Shown here in pieces: positions 1-64,000 of a stretch of DNA of 64,000 bases. Every line of letters begins with the position of its first letter. Position 1 is the stretch's first letter. Source of the stretch: Obelidium mucronatum (lineage: Eukaryota; Chytridiomycota; Chytridiomycetes; Chytridiales; Chytriomycetaceae); the NCBI GenBank assembly GCA_025765595.1, contig JAIVFH010000005.1:434001-498000 (forward strand), given 5' to 3'. The notes beneath the pieces were generated by a model. That model did no database searches. It was given only the letters and a program-made list of their open reading frames with translations, and was not told the origin of the DNA. The position numbers and the translations under genes are program-made.

Positions 1-503
1 TGAGCTGGTCGAGATTGCCGAGTGGCGCTGGTATATGCGATTCTGAACCCAATCCTCTTGCATAAGCCCAGTCGATCTCTTTTCGGTAGCTTGTCAGGCG
101 TGCGTAAGATTGCTGGTATACTTGTGGCCACTTGAACCACAGGCGGTCATATTCGTTGGGGTAGTATGTTTGAGCTGTTCGATGGTATAATGTTTGGTGG
201 TCATTTTCTATAAAGCGGGAGAGATTGAGGATGGCGAAGTAGGGTGTTTGGAGATATTCATTGAATATGCGGCAGACGCGTCGATATTTGAGGACATGGC
301 CCGGATGAATATAGTGTAAAATCAGGTAGAATATGTCATGGTTCAAGTCATTGAATTCCTTTGTCGGAAGTTTAGCATCGCATGGTTGTAGGAGCCTACA
401 AAATATAAAGTCACGATCACACAAGAAATAAATTCTTAATAAATTCTTACGAATTCAGCGTACTTGATTGAAGACGAGCCGGTACGCTCTTCACTGCTCC
501 CAT
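1..503 (-). CDS. F-box-like protein, C-terminus off the left edge
   Basis: Reads on the minus strand from ATG at 503. Exon 1 (451-503) ends at a GTAAGA donor; a 55-bp intron (396-450) ends in TTGTAG; exon 2 (395 down to 1) stays open to the window edge. The first exon gives about 18 residues (MGAVKSVPARLQSS...). The second contains LNHDIFYLILHYIHPGH followed by VLKYRRVCRIFNEYL and a Leu-Asn-Leu step. That pattern resembles an F-box (L-P-x-E-I-L-x-x-I ... R-x-V-C-R-x-F), suggesting an adaptor for SCF ubiquitin ligases. The substrate-binding part lies outside the window. The splice phase (2) joins exactly. F-box identity is inferred from the pattern only. Confidence 0.5.
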
Positions 504-591
504 CAGAATTCAGGTTGTTTGATCGGAGTTTGAAAACAAAAGAAGCTTTATAATATTTTTATTAATAAGATTTAATAAGTAACAAAAACGA
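504..591. promoter_or_regulatory. Short divergent promoter region
   Basis: Eighty-eight bases separate the start codons of the minus-strand F-box-like gene and the plus-strand kinesin gene. The stretch is AT-rich, with TTTATAATATTTTTATT around 548-564 that could act as a TATA element for the kinesin gene. Both genes must draw their promoters from this space or from each other's first exon. No specific factor site is recognised. Confidence 0.3.
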
Positions 592-3500
592 ATGAACAAA
601 GAACTCGAGCAGCAGCCAGTCACTGTCGCCATTCGCGTGAGTGTATTCTGCGCTAAATTTGATGCCTCTAATACGATCGCAACAGGTGCGACCCCCGAAT
701 GCTGTCTCCGCGAAGAACAAAGAATCACACCAAAGCACACTTCACAAAGTGTGCCTGGGAACTATTTCAAAGGCTAATGCGATCGTCTTGTCTAAAGAAG
801 AGCCTCTTTCCATGAGTAACGCCCCTCTACCATCGAGTAATTCCACAGCTACAGCCAGAAAGACATTTACATTTGACAAAATACACGCCTCGGAATCTTC
901 CCAGGAGGAGCTCTACAACTCTTCATGCGCCAATCTCGTGAATCAATTTGTAGATGGCTTTAATGTGACCATTTTCGCATAGTATGTCAATTATAAAATA
1001 ATTATAATCGAAGTTAAATTGGTAACTTCGACAGCGGACAGACCTCTTCCGGAAAAACTTACACAATGGGAAGTAATAATGACTTGAACACACCCGACCA
1101 CGAGATGGGTGTTATTCCTCGAGTCGTTGAGCAGATCATGAATTTGATATCTGTGAGTTGCGTGCGTTTTTGGCAGTTTTCTCACAGTGGAACAGATGAA
1201 AGAAAGAGTCGATCCAAATATTACATTTTCAATACGGTGCACTTTTCTGGAGATATATCAAGAACAGGTATAGTACATTTGCTGGAAAAAAACAAGAAAC
1301 TCATTTTTTCAACACTTTAGGTTCGGGACCTTTTAATGCCCCACAATGATTCCAAAGAAATTGCAATACGAGAAGATCGAAATGGGTCAATTACTGTATC
1401 TGGAGTCCATGAAGAGCCTGTCACTACCGCCAAAGACCTATTCAAATGCTTGGAGATTGGCGGAATCGAAAGAACAACAGGAGACACAAAGATGCACATG
1501 TCCTCATCCAGATCCCATGCCATTTTTACACTCATCTTAGAACAACGACTGGATACATCAAAAATTCTGGGAATGAAAACTGACGAAGAGGACTTGGGGT
1601 TTGCGACCCCAGCTTCTTCAGTTTGTGGATCACGGTTATTAAGGTCCTCGAAGTTACATTTGGTGGATTTGGCGGGATCTGAACGTGTCAAGCGGACAGG
1701 GGCAGAAGGTGTTCGGCTAAAGGAATCTGTCAAAATCAACTCGGGGTTATTGGCTCTTGGAAATGTCATCAGTGTCTTGGGAGAAATGCATGATGCGACT
1801 CCAGCAAGCCCAGCAACGACTATCCATGTTCCATACAGAGACTCCAAACTGACAAGGTGGGTTGTACTTTGATTGTGTTGAAAACTCACGATATCCGCAT
1901 TCAACAAAGACTTCTTCAAAATTCTTTGGGAGGAAATGCCAAAACTCTGATGTTGGCTTGTGTCAGCCCTTGCGAAGAGGATTATGAGGAGACCCTCAAC
2001 ACACTCAAATACGCTGATCGAGCAAGAAAAATTCAAAATAAGCCCATTATCAATACTATTGATCATCAGGTACAGTCAAACCGAGAGGCGTTTGACCCCA
2101 ACTGCTTACTTAATCAAAAAAAATCCCATGAAATTGGTCCAAAAGGCTGTTAAACTCGCCAGTATGCAGGAAAAAATTGACTTTTTAGAAGCTCAAATCA
2201 AGAAACAAGACTCGAATATTCGGCAACATGAAAATCACATACAGTCAGACCACAAATCCGAATCAAGTCAAGGCCAAAGTGGTTTAAACGACACATCATT
2301 CGTTGATATGGAAAACGATAAGCTTATCATGTATTTTGTGGAAGAGCTCAAAAATAGAACGATTCGGGGAACAAGTAAGTCACCATTCTTGTTTGGAGTA
2401 TCATTTCAATTAATCGAATATTTGGCTTCAAGACGCAATGAAGGCTCTTCAAGACTCCAATAATGAAAATTTACGACTTGTCGAGCGTATTTCGGATCTA
2501 GAAGAAAGATATAACGTTATAGTCTTCGTTTGTATTTGCCATCGTTTTAAAACATAAAAAACACAGTCTACAAGGCTATCACTGGAAGCAACAAATTTTC
2601 ACTTGGAAAAAAATGAATTGAAAATTCAGGATCTTCAGTCATGCAACAGCAATTTGTTGAAAGATTTGTCCGTGGCGTTGGACGTTTTGGAGGTTCAACG
2701 GGTGGCACTGAAGGAAGTCGAATCTACGATCGGAGTAGCAAAGTGGAATGATTTTTGCTCATTGTGTGCAACGCATAGGCCGAAAATTCTTAAAATGTAA
2801 GGGGCTGTGTGGAGCGACCCAGATATACATTAATACGTTTGATGCTCTTATTAGAAACGCGGAAGATGACAAACCCTGTGTCTTTCCCGTAATTTCTTCC
2901 CAGAATGTAAGAGTTTCCTGATGTCCTTGATATTGTTGTACTGAGTGTTCTTGTAGCTGGTCCCAAAAAAGCCCAAATCCCGAGTAAATTCAGGATTAGG
3001 AGCCCGGTATCTTCGAAGAAGTTCCAAAATGTAAGAATTGGGTCTACTCACGGATATGTTCCTTATTTTTGTATTATTGGCCGCAGTATTCCAGTTGACG
3101 ACCAACTTGAATGTGATGCAGCAGCAAGCCCACTCAAACAACTTGAGGAGCAACTTCTCAAATCCCATCAAATACAAGTTGATTTGAAGTCGCAGCTGGA
3201 CGAAATCCGTCAAGAACGTGAGATTGAGCAGGCAATCCTTCAAGACAAGGACAATCTTATTGATTCGTTGCGCATGATCAACATTGACCTACAAGAGCGG
3301 GAGAATGCAAATCAAAGCACTAAAACATATGAAATGACGGCTATCGAAACTCAGACGGAACAGATTCCTCCGATCGCCTTGGCGGCTGAAGTTGTAGATG
3401 GATCACCAAGAAGAGAGTTGTCCCAGCTGACTATGCAAGAGCTCATTGACAAAATAACCGTGGAAAACAAGCAAATTGAACCTGCTGTCAATTTAAAGAG

Positions 3501-5704
3501 CGGAATCAAAAGAGATGCGTTTGAGATTCACCCTATGAAAAATATGGCCGCCCTTCTACAACTTTCTCGATTACACGAAGCAGATGATCAGATTTTGAAT
3601 TGCTCGGAAGTATTTCCTGTTCGCCGCGTCTCTTCGGTGTTAAGTATTGACGATGTGGAGCAGAATATTGGACCAACGGAAAATAGCAACTTGGAAAAAG
3701 ATCAAATCATAACCGAGCTTCAGAATGTTTATAAAGCAAAGGCTGAGTTGCAGCGTGAACTGGCGATGAAGAGCAAAGAGTTTGTAGCACCCATAATCAC
3801 AAATACAACAAATAACTAACATCCTTCATCCATCAGCATCGAGAAACTAAAACACCAGCAAAATGAAAAAATTCTCAAGATGGACAAGGAGTTGGAGTCT
3901 GTAAATAGGGAATATGCTAAAACTATCGCCGACTTGGAGGAAGCAATGGCATCCAAAGAGAAAGCGAAAGATGAGTATGAGAAAAAGGTGAAGAGTTTAG
4001 AAGGCCAGGTATGAATTTAAACCCGCTATTTGTTTTATTACATCATTGATTTGTTCAAAGATGGGAAAGGCAAAGTCCCGAATTAGGGAACAAGAAAAAC
4101 TGCTAAAAGAAAAGGAAGGATTGGAACGCCGAACGGCCGAAGCTGGGCAAGAAGTGGAAAAGCTTCAGGGCGCTATTGCAGTCTACAAAAAGAAAGCAAA
4201 AGAAGGTATTTGTGACGAAACTTCATTAACTCGCAGAGACTGATTCACCTGCATTTTAAAGATGCCGAAAAACTATATGAGATAGAAACGCGGAGAATAA
4301 AGGAGCTTGCAGCGCTGAATCGAGCACGAGAGGAAGATGCAAAGAAAATACGGCACTTGGAGGCAGCTTCTGAAGTGATCCGCAAAAAATTAGATAAGAA
4401 AGATGAAGAGCTGGCATCCTTGGGGAAAAAGATGAAGGATGGATTGGCTATCGCTCGAGTTTCGAAGCCGTCTAAGGGAAAATCTGCTGCGAAAGTAGAA
4501 TCAAGGCATGCGAACATGATAACACTCTGCAATCTTGATTAACCTTTATTCCTGTTTTTTATAGCAATGAAAGGGATCCGCCGATAGAAGCCCCTGCAAG
4601 CGAAATTCTGAGTGTTGTTGCGTTGGATACAACCGCTGTTCTACAGTCATTGGAAACTGAGGTAAACCCATATTTGATAACCACGGACTCATATTTGCTT
4701 GTAGAATGAACGTCTCCGTAGTTATCACTCGACATGCGTTCAAATTAGAGACCTTAAGGGCCAAATCGATAGCCTTGCCGCACGGATTCACGAAACCGAT
4801 GCATTCGATCAAGAAGAGCTCACCAAGTTAAAGGGAGAAAGAAAAACTCTTGGAAAGAATCTACTTGAGCTTCGTGAAAAGCGAAAATTGCTGGAAAGTA
4901 AGTGTCTGGGTGTGGTTGAACAGATAATTGATCTCTTCTCAAAAGACACCTTGGATGGCGCAAGTCAAATCCTAACTGAAGTTGCATATTCGACACGACC
5001 GGTCACTGCAGAAAGCGATGGTATCAACTACATCGAGCTCATGAGAGAATTTGAGGACAATGCTGAAGCCATAGAGCTTTTAAACCATTTGGTAAGCTCA
5101 TTAGATTCTTCAAGTCGCTATAATTATTTTGCACTGTAGAAAAGGGCAAATTTGCATGATTCGCGATCAATGGTGGTTGGTTGTTTGAGGGAACTGGCGG
5201 ATTTGCGAGAGCTAGAAAACAATTTCGAAGAAGAGTCGCAGCGTTCACAGGAAGAAATTGATGGCCTTCATAAGGAAATCGAAAAACTTCGAGCCTCGTT
5301 TGAGGAAAAGTTGTGGAGTCTCAAACATGTTGGTGGTTTTAAGCGTTCAAAGTCTTCAGATTAACTCACTTAAAAGGAAACCACAAAAACGGACAATCAC
5401 GATTTTAAAGTGGATGTAGAAATATCCAGTAACCATGAAGTGACAGACATGTCAGTCCAAACAGAGGCTTTGGACAGCACATACAACGATACAGAGTTCT
5501 ACAAGCAAACATCAAAAGATTTGAAGAATAAGTTGCGTGAGCTGGTCGCTCTGAATCACAGTCTGGCGCAGCAGCTAGAGCAGCGACCACATGCCCAACA
5601 CAGGTGTGTCATTCCTTTCTCGTATTCAAACAAAGCTAATAACTTCTCTGCACCATCCCAGCTTAAAAACATTGCCGAACGAGATTGCACCGGCGGCACT
5701 TTAA
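592..5704 (+). CDS. Kinesin motor protein, kinesin-4 (KIF4-like) type, with long coiled coil
   Basis: ATP-driven microtubule motor. The N-terminal motor domain is spread over several exons. Exon 1 (592-636) encodes ...VTVAIR and joins VRPP. The P-loop [12 protein letters not shown] lies at about 1031-1066, switch I-like SSSRSHAIF at about 1500-1530, and switch [10 protein letters not shown] at about 1660-1685. [11 protein letters not shown] is split by an intron (1857-1909) before [36 protein letters not shown] closes the motor and is typical of kinesin-4. From about 2140 to 5704 the exons are rich in Glu/Lys/Gln heptads, a long coiled-coil stalk. A dozen or so short introns are implied; the exons around 2800-3180 were not resolved. 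The last exon joins at 5590-5660 and ends at TAA 5702-5704. Kinesin-4s act on spindle midzones or in cilia; which applies here is not decided. Confidence is high for a kinesin, moderate for the subfamily. Confidence 0.88.
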
Positions 5705-5782
5705 TTTACTTTATTGAACAAAAAGGAAGAAGCAAAACATTTTTTTTCATTTCTTTTTTTTTTTTTTGAGAATTGGACAACA

Positions 5783-7068
5783 ATGCCAAAACGAAACGTA
5801 GTTGAAAGCGGCGAGGCGAACGCAACGAAAAAACCCAAAGTACAAACACAAACTTTGGCGAAACAAGCTAGCGGTGATCTTGCGGCAAAGAAAGCAGGAA
5901 AGCAAACCCTAAGCAATGACAAGAAGGAAAAGTTGCTATTGGTAACATATCAAATATGTACTTTCCGAACAGCTGATTCTCGCATTCCCAGGCTCTGTCA
6001 CGCAGCAAGCTTCCATTGAACACCGCAAAGCCAAAGGTGGATGATCAGAAAGCAAAGAGCGAACCCCAACTAGCATCGAAAAGACCAATCGCGTCGCTCG
6101 CGAAACCAATGTCAAAACCTAAAATCACTCAATCTGTGAGAGGGAAACTTTCTGGAACAGCGAACCTTACGGACCTTCAAGCCAAAATGAAAAAGACACT
6201 GTCGGGGGGGAGATTTCGGATGATCAACGAACAACTCTATACAACGACTAGTGATGTTGCCGTTGATTTATTTAAAGAAGAACCAGAAACCTTTGACATT
6301 GTTTGTACTTCTAGACTTTTCTTGAATATACATCGGCTTACAGAATTTGATTCCAGTATCACGAAGGATTCCGCGCTCAAGTGGAGTTGTGGCCCTCCAA
6401 TCCCGTTGACTATTATTGTGAATCATTATCGGCGTTCAAACGTCCGAAATCGTCTAAAGAACCTCTGAAAATTGCCGATATGGGGTGCGGAGAAGCTGCG
6501 ATTGCGAAAACTCTCATGGCTCTCAACACAACAGAAGAGCACCGATTCCAGGTCCATTCCTTTGACTTGGCCAGCCCAAATGAATACGTGATTGCTTGTG
6601 ATATTAGAAAAGTTCCTCTGGAAGATGCAACGATGGATGTAGTCGTCTTCAGTTTGAGCCTGATGGGCACCAATTTCATCGAATTTTTGGAGGAGGCTTG
6701 GCGAATCTTGAAGGACGGGTAATTCTATGAGAGATATGTTGATGAAAAGGTGAGGACTTATCAGGTTTGCAGAGGACAGCTTCGAATCGCAGAAGTTGTC
6801 AGTCGATTCCCTGACGTCAACAAGTTTGTGGATGCCTTGACAGGAATTGGATTCAAACTAACCAAAAAGGTATACTTTGTAGAACTAAACATCCGTTCTT
6901 TAACTGTCCCGGTAACCTTTGTTTTAGGATGCCAGCAACAAGATGTTCATATTGTTTGACTTGGTAAAAGTAGATAAGCCTGTGCCAATATCCAAAAAGA
7001 GAAAGGGCGCGGACAAGGACGAATATGGAGATCCACTCCTTACACCATGTCTTTATCGAAAGCGATGA
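5783..7068 (+). CDS. RRP8: Ribosomal RNA-processing protein 8, rRNA adenine-N1 methyltransferase
   Basis: Nucleolar SAM-dependent enzyme that makes m1A in large-subunit rRNA. The N-terminus from ATG 5783 is a basic, Lys-rich disordered tail. The catalytic half begins with a segment resembling the family's F-D-x-Y-H-x-G-F-R, rebuilt across an intron (TFDI joined to YHEGFRAQVELWP). It continues through NPVDYY, the SAM-binding motif IADMGCGEA (about 6474-6500), IACDIRKVPLEDATMDVVVF, SLSLMGTNF and AWRILKDGGQLRIAEV, the last joined over an intron at about 6720-6770. The C-terminus FDLVK...PCLYRKR ends at TGA 7066-7068. Four introns are implied. It starts only 78 bp after the kinesin stop. Motif order and content match Rrp8/NML well. 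Confidence 0.9.
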
Positions 7069-7224
7069 CACATAAAGTTTTGTTGGAGAAACAGGCTCCA
7101 TTACGTTTTAATTCTTCGATGCGGTTGTGAGGAATGGGTACAGAGTTGAAGATTGGCGCCTGATAAGCGATTTAAATTTGAAAACGTATTATAAGTTATT
7201 TATTGGTTATTTATTTTATAATAA

Positions 7225-7828
7225 ATGCCCCGTGAACAAGAAGATGAACAACCGTTAGACATCTTTTCGACGCTGCCACCACCGCCCAGTCTGCCAGATA
7301 CCCCTCTGAAAACCGTTGCTACTCTTGTTCTGATGCCATTCTTTCAGGTAAAATGCCGGTGGCGGCCTGAAGCTCCTGTCGACTTCCCCATATTTCTTCA
7401 CGTTTCTTTCAATTGACGCTTGCAATTTCTTTATTGTCTTTCAGGGAATGTTCTATGGTTTGGGGGAGGGAGTTGCGAGACTCCTCGTTTTCAGATGGTG
7501 GGGCATCGAAAACTTCACAACAATCCCCACTGCTGGTGTAACGGCATCAACTGAAAGAAAGATTTCGGAAGCGAATGTCGATAGACGCAAGAATGGCCTC
7601 TTTGGGGGTTGGTTTGGTGGTAGTGGAACTGCATTAAAAGTCTCTGGAGTGCATACGGTGTTTCCAAGAAGGACGCAAGAAGAAAACGAATCTGAAGGGG
7701 ACCATTCAATGACAACAACAATTTATGCCAATAGTTGTAAAACTAGCTTTGCGATGGATGCTGTGGTTGTTGCCCTTGAAAGTAAAACTGGAAATGAGTC
7801 GCGCGAGTACTGTCTCAAAAGAGTTTAG
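7225..7828 (+). CDS. Small predicted membrane protein, unknown function
   Basis: Two exons, 7225-7347 and 7445-7828, split by a 97-bp intron with GTAAAA and TTTCAG borders, giving 168 residues. Residues 1-28 are acidic and Pro-rich. About 29-58 form one hydrophobic stretch (LVLMPFFQ joined to GMFYGLGEGVARLLVF) with spaced glycines like a glycine-zipper transmembrane helix. The rest is polar with GGWFGGSGTA and no recognisable domain. The short Gly-rich helix recalls mitochondrial outer-membrane import proteins, but that is only an analogy. I do not recognise the family. Confidence 0.6.
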
Positions 7829-7976
7829 TAAGGTGTACGGGAAATATACATATATCTGGTTGCGTATTTCTGTTATTCTATAAAGGAACTATTTGTATTC
7901 AGGATAGAATCAAAAGCATAAGGAACCATAGCATTTTTATTTCAAACAACTCTAATATTAAAAACATGGATAGCAT

Positions 7977-9350
7977 CTAGTGGGCCTTGATAGAAGATCC
8001 GTGCTCTGGGTTCTCGTCAGTGGTGTCCTTGACGAAAGTCTTGGTGAAGAGAGCAAAGAAGATCAAAGACACGGCACATGGAATAACCATGACCCAGAAT
8101 TGAGCAGTAGAGGTCAAAGCCTTCTCGCCAGTGAAGACGAAACCGTTCAAGGCCCAGGAGAGACCACCAGCAGCGGATTGGGTACCCTTGTAGAAACCGG
8201 CGTAACGGGAGAGAGTTTCAGAGTCGTTGGAGATGGCACCAATGAGGTAGTTGGTGAAAACCTGGAAGAACGCGTCGTAGAGTCCGTAGCACACGTACAA
8301 GATGAATGGTCCGATGAAACGGCCAAAGTCAGTTCCGGCATCAATCTTGACAAAGTCCTTGGCAGAGGCAGTGTATTCGAAAGCGGCACCTCCTCCGAAG
8401 AAGGCAAGGGTGGTTCCAGCCATCAAGTAGACTCCAGTCCAGGCACGGGCAGTACGGGTGTACTTGGTGTTGTCCAAGAACATGTTTCCGAGAACCCAGG
8501 CACCTCCGGCCTGTCCGAGCCAGTAGAAGATGGCCTTAAGACCGTTGGTACGTCCAGAGAAGTATCCACCGAATGGTCCGAATTGGTAGGTGTAGAACCA
8601 GTTGGAGGACATGCATGGGATCAAGATGGTCAACATGGCTGGGTTGGCAAAGAGCTTGAGGATTTCAACGAATTCACGGAGAACGTTGGTTGGTGGGGTC
8701 TCGACTTGGGTTTGGTCTTCACGGATGATGGTACCTGGTGGCTGGATGAGGAAAGCGACAACGGATCCACAGGCCATGAGAACGATGAAGATCAAGTACA
8801 TGGCGTCGTTCATGGCGTACCCTTCTGGACCAGCTCCCCAGGAGAGGATTGTTCCGATGGTGTTACCGAGCACGGCTCCCAAGTTGAAGATAACCCAGAA
8901 AGTGGCGAAGAAAGTTCCCTTCTGGGATTCGGTTGGGTAGGTCAAGCAAATTTGACCTTGAGCAGCCCAAAGCATACCGGCACAAAGACCGATGTAGGCA
9001 CCAGAGAAGATGGAAAAGGTGTTGGCAGCGTCAGTGATTGGGTCGGTTCCCTTTGGTCCTTGGACCTTGAAGATGTTGTATTGGGCGGCAGCGTAGATAG
9101 CGTAACCAGTACCTCCGATGGCGGCGAGGATACGTGGACCCAAGATGTTGTTAAGACCACCAGCAAGGAGACCCATGATGGCGAAACAGAAGTAGAGGGA
9201 AGCGTTCTGCTTGTCCTTGACTTCTTGGGCAGCTGGGCCGGCAGTTGGGAGGGAGTTCAAGGCGTTGAACATTCCTGGGCACAAGAAGCACACGAAGGAG
9301 ATGACGTAGACCTGGGTACGAGCCTGGTTGAGAGTGTCGAAGAAGCCCAT
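7977..9350 (-). CDS. UNC93-like major facilitator superfamily protein
   Basis: Single-exon gene, 457 residues, ATG at 9348-9350, TAG at 7977-7979. About eleven to twelve hydrophobic helices are visible, starting with VYVISFVCFLCPGMFNAL, the opening typical of fungal UNC93/DUF895 proteins. The N-terminal NxLPTAG and the helix pair with LAGGLNNILGPR also fit. The substrate is unknown; the family sits in the plasma membrane or endomembranes. Codons are strongly biased to C- or G-ending forms (GGT/GGA, ACC, GTC, AAG), unlike its neighbours, suggesting very high expression. The bias leaves the antisense frame open across the whole gene. CTATTTATGG at about 9389-9398 reads as a TATA-like element on the minus strand. 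Confidence 0.85.
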   Translation of the reverse strand: MGFFDTLNQARTQVYVISFVCFLCPGMFNALNSLPTAGPAAQEVKDKQNASLYFCFAIMGLLAGGLNNILGPRILAAIGGTGYAIYAAAQYNIFKVQGPKGTDPITDAANTFSIFSGAYIGLCAGMLWAAQGQICLTYPTESQKGTFFATFWVIFNLGAVLGNTIGTILSWGAGPEGYAMNDAMYLIFIVLMACGSVVAFLIQPPGTIIREDQTQVETPPTNVLREFVEILKLFANPAMLTILIPCMSSNWFYTYQFGPFGGYFSGRTNGLKAIFYWLGQAGGAWVLGNMFLDNTKYTRTARAWTGVYLMAGTTLAFFGGGAAFEYTASAKDFVKIDAGTDFGRFIGPFILYVCYGLYDAFFQVFTNYLIGAISNDSETLSRYAGFYKGTQSAAGGLSWALNGFVFTGEKALTSTAQFWVMVIPCAVSLIFFALFTKTFVKDTTDENPEHGSSIKAH

Positions 9351-9783
9351 GTTTGATTGGTTTGATCAGAGAAGAAAGGGAGGTTGCGCTATTTATGGAA
9401 CTTCTGGGAGGCTTGTCAAGCCCGAGAGCGGTTTGATTAAATTGGTGCTTGCCAGATAGCAAACTTTCTCATTTGCAGCCAATAAACTCATTTTGGTTCT
9501 GTTGTAACTTTTTTCATTTGCTGTCGTCAATGGTCTCGTGCTCAATTTATAATTCCATTTGTTTTTAACTTTTGAGCAAGCAACATCGCATTGAACAAAT
9601 TTTAGATCTTAACTGATCTGTGAAGGAAGTTTAAGCAAACTCTCGATAGATGAAGGAGATCGACGAAAGCAATGTAAATGACACTCAATACAGACGAGAG
9701 AAAGATTGATTTCAGCAGATAATATGCTTTATTAATGACAAAATCTATGATACAATAAACTAAAGAATCCCCAGTGCTTCGGC

Positions 9784-10753
<970 letters not shown>

Positions 10754-10973
10754 TCGCTCAACGCTTGGGGGTTAATTACTTAGTTATTAGAAATGTACAA
10801 ATAAATCACGCTATCTCATTCACCTTCATGAATCAAGTCGTCGTGACTGTATCTCTGCTTTAATTTATATCCTGTTACGCCTGGAGATCCGCCTGAAGTC
10901 CACCTCTTTTATCTGCTTTTTAGAAGCGTAGTATTCATACAATTGTTTTGGGGGATCGAAAATCACAATTCGA

Positions 10974-12764
10974 ATGAAGATCTGCTCGCATGGAGTTGCA
11001 TCGATGTTATATGGACTTTTGTACATATTTATATTCGCAGCCGCCGTTTCAGCTATCTGGTTATTGTTGCTTGCTTGGTTTATTGTCTATGAGACTCGAA
11101 GGCGCGATTTGATGATATCCTGGCAAATGCTATACACCCCCTTCAACAAGGTCCTCATCGCCATGATAGCGTCAATATTAGCACTATTAATAGCTGAGTC
11201 AGTTTTGATATATGAGGGCATGATCAAAGACCAAGCAAGTACATACCTTTGCGTCTATCCAGCTCAAGCGGTGTTTGTTTCAATATTTGAAATTGCATAT
11301 GTTCACTACAGCTGGCAAAGAGGGTATTACTTGATAAAATACCATTGAATCTGACGTTGATTTTTCAGGAAATCTGCTGTTGAGAATGTCTTTCCCAACC
11401 ATACTTTGTATTTTAAACGCGCGAGCTATGTCGCCCAGATCATGTCTTTGATATCCCCAATTGCAGAAATTGCTCGCAGCAGCTTGCTTGCTACTCTATC
11501 TACCGAAGCACTTCCATCCATAAATCCAATCGCATTTGTAATTAACTCACTGGGTGGACTTACCGCAATTCTCTTTGATATCACTGTTCTTGTTATTTTC
11601 CGGAAAAATACTATGGCTACAAAAAAAGAAGGGTCGGATGAAATGGATAGCCATTTCACAATTGTATTTTACGCTGGCTGCGTTGCGAACCTTGCAATGT
11701 GGATGAGTTTCGGTATTTTCATTGGGAGCTCCCTCACAGACGATGCCTTCACTTCTAGCGTTCTCCTCGCAATGTTTTTCTTAAGTCTGCTTGTTGTCTT
11801 CGCCGATCTATTTACTTTAAAAGTCCTTCTTTTTTGGGACAAAATTCGAAAGGATGAAATCAAGAAGTCGAAAATTGAAAGCGCCATCGGGAAAGAAGAA
11901 ATGATGAGATTGCGTGCAAGATCTATTGATGCCCATGGTGGAGTGGGCGGCATCTTTGGATCACGTCAAGACTCTGTCGAGTACGGCGCAAGATTCAATA
12001 ATTCACAGACAACGTCAATGTCGTATGATCTTACTCACTCGATTCACCGGCAGAACTCTTTCCAAAAGGGATCTATCGGATCACGATTGCTTCATCTTCA
12101 GAATGGATCAATGGAAAGTGGAATAAATAAGAGGGGTTCACCAGATGGCTGTATGTTGCCCTCTAAGAGAGAATCCCTGGATAACAGTAATGTCAACAAT
12201 GTTCGGGACTCCTTGGATAGTAATCTCAGTCAGCTACTCAAACGAGCTTCCACGGACTACGCTTCATCCCGTAAAACATCCACGTCCTCAATTTTACGCC
12301 AATCGGGTTTGAGTATGGAAATTATAAAGGATGGAAGCATCGAACATTTACCGATGCAGAGGTCGAAATCTGCCCGATTGACTCCGATTCGGAATGGCAG
12401 TGTGGATAGCGATAGCCGAGATAGATGCGTCGCTTCAAGGTCCAAATTGAGTCACACATTTGCCGATGAGTCGAAAATCGATTCACGGTTACGAGTTGGC
12501 GGTGATAAGACTTCATTGGACTCCTTAATCTATCGGGGGCACAATTCGCTGAAGCGATCTACCAATATTAAAGAGCCAGAGTCTCTGGATTTAATGAGCT
12601 CAATTGCAGAAGTTGACACAAATGCTTCAAGCTATGGAAATGCCGTTCCCTCAATTGAACCCAACAGCTTGAACGAGTTAATACAGACCGACCCTGATTT
12701 TATAAACTCGGAGAAGTGGAGCAATGTTGGCGATTATTCGGGCTCTGAGGGTCGTTTGGGATAG
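10974..12764 (+). CDS. Multi-pass (about 7TM) membrane protein with Ser-rich cytoplasmic tail
   Basis: Two exons, 10974-11323 and 11369-12764, with a 45-bp intron (GGGTATTAC donor, TTTTTCAG acceptor). The phase joins SWQRG to KSAVENVFPNHTLYF, giving 581 residues. Roughly seven hydrophobic segments lie in residues 1-290. From about residue 295 the tail is hydrophilic, with repeated S-L-D and R-x-S-x-D motifs (RESLDNS, RDSLDSN, KRASTDYASS) that look like kinase target sites. The topology suggests a receptor-like or signalling protein, but I see no signature tying it to a named GPCR class. AATAAA near 12994 may end the messenger. Confidence 0.7.
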
Positions 12765-13262
12765 TTTGAACATATTGGTCACGATAGACGGCAGGATTCT
12801 TAAACCGATTGAACTAAAGATAATATTTGTACAAAACCTGAATTACGACAATCGGAAAGCCGGCAAATGCAAGAACTTATTTTCAAACTGGAAAGACATA
12901 TCTTCAAAAAAGATTGACATAATTATACACGTGGCTATTCCACACATCACTTATTGAATTAATACGATTAGTGTAATGTACGGAGCCTGAGAATAATAAA
13001 GATTCCTTAACACAATGTCTCCTTCGAAAACCAAAAACCTATCTTAATAATAAATATTTATATTTCCTCAACCAGGAGGAAGACTCCTTGGCGCAATTGG
13101 TGACGCGTTCGTCTCCAAAGCGATTTTAAATATCTCTGTACAAGACTTGGTTAGCCCATCCAATATTCTTAAACAAGCCATCGTCAATGAAAGTTGTCGT
13201 CCTTCAAACACAAGAATTGCGACGAAACATGAAATATATCTTTGGGTTTTGTCAAAACAAAG
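12765..13262. other. Intergenic stretch
   Basis: AT-rich sequence holding the 3' end of the membrane-protein gene (AATAAA near 12994) and the 5' region of the VOC-fold gene. No convincing extra gene or RNA is seen. Short open frames here lack coding character, though an additional 5' exon of the downstream gene between about 13068 and 13262 cannot be excluded. Confidence 0.4.
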
Positions 13263-15495
13263 ATGGGCAAGCCAGGCAAAGTGAACGGAAATGCCGCAAC
13301 AACCCAAGGCACCAACGGCAAAGAGCATAGCCGAGAAATGTTTGCTTTAAAGTACTTGCGATTTTCCTGTGATGATCTCATCAAGACCAGAGAGTTCTAC
13401 ATAAGTCTTGGAATGAGTGTGGAATGGCAGCAGCGATCTAGTAAAAACGCCCCTGCCGTCAATGTTAATCCAGCCCCAAATGCCCCACCTGCTGCCGAAG
13501 AAGCTTCCGCAGATCTGTCAACGAAAGATGCCGCAAATACACAAAGTCAAGGTCAGTCTTTGAATATTCTCGCGTTGTCAACCTGCGATATCATAACCTC
13601 AGAATATTCAAATATATTCAATTTTTCAGATTCATCAAAGCCAAAGGTGGAAGAAGGCCTGACTCTGATTGGGATATCAACCGAGGAGCCGACAAAACAG
13701 CAACAAGAGGATTTGCCGAATGGATCTCCCAATGTGTATAAGACAGATTTATGTCTTTCATTCGCATCCACTCCGACAAATAGTTCTGAATCGAACGATC
13801 AGTGTCATTTTCAGCTGATCTTTACAAACTTTAGTCTCCAAGTTAACAGCCATTTAATCCATTTGAATAATTCTATACAGAGTTTACCAATTTAACTTAT
13901 TTTCATGTAGAAACCGGGGGATGATGAAAAAGACGATCTAAATGCACCGACTGTGGCAGCAGTTCCACCCAACCGGATCCTGTTACCACCAAAAGTAGAA
14001 GATACAAAAAAGAAGGAGAGAAATCAAGAGTATCTTGTAATTTATGTTCATTTCTTACCGCGTATCATAAAACGCCTTGCCGCAAAAGGTACAGTGTGTT
14101 GTTCTTGAATCAACCCTCATCATCTGAAGCACAGGATTCGAAACGCTGCTTGCTCCAACGGTATTTCAGGGCGCTCAAATTGCAATTATAATGGATCCAA
14201 ATGGAATAGAAGTGCGGTTGATTGAATTAACGGAGCAACAAGTGGATGATCCCAACACCCTCATCAAACGGCAATGGTTCGCTCGGATTGGATATTACAC
14301 GCTCCCCTCTTTTAAACTGGAAGTAACTGCTCGTTATTATGAGCGAATGTTTTCCTATGTCGCTGTTGCTCCGGCGGAAAAGGGGGCTGTAGGAGGCAAG
14401 AAGGAGAAGGGTGGGGGAAAACATAAGAAGGAGAAGCCAGGAGAACCTACACACGCAAATACAGCTGTTGAGTTATTTATTTATTATTGTTTCGAAATTA
14501 TTCTCAATCGTTTGGAAACAGGGAATACGATTGATAGATCAAGAAGAATATGTTGTTGGTGAGAAACACTAATTTCAATGCTCTAATGTATAATTGACAA
14601 TGCCTTGTTTTCAAAGGGTTAACAAAAACACAGTTTTATTGGATTGGGAACGAACCAAGATCATTAGGGTTTTCGTTGTGCTTCACAGGAAAGCTCATTG
14701 CGGAATCCCAAGAAGTTAGGCAATCAGATAGATCCGACTCAAAGCTGATGGGAATAGGCAAGTTATTCAGGGCTCCCCATTTCTCTCTGCCAAATCACTG
14801 ACACCTAGATAGGAGTTGAAGTTCCAAGTTTAGACGGACTCTTAAAAAGATGGGAATGGGAACGCCCCAATGAAGTGCTTTGGTATAATTGCCGTATTTT
14901 TAACAAATCGATTTGTATTGACTCTTTTTAACGTAGGGAGCCAGGTCGAGTTCGCATCCCCGGAATCGGACAATACAGCCGATTTAAAGATCCCAACAAC
15001 GACATTTACATTGAGATATTTACTCCAAAGACAATAGATCCAAACGAAGCACTCAAGGAAGCCAACGCGACCGCTATTGCTGCTGCAGCAGCAAAAGTGG
15101 GAAAAGATGGAGCCAAACTGAAATCAAAAGCAGTAGCATCTTCATCTTCAGACGAACAAGAGCGCGAGCCTGATGTATTTGTTGCATTCCGCCGAGATCC
15201 TATCATCAATCCAGTGTACTTGAAGGGAGTCTCAAAAACTCTGTCAGAAGGAGCTATTCAGCAGCCCAAGCTTGAAGACCTGAGTGAGATTAAAAAAGGC
15301 AACAATGAAGGCAAGGATGGTACAGAAGGGCGCAATCGCAAAAACCAAAACACCATTCTTCAACCACTCTCGGAAGCAATTGTCAAGAACGTCCAAAAAG
15401 TGATCGGAGAAGCAGAGTCTGGGTTAAAAAGATCTCATTCTGCTGAAAAGCGGTTGGGTGTGCGTCCCAAGAGCAGCTCTGCTCGCTTTTCTTAA
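13263..15495 (+). CDS. Glyoxalase/VOC-fold protein with two VOC-like units and a basic tail
   Basis: Starts at ATG 13263 (MGKPGKVNGN...). The N-terminal unit shows ALKYLRFSCDDLIKTREFY and SLGMSVEW, the usual opening of a VOC module. After introns comes LVIYVHFLP...FETLLAP, then QIAIIMDPNGIEVRLIELTE (about 14180-14240), the typical metal-site end of a VOC repeat. A second unit begins ARIGYYTLPSFKLEVTARYYERMF. It closes with VRIPGIGQYSRFKDPNNDIYIEIF (about 14950-15025). The C-terminal 150 residues are Lys/Ser-rich and disordered, ending at TAA 15493-15495. Several introns lie between 13550 and 14940 and were not all resolved. The fold is supported; substrate and catalytic status are unknown. 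Confidence 0.65.
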
Positions 15496-15580
15496 GTGAA
15501 TAACAATGTACAATTTTATCTTTATTGTTGATTTTCGTCAAAGAGTTTCCTGGGCTTCCCATGGACAGATTTCATGACGT

Positions 15581-16502
15581 TCAGGAATTAGTCATTTCAG
15601 GGAGGTATTTTGATGTGTGACTTTGCAATGAGTTTACAGGAGATACCATATCAGGGCCACGATCAGATGTGACTATCATATCCTCCAGCTCCTTGAAAAA
15701 GGTGTCCATATCTTCAGAAAGCGGTGCTGAAGTAAGCATAGTTTGAATCGGCCCCAAATTCGGTGTGTGAGAAGATCTGTATGATTTGTTATCGGTATCT
15801 GAGTTCACCAACGACAATTCCGACTGTTGCTTAGCCATCAGCCCGAAATCTTGTCCACTACTACTCCGTGACAGATGGCTTGGAGGAGTTCCGATGACAA
15901 CATCGCCGAAGTTAGTTGATATCAACAGGCTTGTAGGTCGTGCATTTATTCTGGTTCGCGTGATTCGTCTCCGTAAACCGCTGTCACGAAGGGATCCCTG
16001 GCAAAGATGCTTCAGATAAAATGAAAACGGGATGCTTTGTGCAAGAATCAATTGTTGAGGGGTCATTGAAGGCTTGCATAGCAGTATCCGACTCCTTGTA
16101 TGTTGACGATAAAAGGGCACCTGTGGTAATACCTTGATGCTTTGGAGGGTTTCGGTATTCTTTCGGTGTGGTTGTATCTTCCATTGATCCCGATTCATTT
16201 GGATCAGTCTTTTTGAATGTTCGGGAAAAAGCTCGTTGAATCGTCTTAAATCTGCACCAGATTGTAGTTTGATCGGCTACCAGCTTTCCGAGGGACACTG
16301 GTCTCACAGTTGCATCAGAATCATGTAAAGTTGTGGACGATTGATACGGGTCCTGAGTATTCCCTCGACTACGCTTAAGCAGCGCTGATTCTTGCAAACC
16401 CAACTCTTCGACGCTGAAGGATATTACTTTCTGTACAGTTGTGGGGCAGGAAGTAGATCGTTCATGATTATTGTGTTTGGGGGGCGACAGACTCATTTCC
16501 AA
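15581..16502 (-). CDS. Ser/Thr-rich protein of unknown function
   Basis: Minus-strand gene. Frame 1 opens at ATG 16502 (MEMSLSPPKHNNHERSTS...). The downstream half continues in another frame that ends LPEMTNS at TGA 15581-15583, so an intron must lie between about 16000 and 16140, exact borders unresolved. The protein is hydrophilic and rich in Ser, Thr and Pro, with clusters such as SLSPPK and HLSRSSSGQD that look like phosphorylation sites. The only ordered-looking part is the acidic helix MDTFFKELEDMIVTS near the C-terminus. No domain is recognised. It is divergent from the tropomyosin gene, 22 bp between start codons. Confidence 0.5.
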
Positions 16503-16523
16503 CTTTCTAAAAATAACTTTAAA

Positions 16524-17066
16524 ATGGACAAAATCAAGGAGGTTACAATACCAGCCACTACGTCCTCACCGTTGCACTCAACCATCATTATTGCAATTTC
16601 AGAAACTCGAAAAGCTTAGAATCGAAGCCGAAGAAAGCAATGCCCGTGCGCAGCAATACGAACAGGAAGTGAAGGATCTAAAGGCCAAAGTAGAGAAGCA
16701 AGAGACTGAAATCCAATCGCTCAACAACAAAGTTACTCTTCTGACCGCTGATCTAGAGCGATCCGAGAAACGGGCCGATGAATCCACAGCACAGTTGAGT
16801 TACCACCAAGTTCCCCTTACATCCAATTTATGGGATTCTGTAAATTTACGGGGTCCTCCTATTACCAAAATATCTGACAAAATATACCTTTCTTTTTTTT
16901 CAGATTGCGCATTCTTGAAGTAAAAGCAGAACACCACGAGCGAAAGTCCAAGCAGCTTGATGGTGAAAAGACTGAGTTGGAGAAGAAACACGATGAGTTA
17001 AAGGAACAACACGCGTCTCTCAAAAGCGAGTTTGAAGAAACGCTCAAGTCTCTCGAAGCATTGTGA
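16524..17066 (+). CDS. Tropomyosin, unusually short
   Basis: Actin-filament coiled-coil protein. Three exons: 16524-16541 (MDKIKE), 16603-16793 and 16904-17066, with clean GT-AG introns and matching phases, total 123 residues. The start MDKIKE-KLEKLRIEAEESNARA and the C-terminal LEVKAEHHERKSKQLDGEK match fungal tropomyosins (Cdc8/Tpm type). Heptads run unbroken with no prolines. Known yeast tropomyosins are 161 and 199 residues; this one is about 38 shorter than the 161-residue form, the size of one actin-binding period. It would therefore span about three actins. The gene is fully intact, so this is not a truncation by frameshift. A missed internal exon is the main alternative. Confidence 0.85.
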
Positions 17067-17117
17067 ATTCTGACTTGATTGCAACGAATTCGAATAAATA
17101 GAAAATAAACAAAACAA

Positions 17118-18802
17118 ATGACATCCCACACTCAAGCCCCTTCCAACACTGACATCGACATTCCCTCGTCGCCGCTGCTCGCGCCTTCAATCGCAAATCC
17201 TCGAACACAAAACCTGACATTGCCCCCTGCTGATGCAGTTGTCCCGCTGAACGCCACGAAGCAAAAAGCTGTCAACAGGAAGAATCAAACACCACCACCC
17301 AGATTTAAAAACATTCCACGCGAATCAGAAACAACGTCTCAGCTCGGGATCGTCCAAGAGTGCAGCCGATAGTGTTGTCCAAGATGCACTCGAAAGCTTC
17401 TGTAGTAGCAATCCTGGAATCAACTCGGAATTTATGGAAAAGTACAAGCTGACTTCTCAGCTTGGGATCGGTGGTTTTGGTTTTGTTTGTGGAGCATTGA
17501 GGCGTTCGGACAACAAATCAGTTGCAGTCAAGTTTATTGTGAAACAACGGATCACTGCCTGGTTTATCGATCAAAACATTGTATCAATTCCGCTTGAAAT
17601 TCATGTGCTTACAGAGTGTGAGTTTGTAAAACTGATTGATCTTGAAGTTTCGAAGTAACCCCGATTGGTACAAACACAGATTCATCACCAAAATATCATT
17701 CAATTTATCGAATACTTTGAAGACAAAAAGTACTTTTATCTCGTGACAGAGTTGTTTGGAAGTCCGTGGGGAAAGGAAGGAACCCGTGCGCATTCTCGTA
17801 GCGAAAACTCAACCGATTCAGTCACATCAACTGGCGCCATTTCAAGACTTTCAGGAAAAGAAATTGCAGAGCAAGCTGAAAAGCCTCAGCTCCCCCCTCA
17901 ATCACCTCATCTTCTCATAACACGGATGAAGGCTCAGAAACGGGAATTCCCACCAGATCGGTGCATTCCAGAGAAAGTGGAAAATCGGAACCCATTGTTG
18001 GCAACAGAGGAGTGAAACGCACAACCTCCGTTCACAACCAGAACCAAAAGCGCGTGACACTGGTTAAACACAAGGATCAGCACCTTCAAAAATTCTCTGA
18101 TCTCGTTCGATCTGTTTCTGCTCCAGTGCGTCTCTTTTTTTTCACTCTGCAGTTTTAATCGTGTAATTTATTTTTATACCAGAATATCGCATTCCTCAAA
18201 CGAATTCCATCCATGGATCTCTTTGAATGCATTGAAAGAAACGACCGCCTCCAAAACGCCATGGCCCAACACGTATTCCGTCAAATTGCCCAAGCAGTCC
18301 ACTACCTCCACACACACAATATCGCCCACCGAGACCTCAAGGATGAAAACATTGTTATAGACGAACACTTTAAAATCAAGTTGATTGATTTTGGATCTGC
18401 GATCGTGGAAGACGAAAACGCTGAAGGGGTTCATTACCATACTCAGTTTAGGGGGACGTTGCAATTTGCGCCACCTGAAGTTTTGTCTGGATTCCGGTAT
18501 CGAGCAAAGCCGGCAGATATGTGGGCGTGTGGAGTATTACTGTGAGCCTTCTTTTTGTTTTTTTCTTTGTTTGGATGCAACTGATTCCAAATCTTAAACA
18601 TGGAAACTACAGTTACACAATTTTGAGTGGGGAAACGCCATTTTCATCAGTTAACCAAGTAATTGCAGAACCTTTCAAGAATCCTCGTTATGAATGTGAT
18701 CCAAATGCCATTGATCTCATGAATGCCCTGTTGGCAAAAGACCCTAAGAAAAGACTGACATCACAACAAGTGCTTGAACATGCATGGCTCAAACAGAACT
18801 GA
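17118..18802 (+). CDS. Serine/threonine protein kinase, PAS-kinase (PSK) like
   Basis: Starts at ATG 17118 with a Pro/Ser-rich leader. The kinase domain begins YKLTSQLGIGGFGFVCGA (Gly loop, about 17440-17490). It continues AVKFIVKQRI (catalytic Lys), IPLEIHVLTE, HQNIIQFIEYFE and YLVTELFG. A low-complexity Ser/Lys-rich insert of about 100 residues follows the hinge. Then come MDLFECIERND, HRDLKDENIVID (catalytic loop), LIDFGSA (DFG), GTLQFAPPEVLSG and the C-lobe ending WLKQN at TGA 18800-18802. The kinase sequence, including the spacing after the catalytic loop, resembles PAS kinases; I see no PAS domain in this short N-terminus. Several short introns are implied; those inside 17800-18180 are unresolved. 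Confidence 0.8.
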
Positions 18803-18973
18803 TACGAGTGAAAAACAAAACAGATACGAAATTGGGAAGGCAGAATGTTTTGCGAACTTTTTCAGCCAAAAAAATAAAAGTGCGAAGGTTTTTTGCTTAA
18901 TCATGCTTTTTTGCCTTTAACTTCCTCTCTCCTCCCAATAAACTCAGTCAAAAGTTTATAATAAAAATAAATT

Positions 18974-21900
18974 TCAATAGTCCTCATCCATCAGTCTGGC
19001 TGACCAGACTCGTTCCGCGTTCTCCAATACATTAAAAAGTCCATTCATCATCTCCCCCCTATCCCAGTCCTGTGAAAATCGAAACACCACACTACTTAGA
19101 GCAACTCCAAGGGCTTCCAAATCCGCAACTGATAAGTTGGATGTCTTGTTCAAGAGAACTTCCTCAAACCGGTTCAGATTTTCTTCGTCCACCAACAACT
19201 CTCTTTCGGGTTCAAGTTCCACAGGTTCCATGATCTCCATTGGATCTATGCAATATAGGTAACAACGATTCGGTCAATAAAAATTAAAAATTAATAAAAA
19301 AATTAAAAACAAAGAAAAATCATAGAGTCAAGTTACTCACCGGCTGTCACCAGGCTCTCCTTTGGCTCTTTGAGTTCCTCGTCAAAGATTTGTACAGCCA
19401 AGTCCTCATCTGCAAGAGAAGCCTCACAATCCGATAAATCGTCGTTCTGGACTACTGTTTCAACAGGTTCAACAGGTTCAACGGGTTCGACAGGAGCAGA
19501 CAGAATGGATTCCTGGCTCACAGTTGGTGCAACAGAGGCGTTCACAGCAACAGGTTCTGCTGTGACCTGTGCACAGGCAGCTACAGAATCTCCCATCACA
19601 ATATCTTCGTCTTGACCATTCTTTTTCTCCTTCTTTCCTGGACTCAAGGACAGCCGTTGAATTTTCAGCGGTGGTTTCTACCGCAGGTATCAAAGAGGGA
19701 TTTTGCTGAAACTTCCGCCTCCTTCTCGTCGTCATCATCATCGTCATCGTCTATAATCACACGAACAGCTTTTCGAGGCGACGGATTCACTGGCACATCT
19801 TCGTCATCGTCATCCTGATTCCCACTTTGAGGAGCAAAGTTTGCGTTGTCACCCTCCTCAGTATCCATCATCACTGCGTCGTCACCACCCGCACCCGCAG
19901 CCTCAGCGCCATTTCGTGCTGCGGCTTTCAGTCTCCATTCTTCCCTCTCCATCTCAGCAAGCCGCTGCCGTTCCCGCATTTTTTCTTCATACTTCTTGCC
20001 GTTTCCGTTTCCGTTCTCGATCTAATTTATAGTGCCTTCGCTCCCGACCCAGCATTGGTAACCCATTGTTTTTTCGTTGTTGGTTCAGTAATCGGCAGCG
20101 AAGCGCTGATTGTTGTAACTCCCACACAAACTTGGGTTCCTTCTTTTTGAGTGTGTTGATGTAGGTTAGGAAGTTGTCTCTGAGATCATATGCCTTGTTT
20201 TGTTTGTTTGTTTGTTTGTTCAGGATATTTGTTTAGCAATCATCCAAAAAAAAAATTAATAATTAAAAAAGAAAGCAACAACACTCAACAAACCTTTCCA
20301 ACAATCGCCGAAGAAGACTCATTATACTCCTCAGCGCTATCAACAATACACTCAAAATCATCCACAAAGTCATCCACAACCGCATACTGATCGTCATTCA
20401 CATTCCACAAGAGCGTTTCCAAGTCCATCGGTCGCGTTACAACGTTATAGTAGTCGGGGAATTGGTCAGGGTCTACAGGCCTGTGGAAGTCATTGAACCG
20501 ACGGTTTCGCTTAATGTCGTTGACAATGAAACGGAGCTCGATTCGCAGTTGGCGGCGGAGGCTTTCGTCATGGTCAAAGAGGGCTTCGATTTCGGCGGTT
20601 GTTAGTTCACGAGGTGGGGGGCTTGCGGCTCGGGCTAGTGGGGCAGGGCGTTTCGGTTTGGGGAGGCTCTCGCCGCCTCCAGTCTGGGTCTGGGATCGGC
20701 GAGGCGGCTTTTTAACGGACGCAATTAACTCGGAAAAGAATTCCTTTCGCGATTGCTGTTCCAAGAAATCAAGAAGACAAAGGAAAAGGATAAGCTTTCC
20801 CAAAGCAAATCCTTCAAAGAAAAAGAAAGCGAACCTCATTCGGACAAGTGCTTTCAATTACTCGTTTCCATCCCTCAATCCCAGACGCAGACCCCAACCT
20901 TCCTTGAATAAGCCGCCTCAGCTCCAGCTGAAGTCCATCAAACTCTTGTTCACAAGTTGCAAGAATCATCACCGGGTTCATGGGATCCCTTTCGAGCAGG
21001 GATGTGAAAATAAACCTAGCCGCTTCCGAAAGCGATTCCCACCATAAATCAATATCGGGAATATAAAGCACTGCTGGCCGATGTCGCTTCATTTCATGAA
21101 AGAGTTGAATGATGGCAGCGTCTGGGGTGCGAGATGAGTCGTTCATGAGTGTGCTTAGATCCAGGGATTGGATGTACACTTTCTGGGAGTCCAAACGCTC
21201 CAAAGCGGCGGGACCGAGTAGTCGCTGGCCCATACCTGTCTTCCCACAAATCAAGAGACGTGGCTGGAATGAGAACGAGTATTGGAGGTACGGGTTGGAT
21301 GCAAGTAAAATCGGGTTTGGAGTTGCAGTTCTGGTGGACCCCCCTTCGTGAGAGTCTGCCATGAAACCAGAGACGTTTGCTTCTGCGACTTGTTTCAGTA
21401 AAGGACATAGAACATCGATGGACGCAATGATATCATTGTATGGCGCTCGAACAAGTGCTTCAAGATGTGCGGGTATAGGGTTGGAATATACAGTTGAAGT
21501 TCTTTGCGTTGATGGGATAATATCTGTTTGGGGATTCAAAAGAAGGTGCGTTACAAATCTTTTCTCAAAAACCGAGACAAATGGATTTGCTGCCAACACT
21601 TACGCTTCATGCTCTTTGCAAAATCTTCAGCGCATACAAGAATCTCGCCAGTATTGATTTGGAGTTTGTGTCCACTATCATAAATTTCTGGATACGATCG
21701 CCGAACGGCATTGAGTGCAGCCTCGGTGCAAAGGGCTTTCACATCAGCACCGCAATAACCACGCGTTGATTTCGCCAAGTCATCCAATAACTTCTCAGAA
21801 ACGGGAGGGGACCATTTTGCTGTTGTGATTGAAATGATCTTTTTACGCGCTGGTTCTGAAGGAAGTGGGAAGTACAGTTCACGATCAAAACGGCCGGGAC

Positions 21901-24551
21901 GACGAAGTGCTGGATCGATCGCATCGATTCTGTTTGTCGCACCAATAACGACAACCTGGCCTGTGTTCCATCATGGTCAGTTTCGCTTGTAGGAAGGAAA
22001 CGACAACAATAGTCTCACCTCGACTGTCCAGACCATCCATCAATGCCAGCAGCGTGGAAACAATGGATGCGTGAATTTGGTCTTGTTTACTTGAGCGAAC
22101 AGGAGCCAACCCGTCAATCTCATCAAAGAAGATGATTGAAGGTTGATACGTTTTGGCTTGTTCAAATAGTAACCGCAGCTGCCGTTCACTTTCACCGACC
22201 CATTTAGAGAGCACATCCGCTCCCTTTCGCATGAAAAATGCGACTTTTTGAGTAGACGTGGAGCAAGAAGAGGCGAGAGCGCGAGCCATGAGAGTTTTAC
22301 CAGTTCCTGTTTTCCAAAAACAAAAACAAAACAACAAATAACCATCCATATAAGAAACATCGGCCGAAAAAATATGTTGCCAACTCACCAGGCGGGCCAT
22401 GGAATAAAACACCTCGTGGTGGAGTGATCTGAAAACCTGAAAAGATTTCTGGATACAAGAGTGGCATAACAACCATTTCCTTCAGTGACCGAATATGGTC
22501 TTCTAAACCACCAATAGAGTCAAAGTTAACTGATGAAGTAGAAATCGGGTCAGTATCTGCGAGATCTGGGAATTTACTCGGGTTATTAAGTCAATCCACA
22601 TCCAACCAGAATGTGGAATACCTTTCCCTCCATTAGGTCTGAATAGTCTGGCATTTTCTTCATACTTTTTCTTTTCGTCGTCCGGTAGATCTTTGAAGAT
22701 TGCATGCTCTTGAGCTCTTAGAATCTCCATGATGTTGACAGGATCAATGCTATTTCCAGTGTCGCGTTGTCCACTTCGACCACCTTCGTAGCGACCACCA
22801 CTTTTCCCATGAGCGGCTGGAGTCTCATCATCGTCCTTTCAGAATGGTTAATCCCTTAAACGCCCATAACAAGCCAATGAAGACTCACAGAGTCCAGTTC
22901 TCCGTCATTAAACTTCCCAGGTGTATAATGAAACGAGCGTTCCGGAGATCCCCGATCCCGCCTTCCTTCCCTGCCATAACGTGGTTGGCCGCGGTTTTGA
23001 AAACGACCAGCACTTCTTTCTGCCAAATGAGCTTCCAATGGAGCACCTGTCCACCCTGATCCAGGATGCAATTGCCGAGAATAATCCACCTCTTTTTTAG
23101 GTCTCAGTCTCCTCCTCGGCGCGCCATGAGAATCCACTTCAGAATGATCCAGATCAATACCCAAGAAGTCATCCAAATCCTCGTATTCCCCTGCGAAGCG
23201 ACGTTGCCGCTGTGCGGCTCGTGCAGCTCGAGAGTTTCTAGCTTCTTCGCGTTGCTTTTTTTCGAGTTCTTTTTGGGCTTCAGAGGCAATGTGGTCTTCG
23301 TTGGTACTGGTGGAACGTCTGAAGGAGGACGTGCGGGGACGAAGATTTTGACTTCTAATAACTTCTAAATCATCTTCATCGAGTTCATCCTTATCGCGGC
23401 GAGAAGATCGCTGTCGTCTGGACGAAGAAGAGGTATAACGGTTTGTCGAGTGAGATGAATAGTAACTGCGAGAATCACGATGACGGCCACGGCCATTTGG
23501 CTCCTCGTCCTCATCAGATCCATTCTCTTCATATTGAAAGTCGTTATCAGCTTCAGGATCATCCACCTCTACTTCTTCATCCGATTCAATGACGCGTTTT
23601 TTGTTGCGTGGAGCAGTGGGAGGCGTGTCCAATTGTTGCTCTGCGTCCCCGTCCTCGCCAACGCCAACGACAATATCAACGTCCGGTTCATCAATTTCAT
23701 CTGTGTTGGGTCCTAGTTTGAGAGAAATCTTTTTGATTTTGGGTTTGGCTGGCTCTGATGTTGAAGTATTCTGGTCGTCTGTTTCGACAACATTCCTTCC
23801 AGCATTCACGTCATTCAAGGCCTCCTTCTTGAGTTCCAAGTCCTCGCCATCGTCAGGAGTCCTCCCACGCAGAGAAGCACGGCTTCCCCGCCTCTGCGAA
23901 ACAATTGTGTTTTCAAGTTCATCGGCCGGCGCCGAACCCGACCGTCGGCGCGTCTGGCGGCCGATCCCGTCGGCGGCGTAGCGCAGCGCGTCCTCGTGCT
24001 GGCTGGCGAGGCTGCGCGCGCTGCGGCGCGTTGCGTACGGCTCGGCTGGATTTGGCGTCGAAGCGGCCCGGCTGCGCGTCGGCCGGGCGGAGCGCGCGCG
24101 CTGCTCGAAGGCGTCGCTGGCGGAGTCTGAGTCTGAGTCGGCGTCCTTGTAGCGCGGCCGCGCGCGCGTGCTCCGAAGCGGCGGCGGCGGCGGCGGCGCC
24201 TTGCGCGTGCGCAGCGCGTACGCCTCGTGGCCCGGCGGCGCCTGGAAGCGGCGGCGCCCGGCGCCTTCGGACTCCGACTCGGACGCCGACGCCGACGCGG
24301 GCGACGCCGACTCGGACCCGGCGGCTGCGGTGCGCACGCGCTTCGACTCGGTCGGCGGCGACGCGGTGCGGCGGCGCTTCTGCACAGAGTACGCCGGGAA
24401 TGTAGAAGGAGAAGGCGCGGTTAGCGCGTGTTGGTGGTGGTCGTGTTGGTGCTGGTGTGCCAACACAAAACAAAAAATAAAAGAAGCAACGTACTTCGAC
24501 AGCCTCAGTGCCGTCAAGAGGATTGTTGCCCTTTTCCATGGGGCCTAGCAT
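18974..24551 (-). CDS. YTA7: ATAD2/Yta7-type AAA ATPase with bromodomain
   Basis: Chromatin histone chaperone ATPase. ATG at 24549-24551, TGA at 18974-18976, about ten exons. Exon 1 encodes MLGPMEKGNNPL... and splices (GTACGT donor) to KRRRTASPP. The N-terminal 500 residues are acidic/basic low complexity. The first AAA module has Walker A TGTGKT (about 22310), Walker B IIFFDEIDG (about 22120), then GLDSRGE, RPGRFDREL and CGADVKALCTEAALNA. The second AAA module is degenerate (LICGKTGMGQRLLGPAAL, AVLYIPDIDLWW). A bromodomain follows (FHRPVDPDQFPDYY...PMDLETL, about 20370-20500). The C-terminus is acidic with a PVEPVEPVE repeat near 19470. Order AAA1-AAA2-bromodomain is diagnostic. The block 23930-24400 is very GC-rich. 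Confidence 0.9.
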
Positions 24552-25260
24552 TTCAGCGTGTGTTGGGGAAGCCACTGTGGCAGGCGTCAGCGTGTTTGTG
24601 GGGTTTGGTGTACTTTGTTGGACTTTCTCAAGCCAAGCAGTTCAAGCTTTTGAAGGAGACTGTCAGCGGTAAGAAACAGCGAGTGAAGATGGAGAAGCGG
24701 CTGCGGCTGTTTAGAGACTGGCAAAGACAAGTTTGGAACAGGGTCTTTTTTGTATTTTTCTCAGCAAGTCTTTACACACAACCTTCAACCACCATGCAAC
24801 GTGCTAATAAACACAACCACATCTTTTTCCTGCAACTCGTATTCGAGCTCCCCCTCCAGCTCCCAATCCGCGTCGTTTATCAGCACCAATATTCCTGGCC
24901 GCCTGATTGAAACAGCCCGTCAATGCAATTTCATGTTAGATGTGTTGTTTGTTGTTTGGATTTGTCGAGTTAGATTTCTTTTTTTTTTGAACAGCATGTC
25001 TCTTGCAAACAGAACACACAACGTACACAGAATCCCCTTGAACAAATAGTTCTGGACGTTCCTTCAAGTAGTTGTCTTTCGTGTGGGCGATGAGATCTCT
25101 CATTGTCTTTACACTTTTTGGAAGGACAACTTTCAACGACCTTGTGCCATCAAACAACAACTCCATGCCGCCACTATGAAAAGCATTCCAACAACCAAAA
25201 AAAAACCAATAATGAGATCAAAAGCTTGTTGGCAGTTCAAGACTTTTTTTTCAAACCTGA

Positions 25261-25267
25261 ACTGAAG
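25261..25267. repeat. Target-site duplication, left copy
   Basis: ACTGAAG directly precedes the left terminal repeat and recurs at 30511-30517 directly after the right one. If the element ends are drawn one base further in, the duplication becomes 9 bp (AACTGAAGT). Either reading is consistent with staggered-cut transposition. Confidence 0.9.
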
Positions 25268-25724
25268 TTAGGCTCAGTGTCAGCCTTTCTCTTTTTGGCT
25301 CGTTGACAAAAAAATAAAATTTCGAGCTTGCGAGAAAGGCTGATGGGAAATCTTGCATTTTTGACCCAAAACGCGACAGCACCACCGATGTAGCTCACCA
25401 ACGCTCCGCCGGATCGCTACCAGCTTTGGTGGACATACTTTTGGGACAATTTCTCAAGGTTTGTCCGTGCGGTTTTCTGGGATTTCCGTTTATTTAACGT
25501 ACTTGAAACTTTGACAGACCAGCGCCTGCCGAATATGAGCGCAAACACAATTTCGATACGTGTGTCGGTTTGCGCAGCCATTTTTTATGCTATTCGCGAT
25601 TTCTGATGGCTTCGGGACTGTTGGCTGACTCGCTCTTGTTCTTTGGACCGAACTCGTTGAATATGCAAAACGTATGGAAAAAAATGAATCAAAATATCAA
25701 TAATATCATTAATCAATGCCACCA
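25268..25724 (+). repeat. Left terminal inverted repeat (457 bp)
   Basis: Identical by eye to the reverse complement of 30054-30510; it ends where CACCA is followed by GG here but AA on the other side. It contains an internal inverted repeat, TCAGCCTTTCTC (25280-25291) and GAGAAAGGCTGA (25332-25343), with a 40-base loop. It also contains the ATG of the helicase (25606), so promoter and start codon lie inside the repeat. Confidence 0.93.
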
Positions 25725-27600
25725 GGTTACTCGAACTGATCTGGGATTTGAAGCACATGATTTTCAAGTTGGCGCTGTTGCTGCTTTGCTTTCAGGCAAA
25801 GATTGTGTGATCATTCGAGCTACTGGTGGGGGGAAAACTTGGGTCTTCTGTCTCCTTGCGAAAGTGCATAACCTTCTGAAAGGTACAAACACGACCTTTG
25901 GCGTAAGCAAGGAATGCAGTGTCGTCTATATTGTGTGCCCATTGATCGCTGTCATGAAACAACAAATGGATGTTCTCAATACTCAGAATATCGGGTTGAG
26001 GGGTGCAGCTCTGGGCTCCCTTGATTGTGTTCACTCGGATAACGAAGCCACCATTGGTCTCATAGCGTCAAGTCAAGTACATGTTGTGTGGTTGCCGCCA
26101 GAGTATTTGGTTGCAATGACGAAGGACTCAAAGGACCATCGAAAGCGTCTTGAACTCTTCAAAAAAACAGCAATTGCGTGGATTTTTGATGAAGTACATT
26201 TATTCATGGATGCTGGTGATGTTTGGCGTGATGCATATCAAGTTTTGGAGGAAGTTCGGCCTCTGTTTCCAAACACTCCAATTGGTGTAGCTAGTGCATC
26301 TATTCCTCGAACAGACTTCTGCAAAATGCTCCGCCGACTCCGGATCCGCGAGGATGCGGTTCATCTTGTTGGAAACGTTGACCGGCCAAACATCTTCATT
26401 TCGGTACGCAACCGTACCACCATGTCCCATGATTTGGGGTTCATCAAGACTGCCTTTGATACAAAAGTATTCGATCCTCAAATATTCCCAGTTCTTCTTT
26501 ACAATGATGATAAGAAAGTATTGGGAAGCATCATTGACTTCATTATTGGACCAAACAAGCCATGTCCTCCAAATCTTCTCAAGTTCACAGCTTCATCATC
26601 TGATACACATAAAGCTGGTGTTATCTTAATATTGGCAACAAGACCTGACCTTGTACAGCTCTTTGGTGGAACTGGCGCATTTGGAAATGGACTCAACCCT
26701 TCAAATATTGTAACGGTCATTCACTACCGACCCCCGAAATCCTTCTGTAACTACTTCCAAGAAATTGGTCGGGCTGGAAGAAATGGGGCCAAGGCCAAGG
26801 CTATTTTGTTCATGAAGGATGCAGATTTTGAACTCAAGAAGAAGGATTCTAAAGCAATCGGAGTCGCAATGATCAAAAACAAGGAAATTTATTTGGATTT
26901 TATTTACGGGAAGGTTGTTTGTGGGATACGCGTTCCAACATGCCGGCGAAAAGGGTTTGAGGCTGTTTTTGAAGGTGGTTGGCCAGTAGAGACACTTGCA
27001 CACTGTTGTGACATATGTGATCTGTCCAACGGTGTTGACAGCGGTGATGATAATCATGTGGAAATCGGGATTGATGGCAGAAACGGTAGTGTTGATGATT
27101 GTATTGCAGTGAACGCAGTCAATAGTGAGGTGGTGATGGTGCACAATCGAAGTGCTTGCCGTATGACTGCTGCAGAACAAGCCGAGTTATGTAACTCTCT
27201 TCAAGCAATTCGAGTTATTTTGCTCGCAGAGTGCTCTTTCGAATACGGAATGATAATCTTTCCGCCATTCCTCATCAACTCAATCTGTGCCGATGCTAAA
27301 GCTGTTGCTGAGAAAACTTTCCAATGGCCTGTGGCATTTCACCCTGATTGGGTCGACAAGCTGTCGGTTTGCGTGGTGGAGCACCTTAACAAGTATTCGA
27401 AGAACACAAACAATCCAAAAGCTCGGCTGTCTGCAAGTTCAGCAGTGATTCGAAGGCACGAAAGCCCGTCTGTTAAAGATCTGCGCAACTTTGCAGCCGT
27501 AAATGGAGGGGATATTCAGCTGGGAAAAGTAGCGTTGAAGCAGTGGATTAAGTTGACAAAAAAAGATGAGGCTCTTGCAGCCTTTTTATTACAAAACTAA
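25606..27600 (+). CDS. RecQ-type DNA helicase of the transposon
   Basis: 664 residues from the first in-frame ATG (25606), which lies within the left TIR; in-frame ATGs at about 25663 and 25684 are alternatives. Superfamily 2 motifs appear in order. Q-like FEAHDFQVGA is at about 48-57 and Walker A ATGGGKT at 72-78. CPLIAVMKQQ is at about 111-120 and DEVH (for RecQ DEAH) at 195-198. SAS is at about 230, GGTGAFGNGLN at about 354-364, and QEIGRAGRNG at 385-394. A RecQ zinc-site pattern follows: CRRKGFEAVF...CCDICD (Cys 446, 467, 468, 471). No HRDC domain is seen; the C-terminal 190 residues are unassigned. The catalytic residues look intact. It could unwind transposon ends or aid repair of the excised site; that role is inference. 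Confidence 0.88.
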   Translation: MASGLLADSLLFFGPNSLNMQNVWKKMNQNINNIINQCHQVTRTDLGFEAHDFQVGAVAALLSGKDCVIIRATGGGKTWVFCLLAKVHNLLKGTNTTFGVSKECSVVYIVCPLIAVMKQQMDVLNTQNIGLRGAALGSLDCVHSDNEATIGLIASSQVHVVWLPPEYLVAMTKDSKDHRKRLELFKKTAIAWIFDEVHLFMDAGDVWRDAYQVLEEVRPLFPNTPIGVASASIPRTDFCKMLRRLRIREDAVHLVGNVDRPNIFISVRNRTTMSHDLGFIKTAFDTKVFDPQIFPVLLYNDDKKVLGSIIDFIIGPNKPCPPNLLKFTASSSDTHKAGVILILATRPDLVQLFGGTGAFGNGLNPSNIVTVIHYRPPKSFCNYFQEIGRAGRNGAKAKAILFMKDADFELKKKDSKAIGVAMIKNKEIYLDFIYGKVVCGIRVPTCRRKGFEAVFEGGWPVETLAHCCDICDLSNGVDSGDDNHVEIGIDGRNGSVDDCIAVNAVNSEVVMVHNRSACRMTAAEQAELCNSLQAIRVILLAECSFEYGMIIFPPFLINSICADAKAVAEKTFQWPVAFHPDWVDKLSVCVVEHLNKYSKNTNNPKARLSASSAVIRRHESPSVKDLRNFAAVNGGDIQLGKVALKQWIKLTKKDEALAAFLLQN

Positions 27601-30062
27601 ACAATAAAGCCGCCAACTTCTTCTTCCAATAACAAAGTATCCTCTACTTCTGGCTCCTCAACACTCAGCAGCCTATTTTTATTGATACGCTGCTCCACGT
27701 AGCCTGACGCCAAAAGTTCATGGTATCCAATTTCAATAGGTTTCTGAATCAAGAAGTCGTTTGAAACAATTTTCCCTGGACTTTGAATCAGGTTCAAAAC
27801 ATCGAACAGAAACCCAGTGGCATTTGTTGTTGTTCTTACATCTTGATGCTCTGAGGAGGAATCACGTAAATCCAGATGGCGAAAGAGTGATTTCCTCACG
27901 TCGTTTGCAGTACTGGCAGTTATAGAGACACGAACTGTATGATTCCAGTTTTTATTTGATCCAGCGGTATCTTCCTTTGCTTTAAACGCACGGACATGGT
28001 GCTCCATTTCCAAGTCAGCAGCGTGGAATGTTGATGGATGTCCTTTGGGGTTGCAAAATCTGTTTTGAACACTGACGTGTCTGCATTGTTGTGAAATTTT
28101 GCTCTCAAGTTCAATAAGCTCCTGTAGTACTAGATGGCAATATCCTTTGCTGTAGAGCTTCAAGAAGGGGAGATACAGGCGATGCATTGATATAACACCA
28201 TAACCATCTCCGTGATGAATGCAGCTCCTGAAGACAACATACTTTAAGACATGTTTGATGAATTGCAAGCGGTAGTTTTCGAATGGAATCTTTAACTGTG
28301 GAAAATATTCCACTTGATTCTTTGGCTTTACTGCAGCTGACGGAGTCCACTTTGGGATGTAAACAGAACTGTCTAGAGTGGCGACCACAGCTTCCGAAAG
28401 TTGGAGAACCTTTACCAAAGTGTTCTCTCCACTGGAGAATAAAGCACTCTCCAGAAGTTCATTGCTCAAGACTTCCAAGTAAATTCGCATGGTCTCCAAC
28501 TGAGCATCACGCATATCAAAGAATTTGAACTTGTTTCCATTGATGCTTTTGTCTTTAAGGTACGCGTAGCTTCCCAGGGAGCCTTGAACCATTGTCCTTC
28601 CTTTTCCAAACATCTCCCATGTTCCACGAACAATAGCCATCTCCATATGAAACTCTCCTAAAGCTGGCTTAATATGAGATAATCGATCGGAATCATGCGC
28701 AAGGGAGTCGTGACGTCTTTCATGGATTGCAGAACGAATATTAGTGATTGTACCACCATCGCCAACAACAAGGACTTCCAGCAAACCATCCTTTGGAATA
28801 CTGAACTCTTCACCAAATTGAGAAAGAATCTTGATGGCGCCATCCGTTGTCATTTCTCTCTCAGGAGATATTTTGAGGGGTGAGATACCAACACAACCAA
28901 CGGGCCTTTTGGGATGCTCCAACTGAATTGGAAGGTGTTGAAAGTTGACATTGCTCTTGATGATTTCATTTGCAACAGCAAGAACCATTTGTCGTCTCAA
29001 CCAAGTGATATCACTCTCAGAGGCCAGCAGATCTGCGGGCGTTAACACGTTGATATCAATCTTTGGGGTAGTGGATGAGAGGGATGTGTCACAATCCAGA
29101 ATTTCGAAGTGGCCTCGCAATGTATGAGACTGGAAAGTTGTCTGGTTTGAAGTCGACTTTTGGTGTACTCGAAAGCTTCTTTCCACATTGTCAAATATCC
29201 ATGCTCTTTTGAAGCCCTCATATTGTACAGGAACTCGCGCAAGAATCTGAGATGCCATTGCATCAAGTCGGTCGTAAACTGTAGAATAAGACACCGACAG
29301 GCCATACGCTGAAAACAACTGTATAACATTCTCTGACGCTCCACCCATGTACAGGACTATTGCATTGTCGGACTGGAGATAGTTGTATTTTTGACTTCTG
29401 GAGTTCAAGAAAATAGAGAGAACTGACGCCAGTCTTCCCTTTTCCCCCTTTGTCAAAGTGAACACTGTTTTATATAAAAGTGTTCCTTCAGAATCCCAGT
29501 CTTCCAGCATTTTAGAAACGTCAAGTCGATTGTCAACAGTAGGAGTCTCGATTGAAACAGCAGCAAGCTGCTCCAAATCACTGGTAAAAATTTCGGGAAC
29601 TAGCGAAGCTAATAATTCAGATCTTATCGCAGGAGGGATATTTGCCAAGAGACTTTGCAAGACAGTCTTGTGTCCCTCAACATCCAGGGTCTCGAACTGT
29701 TTTATGATTGAGTCCATCGTCGCTTTATCCGCTAGTTGTGGATCCGCAATTCTTGGATTTGCGTAAATCGAGATACCAGCATTACGAGAGATGGTGTCGT
29801 AAGACGTGTTTATGCGAGGATGATTCAACGAGTCATTCAAGGAAAGGGCAGACGGGTTGAATGGGATTGCAATGTTTGCAGATGAATAAACTGACGCAAT
29901 ACCGCTTCTTTGAGGTTGAGCTTTCTTGGTGGCTGGAGTTAACATCGGTGTTTCCGGGTAAAACCGCTTTTGTTGACGATTGACTGGCCGAGAGTTTTCA
30001 TCAGTAGCAAGAGCAGTCTTCCGTTTCTTCTTGAAATGAGAAGGATTGCATTTTGGTGGCAT
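27597..30062 (-). CDS. DUF6589-like protein, candidate transposase
   Basis: 821 residues, ATG at 30060-30062 at the inner edge of the right TIR, TAG at 27597-27599. Residues 1-60 are basic (KKKRK, a likely nuclear signal). The middle resembles the fungal DUF6589 family. It has a hydrophobic strand ending IFDN (Asp 291) followed by Gln/Thr-rich turns. It then has VLVVGDGGTITNIRS (Asp 435), like the G-D-Q-L-T-x-x-R-I-R motif, then GEFHMEM (Glu 470, His 472), like the W/F-H-x-K-M motif. These spaced acidic residues could form an RNase H-like DDE site, which is a hypothesis. No zinc finger, HUH or tyrosine-recombinase motif is seen. The frame is intact over 2.5 kb. Family assignment is from memory of motif patterns, so moderate. 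Confidence 0.68.
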   Translation of the reverse strand: MPPKCNPSHFKKKRKTALATDENSRPVNRQQKRFYPETPMLTPATKKAQPQRSGIASVYSSANIAIPFNPSALSLNDSLNHPRINTSYDTISRNAGISIYANPRIADPQLADKATMDSIIKQFETLDVEGHKTVLQSLLANIPPAIRSELLASLVPEIFTSDLEQLAAVSIETPTVDNRLDVSKMLEDWDSEGTLLYKTVFTLTKGEKGRLASVLSIFLNSRSQKYNYLQSDNAIVLYMGGASENVIQLFSAYGLSVSYSTVYDRLDAMASQILARVPVQYEGFKRAWIFDNVERSFRVHQKSTSNQTTFQSHTLRGHFEILDCDTSLSSTTPKIDINVLTPADLLASESDITWLRRQMVLAVANEIIKSNVNFQHLPIQLEHPKRPVGCVGISPLKISPEREMTTDGAIKILSQFGEEFSIPKDGLLEVLVVGDGGTITNIRSAIHERRHDSLAHDSDRLSHIKPALGEFHMEMAIVRGTWEMFGKGRTMVQGSLGSYAYLKDKSINGNKFKFFDMRDAQLETMRIYLEVLSNELLESALFSSGENTLVKVLQLSEAVVATLDSSVYIPKWTPSAAVKPKNQVEYFPQLKIPFENYRLQFIKHVLKYVVFRSCIHHGDGYGVISMHRLYLPFLKLYSKGYCHLVLQELIELESKISQQCRHVSVQNRFCNPKGHPSTFHAADLEMEHHVRAFKAKEDTAGSNKNWNHTVRVSITASTANDVRKSLFRHLDLRDSSSEHQDVRTTTNATGFLFDVLNLIQSPGKIVSNDFLIQKPIEIGYHELLASGYVEQRINKNRLLSVEEPEVEDTLLLEEEVGGFIV

Positions 30063-30510
30063 TGATTAATGATATTATTGATATTTTGATTCATTTTTTT
30101 CCATACGTTTTGCATATTCAACGAGTTCGGTCCAAAGAACAAGAGCGAGTCAGCCAACAGTCCCGAAGCCATCAGAAATCGCGAATAGCATAAAAAATGG
30201 CTGCGCAAACCGACACACGTATCGAAATTGTGTTTGCGCTCATATTCGGCAGGCGCTGGTCTGTCAAAGTTTCAAGTACGTTAAATAAACGGAAATCCCA
30301 GAAAACCGCACGGACAAACCTTGAGAAATTGTCCCAAAAGTATGTCCACCAAAGCTGGTAGCGATCCGGCGGAGCGTTGGTGAGCTACATCGGTGGTGCT
30401 GTCGCGTTTTGGGTCAAAAATGCAAGATTTCCCATCAGCCTTTCTCGCAAGCTCGAAATTTTATTTTTTTGTCAACGAGCCAAAAAGAGAAAGGCTGACA
30501 CTGAGCCTAA
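30054..30510 (-). repeat. Right terminal inverted repeat (457 bp)
   Basis: Mirror of the left repeat. It carries the same internal 12-bp inverted repeat and the same embedded reading frame MASGLLADSLLFFGPN. Here that frame runs out after about 75 residues into the other gene, so it is not used for the DUF6589-like protein, which starts at the repeat's inner edge. Confidence 0.93.
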
Positions 30511-30517
30511 ACTGAAG
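30511..30517. repeat. Target-site duplication, right copy
   Basis: ACTGAAG directly after the right TIR, matching 25261-25267. It is part of URM1 exon 1 (codons for Leu5-Gln6-Phe7 on the minus strand). Confidence 0.9.
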
Positions 30518-30572
30518 TTCGACATTCATACTTATTTTTTTTGTGCGATGCTGAAAAAGCAAGCATCGAAAA

Positions 30573-31411
30573 ATGTTTCGCCATCAACTGCTTCAGATCA
30601 AACACCATCGACCAGCCGAGTCTTTCCTACTACTACCGCGATTCTATTCCTCCAAACTTCCAACTTTCTGTCCCGTTGAGTATTTATAATTGTATTTTGA
30701 ACCAACCAACCAAACCCACAACCAAAACATCATTCAAAACAGTACAAAACTCTCAACGTTTCAAAAACATCCGACGCACAAACAATCAAAAAGGCATACT
30801 ACGCCAAAGTATTCACTCTCCACCCCGATCGCCTCGCCGCTCTCCCCGGCGGTGCACCCAAACCGGGATCCCCTTTACACAAACAAAAAACCCTCGAATT
30901 CATGCAAACTGTAAAAAGTTTTGAAATCTTGAGTGACGTCAACAGGCGTCGCGAATATGACTTGGATTTGGCGAGAGGTGATACGGGGAGATATGCACGC
31001 GAGGCGGCCGGGAAACCGAGTAGTGGAGATGGACCGAGGCCCAATTATAACTGGGATCCAAGACACAGGAATCCATATGGAAAGACGGAGGGGAAGTATT
31101 CCTATGGATTTGATGGACCTGGTGGTGCGGCAGCGTATGATACTTATTATTATGGACCAATGAATCAAGGGCCAATTTATATGGCGAATTGGAAAGTGGC
31201 GATGTTGGTTGTTACAGTTGCTATGGTTGCGGGTAGTGGGATTTTTGTTTTTGCGCGGCGGCGATTGAATTATTATCAAGAAGCGCAACTGGAGCAAGAC
31301 CGAATTATTGCTGACTATTATGCGAGGAAAAAGGTGGAAGCCGAAACGCGAGGGTTTAAAGCTAGTATTGAGCATTTGCGATCTTTGGATGAATCAAACA
31401 AGGGTGAATAA
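30573..31411 (+). CDS. Mitochondrial membrane J-domain protein (Jid1-like)
   Basis: Hsp70 co-chaperone. Exon 1 (30573-30674) encodes MFRHQLLQIKHHRPAESF...RFYSS, an Arg-rich presequence with a typical cleavage region. A 68-bp intron (30675-30742) follows. Exon 2 (30743-31411) begins YKTLNVSKTSDAQTIKKAYY, continues KVFTLHPDR (HPD at about residues 61-63) and ends helix IV with SFEILSDVNRRREYDLDL. A transmembrane helix WKVAMLVVTVAMVAGSGIF spans about 184-205. The Lys/Glu-rich C-terminus ends at TAA 31409-31411; 256 residues in all. Its start is 43 bp from the URM1 ATG on the other strand, a divergent pair. The transposon lies on the URM1 side, so this promoter is close to an active-looking TIR. 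Confidence 0.83.
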
Positions 31412-31531
31412 ATTCGGTCATCCATTATATTTATTTTTGTGACCTCTGTTTAACAAGTATACTGGGAGTAAAATGGAATAAATGTTTAGCGAAGGGATAC
31501 AAGATTTATTGTATTCTTCCAGGCAGATAAA

Positions 31532-33399
31532 TTAGAAGTTGCCCTTCTTGGCGGCATCAATGAGCGAGCGAGAAATAATCAATCTCTGAATCTGCGAGGT
31601 TCCCTCGTAAATCATAAAGATCCTTGAGAGAATATTAGAAGTGAGTTAAAAAAAAAAGAATTTCAGAAAAAACTAACTTTGCATCACGCATCAGTTTTTC
31701 AACTGGATATTCGCTATTGAATCCATTACCCCCAAAGATCTGAACAGCGTCAGCAGCATTCTTGTTGGCAACTTCCGAAGCAACAGCTTTGGCCATTGAC
31801 GCAAGCAAAGTGTTTCGTTCACCATTATCGCGTTGCCAGGAAGTCTTCCAGACGAGTCCTCGAGCAGCTTCAACTCCCATGGCCATATCTGCAAGCATAA
31901 ATGAAATGGCTTGGTGCTCTGCTATTGCCTTTCCCATGGTCTTTCTCTCTGTAGTTTATCTTTTCTCAGTACAAATTTTCCAAAAACGAGGCAGAAAACC
32001 CACCGATGGCATACTTCAAAGCTTCTTCATAAGCTCTATATATTTAATTAGCATTGTTGTTTTGTTTGTTAAGTTGAAAAAAAAGAAACAGAAGAAAAAA
32101 CAGTAGACAAACCTCCGTGCAACACCAACAGCCGCACTAGCCACAAGAGGTCTAGTCGTATCAAAAGCACCCATAGCAAGTTGGAATCCCTTTCCAACGT
32201 CACCGATCCGGTTTTCATCGGATACCTCCACGTCTTCGAAACTAATTCCACGCGTGTCTGAGCATCGCTGGCCCATGTTCAGTTCCTTCTTTCCAACAGT
32301 GATTCCGGGCGCGTTTCCATCGACAATGAATCCAGTGAATGCCTTTCCTATTTTTTTTTATTTTTTATTTTTTTGGGAGGGGTGTCAATTTAAAACAAAA
32401 AACAGGAAAAGATAAAGATGTATGGGTTTCTATCTAATCTCTCACCAGCGTTTGCGTTGGGGTCGGTTTTGGCAAGAACAAAGTACCAGTTCGCTTTTCC
32501 TCCATTAGTAATCCACATTTTGTTTCCTGTGTTGGAGAAAAAAACCAGTCGTTCAACAACAACCACAACAACATAAATGTATATTAATATTTATAAAAGA
32601 GGCGGAGGAGGAAGAACCTGTGATGCTCCATGAGTTTCCCTTTTTAACGGCCTTGGTGGCGATTCCAGCAACGTCGCTTCCAGCGATAGGTTCAGTCACG
32701 CAATACGCGCACATCAAAGGCTCTTCCGTCATACGACCCAAATACTTTTTCTTCAACGCATCAGAGGCTCCAATAATAACAGGTGCTTCCTAAAAAAAAT
32801 AAACAACAATTAACGCGCTTTAGAGAACGATTCAGAGTATAACAAAAAAAAAAAAAAGAAGAAGAAGGGGACAAGAGAGAGAGCTACAAACCGCAAGACC
32901 GTTTGCTTCAGCAGCAGTTTGGATTCCTGAACACCCATACGCCATTTCTTCGCTAATCAGAGAACAGTCCAAGACACCAAGACCCAAGCCACCATATGCT
33001 TCTGGAACATGTGTGTTCAAAAGACCGACTTCCCAGGCCTTATATTATTGGGTTGTTGTACGTGTTTGTTATTGTTGGTGGTGGGTTGTTTTCGGTTAGG
33101 CAAGTTTTAAGGTGGAGGAGGGAGGTGACCTTCTTCAGGATTTCGGTTGGATATTCTCCAGTTCGGTCGTGATGAGCCGCGTTTGGTGTGATTTCCTTTG
33201 CAGTAAACGACTTTGCGAGTTCCTGGAGCTCGAGTTGTTCTGGAGACAAGGAAAAGCTGATGCGTGTGATTGAAGTGGAGGCAAAGGTACGCTAAGTTAA
33301 TCTTTTGTTTTAGTTTTGGAATATAAAAAATAGCAGTCCGAGCCGTAATACCTTTGCCGCAGCAAACTGTAACGACCGGGAGGCAATTCTGGAGAACAT
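31532..33399 (-). CDS. Medium-chain acyl-CoA dehydrogenase, mitochondrial
   Basis: FAD enzyme of mitochondrial beta-oxidation. Exon 1 (33352-33399) encodes [16 protein letters not shown], a presequence; exon 2 begins [19 protein letters not shown] at 33291. Later exons give [37 protein letters not shown] (FAD/substrate loop), [91 protein letters not shown], and a last exon ending [11 protein letters not shown]. The order matches ACADM-type dehydrogenases. It has about eight short introns, many AT-rich and lined with homopolymers, making it the most intron-dense gene for its size here. TAA is at 31532-31534. Confidence 0.88.
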
Positions 33400-33984
33400 T
33401 TTTTTTTCTTGTGATTTGTGTGTACACACACACATGGGACGTCTTTATTACAAACCAAACTTCCAAACTGTGTCTATGCGAAATCATATTCACGACTTTC
33501 TCAAATGTCTGGTGTTGTTAAAGGCTCAAAAAAGCGTTACCTGTCTGGTTTCTCCTACTTTTAAAAAGACAAGCTGGCTCAAACAAGAGAAATACTGGCA
33601 AGAGGCGAAGAAATCCTCCGAATTGTAATCAGTCTAGACCTCTATCTGAACCGCACAACTGTTTGCTTTGATTCTATGACTCACAGGTCTGATTGGAAAA
33701 AAAACTGGCTTGTCAAGTCGGAATCACCCAACAAGATCACCCAGCAAGAAATAACCATAGTGAAATCCAGAGCACTTGCTATGTTGCATATATAATTGCA
33801 ATTTCTACTAATGTTCTAGATTTCAGACTTTCATTGTTTCCAAAACCAGCCCAAGATCAACAGATAGATGATATTTCACGCGATGTGGTCCATCAGAGAA
33901 ACAGGAACTTCAAAAGCGCTCACAATCACATGTGTCGACTTTTATCCCACGTTGTACAGAAAAGTGCATATGGTTGATTGAAGG
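33400..33984. other. Unassigned stretch beside the acyl-CoA dehydrogenase gene
   Basis: Short plus-strand frames occur here (one of 64 codons from ATG 33437 to 33628). Splice-like sites at about 33690 could link MSGVVKGSKKRYLSGFSY-like pieces, but no frame is convincing and no family is recognised. It may be a small lineage-specific gene or its remnant. The dehydrogenase promoter must lie in the first part. Confidence 0.3.
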
Positions 33985-35426
33985 TGGAGTGGCGCAGTCT
34001 TCGGTTTTTTTTGTATGTTTACACGTTTCTTTCACCCACATATCCACGGCCGTTGAAATCTTGGGAGAGTTGGGCTTAAGGATAATCGCTCAGGCCTGAA
34101 CGACAACAAAAACCACCTTCATCTTCGAAACTCTTCGATAAGAAGACTTATGAAAGAAATATATACGACGGCGATCACCACCATTCGAAATTCTTCTCCT
34201 GAATTTTCATTATAGCCACATGTGTTCACCATGTTGGTTGTGGTTAAATCAACTTCTACACACAAAGAACCTCGCTGGACGAGCTGCCGTCAATCTGACC
34301 AACAATACAATCTCATTCAAATATATCAAGTTTGAATACGCACCTCGTTGAAAAAGTGCGTGATTAGTCTCGTTCTTCACGTGAAATCACCTCCTCCATC
34401 CAAACAAACAAAGGCCTATATACCGATGATCTCGCCAAAGTATTTTCTGGAATGTATTATAGGTTTGAATTTATTGGTGATTGGCACGGGGACTCTGCTC
34501 GTACATGCGTCACACATCAAACAAACTCCACTCTTCTTCTATAGAATCAGTATCCTTCGTACGGGCGGCTACCTAAGAAAATGAATCAAAATCTATAGTG
34601 AATTAGTCTTAGTAACTGATGAGCTCTGTCTCTGTATCTGATGGCGTCAGAGTGGAGCCTGCTTGTTTGCTATCGACTCTCCCAGTTTGGACCGAGCCGT
34701 CAGGAAGCCAGTCCACGCACTCAGATATACTCTTGAGTATATATTTGATCTTTGTATGACGTCAAAGATGGATGCAGATTCTGAGGACGCGAGGTGCAGT
34801 TCAACACGAGTTGAGCATGTTGTCCAAAATGCCATACTTTTTTCAACACCACCAACGCAACCACAAACCAACGCGTTTCCAGATTTAAAAAGCGCATTAG
34901 AACCGCAGTAGCGAGTTTAATCGGTTTGCAATAATCCTCGACGCGTTCTGATGCTTGGTTACCTCGTTTTCGGGTACATGCCAGATTTCAAGACCCGACA
35001 AACATTGCAGAATTGTCAAAAATCGAAAAAGGTATAAATAGGGAGCGTATCCCCCCCTCTTTTCTTCTCACAAAAAACTTCTTCTCTCTTAAAAACCAAC
35101 AACTTCTTCTCTCTTCAAGAACTCGGGAATTACCTTGGACAGCACTTCACCCCCCACCAACCCCTTCTTATTCTCACCAAGTCCCCTCCTAAAATAACCC
35201 TTAAAAACAACCGAAAAGACGGGCCCATAAATCAGACAAAAAGAAAGGGGGTTAAAAAAAACAAGCGAAAAGACGCACCACCAAAAAAAAAAAAAAAAAA
35301 AAAAAAAGGAAAAGGGGACTTTTGGTTAATTTATTTTACATTCATGGGTGCTTTGGTTTTAAGTTGGGCTCTGCAAGTGTTGTCCTTTCTGTATCTTATA
35401 TTTTGTTGCTTTCCTTTCTTTCTTCC

Positions 35427-35474
<48 letters not shown>

Positions 35475-35620
35475 CATTTCATTTTTTTTTAACGGAAGGA
35501 CGCGATCAAAAGGTAATGGCGGGATATGAGTTCAGGGCCTCCTCGTGGCTTCCGCTGGTAACAGGGTTCTCCCTGGCTGACACTGAACCGCTTTCGTTTT
35601 AATTTCTCATGTCTCTTTCT
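33985..35620 (+). repeat. Dispersed 1.6-kb repeat, copy A
   Basis: Same orientation and overall order as 46045-47645. The left kilobase is diverged but clearly related. Shared blocks include ATCAAGTTT-AATACGC near 34330, TATATACCGATGA near 34418, and GGACCGAGCCGTCAGGAAGC at about 34690. From about 34870 on, identity is very high. It includes AAAAAGGTATAAATAGGGAG (TATA box, about 35027-35046), a 25-base A run (35283-35307), a 47-base T run (about 35428-35474) and an end block CTCGTGGCTTCCGCTGGTAA. No long ORF, TG...CA ends or terminal repeats were found. Could be a solo-LTR-like, SINE-like or non-coding RNA unit. Confidence 0.8.
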
Positions 35621-35767
35621 TCGATCCTTCATACACTCCTCAAGAATAAAAGCATATTCTTCACATCAACTTATCTTCGGTTTAAAAAGGAAACATTAGT
35701 AAAGTAATAAGCAGAAAAGATAGAAAAGATTTCCATCCTCCCTCGCACCGCTCGCATTGCTCGCATC

Positions 35768-37420
<1,653 letters not shown>

Positions 37421-37478
37421 ACAAAAACTTGGATCGTTTGGTATTTATTGCTCGCGGTGGTTTGAAATATTCAGGACT

Positions 37479-38111
37479 CTAAATTTCACGAATGGGGGCC
37501 TTCTCTTGTGAAGATGCATTCAAATCCTTGTATGGTACAGATGTCAGGCCGTATTCTGAACTGACACTATCTGTTTCCCCCTTGTCTTCCCCCTTCGTAT
37601 ATTGAACACCCAACTGTTCATCCACGACAAGAAACAAGTTCACAAAGACAGCAAGAACCACGAAAATGGCATAGAACCAGATGTTGGTCAGTTGATTACA
37701 CAAGCCGCCTTCATATGGGTTCAGCTCTGCACCTTCCCCTCTTCCAATCCAGCACACCCAAGTGACATCCCAAAACAGAGTCGTTATGACAGACCACATG
37801 ATGAGACTGGTCGAATTGATCATCAGGAACCAGAACCAAAAGCGTTTCTTTTGGTTGACACCAAGACGATCCCACAATGCTTGATGCGCCCGGTCAATAC
37901 TTTGGGAGGCACAAAGAACAGTTGGAACTATCCAAGCAAATGTTGAAAGACCAGTGTAAATGGCTGTCATTAGGATACTTGGGGCAGTGTATGAGACACC
38001 AATCTCTACTCTGTGTTGAACAATCACCAGCGTTGCCATTCCACAAACCAAAGCGCTTGAGATTGCAATAAATCCAAAATGAAGAGCTGTGTATTGGAAA
38101 TAAGACATCAT
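37479..38111 (-). CDS. Multi-pass membrane protein, unknown
   Basis: 210 residues from ATG 38111 to TAG 37479. It shows about five hydrophobic helices (LHFGFIAISSALVCGMATLVI, PSILMTAIYTGLSTFAWIVP, FWFWFLMINSTSLIMWSVI, IWFYAIFVVLAVFVNLFLVV) and an acidic Ser-rich tail. This could be the C-terminal part of a larger receptor-like protein, since an upstream exon between 38112 and 38330 cannot be excluded. Convergent with DUS2, 58 bp between stops. No family recognised. Confidence 0.55.
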   Translation of the reverse strand: MMSYFQYTALHFGFIAISSALVCGMATLVIVQHRVEIGVSYTAPSILMTAIYTGLSTFAWIVPTVLCASQSIDRAHQALWDRLGVNQKKRFWFWFLMINSTSLIMWSVITTLFWDVTWVCWIGRGEGAELNPYEGGLCNQLTNIWFYAIFVVLAVFVNLFLVVDEQLGVQYTKGEDKGETDSVSSEYGLTSVPYKDLNASSQEKAPIREI

Positions 38112-38494
38112 TTACCCTAAAACGCTTCTACAAGCCATGTACAGGCCAGATTCCAAGACTACATACCCATCATTGGGTACTTGTATCGAATACACCACGC
38201 CATGAATCGATCGTAGTGCGAGGTTCCTTTGATTGCTCCCATGAAACAAGGTTCGACGCAACTTTTGTAATGAATTTTCGTAAAACTCACTGAAATATCA
38301 AAGTAGTTTCGTGCGAAAAAACAATAATAGAATATGTATTTTACAATAATCCTTCTTATCGTCTTTGATCAAACTATATAGTGCTCCACTTTGCGCTCCC
38401 GAATAAGCTCTAATCTCAGCTTTTACTTGTTGACTGTTAAGCCGAAGACAGCCAAGTGATTCTCTTCCTTATTGGGATTTGGCGAGATATCCAA

Positions 38495-39141
38495 TCAGTC
38501 AAACTCGGCTCCAGATTCTTCCCTCCACTCTGAGGCTTGGCCAACATCAGATCCAGTTTGCCATCTCTCACTCACCGTGACGGCAAGCTCACCACTGCTC
38601 AGCCTTCTTCCACTGCCGGAGGAATCTGATTTGGGGGATGGTCCGTCATCGACGCCTCGACTGCTCGAGCCACTGCTCTCGCCACTTTCTTGAGAACGCT
38701 TCGACGAAGACTTACTTCCCGCTTTGGTTTGGGCCTCCTCCTGAAAGGGGCAGATGAGAATACACGTAACACATAAAGTTCTCGGAAGTATTAATCTTAC
38801 GAACCTTGAGTTCTTTTTGATATCCGATATGTCTTTAACAACTGAAGAAACCTTATTTAGAGTCAAAACACACAAGATTCAAGTAAGTACCAGATGAAGC
38901 CTCAGTAGCCGCGGTTTGACGCAGAACCGATCTCATATTGATGAGCGCCGTTCTTTCATTGCGTAGGGCAACCAAACCCTGAATGGCGGCATCCAAACGG
39001 GTTTGAAGGCCAGCAACGATGTGAGCCGGCTCCCTCGCCTGTATTGCTTGTTGAAGTAGAGCATCGGCTTCGTCTTCCTTAGCCTCCTTTACTGCGATTC
39101 GAGCGTTCAGGTGTGCAAGTTGTTGTTCGATTCCTTCCATT
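38495..39141 (-). CDS. Small coiled-coil protein with Ser-rich C-terminus
   Basis: ATG at 39139-39141 opens MEGIEQQLAHLNARIAVKEA, a helix-rich exon with continuous heptads up to VLRQTAATEASS (donor GTACTTAC near 38890). A last exon beginning EEAQTKAGSKSSSKR (acceptor CTTTCAG near 38744) is Ser/Gly-rich and ends GAEFD at TGA 38495-38497. A middle exon may lie between. No domain recognised. The helical part has the look of a short scaffold or tethering protein. Confidence 0.5.
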
Positions 39142-40041
39142 TTGAAACCTTTGTTATTTTCTTGAGGCGTCAATAATAATGTGGAAAACTGCTTCAGTTA
39201 TAACAGCGAAGATAAATCATGTGGGATTAAGAAAGCTAAGAGCCGCATTGACTGGCAAGTGAAAATGTGAGACAGTGCAATCCTTTCAAAGTTGCTTTGA
39301 TTGTTCATATACTTTCAAATACACGCGCGCTAACTCCAAAAACTGAATCCATGGGAGGACCTTCTGGTTGACTTCATGTTTGCCTTCAGAAATAATCAAA
39401 CCGTTATCTACAATCAAATTACTCATTAGTTTTTATCGGGCAGATCATCGAACGGTGTCTAACGCGGTACTCAAATTGCAGTCCAGTCCCTCATCTCGAG
39501 TGATGATTTTAGTTTTTTCTTTTGTATCATGGTGCTGGGGACTTGTATCTTCGTGAGCAATTAACTTGATTAAAAAGTATCTCCAGCTGAGCTCCAGTTG
39601 AGTAAGCTCTACTATCAGCTTTTTTAAGTTGGTAAATACTATAAACTGGTTAAGTCACCGTTCTTAGCAATACAACAGTGCCTGAGTAATTGCCCCAAAA
39701 GAGTTGCAATTAAAATTATAAATCGGCATTAAGTAAAAAATGACTTTGATTTACAAGCTGGGGAATCTCATGTACTTGTATGGTGCTTTCTCCAGTCGAT
39801 GTAATTGACTCTTACGTCGTTTGAAAAATCAGGCTTAAAGTGCAGATAGTTTGCAATTTTTAAATCATTTATTTTGCTTCATTCAACGACTTTGGTTGGT
39901 GTGTTGGTTGCTGTGTCAGCCAACACTGCGCCACTCAGCGCTTTTTAGCAATTTTTTGTTCCCACGATTTCTTGAACAGTTACAAGTTAAAAGGAGTCCG
40001 ATTTGGAGGAACGATCCAACTAAAACCAAAGAAAAACTAGA
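39142..40041. other. Intergenic stretch of about 900 bp
   Basis: AT-rich. Open frames here are short and lack coding bias. The part near 40000 must contain the promoter of the oxidoreductase gene. No RNA gene, repeat of the A/B family or transposon end is seen. Confidence 0.4.
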
Positions 40042-41028
40042 ATGATGAAAGCTTTTGCATTCGAGCGATACGGAGCGCCTGAACGTGCACTAGCACTCAA
40101 AGAGTTTCCAATCCCAGAACCAAAAGCCGACCAGGTTGTTGTCCGCGTAAAGGCCGTCGGGCTCAACCCACTCGACTGGCACCTTGTCCGCGGCGAGCCT
40201 TACATAATCCGTGCGGTGGTCGGCGCCGCTGGCCCGCCCGCTGGTTCGATCGCCGGCGGCGCCTTTGCCGGAATTGTCGAACGCGTCGGCGAAAACGTTA
40301 CCGACTTTGCGCCGGGCGACGCGGTCTTCGGCGACCCGGGCATGGACCTCGGCGGGCTTGCCGAGTTCGCCGTCGGCAGCCACCGCGCGCTGGCGCACAA
40401 GCCGGCGCAGCTGTCGTTCGAAGAGGCCGCTTCGTTTCCAATTTCGGCAACGTCTGCGTTTCAAGCCATCCACAACGTGCTCAAGCTGCAGAAGGGCCAA
40501 CACGTGCTCATCCACGGCGCCTCAGGTGGTGTGGGCACGGCTGCTGTGCAGATTGCAAAAGCCGCCGGTGCTGAAGTAACGGCTGTCTGCGGGACAAGGA
40601 ACCTGGATCTCATGAAGAAGCTCGGCGCCGATCATGTCATCGACTACACCAAGGAGAACTTTACCACTGCTGGAATCATGTACGACGCTGTGCTTGACAA
40701 TGTATCTACAATTCCAATTTCCGATGTCTGTAAAGTCATTGTTCCAGGGGGTTCCTATGTCGGAGTGGGGCAAAAGAATGGAGGAAAATTGTTTGGTGGA
40801 ATGGTTGGGGCATTGGTTGGAGGTTTGTTCAGAGACAAGTCACGAAACGTAGAGAGCTTTATGGCAAGTGCCGGTGGAAAGTGCCTTCAAGAAATTACAC
40901 CCCCTATTGAAGCAGGAACTCTCGTTGCGGTTATTGATAAGACGTTTCCCTTTGAAAAAACACCGGAAGCATTTGCATATCTTGAAGAAGGCCATGTGTC
41001 TGGCAAAGTAGTAATAACCCTTCCTTAA
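40042..41028 (+). CDS. Zinc-independent MDR-family quinone oxidoreductase-like enzyme
   Basis: Intronless, 328 residues from ATG 40042 (a second ATG follows at once). The N-terminal GroES-like part reads AFAFERYGAP...VVVRVKAVGLNPLDWHLVRG. The Rossmann part has VLIHGASGGVGTAAVQIAKAAGA (nucleotide motif A-x-x-G-V-G-x-x-A, about 40507-40575), AVCGTRNLDLMKKLGADHVIDY and YVGVGQ...GKVVITLP. The catalytic and structural zinc cysteines of alcohol dehydrogenases are absent, so it should be an NADPH-dependent reductase of quinone or enone substrates, like RTN4IP1/zeta-crystallin relatives. Bases 40200-40560 are very GC-rich compared with the rest. No introns in an intron-rich region could mean horizontal or retro origin, but the evidence is weak. 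Confidence 0.85.
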   Translation: MMKAFAFERYGAPERALALKEFPIPEPKADQVVVRVKAVGLNPLDWHLVRGEPYIIRAVVGAAGPPAGSIAGGAFAGIVERVGENVTDFAPGDAVFGDPGMDLGGLAEFAVGSHRALAHKPAQLSFEEAASFPISATSAFQAIHNVLKLQKGQHVLIHGASGGVGTAAVQIAKAAGAEVTAVCGTRNLDLMKKLGADHVIDYTKENFTTAGIMYDAVLDNVSTIPISDVCKVIVPGGSYVGVGQKNGGKLFGGMVGALVGGLFRDKSRNVESFMASAGGKCLQEITPPIEAGTLVAVIDKTFPFEKTPEAFAYLEEGHVSGKVVITLP

Positions 41029-42147
41029 ACTCCTTTCCCTTAGTACAATAAAACATCGATGATATCTGTCCTGTGTCAGATGCGAATTAGTGCGAAAATG
41101 CACAGTAGTCCTTTGTAGCGATTCTTATCGTGGAGCCTTGGCGTCCTCTCCAAACCGAAGGAACAGCTCATTGGCGAGACCCGAGCCAGTAACAACGAGT
41201 TTCCTTCAGTGGAAATTGCCTTGATGTGCATCAGTATGGTTCTGGAAAGACTACAATTTATCCACAGTTTTGCTCAAGAACAAAAATTATTTAACAGAAA
41301 GGAACTTAAACGTCAAAATAGAAGATTCGAAAATAGCTATTCTGTTTGATCAAGCCCTTTCCAGCCTGCAAGAATGCATCGACAAAAATATATTCCTTCG
41401 TGACGCCAACTTTGAATTATCGTGTTCCACAAGAACGACGTCCAGGCCACACTGATTGACAAACTACGCAAAATGGCACAAGAAAGTCGTTGGCCACCAA
41501 AGCAAGAGAGTATCCATCGTCCACGTTCACGCCTTCCTGCTCGCCGCTGGTAATTTCGCGTTCTTGCCAAATGCCAATGAGAACACGGGGAAGACCAAAA
41601 ATGATCTTTCGAGCCTCCAAACTCATTCGATCGATTCCGAAAAAATACTGCGGTACATGTCCACGTTTGATTTAAGACTCATGGACTGACGGAGTTTATC
41701 CGAAAGACATTCAAGATCCCAGATATGCTGTTCGCCCAGAAGTGCCATGTCAATAGCGTCAAACATTGATTTGGATGAAATTGATACACAGCTAATGAAG
41801 ATGGATGTAAATGATGCCGAAGAGTGAGAGAATGGTTTAATAATGGTTCTGCAACTTCTGCTCAGATTGCCATCGCAAATAAATACCACGATACCTTCGC
41901 GCATCAGTCTCTTTCTATTTGCAAGTTCGTGGGATAAATTTTAGATGGGCAGCAACGTTTCAGACTGAGACTCGGTCAGAGCAAATTCAATGGCAACATT
42001 GTTATGATTGAAGATTTAACCAAAGAAGCGACATGGTCTTTACCATAGGATTCGCTTCAGGGCATAATTTTCACCGCTTCTTGTCTGCATAATTCTGGCC
42101 AGCTCTTTTGGGACGTTTGGCCATCTCGGAACTTTTTTCAATAAAAC
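41029..42147. other. Region with fragmentary coding signals, gene model unresolved
   Basis: Several short frames look protein-like but do not join cleanly. On the minus strand: MAKRPKRAGQNYADKKR from ATG near 42122 (possible donor GTGAAA), RKRLMREG, and a helical end ALLGEQHIWDLECLSDKLRQ...RSIFSESIE stopping near 41623. On the plus strand: KIEDSKIAILFDQALSSLQECIDKN near 41320. The minus-strand set suggests a small helical protein of 120-150 residues with three or four tiny exons, divergent from the gene at 42148 by about 25 bp. A decayed gene is equally possible. No family recognised. Confidence 0.3.
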
Positions 42148-42853
42148 ATGTCCGAACCAAATTTGCTCCGACCAGCGCCAATCCGCCCTTCTGCTGCTGC
42201 CACGACGTTTGAAACAAGCACAGGTTATTTTCTCGGTGTTTTCTTGTTCCCTTTCACTCCCAAAAATATCTGTACTCAAAACAAAATGATTAATAGGTTT
42301 GAAGCGTTCTTTCGACAATGGCAGCAGCGACTCGGACGAAAGCAATGGCCAAAATAAGCATAAAAGAATTCGCGGAGAGGAAACAAAAGACATCGGCTCT
42401 GCGTTTGGTGGTAGTGGCGCGTTTCGCGCTGGGAAGTCCTTTGGGTACTCGGACAACTCTGAACACAAGATGCCTGGTGTCAGTGATACAGCAGAAAACG
42501 AACTCCAACAAGAAAACGGCGAGGATGAAGAAGATAATATTGACGATAATGATAGTGGGAATGAAGATGACGGCGAAGAACAAGCTGGTTTGAAGGGTTA
42601 CCAGGAGGATTCGGACATTGAGGAAACCACAACTCCAAAAGATTTCCACAAGACGCCACTTCCATTGATCAAAAAGCTTACCGTTCGTGAATCTGCTCTG
42701 GCGGATGAAATCTGGAACTTGCTAGGAATTCCTGATCCGGACAACACTCTTGAAAGTTTAGGTGACAGCGACTATGTCCCAATTAGTTTTCGTCCGGATT
42801 ATGACCACCCGCTTGCCAATCAACTTTCAAAACTGCTGTCGGGGTATATTTAA
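42148..42853 (+). CDS. Acidic nuclear-type protein, unknown
   Basis: Two exons, 42148-42223 and 42297-42853, 73-bp intron with GTTATT and TAATAG borders, 210 residues. Exon 1 encodes MSEPNLLRPAPIRPSAAATT. Exon 2 starts LKRSFDNGSSDSDESNG with a likely nuclear signal KHKRIRG, then a Gly/Phe patch and a long Asp/Glu-rich stretch. The C-terminal 70 residues look ordered (LTVRESALADEIWNLLGIP...YDHPLANQLSKLL) and may be the functional module. No named domain recognised. Confidence 0.6.
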
Positions 42854-42922
42854 TCTCTCCTCGGTTTTATCCTAAATTCAAGACAAATTGACGATATTCA
42901 ACTCAACAGAGCCCCAGCAATT

Positions 42923-43228
42923 ATGGAACCAATCCGCGCTTCCACTCCCAGCACCCCACAGCCGTCCGACTCACAAACACTCTCTTCACGCGTTCAAAGC
43001 CCGAATGTAATGCTGGATCCCGAACATGAACAGTTTCAACCTTCCCGAACGTCAACCCCCGTCAACGATTTTCTCCTGCGTACTCGTACTCCAAGTCCTG
43101 CAGTTGGAATAGAGGCTGGAGGTACACCTTCTACTGCGACTCCGGTACCTGGAATGAGGGAACACGTTCTTCGACGAACGCTGACGAGAGGAAGCAGTTT
43201 TAGATTACAACTAGAGCGAGATTTATAG
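42923..43228 (+). CDS. Small Ser/Thr-Pro-rich protein
   Basis: Single exon, 101 residues, ATG 42923, TAG 43226-43228. It contains about eight S/T-P sites in 75 residues (STPSTPQP, QSPN, STPVN, RTPSP, GTPSTATP), then a conserved-looking basic end EHVLRRTLTRGSSFRLQLERDL. The layout, a disordered multi-phosphosite region plus a short C-terminal helix, resembles cell-cycle kinase targets or docking peptides. It starts only 69 bp after the previous stop. Family unknown; coding status is supported by length, codon use and context, not by homology. Confidence 0.5.
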   Translation: MEPIRASTPSTPQPSDSQTLSSRVQSPNVMLDPEHEQFQPSRTSTPVNDFLLRTRTPSPAVGIEAGGTPSTATPVPGMREHVLRRTLTRGSSFRLQLERDL

Positions 43229-43522
43229 TTTGCGAACAAATTAGAAGGAGATTTATTTCAGTTTATTTTCTTCATTTTTTTTTTTCATTTCTGGTAATCA
43301 GAAGTCAATTAAGTCGTTTGTTAACATTCTGTCAAATTACTTGATGTATTTACAGACATTAATTTTAACAGTTTGACTCGTCGATTCGTGGAATGGGGCT
43401 GAATGCAGTATGATTTGAGTACCCACTTAAAAACAAATCGAACCTTTAACCTAATTCAATATAAAAACAACAAATCCAGGTGGCAGGGAACATCAATTAC
43501 TAAACAAACATCTGGAAGAAAA

Positions 43523-44076
43523 ATGACCGACTCGCGCAATATTTGCATTCTTTTGAGCCTTGCATCTCCATCTCTTGCTGGCGTCTATTGGGCTTTGGAT
43601 AATGTCTGTACCAAAGGCGACAAAGTAACTATTCTTTGTGTCGTTGATAAGGAGTCTGAGAGAGAGCAGGTGAATCTTTTCTGGAATATTGCTTGCAAAA
43701 ATCAAACTGGGCTGACCACTCTTGACGAACTACCAAGGGTTTGAAGGAAACTAAGGACCTCGTAGGCTACATTACAGATCCAAAATACTCGTTTCTTCAG
43801 TATCAAGTTCAAGTGACTACTGCTACCTCAGTTCCAGGAGTTGCTGCTTGTGAATTTGTTGCAATTCACAAGCCCACTGTTCTTGTGGTGTCGCCATTCA
43901 GTAAATTCGCGCCCGAACAAGCCAAGAAGGAATCAGATTATTGCATTGAGAATGCAAGCTGTACCGTTGTGGTGGCGACTTCCATCACAGAGAAAGACGA
44001 AACCAAGGCTGAAGGAGAAATCGCGAAGGCTGCCATGAAGGGGCTCCTTTTCAAGCCGAAAGTGAGCTGGTTTTGA
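43523..44076 (+). CDS. Universal-stress-protein-like protein
   Basis: Exons 43523-43669 and 43738-44076 with a 68-bp intron; the phase joins SEREQ to GLKETKDLVGY, giving 161 residues. The fold pattern beta-alpha-beta of the USP family is visible: NICILLSLASPSLAGVYWAL, then KGDKVTILCVVD, a linker, VQVTTATSVPGVAACEF, and HKPTVLVVSPFS near the usual fourth strand. The Gly-x2-Gly-x9-Gly ATP motif of ATP-binding USPs is not evident, so nucleotide binding is doubtful. AATAAAA near 44135 may be the polyadenylation signal. Confidence 0.68.
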
Positions 44077-44299
44077 TTGCATTAACTACCCCGAAATGTT
44101 CTTTCTTTATCTCCCTTTTTTTAGTTTTGCTGTCAATAAAATGTCAATTAACAAAGGAAGCAAAAACCAGAAAAGGACAGTCTTAAATTAATGAAAGTTC
44201 AATTGACTGCCGATGGAGGTGGAAACGTTCTGAATAGCATTAAGAGCAAATGACTTTATTTTAAAAATACAAAATTCCAAATGAAGAGTTAAACTGATT

Positions 44300-45553
44300 T
44301 TACATGAATATAGACAAGAATTCTGCCAGTGAATATTTCCTACGAGGTGCTTGTAAAAGAATGTGCATACACATCCACACGTTGTCAGCCCAACCCGTTG
44401 TGTTTCTAAGAAAAACGCGTATAATCTTTGCGTTTCCGGCTTGTAGCGCCAGATGGAATGGCCGATATTGTGTCAAACTCAAATCCGCACCCGCGTTCAG
44501 TAGAACTTCAAGAGTTTGGCCGTGGCCGTTAACAGAAGGAGATATGAGGACGTGACCCTCCTGAGCATTCACATTCACACGCTCATCTTGTAATAAACGC
44601 GCGACAATGTCAGTGTATCCAAATCGAGCAGCACAAATAAGTGCTCCGTGATTTTGGTCAGTGGGGTCGCTCCTTCCGTCCTCCAACAACCGCTCAACAA
44701 TCTCCAAATGCCCAGACTTGCACGCCCAAACAAAAGCCATACTAGAAGCATCTTTTGGATCAACGCGACTGTCGGCTAGCAAAAAATTCACAATTTCTAA
44801 TTGACCCGATTTGGCAGCCCACTCCAACGCAGAGTTGTGACTTGCTGCGGGATTTATGTTTCGTTCCTTGATTAAATACTCTAGAATGTTCAAGTGGCCC
44901 AAGCCAGCGGATGCAATCATTGCCAAGGCGTGGGTATTCTCTGCCTTGTTCCAGTGCGCTGGATTTGCGGCGATTGCCTGCACAATGTCCAAGGCGCCGA
45001 CAGCACTCGCCCACACCAGCAGCAAGCCGACGTCGCACGAAGCCTCGATCCACGGCGCGTCCTCCAGCAGACTTCGGACTGCGGCGAGCACGGACGGCGC
45101 GGACGCAAAGCCGCCGCTGCGCCACCGAACCAGCGCCGCGGTCGCTGCGCCGCCGAGATTGTCGCCGAGCATCTGGAGCTGGCGCGCGCCGAAGCCGCGC
45201 GTCTTCAGCAGCGCGCGCGCATAAGTCGGCGCGCGCCGCTGCAGCCGCAGCGCGCCGAGCCGTGCAGCGAACGCGTGCTGCCACGCCGTGACGAACGGCG
45301 CGTCGGCGTCGACTTGCTGCGTCGCGTCGAGGTGCGCCAGCTGCGCCTCGATGTCGGCGATGATGTGGATCACGTGCTCGACCGCAAACCAGTTGGCGTC
45401 CTGGAGCTGGCGCGTCTTGGTGTGGAGGCGCGTGCATGTGGCGGCAAGAGTGTCGAGCGTGTCGGGGTGCAGAAGGACAAGAATACGGGCAAGCGCGTCC
45501 AGCGGCAGCAGAGAAAGAATGTCCAAGTCCGCCGTAGTAAAACTGCTAGACAT
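44300..45553 (-). CDS. F-box-like ankyrin repeat protein
   Basis: Intronless, 417 residues, ATG 45553, TAA 44300-44302. Residues 13-50 form an F-box-like segment (LSLLPLDALARILVLLHPDTL...AATCTRLH). Residues 190-390 carry ankyrin units (GHLNILEYLIKE, SALEWAAKSGQLEIVNFLLAD, MAFVWACKSGHLEIVERLLED, ALICAARFGYTDIVARLLQD, PFHLALQAGNAKIIRVFL). This is a common chytrid and oomycete architecture, probably an SCF substrate receptor. The first 150 codons (45000-45450) are very GC-rich with Ala/Arg/Leu bias, while the repeats are of average composition. Confidence 0.75.
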   Translation of the reverse strand: MSSSFTTADLDILSLLPLDALARILVLLHPDTLDTLAATCTRLHTKTRQLQDANWFAVEHVIHIIADIEAQLAHLDATQQVDADAPFVTAWQHAFAARLGALRLQRRAPTYARALLKTRGFGARQLQMLGDNLGGAATAALVRWRSGGFASAPSVLAAVRSLLEDAPWIEASCDVGLLLVWASAVGALDIVQAIAANPAHWNKAENTHALAMIASAGLGHLNILEYLIKERNINPAASHNSALEWAAKSGQLEIVNFLLADSRVDPKDASSMAFVWACKSGHLEIVERLLEDGRSDPTDQNHGALICAARFGYTDIVARLLQDERVNVNAQEGHVLISPSVNGHGQTLEVLLNAGADLSLTQYRPFHLALQAGNAKIIRVFLRNTTGWADNVWMCMHILLQAPRRKYSLAEFLSIFM

Positions 45554-46044
45554 GAATTAAGGACTACGAGATTCTATTATGGAATCGAAGGGTAATTTCA
45601 TCCGCTTTTTTTCAGTTCAGCTTGGCAATTATGATTTCTGCGCGTTGACCAAGCTTCTATTCATGTGACTGGTCTACTTTGTTACAAAATATCACAATAT
45701 GATACAAAATAATGGCATTGCGTGATATCATAAAACGGGTACAAGCCACAAATATGGGCAATACAACATTAAAATAAGTTTCGTTTCTGCCTCCATTGTT
45801 ATGAAAATCGAAACTTGAAACCAATGGCCACCTTCACCAGTGATATCTAATATCAAGTACGAAACATAGACATGAGCTCCTTAAGAAACCGGTTGACGAG
45901 TCTTGACGCCGCAGAACGCCAGGAATCACGCTGTTCTGAGACACACTGGTCTCACCGATTGCAATTATTCGCAACTCTGACAAATTATTTCTCCTTCGAC
46001 ACGTTTTAGCTCTGCTTCTTTGGTGCTGTCGATGGGAAGTTCGG
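45554..46044. other. Intergenic stretch
   Basis: Promoter side of the ankyrin-repeat gene followed by unassigned sequence up to the start of repeat copy B. No gene, RNA or clear repeat boundary motif is seen. Confidence 0.4.
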
Positions 46045-47493
46045 TTTTTGGAAGTGGGGTGGCGCGGTTGTTTTTCTTTTCTTTTGTTTACTTATTTCTA
46101 TTTCTATTGATATCGAAAGATGGAGCGCTGATCTGGTGTGGACTTCTGGATACTCAATCAGCAGCTCGATTAGGTCGTGGTGCAATCATGATATAACCAC
46201 AAAGTCTTCAACGAAGGCATATCAGAATCCACATACCCAGGATAGTGATCAAGCCCATTTGAATTTCGAAAATTATTTTCGGATTTATCATGGAGGCCGC
46301 ATGTGTTCAATGTGTTGGTTGCCCGTGGTTGGGTCAACTTCCACACAGACGGAACCTCAACAGGTTAAGCTGCCGCCAATAGGACCAGCCATTCGATCTC
46401 ATTCAAATATATCAAGTTTCAATACGCGACTTACGGAATCTGCGCTTGATTGGTCTCGTTCTTAGTTGCGTGAAATGAACCCAAGATGGCTGAGGCAACG
46501 CTATATACCGATGACATCACCAAAACATTATATGGTATTTTTTATTCCTTTGGATTTAATTGGGTGGACACGGGACCTCTGGTCGTCCACGTATCGTGCA
46601 TCAAACAAACTCTGCTGCTAAAGTATCCGTATCCCTCGAATGGGTGACTATCGCGGCAGATATAGCACAGTCTATAAACGATTTCTTCTGCGATAATCTG
46701 TTGATCTCTGTATCTGATGATGTCGCGGTGATGTCTAGTTGTTTGCTGCTGTCGACTCTCCCTGTTTGGACCGAGCCGTCAGGAAGCCAGTCCACGTACT
46801 CAGAAATACTCTCGAGTATATTCATGATTTTTTTATGACGTTAAAGGTCGGTTTAGCTTCTGAGGACACGAGATGCAAATTCACTCGAGTCGACCACTTT
46901 CGTCCAAAATGCCATACTTTTCCAACACCATCAACACCAACACAAACCAACGCGTTTCCAGGATTTAAAAAGCGCATTAGAACCGCAGTAGCGTGTTTAA
47001 TCGGTTTGCAATAATCTTCGACGCGTTCTGATGCTTGGTTACCTCGTTTTCGGGTACATGCCAGATTACCTGACAAACATTGCAGAATTGTCAAAAATCG
47101 AAAAAGGTATAAATAGGGAGCATATCCCCCCCTCTTTTCCACAAAAAACTTCTTCTCTCTTAAAAAATAATAACTTCTTCAAGAACTCGGGAACTAACTT
47201 GGACAACACTTCATCCCCCACCAACCCCTTCTTATTCTCACCAAGTCCCCTCCTAAAATAACCCTTAAAAACAACCGAAAAGACGGGCCCATAAAACAGA
47301 CAAAAAGAAAGGGGGTTAAAAAAACAAGCGAAAAGACGCGCCACCAAAAAAAAAAAAAAAAAAAAAAAAAAAATAGGAAAAGGGGACTTTTTTTATTTAT
47401 TTTTACATTCATGGGTGCTTTGGTTTTAAGTTGGGCTCTGCAAGTGTTGTCCTTTCTGTATCTTATATTTTGTTGCTTTCCTTTCTTTCTTCC

Positions 47494-47525
<32 letters not shown>

Positions 47526-47645
47526 GGACGGACGCGATCAAAAGGTAATGGCGGGATATGAGTTCAGGGCCTCCTCGTGGCTTCCGCTGGTAACAGGGTT
47601 CTCCCTGGCTGACACTGAACCGCTTTCGTTTTAATTTCTTATGTC
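46045..47645 (+). repeat. Dispersed 1.6-kb repeat, copy B
   Basis: Counterpart of 33985-35620. TATA element AAAAAGGTATAAATAGGGAG at about 47101-47120; 28-base A run at 47346-47373; 28-base T run at about 47495-47522. The end block with CTCGTGGCTTCCGCTGGTAA (about 47572-47591) is near identical to copy A, followed by TTTTAATTTCT-ATGTCT. Downstream of about 46920 the two copies differ mainly by small indels and homopolymer length; upstream they differ much more. The two homopolymers face each other across about 120 bp and could fold into a long A-T hairpin. Confidence 0.8.
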
Positions 47646-47919
47646 TATTTCTTCGTTTTCTTTATTCGATTCAATAATAAAAACATATAATCTTCCTTAA
47701 TCTTCACATAAATTAAAAATGAAACAAAAAGAAAGAAATAATACAAAAGGATAGAAGTTAACGAATATAAACCGCAATATTTTGTTTTATCCAGCCACCA
47801 AAGTTATGGATTTTTCAACAATATTTTCCCTGACTTTATCGCAAGACCGAAATAAGATCTTCTTTGGAATGAGACCTAAAGCCCCAAAAATAGAATAAGA
47901 AGTCACTATATTATAATGT

Positions 47920-50221
47920 TCATAAGTCAACGTCAAAGGAAATCCCCATTTTGCGAATCTCCAAAATCAATTTCCTCTCTTCTTCGTCCAAAACATCCAG
48001 TTCGCAATTAATTTGATCGTGATCCAAATCTGGGGCAGGATTCGCCAAACTTCGCGACTCCCACTTCAATTCAAACGGTGGAGAGGTTTCTGACTCTCGT
48101 TCCATCAAGAAGGTTGACTCCGTTAGAGGCTCAGCGGCCACTGGCAACTTATTTTCAGCAGCTGTTTGACCCAACAATCGACTGGCGATCCCCCTGAATC
48201 TCTCCTCCAAGTCACCAAGCGCGACAGCTTCATCAGTCTCTGATGTTTTCTTCTCTTTCGCCGCATGTTGATGCTGATTGACTAAATTGAGTGATACAGG
48301 ATCAGCCCGGACAGTGTGACCACCACGATACTCTTTTTCGCCAGAATTTCCACCTTCTCGTCTTGGGGACACTCTTTTCCACGACATGAGGTCATTTATC
48401 GTCGTATCAGAGTCGTTCTTGCCGGTCGTGGATGATGCATCATTGTGGGCCTCCTCCTCTGGATGTACAACTTTGACCACCTCAGATTCAGTGACCGGCA
48501 TCAATACGCCAAAATCTTCCTCGGCGGCTTCATTCACTTCTTCGCAAACACCCTTCACCATGGGAGTGGAAGAGCTACAAGTTTCACGCCCTTCGACTAC
48601 TTGCTCACACGATGCCATAAATTCAAAAACATCAGGTAAACCTGCATGACTCATTCTTGATTCAAATGGTGCCCCCACATTTTCAACCAACTCTGCTGAC
48701 GATTGCTTGGGGGAAACAGCAACAGTGCCATCAGAGCCAGCAGGTGGTTGCAACATTCCCAATACTTCAAATGGATTTGGGAGCAGACCACGCTGTGGCA
48801 GGCTCATCTCACGCGACGGAGCTGCATCCTGTATTGTTTCTGGTTTCGGAACCGGAACAACTGCATTCGCCGTAGAGTCCCTGTCGTCAGTGACAGACTT
48901 CATTGAGTCACATGATGCTTGTTGAAAGCGATTCATTAAATTTCCTGCACGAGCAGCTGGACCCAATCTACTTGGGGTAGTCCCCGATATGATACCAGCA
49001 TCCATAACGGCGAGACCCAAGGTCCGCGTTTTGGTTTGTTCAAGAATCCGGCGAGGAGTTTGGATCAGCTGAACACCCCCATTTGACGTAGCGGCCGGGG
49101 ATGCGGTGCTTCCAGCTACACCTGCATTGGATGACAATGAATGGATTCCGCGATAGATGCTCGTGGATGTAAGAGCTTCTGCAGAGAGGGACAGTTTTGC
49201 CGAGAAATGATGCACGATGTTGTCATCTTGATGCGATGGCTGTTTTGAAGTTTGACTTGGTAAAACTCTTGAAGTTGGATTTTCGATATGAGCCACAGCC
49301 ACTCTTTGAGGCGGTTTCATTGATGATGGTGTTTGGGGGTGTGGAATAATCGTTGACGATAATTCCGATGTACTCTGAATACTACTGTCGGCGGGAACAA
49401 CACTTTTTGTGTGTTGTTGGGAATTACTCTGCGAATAATGCTGAGACAGCGATGATAGAGACTCGTCTGTATTACTCCTTCGCAATGCAGCGAACGTCGT
49501 TGTTTGATGAGAGAAGGTGGAATCCGCTTGGGGTATCTAGAATTTACGGTATGAGAAGCCATCAAAAGGGACATGTCAACTTACAATAGGGGCGGTTGCG
49601 CTTGGATTCTTCCGAACCACTCGCACAGGGCCCGCGTAAATCGATGCTCTCTTTTGTTGGCTGTTCTCGGTGGTGTCACGTTCCTTTTGACACCAAACAG
49701 CTATCAGTTCAAAGTTGGAAGGAACATTTAGATGAAGAACTCACAGCGTTGTGTGGAGCCGACTGGCCAAAAGTAGTATTCCTCCTTGCGAAAGCACCCC
49801 CTGCCGCTTGGACGGTCCCCACTGGACGCGTCTTCTGCTTTGCCTTCTTGTCCAAGTCCTTTGTCGATTCTGCATTCAAGATGTCGTCAATGTTGGCCGT
49901 GACAAACGCGTCCGTTTGCGTCGGCTTTTGCGCCGCCGCCGTTCGCGGCCGCGCCGAGGTTTGCGGCCGCGCCGAACTTTGCGGCAGCGGCTTGCGCAGC
50001 GGCGCGCCGGTCTGCGGCGGCGGCGGCGGCAGAACGTTTTGCGGAGCCGAGTCGCGCAGCTTGCGTTCGCGGAACGACAGCGCCGCCGCTGGCGCCGCTG
50101 GGCGCGTGAGGCGCGCGCTGGCGCGATTTTCGGTGGCGCGCGCCGGGGCCGCCTTCGCTGCGCCTGTTTTCGACGGCGCGGCGGAGGCGGGTGCGCGGTG
50201 CGTGGCTGACGAAGCAAACAT
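47920..50221 (-). CDS. Large Ser/Pro-rich disordered protein
   Basis: Three exons: 49745-50221 (ATG at 50221), about 49585-49683, and 47920-49536. The intron before exon 3 (49537-49584) has clean GTAAGT and TTCTAG borders. The acceptor of the first intron is uncertain: CAAAAG at 49684 keeps frame with the GTGAGT donor. About 730 residues. The N-terminus is Ala/Pro/Arg-rich from a GC-rich block; the rest is Ser/Thr/Gln-rich. One more ordered stretch reads TPRRILEQTKTRTLGLAVMDAG...RLGPAARAGNLMNRF. The C-terminal helix EERKLILEIRKMGISFD looks conserved. No domain recognised; possibly a cytoskeletal or scaffold protein. Confidence 0.6.
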
Positions 50222-50310
50222 TATTATTTGTATTTATTTGTTGCTGAATTCTTGCAGTTAATTAATTCTGCATCTGCTTGGTGTTCGGACGAAAAATAGA
50301 AATACAAAAA

Positions 50311-52619
50311 ATGCAACGCCTGAACGAACTTATTGCCGACAACGCTGGAAGTAAGGCTGTCCAACTAAACAGCTTCTTGATCCTTCGAGCTCAATCCAAT
50401 TACTTCTCAGGCCTCGAACAGGTGCAAGAGCTGCTGAGGGATGAGTTGAGGGGCCAAGCAGTAAGTACTGACATTTACGCTTACATGCCTATCAACACAC
50501 GTACTTTTTACGTCAGATTCAACGTCTGTCCTCGGCTTCAAAGTCTGGCTCATTGGTTCGTTTCAGGGGAATGGTGCAGGACAACGGCTTCTCTCCCCAA
50601 ATCTACATGACCGAACTTAACCTAATCCACTCAGAAACTGGCGAGAAGGTTCTTCTAGTACCATTAATATTACGAGCGTCAACTAAACTCTTCTGTTACA
50701 ACTCAGAAATCCGTGTCCTGCCATTACAGCGACAAGGTTGCTTTGCTCAACGAACCAAACTCAAAGTGGACAATCGACGAAGCCGCCAACGATTTCATGT
50801 TTGGGAAATACGGTCAAAAGACTCCTTTTTGTTGTGTTTCAGTACCGGGAGAGACAAGTTGGGCAATCACTGCACAATCTCAAGGTGAAGATCTGTTGAT
50901 TGAAAGATTCGCAGCCATGCACGTTCAAGGTATTTATTTTATTGGTATACAATTGGGAATTTGTGAGTCTGATTTCGTGGCGTTGGCTAGGGTCCAATGC
51001 AAAGAATGTTCACATCCAGCGAAAGACAGTACGCCCCGAAGAGACTCTTGTCATTATTAAAGTGTATGGAAGCGAACCAAGGGATCTGCAACTGTGCTCA
51101 ATCAATGATTTTGTTGGTATTCTTGAGTTGCCTGAAGCTCCAGAGGAGGATACAGTCGAGGATTCTGAGATTGACCCCATGTTTGTTATTTTCAACTGAT
51201 GGATACGATGAGTTATTGACTTTTGTTGGAAAGGTCCACTGCCCATATGATACAGGACGAAATGGAACCATTCAACTCCTTGCCGATTCTCCACGTTGTG
51301 TACTACGACAGTGTTTCCCCACTTCTCCACCCTCTGCAACATTTGGAAGTGGATGCCAAAGTTGTTCGAGGAATCACCATTGACTATCTCCTTCCTTTCG
51401 TGATGGGGGACGTTCTTGCCGCTGAATATTTATTGGTTCACATGGTTTCCAAGATGCAAGTATCTTCGTCGAGTGTGACAAATATGTACAAGTTAACATT
51501 GTATGAAACAGTCGATCCCGCCATGATGTTGTCCACACTGGAAACCTCCCCTTGAATCTCCACAACATTCCAACCAGTGTCGTTTCTAAAGCGATCATCA
51601 ATGCGATTGAATCCCTCCTTCCTCGAGTTCGTTCCATTCCAATGACCATTGAATACCTGAACAAGAAACGAATCGCACCTGGTGTCTTTGTGAGCCGGGA
51701 AGCATGGAAGGAGATACATACCCGACCAGCCTCCGTCGGTGGAGGACCAGCAAACGCTGCAACTGAACGAGAGCTGGCTGTGCATGGATTGCTCAGCGGT
51801 GAACTCCAAGTTCCTGATCGCACATATGTCGTAATTGATGAAGCCGGGATGGACAGTGGGATTTTGAAGGAACAAGGTGCGTTCAAAGTACAGCTACGTT
51901 GCTTTTCTAACATCTGCTTTTTTTTAAAAAAAAAAAAAAAAAAAGGTGTCATGAACGTCCGCCATTTGAATGACGTGATTACCTTTGCGGAATTGCCTTT
52001 TGCTGTTGGTAGCGGATGTGACAGTCCTGATCATTCTTCAGGAAAGCTTGTTGTTGATCTCAGTGTGTTGGTTCTCAGTCAAGCAAAGTGCATGTTTGAT
52101 GTATGCTAAAATTCGTGCCAATCTTGATGCTCCTATCTGACGCAATGTTTTGTTAGATTCAATGCGTCGTTCCTGTTCAGCAAGCAGCCGACTATGTGGT
52201 GGCATCAGTGGAGGAGTCTCCACAATACACGACTGTAGACAATCTGAATGCCATGAGAGCGTATCTGGGGGCTATTTCAAGAAACGAAGACTACAATATT
52301 TCGGAAGAAATGAATGAGGTACATAAGATAGAAGGATTGCATTTGCATTTACAATCGAAATTTAACTTTGATCCAGGCCTTAACATCATTTTTCTTGACT
52401 GAGCGGAAGAAGACATCTCAAAATGGCCAGCCGCTTTATACCCAAGAAGCTTTCATGCTTCGTATGGAGATTGCGCGTGCTTGGACATTGTTGTCTGGAG
52501 AAAAGACCTTGTCGATGGAGGCATGGAACAAAAGTGGGGAGATGGAAGCTGAGCGTTTGAGACGGCGTGAATTAATCACAGCCGCGAAGCAATCGGCAGA
52601 TGGAGTTGTTGGGCGATGA
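50311..52619 (+). CDS. MCMBP: Mini-chromosome maintenance complex-binding protein
   Basis: Binds MCM helicase subunits and helps their assembly and unloading. ATG 50311, TGA 52617-52619, about eight to nine exons. Family features: an N-terminal block ending in VRFRGMVQDNGFSPQIYM (family V-x-Y/F-R-x-M-V-Q-D), and LCSINDFVGILELPE. Next comes LHVVYYDSVSPLLHPL with the hydrophobic YLLPFVMGDVLAAEYLLVHMVSK. Then PLNLHNIPTSVVSKAI...LLPRVRSIPMTIEYLNKKRIAP and VMNVRHLNDVITFAELPF. The last exon gives AFMLRMEIARAWTLLSGEKTLS. The motif run V-Q-D ... L-N-I/L ... P is distinctive. A 19-base A run at about 51927-51945 lies in an intron. Confidence 0.87.
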
Positions 52620-52723
52620 TTGGTCTGAGTGGGTTTGCATATTTAAGTTGCTTTCAAAAAAAAAAAAAAACAAGACAATTTTGTCCAAACAAAAGCCTCT
52701 CTTGATTCTGATCTGTTTGTAAG

Positions 52724-55700
52724 AATGTCTATTGCCTCTGCTGCTCACACGTAAACTATAATCAAATATTCTTCGATTCTGGTAAAGAATTCTTCTGATA
52801 CGTCCAACCTCGTAGGCGGGTGCTGGGTATCAGCCAAACAGTCTCAAAGGACAACATTTACTACATTGATGAAGGCACTATAATATTTCCTGCGGGTAGT
52901 AATGTCATTGGTATGGATTGATTTGCTCCACTTCAGTTTGTTTTGGACTCAGTTTGAAAGCTCACACCTCTTCTCATACAGTCACTGACATTGACCAGAA
53001 AACTCAAAAGTTCATAATGTCTTCGGACCGCTGCGAATCAGTTTCAGCGTTCACCGTCTCTGCGGATCGCCACATGTTTGCGGTGGCTGAACGTAACCCT
53101 GTGAAGCCAATAATAGCAATATACGATCTGCATACATTCAGAAAGCGTAAAGCCTTGAATCCAACACCAGACAATCAAGGACAATCTAAGGTTGAATTTC
53201 AAACCTATTTGACCAACCAATAATGTAAAATTGATTGATAATTCTCCAGGAATTCTCGAGTCTCGCGTTTTCGTCCGACACGCGTTATCTCGTTGCACAG
53301 CTGGGATCACCGGAATGGATCCTTCACTATTACTCCTGGGAAAAGGGGAAACTTTTGGGAACTGTTTCTATTAATCCACCAAAAACTCAATCAAAGAAGG
53401 GGCATGTTGTGGAGGTGGCGATTTGTCCATCAGATGGATGCCAATTAAGTGTTGTCGGAGACTCGTTTTTCAGGATTTATAGGTACTCTGAAGGGGGTTT
53501 GACGATTGCTTCGGAAGTCTTGACCAATGAAGGGGTATGATTCACATTTATTACTTGGAAGTTGGAAATTGTGTGTATTCATGTCCAAACCAGGAGGTCT
53601 TTCACTGTCATACATGGCTTCCAAACGAAAAAGTGGCTCTTGGAACCTCACATTCACGCATCCTGATAACCAGTGGCCGAAAGATCATTCAAACAATCGT
53701 TGTGGAGTCAAATAGCCCTTTGCCAACACCCGTAACAGTTGTTCGAACCAGTATGAAGGGGTTTATTGCTGCAGGGGCGTTCGGGAGTGTGGATATTTAT
53801 GAAAAGTCTTTGGACCCGATTCTTCGCGAGGATATGTATTACCCAGCCTTTAGAGCACCGCTTGCGGAGGGGAGTGAAGCTGTTGTGATGAAAAGTATGG
53901 CTGTGAGCGGGACCGAGGCCAGTTTGATTCTTCAGACTGATATGAATGTTTTGTATCGCGTTCAGTTGAGTGGGATTGAGTTGAAGGTATTTTTGCTTTT
54001 TTTAAAAATTCAATGCACTCTTTTCTTGTTGGACTCAACCTGTTTGGTCTTTCCAAATTAGCTTCCTGGAGATATCAAATTCGAACACATTTTACCTCCA
54101 TTTCATCATGGATCTATTATCGGTCTCGATGTATGCGCGAGAAAGCCGCTTTTGGTTTCTTGTAGCACAGATCGCTCGGTCCGGATCTGGAATTACTTGA
54201 CAGGAGAATGCGAGTTATGCAAATATTTCCCAGAAGAAGCTTCGAGTGTCGCAATACATCCTTCTGGACTCTATCTGTTGATTGGTTTCGGGGACAAGCT
54301 ACGTCTGATGAACGTCTTGATTGATGACTTTAGATTGTTTAAAGAGATTGGAATCCGTGCATGTCGAGAGGTGAACCAAAGTGTGAAAACACAAAAAAGT
54401 TTTTTGTTTCTGACCCAACATTTTTTTATTCTAGGTGTGCTTTTCGAATGGCGGCCACCTGTTTGCAGCTGCACATGGAAACATGATTCAGTTGTATTCA
54501 GTTTGGACTTTTGAAAACATTGGAATTTTGAAAGGCCATAATGGAAAAGTCCGATCGCTGTATTGGACTCCAGATGATTCTATATTAGTGAGCTCTGGAA
54601 CAGATGGTGCAGTATATAGTTGGGTCACCAGAGACTTCAAGCGAGAAGGAGAGTATATTCTGAAAAACTGCAGTTATACAAGCGCAGTTTGCTCGACAGA
54701 TGGGAAAGTTTTATATGCCGTTGGGTCGGATCGATTACTCAAGGTACTAGTGGTGTGGATGAAACGTGCCCAACTGAATTTTCTCTTGACAGGAAATTAC
54801 GGATAGCGCAATCTCCAATCAACTAGACTCAAACGATGCATTGACTCAGGTTGCCATATCAGCATCAGGACGCATGTTTTTTGCAGGAACGGCGAAAGGA
54901 TGTGTTCGAAGCTATAAATTCCCGTTTACGGGGGAATCCAGTGATTACCAGGAGCATCAAGTTCATAGTGCAAGCGTTAATCGATTCCGAATTAGTGTGG
55001 ATGATTCCTACCTGTTTAGTGGGAGTGAAGACGGAACGATATACATCTTCAAAATAACAGATCGTGGAGACAAAAGCGGCGCCGGGAAAAAAGATCGGGG
55101 TCTTGTCTTTTCTGACGAGGTTTAATTCATTTTCTGATCTGACAATGGGTACAATGGCCTGACTTTCTTTTATACTCAATTCATAAAGATCCTCATCACA
55201 AAATCGGACTTGGAGGAGAAAACAGTCTTGATGTCTGAACTTCAACGATCATTGGAAGAGTTGAAATTAGAACACGAATACCAACTTCGTTTAAAAGATA
55301 TGAATTTTAACGAGAAACTGAAGGAATTGACTGAAAAATACAGTCAAGAGATTGAAGCTTTGAAGATTAGCACAAGTGTTCTACGCGCGGAGAAGGAGAA
55401 GGAAGAAGTGAAGCAAGAAGAAGAGATGGGTAACTTGAAGGGAAAACACATGAATGAGCTACATGTGAGGGTTGGCTTAACTTTCAGCTTCTCTTGTCTC
55501 ATTTTGCAATGCCCCAATGTTCATAGGAGAAAGAAGCCAAGTATAATCAAGAGCTTATGGAAGAATATGAAAAATATCAGACACTTCAATCAAAATCCAC
55601 TGTCCAACAAGATCAATGGCAGCGGCAAATGAAGGAGTATGACTTTATCACACAGCGCTCATTACAACAAGCACAAAAGGAGGCAGAGGATCGATTAGGC

Positions 55701-57025
55701 GTTAAACAGGCGGAAATACAAAAGGTTAATCCTGGCTCACTTGTCGAATAATATTGAAAATATCCCTTTCAGCTTCATCTACAAACAAAAACGCAAATCG
55801 CAGAATGTCAAGAAATCGCGCTCCAGAATAATCAAGACATTGATCAGGAAATCAATCTTATTCAGGGACGCTATGAGAAACGACTTCGTAATGAGAGAGA
55901 TGAAGGAGCCAGGCTTAAAGGGGAAAACGGAATCATGCGCAAGAAGTTCAATACGTTGACAAAGGACATTGATGATAACAAAAGCGAAGTGCTGCGGATG
56001 AAGGAAGACGAAAGGAAACTGAAAAGTGTGATTGCCATGCTTGAGAAAGAAATAACCAATTTTAGGAAAGAGGTGACTTGATAAAAAACATACCCTTTCA
56101 TAATATGTTAATCAACCAAAACATAGATGTCTGAGCGTGATGAATTGATTCAAGATAAGGAGCGGAGAGTATACGAGTTAAAGAAAAAGAACCAAGAACT
56201 GGAAAAGTTCAAATTTGTTCTTGATTACCGAATCAAAGAACTCAAAGAGCAAGTGGAGCCCAGAGAAAATGAAATTTCTGTGATGACGGAGCAAATCGAT
56301 GTAACGAATTCACCACTATCTTTTCAGCTTGAGTGTCATTTGACGTTTCTACTTGCAGGATATCAACAAAGAACTCACGCTTCTTCATGCCCAAAAATGT
56401 ACATATGAGAAAGAGATCAAGTCCCTCAATGAGAATCTCACAATAACCAAGTCAGAATACAATTCTCAGCACCGCAAACTCCATGCTGCCAATCAAACTT
56501 TGAAACATTTTCGAACGGCTGTACACGATGCTGTACAATTTATCCAGGATCCCCCTTTACTAAAGGTATATTACTCAGCGAATTACTCGAGTCTTAATAC
56601 TTATCATCCCATTGCAGAAATGTGTGGAGAACTTGTTCAACCAGCATTGCGTTCAAGATGCGGAGTCCCTTAACCGCGTCGAAATGGAGCCAGAAGTACA
56701 AGAAGAATATTCTCGGCAAACAGACAATCTCTTGCATGAGATTAAGGTGTTGCGGCGTCAGACGGAAAAAAATGCCGATGTATACAGGCTGGATGGAATC
56801 TTATCAATGGTGGATAATCAGATGTTGATTGAGGAGATCAACATGTTGAGGAAGTCTGGAAGAAAAGGGGGAAAGTCAAATGAAGATCGGGCATTGGAAA
56901 AGATGTCCAAATCTAGAACAACGTCAAACGATAATCCAAACGTTGTGTCATTAACAAACACGGATGTTCCAAAGCTCCCAATGATTTCCAATATTGGAAT
57001 TCATATTAAGAATAAACTGTATTAA
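52724..57025 (+). CDS. CFAP57: Cilia- and flagella-associated protein 57 (WDR65)
   Basis: Axonemal protein of the inner-arm dynein regulatory region. A short exon 1 (MSIASAAHT) joins [20 protein letters not shown]...[10 protein letters not shown], the family signature. WD40 repeats follow, for example DICARK-like [24 protein letters not shown] (about 54130-54200), [30 protein letters not shown] (about 54535-54630), and [28 protein letters not shown] (about 54960-55060). From about 55190 to 57025 the exons encode a continuous coiled coil ([54 protein letters not shown]). It ends [12 protein letters not shown]. A dozen or more introns. CFAP57 is limited to organisms with motile cilia, so it argues for a zoosporic life stage. 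Confidence 0.9.
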
Positions 57026-57150
57026 AGTCAACGGAGAGTTGGTGATGCGGTGAACGACTCAATCGTCGGCGAGACAACGCTGTTTTTTCCAAAAAAATTA
57101 TTTCTATGTAGTTGAGTACTTAGTTAGGTGAAGTCATTCTTGTTACGCAT

Positions 57151-57222
57151 GGCCCAATGGTCTAGTAGTATGATTCATCTTTAGGGTAGATGAGGTCCCG
57201 GGTTCAATTCCCGGTTGGGCCC
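57151..57222 (+). tRNA. tRNA-Pro (AGG)
   Basis: 72 nt. Acceptor stem GGCCCAA (57151-57157) pairs with TTGGGCC (57215-57221), discriminator C. The D arm contains the A box TGGTCTAGTAGT. Anticodon stem CATCT/AGATG encloses loop TTAGGGT, anticodon AGG. The T arm CCGGGTTCAATTCCCGG holds the B box. A TTTT run just after acts as a Pol III terminator. No intron in the anticodon loop and no encoded CCA. Confidence 0.95.
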
Positions 57223-57389
57223 TTTTGAGACCGAGGTCGTGACTCAATACCATTTTTATCAGAAGGGTCGTGACTTATTGCCATTTTTATTTTTCATTTA
57301 ACGATGCTATCGCAATTGCATATGAAATTCGAATACATTACGTAGATTTATGCTAGATAGGTTCCTCGAATTGAATTTATAGAACAAAA

Positions 57390-58232
57390 ATGACCGAGTG
57401 GTTGAACGACATTCCCACGTGTGATCTTGCAGATGCAATGGTGCGACTCAAGCTTGGGACTCGGTTTCTGTTGAATGCACAAGTTGTATCTCCGAGAGCA
57501 TCGTCTCCATTGCAACCGTCGGTGCGACTTGTTGGAGAGGCTCATGTGGTGAGGAAAAGATTCCCAGCCAATGCCACAGTGCTATTCTAAATATTGACAT
57601 AACGGAAAAAAAGGCGTCGTATGCGCATGCCTCTGATCCCACGGTAGCATCAACTGTCAATCCGATTGACTCGCTACAAAAGGGCCAAGTACTTGTTATT
57701 GCAGGAGTTTCAGGAAATCCAAACGCCTACTTTGGCGGCCTTCTTTGTGCTCGGGCAGTTGCCATCGGAGCCGTAGGTGCAGTGATCGATGGACGTGTTC
57801 GGGATTTGAATGAAGTGTGGGAAAGTGAAAGGGTGTTTCCAGTCATTGCAACGACTTTAGCCGGAAGTGTGTTGGGAGCAGCAGGATATGCGAAATGTGT
57901 TCAAGTTGGCGGAACTGTGACGTTGTGTCGAGAGTTGAGTGCCTTCAAGTTTAACTTTCTGTTCCGTTATTTATTCAAATCCTAGTTCTGAATATCCATT
58001 GGTCGTCAATGAAGGAGACTATATTGTTGCTGATATTGATGGATGCGTCTGTGTTCCTCGTGGCCGCGTTGAGGTAAGTCAAGGTTGAATCCTGTCAGAG
58101 TTTTCTGAAGGAAAACCACAGGAAGTCGCGTCTCTAGCGAGGAAGATCCAGGCGCAAGATGTTCAGTGCAAAGTTGATATTGTTGAAAATCAAATGTCGC
58201 TCGTGGATGCGTTCAAAAAGAATCGTTCGTGA
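57390..58232 (+). CDS. RraA-like family protein (HMG/oxaloacetate aldolase-like)
   Basis: ATG 57390, TGA 58230-58232, about four exons. Features of the RraA/DlpA family: IPTCDLADAMVRLKLGTRF at the N-terminus and KGQVLVIAGVSGNPNAYFGGLLCARAVAIGAVGAVIDGRVRDLNEV, with G-G-x-x-C-A-x-A and D-G-x-x-R-D (metal/substrate site). The run continues VFPVIATTLAGSVLGAAG, EYPLVVNEGDYIVADIDGCVCVPR, and a C-terminal helix. Fungal members act as 4-hydroxy-4-methyl-2-oxoglutarate/oxaloacetate aldolases or as unknowns. The key Asp and Arg are present. The first intron's exact borders (about 57545-57600) are unresolved. Confidence 0.83.
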
Positions 58233-58815
58233 GGATTTGAATAAGATTAAAGTCCGAATCAGACCTTGAACAAAACTATTCCAACAAATGCAAACACCGC
58301 CGCCGGCCAAATCGATCGCGAAATCGCAACCCACCCAGCACACGTCCCTCTTTATGTGCTCGGACCACTCCCAGCCGCAGTCCTGCGTGTGGGCTGTGCA
58401 AGTAACCGTTTCAATGTGCGGAAGTGCTTTCAACAGTTTTCAACAAAAGCACACAACACAACCGCTGAAACAAACAAAAACAAAAAACAAACAAAAGCGC
58501 CCCCTCACTACAACTGACTTCGGCGATCGCCGCACGCGTTTCGAACGCGATCGGCTTTGTTCTTTCACGCAGAATTCATCGCGGCTTCGTTTCGGCGCCG
58601 GAATGCAACGTGGAATTCGGTTTGGTTTTATTTGTTTGCTGTTTTATTACTGCTTCTTTGTATTTTAAAAAAGTGTCTAATAAACAGACTCAACGCCATC
58701 TCCTCTCGCGTCTAGATTCTCCTTTTCAACACCACTCGCGCCAGCAGCCTTCTTCAAACTCGACCGCAAGTATTGCTTTAATCTTCTAGCTCTTCACCCA
58801 CGGCAAAAAGAGACA
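58233..58815. other. Unassigned stretch with a 126-codon open frame
   Basis: An ATG-started plus-strand frame at 58288-58668 encodes a Thr/Gln/Lys-rich product with a hydrophobic end (FGFICLLFYYCFFVF). Overlapping frames on both strands are also open, so coding status is unclear. The last 140 bp serve as the 5' region of the next gene. No family or RNA is recognised. Confidence 0.3.
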
Positions 58816-60312
58816 ATGTTGTCCCGGAAAGCCTACCATCCTAAGTACACTTCCACATGGACACCTCCCCAGACCGCTGCGGACACCATGGACTCCGACG
58901 CTGATGCTATACTCAAAGAAACTAGCGTGAAGGAGCTTGTAGAGTCGGGTCCTGAGTGCATTCAGTGGTTTGTTGTTATAAAGCCAAGGGACATCTTTTG
59001 AACAAAAAACAACTCCACTGAAAAACACAGGATACGCAATACCGAATTTGAATCGTTAACATCCGTTTATGTCCAAGAGTTATCTCCCGCGTCTTTTGCT
59101 AACGGAACTGTGTCTGTGGCTGAAGTGGAAAATGAAAGTGAAGAGCCTTGTCAACAGGCAAGTGGCGCTTCTGAACCTATCCATAATTTGGAGGTGGACG
59201 ACGATTTTTGTGTTCAATGCACTCCTCCTCCTCCTCCTCCGCAAAACGCAACAGCAGCTATGGGCCATACAGGAGAACGGTCACTTGCTGAAATTGAAGT
59301 TGAAGATGCTCTCATTAACGAAGCCGAAGAAATTGATTGTGAGATGGTCGAAGCTGTGGCAGAGATTGATGATGATGAAGAGGAGATTCCAAGCTCAGTA
59401 AAAGGTATTGACGAAGAAGAGAGTCAACTTGCGCTCTCGGATAATGAAAGCGAAGATGACGAAATTGAATCGGAAGAGCTGGACCACTTTGCGTTGGTTG
59501 ACAAATTGAATGCGGTTGCAGCTGAAGGGGCTATATTGACAGGGAGGGGCCAAGAACAGAGCGCAGGAGAAGACAATCTAAAGAGTGATATTGGAGATCG
59601 TGTTGCAGATAGTCTTGCTGGAGATGAAGCGGACGGCCTTCTGGATGATGCGAGTGGTATACGAGAACAAGCTGAAATGGAAGCACTTATCTGCGCGCCA
59701 TCTATGGATATCAATCCAGTCCGTAACTTCGTCCATTTCAACTTCAGATACCTGCTCGAACGCAGCTTCAATCATTATTCAGGACACAAGGCACCATGCA
59801 GAAAGCGACCATTCCAAAAAAAAAGTCCAAGAATCGAACACTGACTGGGAAGCCAGTCTACAACTCCTTCCGTGCGTCCTCTTACACTCCGACACCAGAA
59901 CCCAGCCAAACTCTCATGCCACCAGTCCATGCAACAGACCCCGACTCTGCTATAATCAGTATTCCCCTTTCGAAAGACGGAACGTTCAACGAGAAGGATC
60001 ATCCCAACTTGAGCCAAGAAAGTCTTGCAAAAGTGCATTCTGCGTTGGAATCCTGCAGAAAAAAAGGTTCGAAGTTTCCGAAGCGGATTACAATCAAAAG
60101 AGAAATAGTCAAAAAGGGAGGCGGGCATGGAGGTGTTGTGAAACGACCAGTCCAGCGGTAATTGTCTTGTTTAAGGATTCCCACCTATGAACTGATGCTC
60201 CATTAGTCACGAACAGGGTATCCTAAGCACTGTATGGAATCCACTTAAGAAAATTTGGTCGGGATTGGGATTTCCTGCATCCAAGGATTCTGAGGATTCC
60301 GAACTGGCTTGA
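58816..60312 (+). CDS. Acidic protein of unknown function
   Basis: Four or more exons. ATG 58816 opens MLSRKAYHPKYTSTWTPPQT; exon 2 (from about 59030) is strongly acidic (EIDDDEEEIPSSVKGIDEEE, NESEDDEIESEELDHF). After an intron near 59718-59780 the frame shifts to MQKATIPKKKSKNRTLTGKP and a basic run FPKRITIKREIVKKGGGHGG. A further intron (about 60159-60207) joins RHEQGILSTVWNPLKKIWSGLGF, ending at TGA 60310-60312. The opening and the terminal W-N-P-L-K-K-I-W motif look constrained, but I know no family. Possibly nuclear. Confidence 0.5.
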
Positions 60313-60417
60313 GGAACTCTACAAAATGGCTTGCAATTTGCGTATTCAAAATTGATTTGTATCATACAATAGCTGAATAAAATATTGTGTATATTCTAGT
60401 GTTTTATAAAATTGATT

Positions 60418-61424
60418 TCATTTGCCGACACGAGACAAGAATCGCAGGGCATTTGCTCCTGTCCTTACAGCAGCATCTTCCAATGACCATCCTTTTGCCC
60501 GAGCAACTAAATCCAACGCTAGAATACAAGCATTATCCACAGCTTTCATATCGTCCAAATCACTCTCAATAAGAATTCGATCATCTGGAACAGCAGCGAT
60601 TTTCTCTTTCATTCGGTCAAAGGGTGTTCGACTGTTCACAAAATACGAGAATGAGAAGTAGAACCGCGATGAAACTGATTTCGGATAACGCAAGATATTC
60701 CTGATGGATTCTGTCGATCCCGAGTAAGAATGGAGCATTATCGCAGGAGGCCACTTTTCCAACGAGGGATGACGAGGAACATCACCATCTTGTTGTTGCA
60801 ATACAGTCCCACCATCATTGTCCCTCATTAACTTGTCCCTTTGTTTGCGCGACATATCTTTGGGCACATCTTTCAAATAGACTTGGAAGAAACCTTCCAG
60901 TTTTCCAAAACAGCCCACAGCGTGTACACTCACAGGCCTTTTCAATTCCGCAGCAATATTCCATTGTTGTGTGAAAAGGGATAGCTGAGTTGGCATGTCA
61001 TATTTTTGAGACGTTCCTGGATGAGTGGCAACACCGTCGAGGCCAATTTCGCCTACAAATGAGTGGAGATTGTTGGCTAACAAGGATTTCAACTCGGATA
61101 ATGAGGTTGCAGGGTCAGAGATTGTGTGAGCGAACCAAGGATGAATGCCTAAGGCCACAATGTAAGGAACGTCACAAACTTTTCCCTTTTCTTACCGAAA
61201 GCTTGAATGACTTTTTCTTTGTGCTCGCCTTGGCCAAGTCTTTGCACTTGCTCCCAATCCTTCGGTTTTGTTCCCATCACCCACACTGAGGCCACTTGTT
61301 GGCTGGAAAGTAATGGCAAAGTTTCCAATGTATCGATTACATGACAATGAACATCATGGATGTGGTTCCAGAGGCTGTCTTCAAGGTGAGGTGCAACAGG
61401 ATGTTCAGGCAACGCTCCACACAT
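60418..61424 (-). CDS. TatD-type metal-dependent hydrolase (Scn1-like)
   Basis: Two exons, ATG at 61424 and TGA at 60418-60420. The intron at about 61147-61190 joins QAFG to IHPWFAH. Motifs of the TatD amidohydrolase fold: DVHCHVID (H-x-H metal site), GIHPWF, VGEIGLDG, a His in PVSVHAVG, IMLHSYSGS and ILIESDLDD (final Asp). The order matches the fungal Scn1/cut9-interacting branch of TatD nucleases, a family of 3'-5' DNases or phosphodiesterases. Insert VYLKDVPKDMSRKQRDK is a lineage feature. All metal ligands seen. Confidence 0.87.
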
Positions 61425-61511
61425 TCACGTAAAGTAATTTTATTGTTTGAACCACATTTGGGGAGCATGATGCATCTTTGTGGAAAGGAGAATCAACGGA
61501 AGAAGACTCTC

Positions 61512-61860
61512 TTAAACGACAGTGTAATGGACTGCACGGCGTTGGTGGTTCTGAAGAACAAGCAAAGCATGAACCATTCCTGAACACAAACGCACATTAG
61601 CAGCAAACCCCACCACTAATCATTTATTGCCATCGTTGCGACAAGCTGCTTTACCTGGAAGAACACCCAAACAGAAGAGAATGATGTTGAGCACAAAGTC
61701 CCATCCGCAGCCTTCCTTGACGAGAACGGCAAGCGGGCTGAAGAAGATGGCCAAAAGGATTTCAAGAATATCGCCGAGGGTGCAAGTACTAGGGGAATGA
61801 ATGCGGTTGTGAGCTTTTGCAACGGTCCGCCACTTGAGCATGTCATCCTTACATGGACAT
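61512..61860 (-). CDS. PMP3: PMP3-type plasma membrane proteolipid
   Basis: Small stress-related membrane protein controlling membrane potential. Three exons: 61853-61860 (only 8 nt, MSI), 61655-61788, and 61512-61579, total 69 residues. Core TCTLGDILEILLAIFFSP, LAVLVKEGCGWDFVLNIILF, CLGVLPG matches the family (L-P-P-x-x-V-x-x-x-x-G...N-x-x-L-x-x-x-G-x-x-P-G). The C-terminal MVHALLVLQNHQRRAVHY corresponds to the family's H-A-x-Y/L-V end. Splice phases fit exactly. The 8-nt coding first exon is below most gene-finder limits. Confidence 0.9.
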
Positions 61861-61962
61861 TTTCGGAAGTTTCAAATGAAGGAATCGTGGGGCACAATAT
61901 TATTTCAACGCTTCTAAACTTCCAAGAGCATTTGTATATTTGGAATCATCTAATTATAAAGT

Positions 61963-63097
61963 ATGTCCAAAAACGCCATTCTCATTCTAGGATCAGCTGA
62001 AATCTCCAAAGCCTCCTTTGTCCAAAAGTTGACTGGAACACCTGTTGCTTCGAACGAATCGGTCGTGGCATGGACAATAGATACAAAGTACTACACGTGT
62101 GATGTACGGCTGTGGATGGATACTGTAGAGACAACGACAGATCCAGCTACAATCAATCAGTTCGTGGCTTCAGTTGGTTCAGCTGTTGATGGGCTCGTTC
62201 TGCTGTTTGACTCTAAAGCTGCACCAACATTCGAAGCGGTGATTGGCTGGGCGTCTTTTATTGACGAAGTTCAGGTTGGGGTTTCAGTTACTCTACCAAT
62301 AGCTACTAACAAACAAAAAACCGTAACAGCCAAACGTTTCACTTTTGATTGATGTTCAGGCTCTTTCTACTTCTCCAACGGAATCAAGTCCTGCCGCTGA
62401 GGCTCTTCTGGACCGAGCATCGAGTTGGGCTGCGCATCAGTCAGCCGAGTTAGTTGCCGCCGAAGAAGGCGAAGATGCTTGGCTTCGTGTTCGGCAAGCG
62501 CTCGAAGCGAATGCGTGGGGCGGCTTGGTGATGAAGGCTAAAGGGGAACAAACTCGTCAAACTCAGCAACTCGAACAGCACGAGATTGCTGTTTCTGCCG
62601 AAGACGATTCTCTTCATTTTGTCCCCGCTGAAAAAAACTGGAAGAAAGCGGCTGCGGCCGAGTTCGGAGATGATGAAGACGACTATCTCGATCTGAAAGG
62701 CGTTTTGGGACGTGAAGAGGAATCACTAGCTGGACTGATGGCACAGATAGACATGAATACCAGCGATATGAATGATGACGAATTTGGCGCATTTATGGAT
62801 GGGAAATTAGTTCCCCCAATTCTTTCAGTCGATCAGGCCGTTGGTCGTGAGGATTTTAACTTGCCGGAATTTGATGAATTTGACGCGGCTTCTGCTTCTC
62901 AAGAAATGAGAGAGCTGAGATCTGCTCTGTTTGGGGATGTGAATGATGATGAGTTTTTCGAGAAAGCTCTGTCTCAAATCAAAAGTCTTCGGGAGTCGGG
63001 TTCTGATGTTAGTGATGGCAAGCGACAGGAAATGGCGAGAAAACTTGCACTGGCTTTGCTTTGTGATGATAATGATGGGGCTGACTTTGACGATTAA
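61963..63097 (+). CDS. Alpha- and gamma-adaptin-binding protein p34-like (AAGAB/Irc6 type)
   Basis: Exons 61963-62274 and 62360-63097 with an 85-bp intron, 349 residues. The N-terminal Rab-like fold opens AILILGSAEISKASFVQKLTG and includes TKYYTCDVRLWMD and AVDGLVLLFD, as in p34. A long acidic linker follows (FGDDEDDYLDLKG). The C-terminal helix EFFEKALSQIKSLRESGSDVSDGKRQEMARKLALAL matches the conserved p34 end (F-x-x-A-L-x-x-L/I-...R-x-x-x-A). Acts as chaperone for AP-1 and AP-2 adaptor assembly at clathrin sites. Lacks a canonical GTP-binding P-loop, as in the family. Confidence 0.78.
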
Positions 63098-63147
63098 ATA
63101 AATATACTCTTCAAACTCTTTTACAATACCAATTACTCTATAAGATA

Positions 63148-64000
63148 TCACAAAAATTTCCAGAAGTTTTGGAAGTTGGCTAAATCCGCTTCCAATTCAA
63201 AATCCAAAACAAGCAACCAGAGAACACCGTCAAATTTCAGACGCGTCAAAAATTCAAACTCAAGAGCAATTGATTTCTTGGACGCACAAAATGCAAATGC
63301 CCGTTGGCCGATTGCGTTTGGCAAAAACACTAAATGCACCTTTTCGCCATCCACTCGATGCACAACCACAGATGCACGCATCCATTGACTCCATAAGAGT
63401 GCATTCTTTGAATCCTTCATTTTGAAAGTAACTGGAAAATTCGCTTCAAGAATCCGTTTCCTGTTAAGGGTCTCTATAGAGCGCCGTGATGACGAAAGTG
63501 ATGTGACAGGAGGATTTGCAATCAGTTGGCGGTTACTATGCAGGAGACTCCAAATCTGTGGAGTGAATTCAAAGGCCAAAACAAAGGTTGTCAGACACCA
63601 AGCCGATAGAACTTGAATTTCATGCTGGATATAAGGCGATGATAGGCTTACGTGACTCGAACTTATCGTTAAAATGCTTCCTAGGATGCTAAAAGCGCAC
63701 AGAGATGTCGATTGGTTATACTTTGGAGCAACATTCCAAGTCAAACATCCGAAGACTCCAACAGTAAGTAGAAGCGCCCCATTGAAAATCCAGAGCAAGA
63801 CAACAGTCCAATCATCGCATAACTTTGAAGTGCATTTATACATGAAACTTGTTTCAGACAGCTGTACTTTTGTAGCAAAAGGATGCGATCGAGCATTCCA
63901 AACATTCAATAACAGCACAGAGACAGACACAAGACAACTGGCCATAGCAACATAAATACCATCTTTGACTAAATAGTTGGGAAGAATTGTTTTGGATGCG
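63148..64000 (-). CDS. Probable class C (GABA-B/metabotropic-like) 7TM receptor, C-terminal part
   Basis: Minus strand, open from the right edge (64000) to TAG at 63148-63150; an in-frame ATG at 63945 lies inside a helix and is not taken as the start. Helices: ASCLVSVSVLLLNVW, WTVVLLWIFNGALLLTVGVFGCLTW followed by NVAPKYNQST, FSILGSILTI, and VLSAWCLTTFVLAF. The N-V-x-x-K/P-Y-N-x-S motif after a helix is characteristic of class C receptors. A cytoplasmic tail follows. The ligand domain lies beyond the window. Convergent with the p34-like gene, 50 bp apart. Confidence 0.7.
   Translation of the reverse strand, partial: ASKTILPNYLVKDGIYVAMASCLVSVSVLLLNVWNARSHPFATKVQLSETSFMYKCTSKLCDDWTVVLLWIFNGALLLTVGVFGCLTWNVAPKYNQSTSLCAFSILGSILTISSSHVSLSSPYIQHEIQVLSAWCLTTFVLAFEFTPQIWSLLHSNRQLIANPPVTSLSSSRRSIETLNRKRILEANFPVTFKMKDSKNALLWSQWMRASVVVHRVDGEKVHLVFLPNAIGQRAFAFCASKKSIALEFEFLTRLKFDGVLWLLVLDFELEADLANFQNFWKFL

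Follow-up and report, generated by a model that had tools for sequence, protein, structure and literature searches.

Two convergent genes, one for a RecQ-family DNA helicase and one for a protein with the Pfam domain DUF6589 (PF20231), fill the space between long terminal inverted repeats (TIRs) in the genome of the chytrid Obelidium mucronatum (Chytriomycetaceae; 48.3 Mb, 694 contigs). The locus raises the questions of whether this structure is a mobile element, what part each protein might play in its movement, and whether it belongs to a transposon group that already has a name. All coordinates below refer to the window, the whole 64,000-nucleotide stretch that was analysed (C5:434001-498000), unless a contig or locus is given.

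Structure and ends of the element

The element spans 25269-30509 (5,241 bp), with ends set by comparing copies and an unoccupied site. A first-pass annotation made from the sequence had described identical inverted ends of 457 nt. These (25268-25724 and 30054-30510) are indeed 100% complementary, but they include one target base per side, and the TIR of the element proper is a perfect 456 bp (left TIR, 25269-25724, + strand, starting with TAGGCTCAGTGTCAGCC; right TIR, 30054-30509, - strand). Comparison with other copies that have different flanks places the termini at TAGGCTC...GAGCCTA, and five of seven partial TIR matches elsewhere in the genome start at base 2 of the 457 nt; thus, we assign the outer base to the target.

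The target site duplication is 9 bp, AACTGAAGT, with its left copy at 25260-25268 and its right copy at 30510-30518 (both +), and it is present once at the unoccupied site. The 7-bp duplication reported in the first-pass annotation is not upheld by the comparison of copies. That reading arose because the repeated flanking block is ten bases long (AACTGAAGTT, at 25260-25269 and 30510-30519, outermost bases of the inverted repeat included) and the adjoining base chances to extend the inverted repeat. The two ORFs are intact and convergent, as had been stated, and encode a helicase of 664 aa (counted from the ATG at 25606) and a DUF6589 protein of 821 aa. No Rfam family was found at 18000-38000.

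AAA ATPase ORFs (PF00004) lie to the left of the insertion at 20814-22472, and the nearest ORF on each side (22856-24517 and 30902-31411) has no Pfam match at 0.01. GC content is locally high (about 60%) at 24000-24999, a stretch that holds three short tandem repeats (24287-24456).

Copies, mobility and unoccupied sites

Twenty loci were examined. Eighteen hold elements with both ends: two of family A, to which the window element belongs, 13 of its sister family B, and one each of C66, C93 and C180. The other two are an inverted duplication on contig C182 and, on C5, an old copy whose ends are not clean. Exact 9-bp duplications flank 15 of the 18 two-ended elements, all 15 different in sequence, and none was found around the remaining three (L026, L032 and L036). 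The two family-A copies (the window's and A2) have a single difference in 5,241 positions. Ten of the 13 family-B copies have one and the same sequence over 5,007 bp; of the other three, two carry a single-base difference and the third has 99.6% identity. Such identity could partly be an effect of repeat assembly; the copies are nevertheless separate insertions, since their flanks and duplications differ.

For four insertions the flanks were joined with one target copy and searched against the genome, and three of these gave an unoccupied counterpart. That of the window copy is on C281 (98% identity), where base-level alignment finds one AACTGAAGT and no scar. The counterpart of copy A2 is on C483 (78%; a single target copy, no scar), and that of a family-B copy is on C542 (92%; target present once and mismatched at one base, no scar); the search gave none for the fourth insertion. 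C281 may represent the second allele or a segment that was duplicated; for C483, a version of the region that has diverged is the likelier origin. In either case, of two contigs that are nearly identical one has the window insertion and the other lacks it, so the insertion is young. With a second copy, 13 sister-family copies and an unoccupied site in the same genome, the element is not a chance structure; it is real and mobile, and possibly still active. The earlier proposal of a two-gene TIR transposon therefore stands on perfect TIRs, a target duplication, further copies and an unoccupied site.

Repeated RecQ genes can also have a different origin. RecQ gene families occur in fungal subtelomeres, according to an excerpt of PMC4522978, and in Colletotrichum higginsianum one subtelomeric RecQ repeat also has HTH and DDE motifs (excerpt of PMC5576322). 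We give no credence to such a repeat, or to any other duplication that does not move, as an explanation here, and rejected it on the precise ends, the duplications, the unoccupied site and the dispersal of identical copies on separate contigs.

Several loci have unusual structures. L026 (on C283) and L032 (on C25) are family-B copies identical to the commonest sequence, yet they lack target duplications. Identical copies may have recombined ectopically or been misassembled with one another; compared by eye, a swap of flanks between these two does not account for the lack. On C182, L039:28-8701 is a 3.9-kb inverted duplication, 99.4% identical, each half of which has a DUF6589 fragment and an element end.

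Linkage of the two genes

Searched against the genome, the DUF6589 protein gave at least 31 matches at E up to 1e-3; merging by hand reduced these to 25 places (match counts are lower bounds). A RecQ match adjoins on the opposite strand, tail to tail, at 22 of these 25 listed places, so the two genes are linked in this genome, as the first-pass annotation had supposed. The three places without a RecQ match are all partial (the two halves of the C182 inverted duplication and one fragment on C194). Helicase matches without a DUF6589 partner comprise a strong one on C33, in two pieces (4.7e-31 and 1.3e-19) with an element end 355 bases away, and six short, weak ones on other contigs (5.5e-8 to 5.9e-4) that may be host helicases.

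Across the six families compared, identity to the window's protein is 21-35% for DUF6589 (two as partial ORFs) and 25-37% for the helicase. The most divergent DUF6589-RecQ pair is L040 (C5:186500-194500). In this pair the C terminus of the DUF6589 ORF is a Cys/His-rich tail that looks PHD-finger-like by eye, and Pfam gave nothing besides DUF6589 at 0.01.

The RecQ-type helicase

The helicase gene lies on the + strand at 25684-27600 (638 aa from the ATG at 25684), with upstream in-frame ATGs at 25663 and 25606; the frame is open over 25570-27600, and all three candidate start codons are inside the left TIR. The protein matches the Pfam domains DEAD (PF00270, 2.1e-14) and Helicase_C (PF00271, 5.2e-06). 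As the first-pass annotation had claimed, the RecQ character is borne out: the SF2 motifs TGGGKT, DEVH and QEIGRAGR and a RecQ-type Cys cluster were located, and the NCBIfam RecQ family model matches at 4.8e-39 (134 bits, below the whole-protein cut-off of 220). A profile of the helicases of the six families has BLM, WRN and RecQ chains as its top matches among the best 60 of 173. The RecQ_Zn_bind domain was matched in family B only (0.0094, under its cut-off). An inactivated helicase in family B was also considered, because two stops lie within the match, and was rejected: the 606-aa ORF ends before both.

The DUF6589 protein as a candidate transposase

The second gene is on the - strand at 27597-30062 (821 aa), with its ATG inside the right TIR. 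Its DUF6589-like identity, first read from a motif pattern, is confirmed by the Pfam match (1.7e-34, residues 339-739). Five residues are invariant in the DUF6589 proteins of the six families (D435, F471, H472, D683 and E687), and three acidic residues form a candidate catalytic triad. The first would be D291 (codon 29190-29192, -; motif DNVER), a D-N motif that follows a hydrophobic stretch in 6/6 families; in two of them it is found on a separate upstream ORF, which is probably an exon. The second would be D435 (codon 28758-28760, -; motif GDGGT) and the third E687 (codon 28002-28004, -; motif DLEMEH); the GD and D-x3-E motifs to which they belong are invariant in 6/6 families, and their spacing is 250-256 residues in all six. 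Hydrophobic stretches are visible by eye ahead of both D291 and D435, and such stretches before the catalytic acids are a trait of DDE transposases. We infer from these residues that the protein is a probable DDE-type transposase, with D291, D435 and E687 in the putative catalytic role; the first reading had likewise suggested a transposase.

The Pfam entry for DUF6589 gives no function, whereas the members found here sit inside mobile elements. No relevant paper on DUF6589 or PF20231 was found in the literature searched, nor a statement there that the transposase half of such an element is this Pfam family. A six-family DUF6589 profile matched no PDB structure at E up to 1, and the Pfam family had matches in 0 of 14 control genomes. 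Protein-database searches for relatives returned the window's own protein alone, and viral contigs scanned with this protein and two relatives gave no relative; the collections used in both cases were not built for chytrids, so that these negatives carry little weight.

The transposase region bears on two other assignments. Long TIRs and 9-bp target duplications are typical of Mutator elements, and those seen here (about 312-456 bp and 9 bp) would suit a helicase-bearing Mutator-like element. That assignment is very unlikely: no MULE/Mutator Pfam domain was matched at E up to 1 (search filters can drop weak matches), and the C/DxxH motif between the second D and the E, which an excerpt of PMC9587614 gives for MuDR and KolobokH and also for hAT, P and Dada, is found in only two of the six families. 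Between D435 and E687 these two have C-x-x-H and the other four have none; the only H that is invariant, H472, is preceded at -3 by G in five families and by S in one.

The same motif argues against a Kolobok-superfamily transposon with a RecQ helicase (KolobokH). Such elements pair a transposase with RecQ, as here, and have been found only in fungi, and one Kolobok of a red alga has RecQ on the complementary strand, according to the same excerpt (PMC9587614). The Kolobok duplications it describes are 4-bp TTAA, whereas in all 15 cases measured here they are 9 bp and varied in sequence, which leaves KolobokH extremely improbable. Duplication length and motif led us to reject both the KolobokH and the Mutator-like assignments.

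Terminal motif and subterminal palindrome

Searching the genome for the 17-base end TAGGCTCAGTGTCAGCC gives 47 exact occurrences and three with one mismatch, against none for the pattern reversed as a control. The end is exactly the same in families A, B and C66, even though identity to the A transposase is only 33% for that of B and 35% for that of C66; this suggests strong constraint on the end. The C66 element (L036:883-916) has the motif twice in tandem at its left end. Family-A-like ends are also present in two short derivatives, a 144-bp one on C376 (L041:517-660), which has a nested end inside and around which no target duplication was found, and one on C2 (L042).

An inverted repeat overlaps this 17-base end. 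It starts near base 12 (9 to 16), with its partner arm 30-60 bases inward, and was the best inverted repeat in seven of the eight ends tested, the left end of C93 being the one where it was not. In the window element it forms a palindrome at 25280-25343 (+), with arms at 25280-25291 (TCAGCCTTTCTC) and 25332-25343 (GAGAAAGGCTGA) that pair at 12/12 positions; it recurs at 30435-30498 (-), as follows from the perfect TIR. The score was reached by 0/200 shuffles for A, as it was for C180, the right end of C93 and C470, and by 17, 7 and 5 of 200 for B, C66 and the short element on C376.

Pairing between families was compared with arms placed by hand and ungapped. The C93 and C180 arms pair at 11 and 12 of 12 positions with their own partners and at no more than 8 and 6 of 12 with arms of other families, which is what concerted change of the two arms would give. 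No signal of co-changing arms was found among A, B and C66: the first arm of B pairs at 11 positions with the second arm of A and at 8 with its own, and the first arm of A pairs at 10/12 with the second arm of C66. Taken over these few families, there is modest evidence that the palindrome may be a protein-binding or foldback site.

The inner end of the TIR lies near a candidate helicase start codon in five families. The TIRs are 456 bp in A, 402 in B, about 356 in C66, 312 in C93 and 377 in C180, and the candidate Met codons are at element base 395 or 416, 402, 351, 282 or 300, and 380, respectively; earlier in-frame Met codons occur at 338 in A and 294 in B. Since the start codons of both genes are inside the TIRs of the window element, each TIR probably serves as promoter and leader of the adjoining gene.

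Proposed mechanism

A working model can be put together from these features. The DUF6589 transposase would bind the terminal TAGGCTC and the subterminal palindrome in each long TIR and excise the element, perhaps by a cut-and-paste rather than a replicative route. It would then join the element to a target with a 9-bp stagger, the repair of which would give the 9-bp duplications. The RecQ-type helicase may act by opening or processing DNA, either at the element ends or where the element has been joined to its target. As each TIR bears the leader and start codon of the adjoining gene, both genes probably share promoter sequence.

A wider reading, which we regard as unlikely, would make DUF6589 the transposase for a large group of fungal transposons, most of it so far unrecognised, whose ends would act through a subterminal palindrome opened by the element's own RecQ helicase. 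Such opening could, for instance, allow ends in single-stranded or hairpin form to be recognised or processed as the element moves. In C93 and C180, the families whose end sequences differ most, the arms differ together and still pair, so that the helicase would have a defined substrate.

DUF6589 very probably has a job here, that of a transposase, and fungal 'hypothetical proteins' with this domain could then be labelled as genes of mobile elements. The transposon, apparently young and carrying a helicase in a chytrid host, is also a good starting point for asking why RecQ is carried at all.

Comparison with known transposons

The AcademH lineage of the Academ superfamily was reportedly described by Kojima in 2020, from fungi and animals to judge by the title. 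The nuclease of the other Academ lineage, AcademX, is XPG, and XPG-bearing relatives of the DUF6589 elements were considered as a bridge to Academ. They provided no such bridge: there are 14 XPG_I matches in the genome, none on the contigs with DUF6589 matches that were compared, and hence no XPG-linked DUF6589 relative was seen. Some XPG_I matches are themselves repeated (C78:22364-26940, C356:1276-2825 and C9/C288) and are possibly duplicated host nucleases or AcademX-like elements.

In the passage of PMC10045372 on these lineages, AcademX has a nuclease in place of a helicase and duplications of 3-4 bp, unlike the window element with its helicase and 9-bp duplications, and AcademH has a helicase and duplications of 9 or 10 bp. 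Like AcademH, the window element is a fungal DNA transposon with TIRs (456 bp, perfect), a helicase and 9-bp duplications. Its helicase has both PF00270 and PF00271, which a passage of PMC10799480 includes in a list of helicase domains for AcademH, KolobokH or Helitron. The same passage gives AcademH as low-copy in fungi and names Basidiomycota, Ascomycota and Mucoromycota, unlike the chytrid host here.

A distinct, unnamed superfamily with a DUF6589 transposase, having gained RecQ independently of AcademH and KolobokH, would suit the lack of any mention of DUF6589 in the literature searched. We hold this to be decidedly improbable, as the published descriptions of Academ and AcademH agree with the element in the type of helicase, the 9-bp duplication, the TIRs and the fungal host.

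The first-pass annotation knew of no described TIR element with this gene pairing. That claim is contradicted in print: RecQ helicase was listed in Academ by a 2013 paper citing Kapitonov et al. (PMC3627910), and excerpts of PMC10045372 and PMC9587614 describe helicase-bearing AcademH and RecQ-bearing KolobokH. The novelty of the pairing thus very probably fails, the element matching a named superfamily. What is new is the probable transposase role of DUF6589, the chytrid host and the subterminal palindrome. With considerable confidence, we consider the window element a DNA transposon that is autonomous and has been active recently; its most likely place is in the AcademH lineage, to which it is likened through published descriptions.
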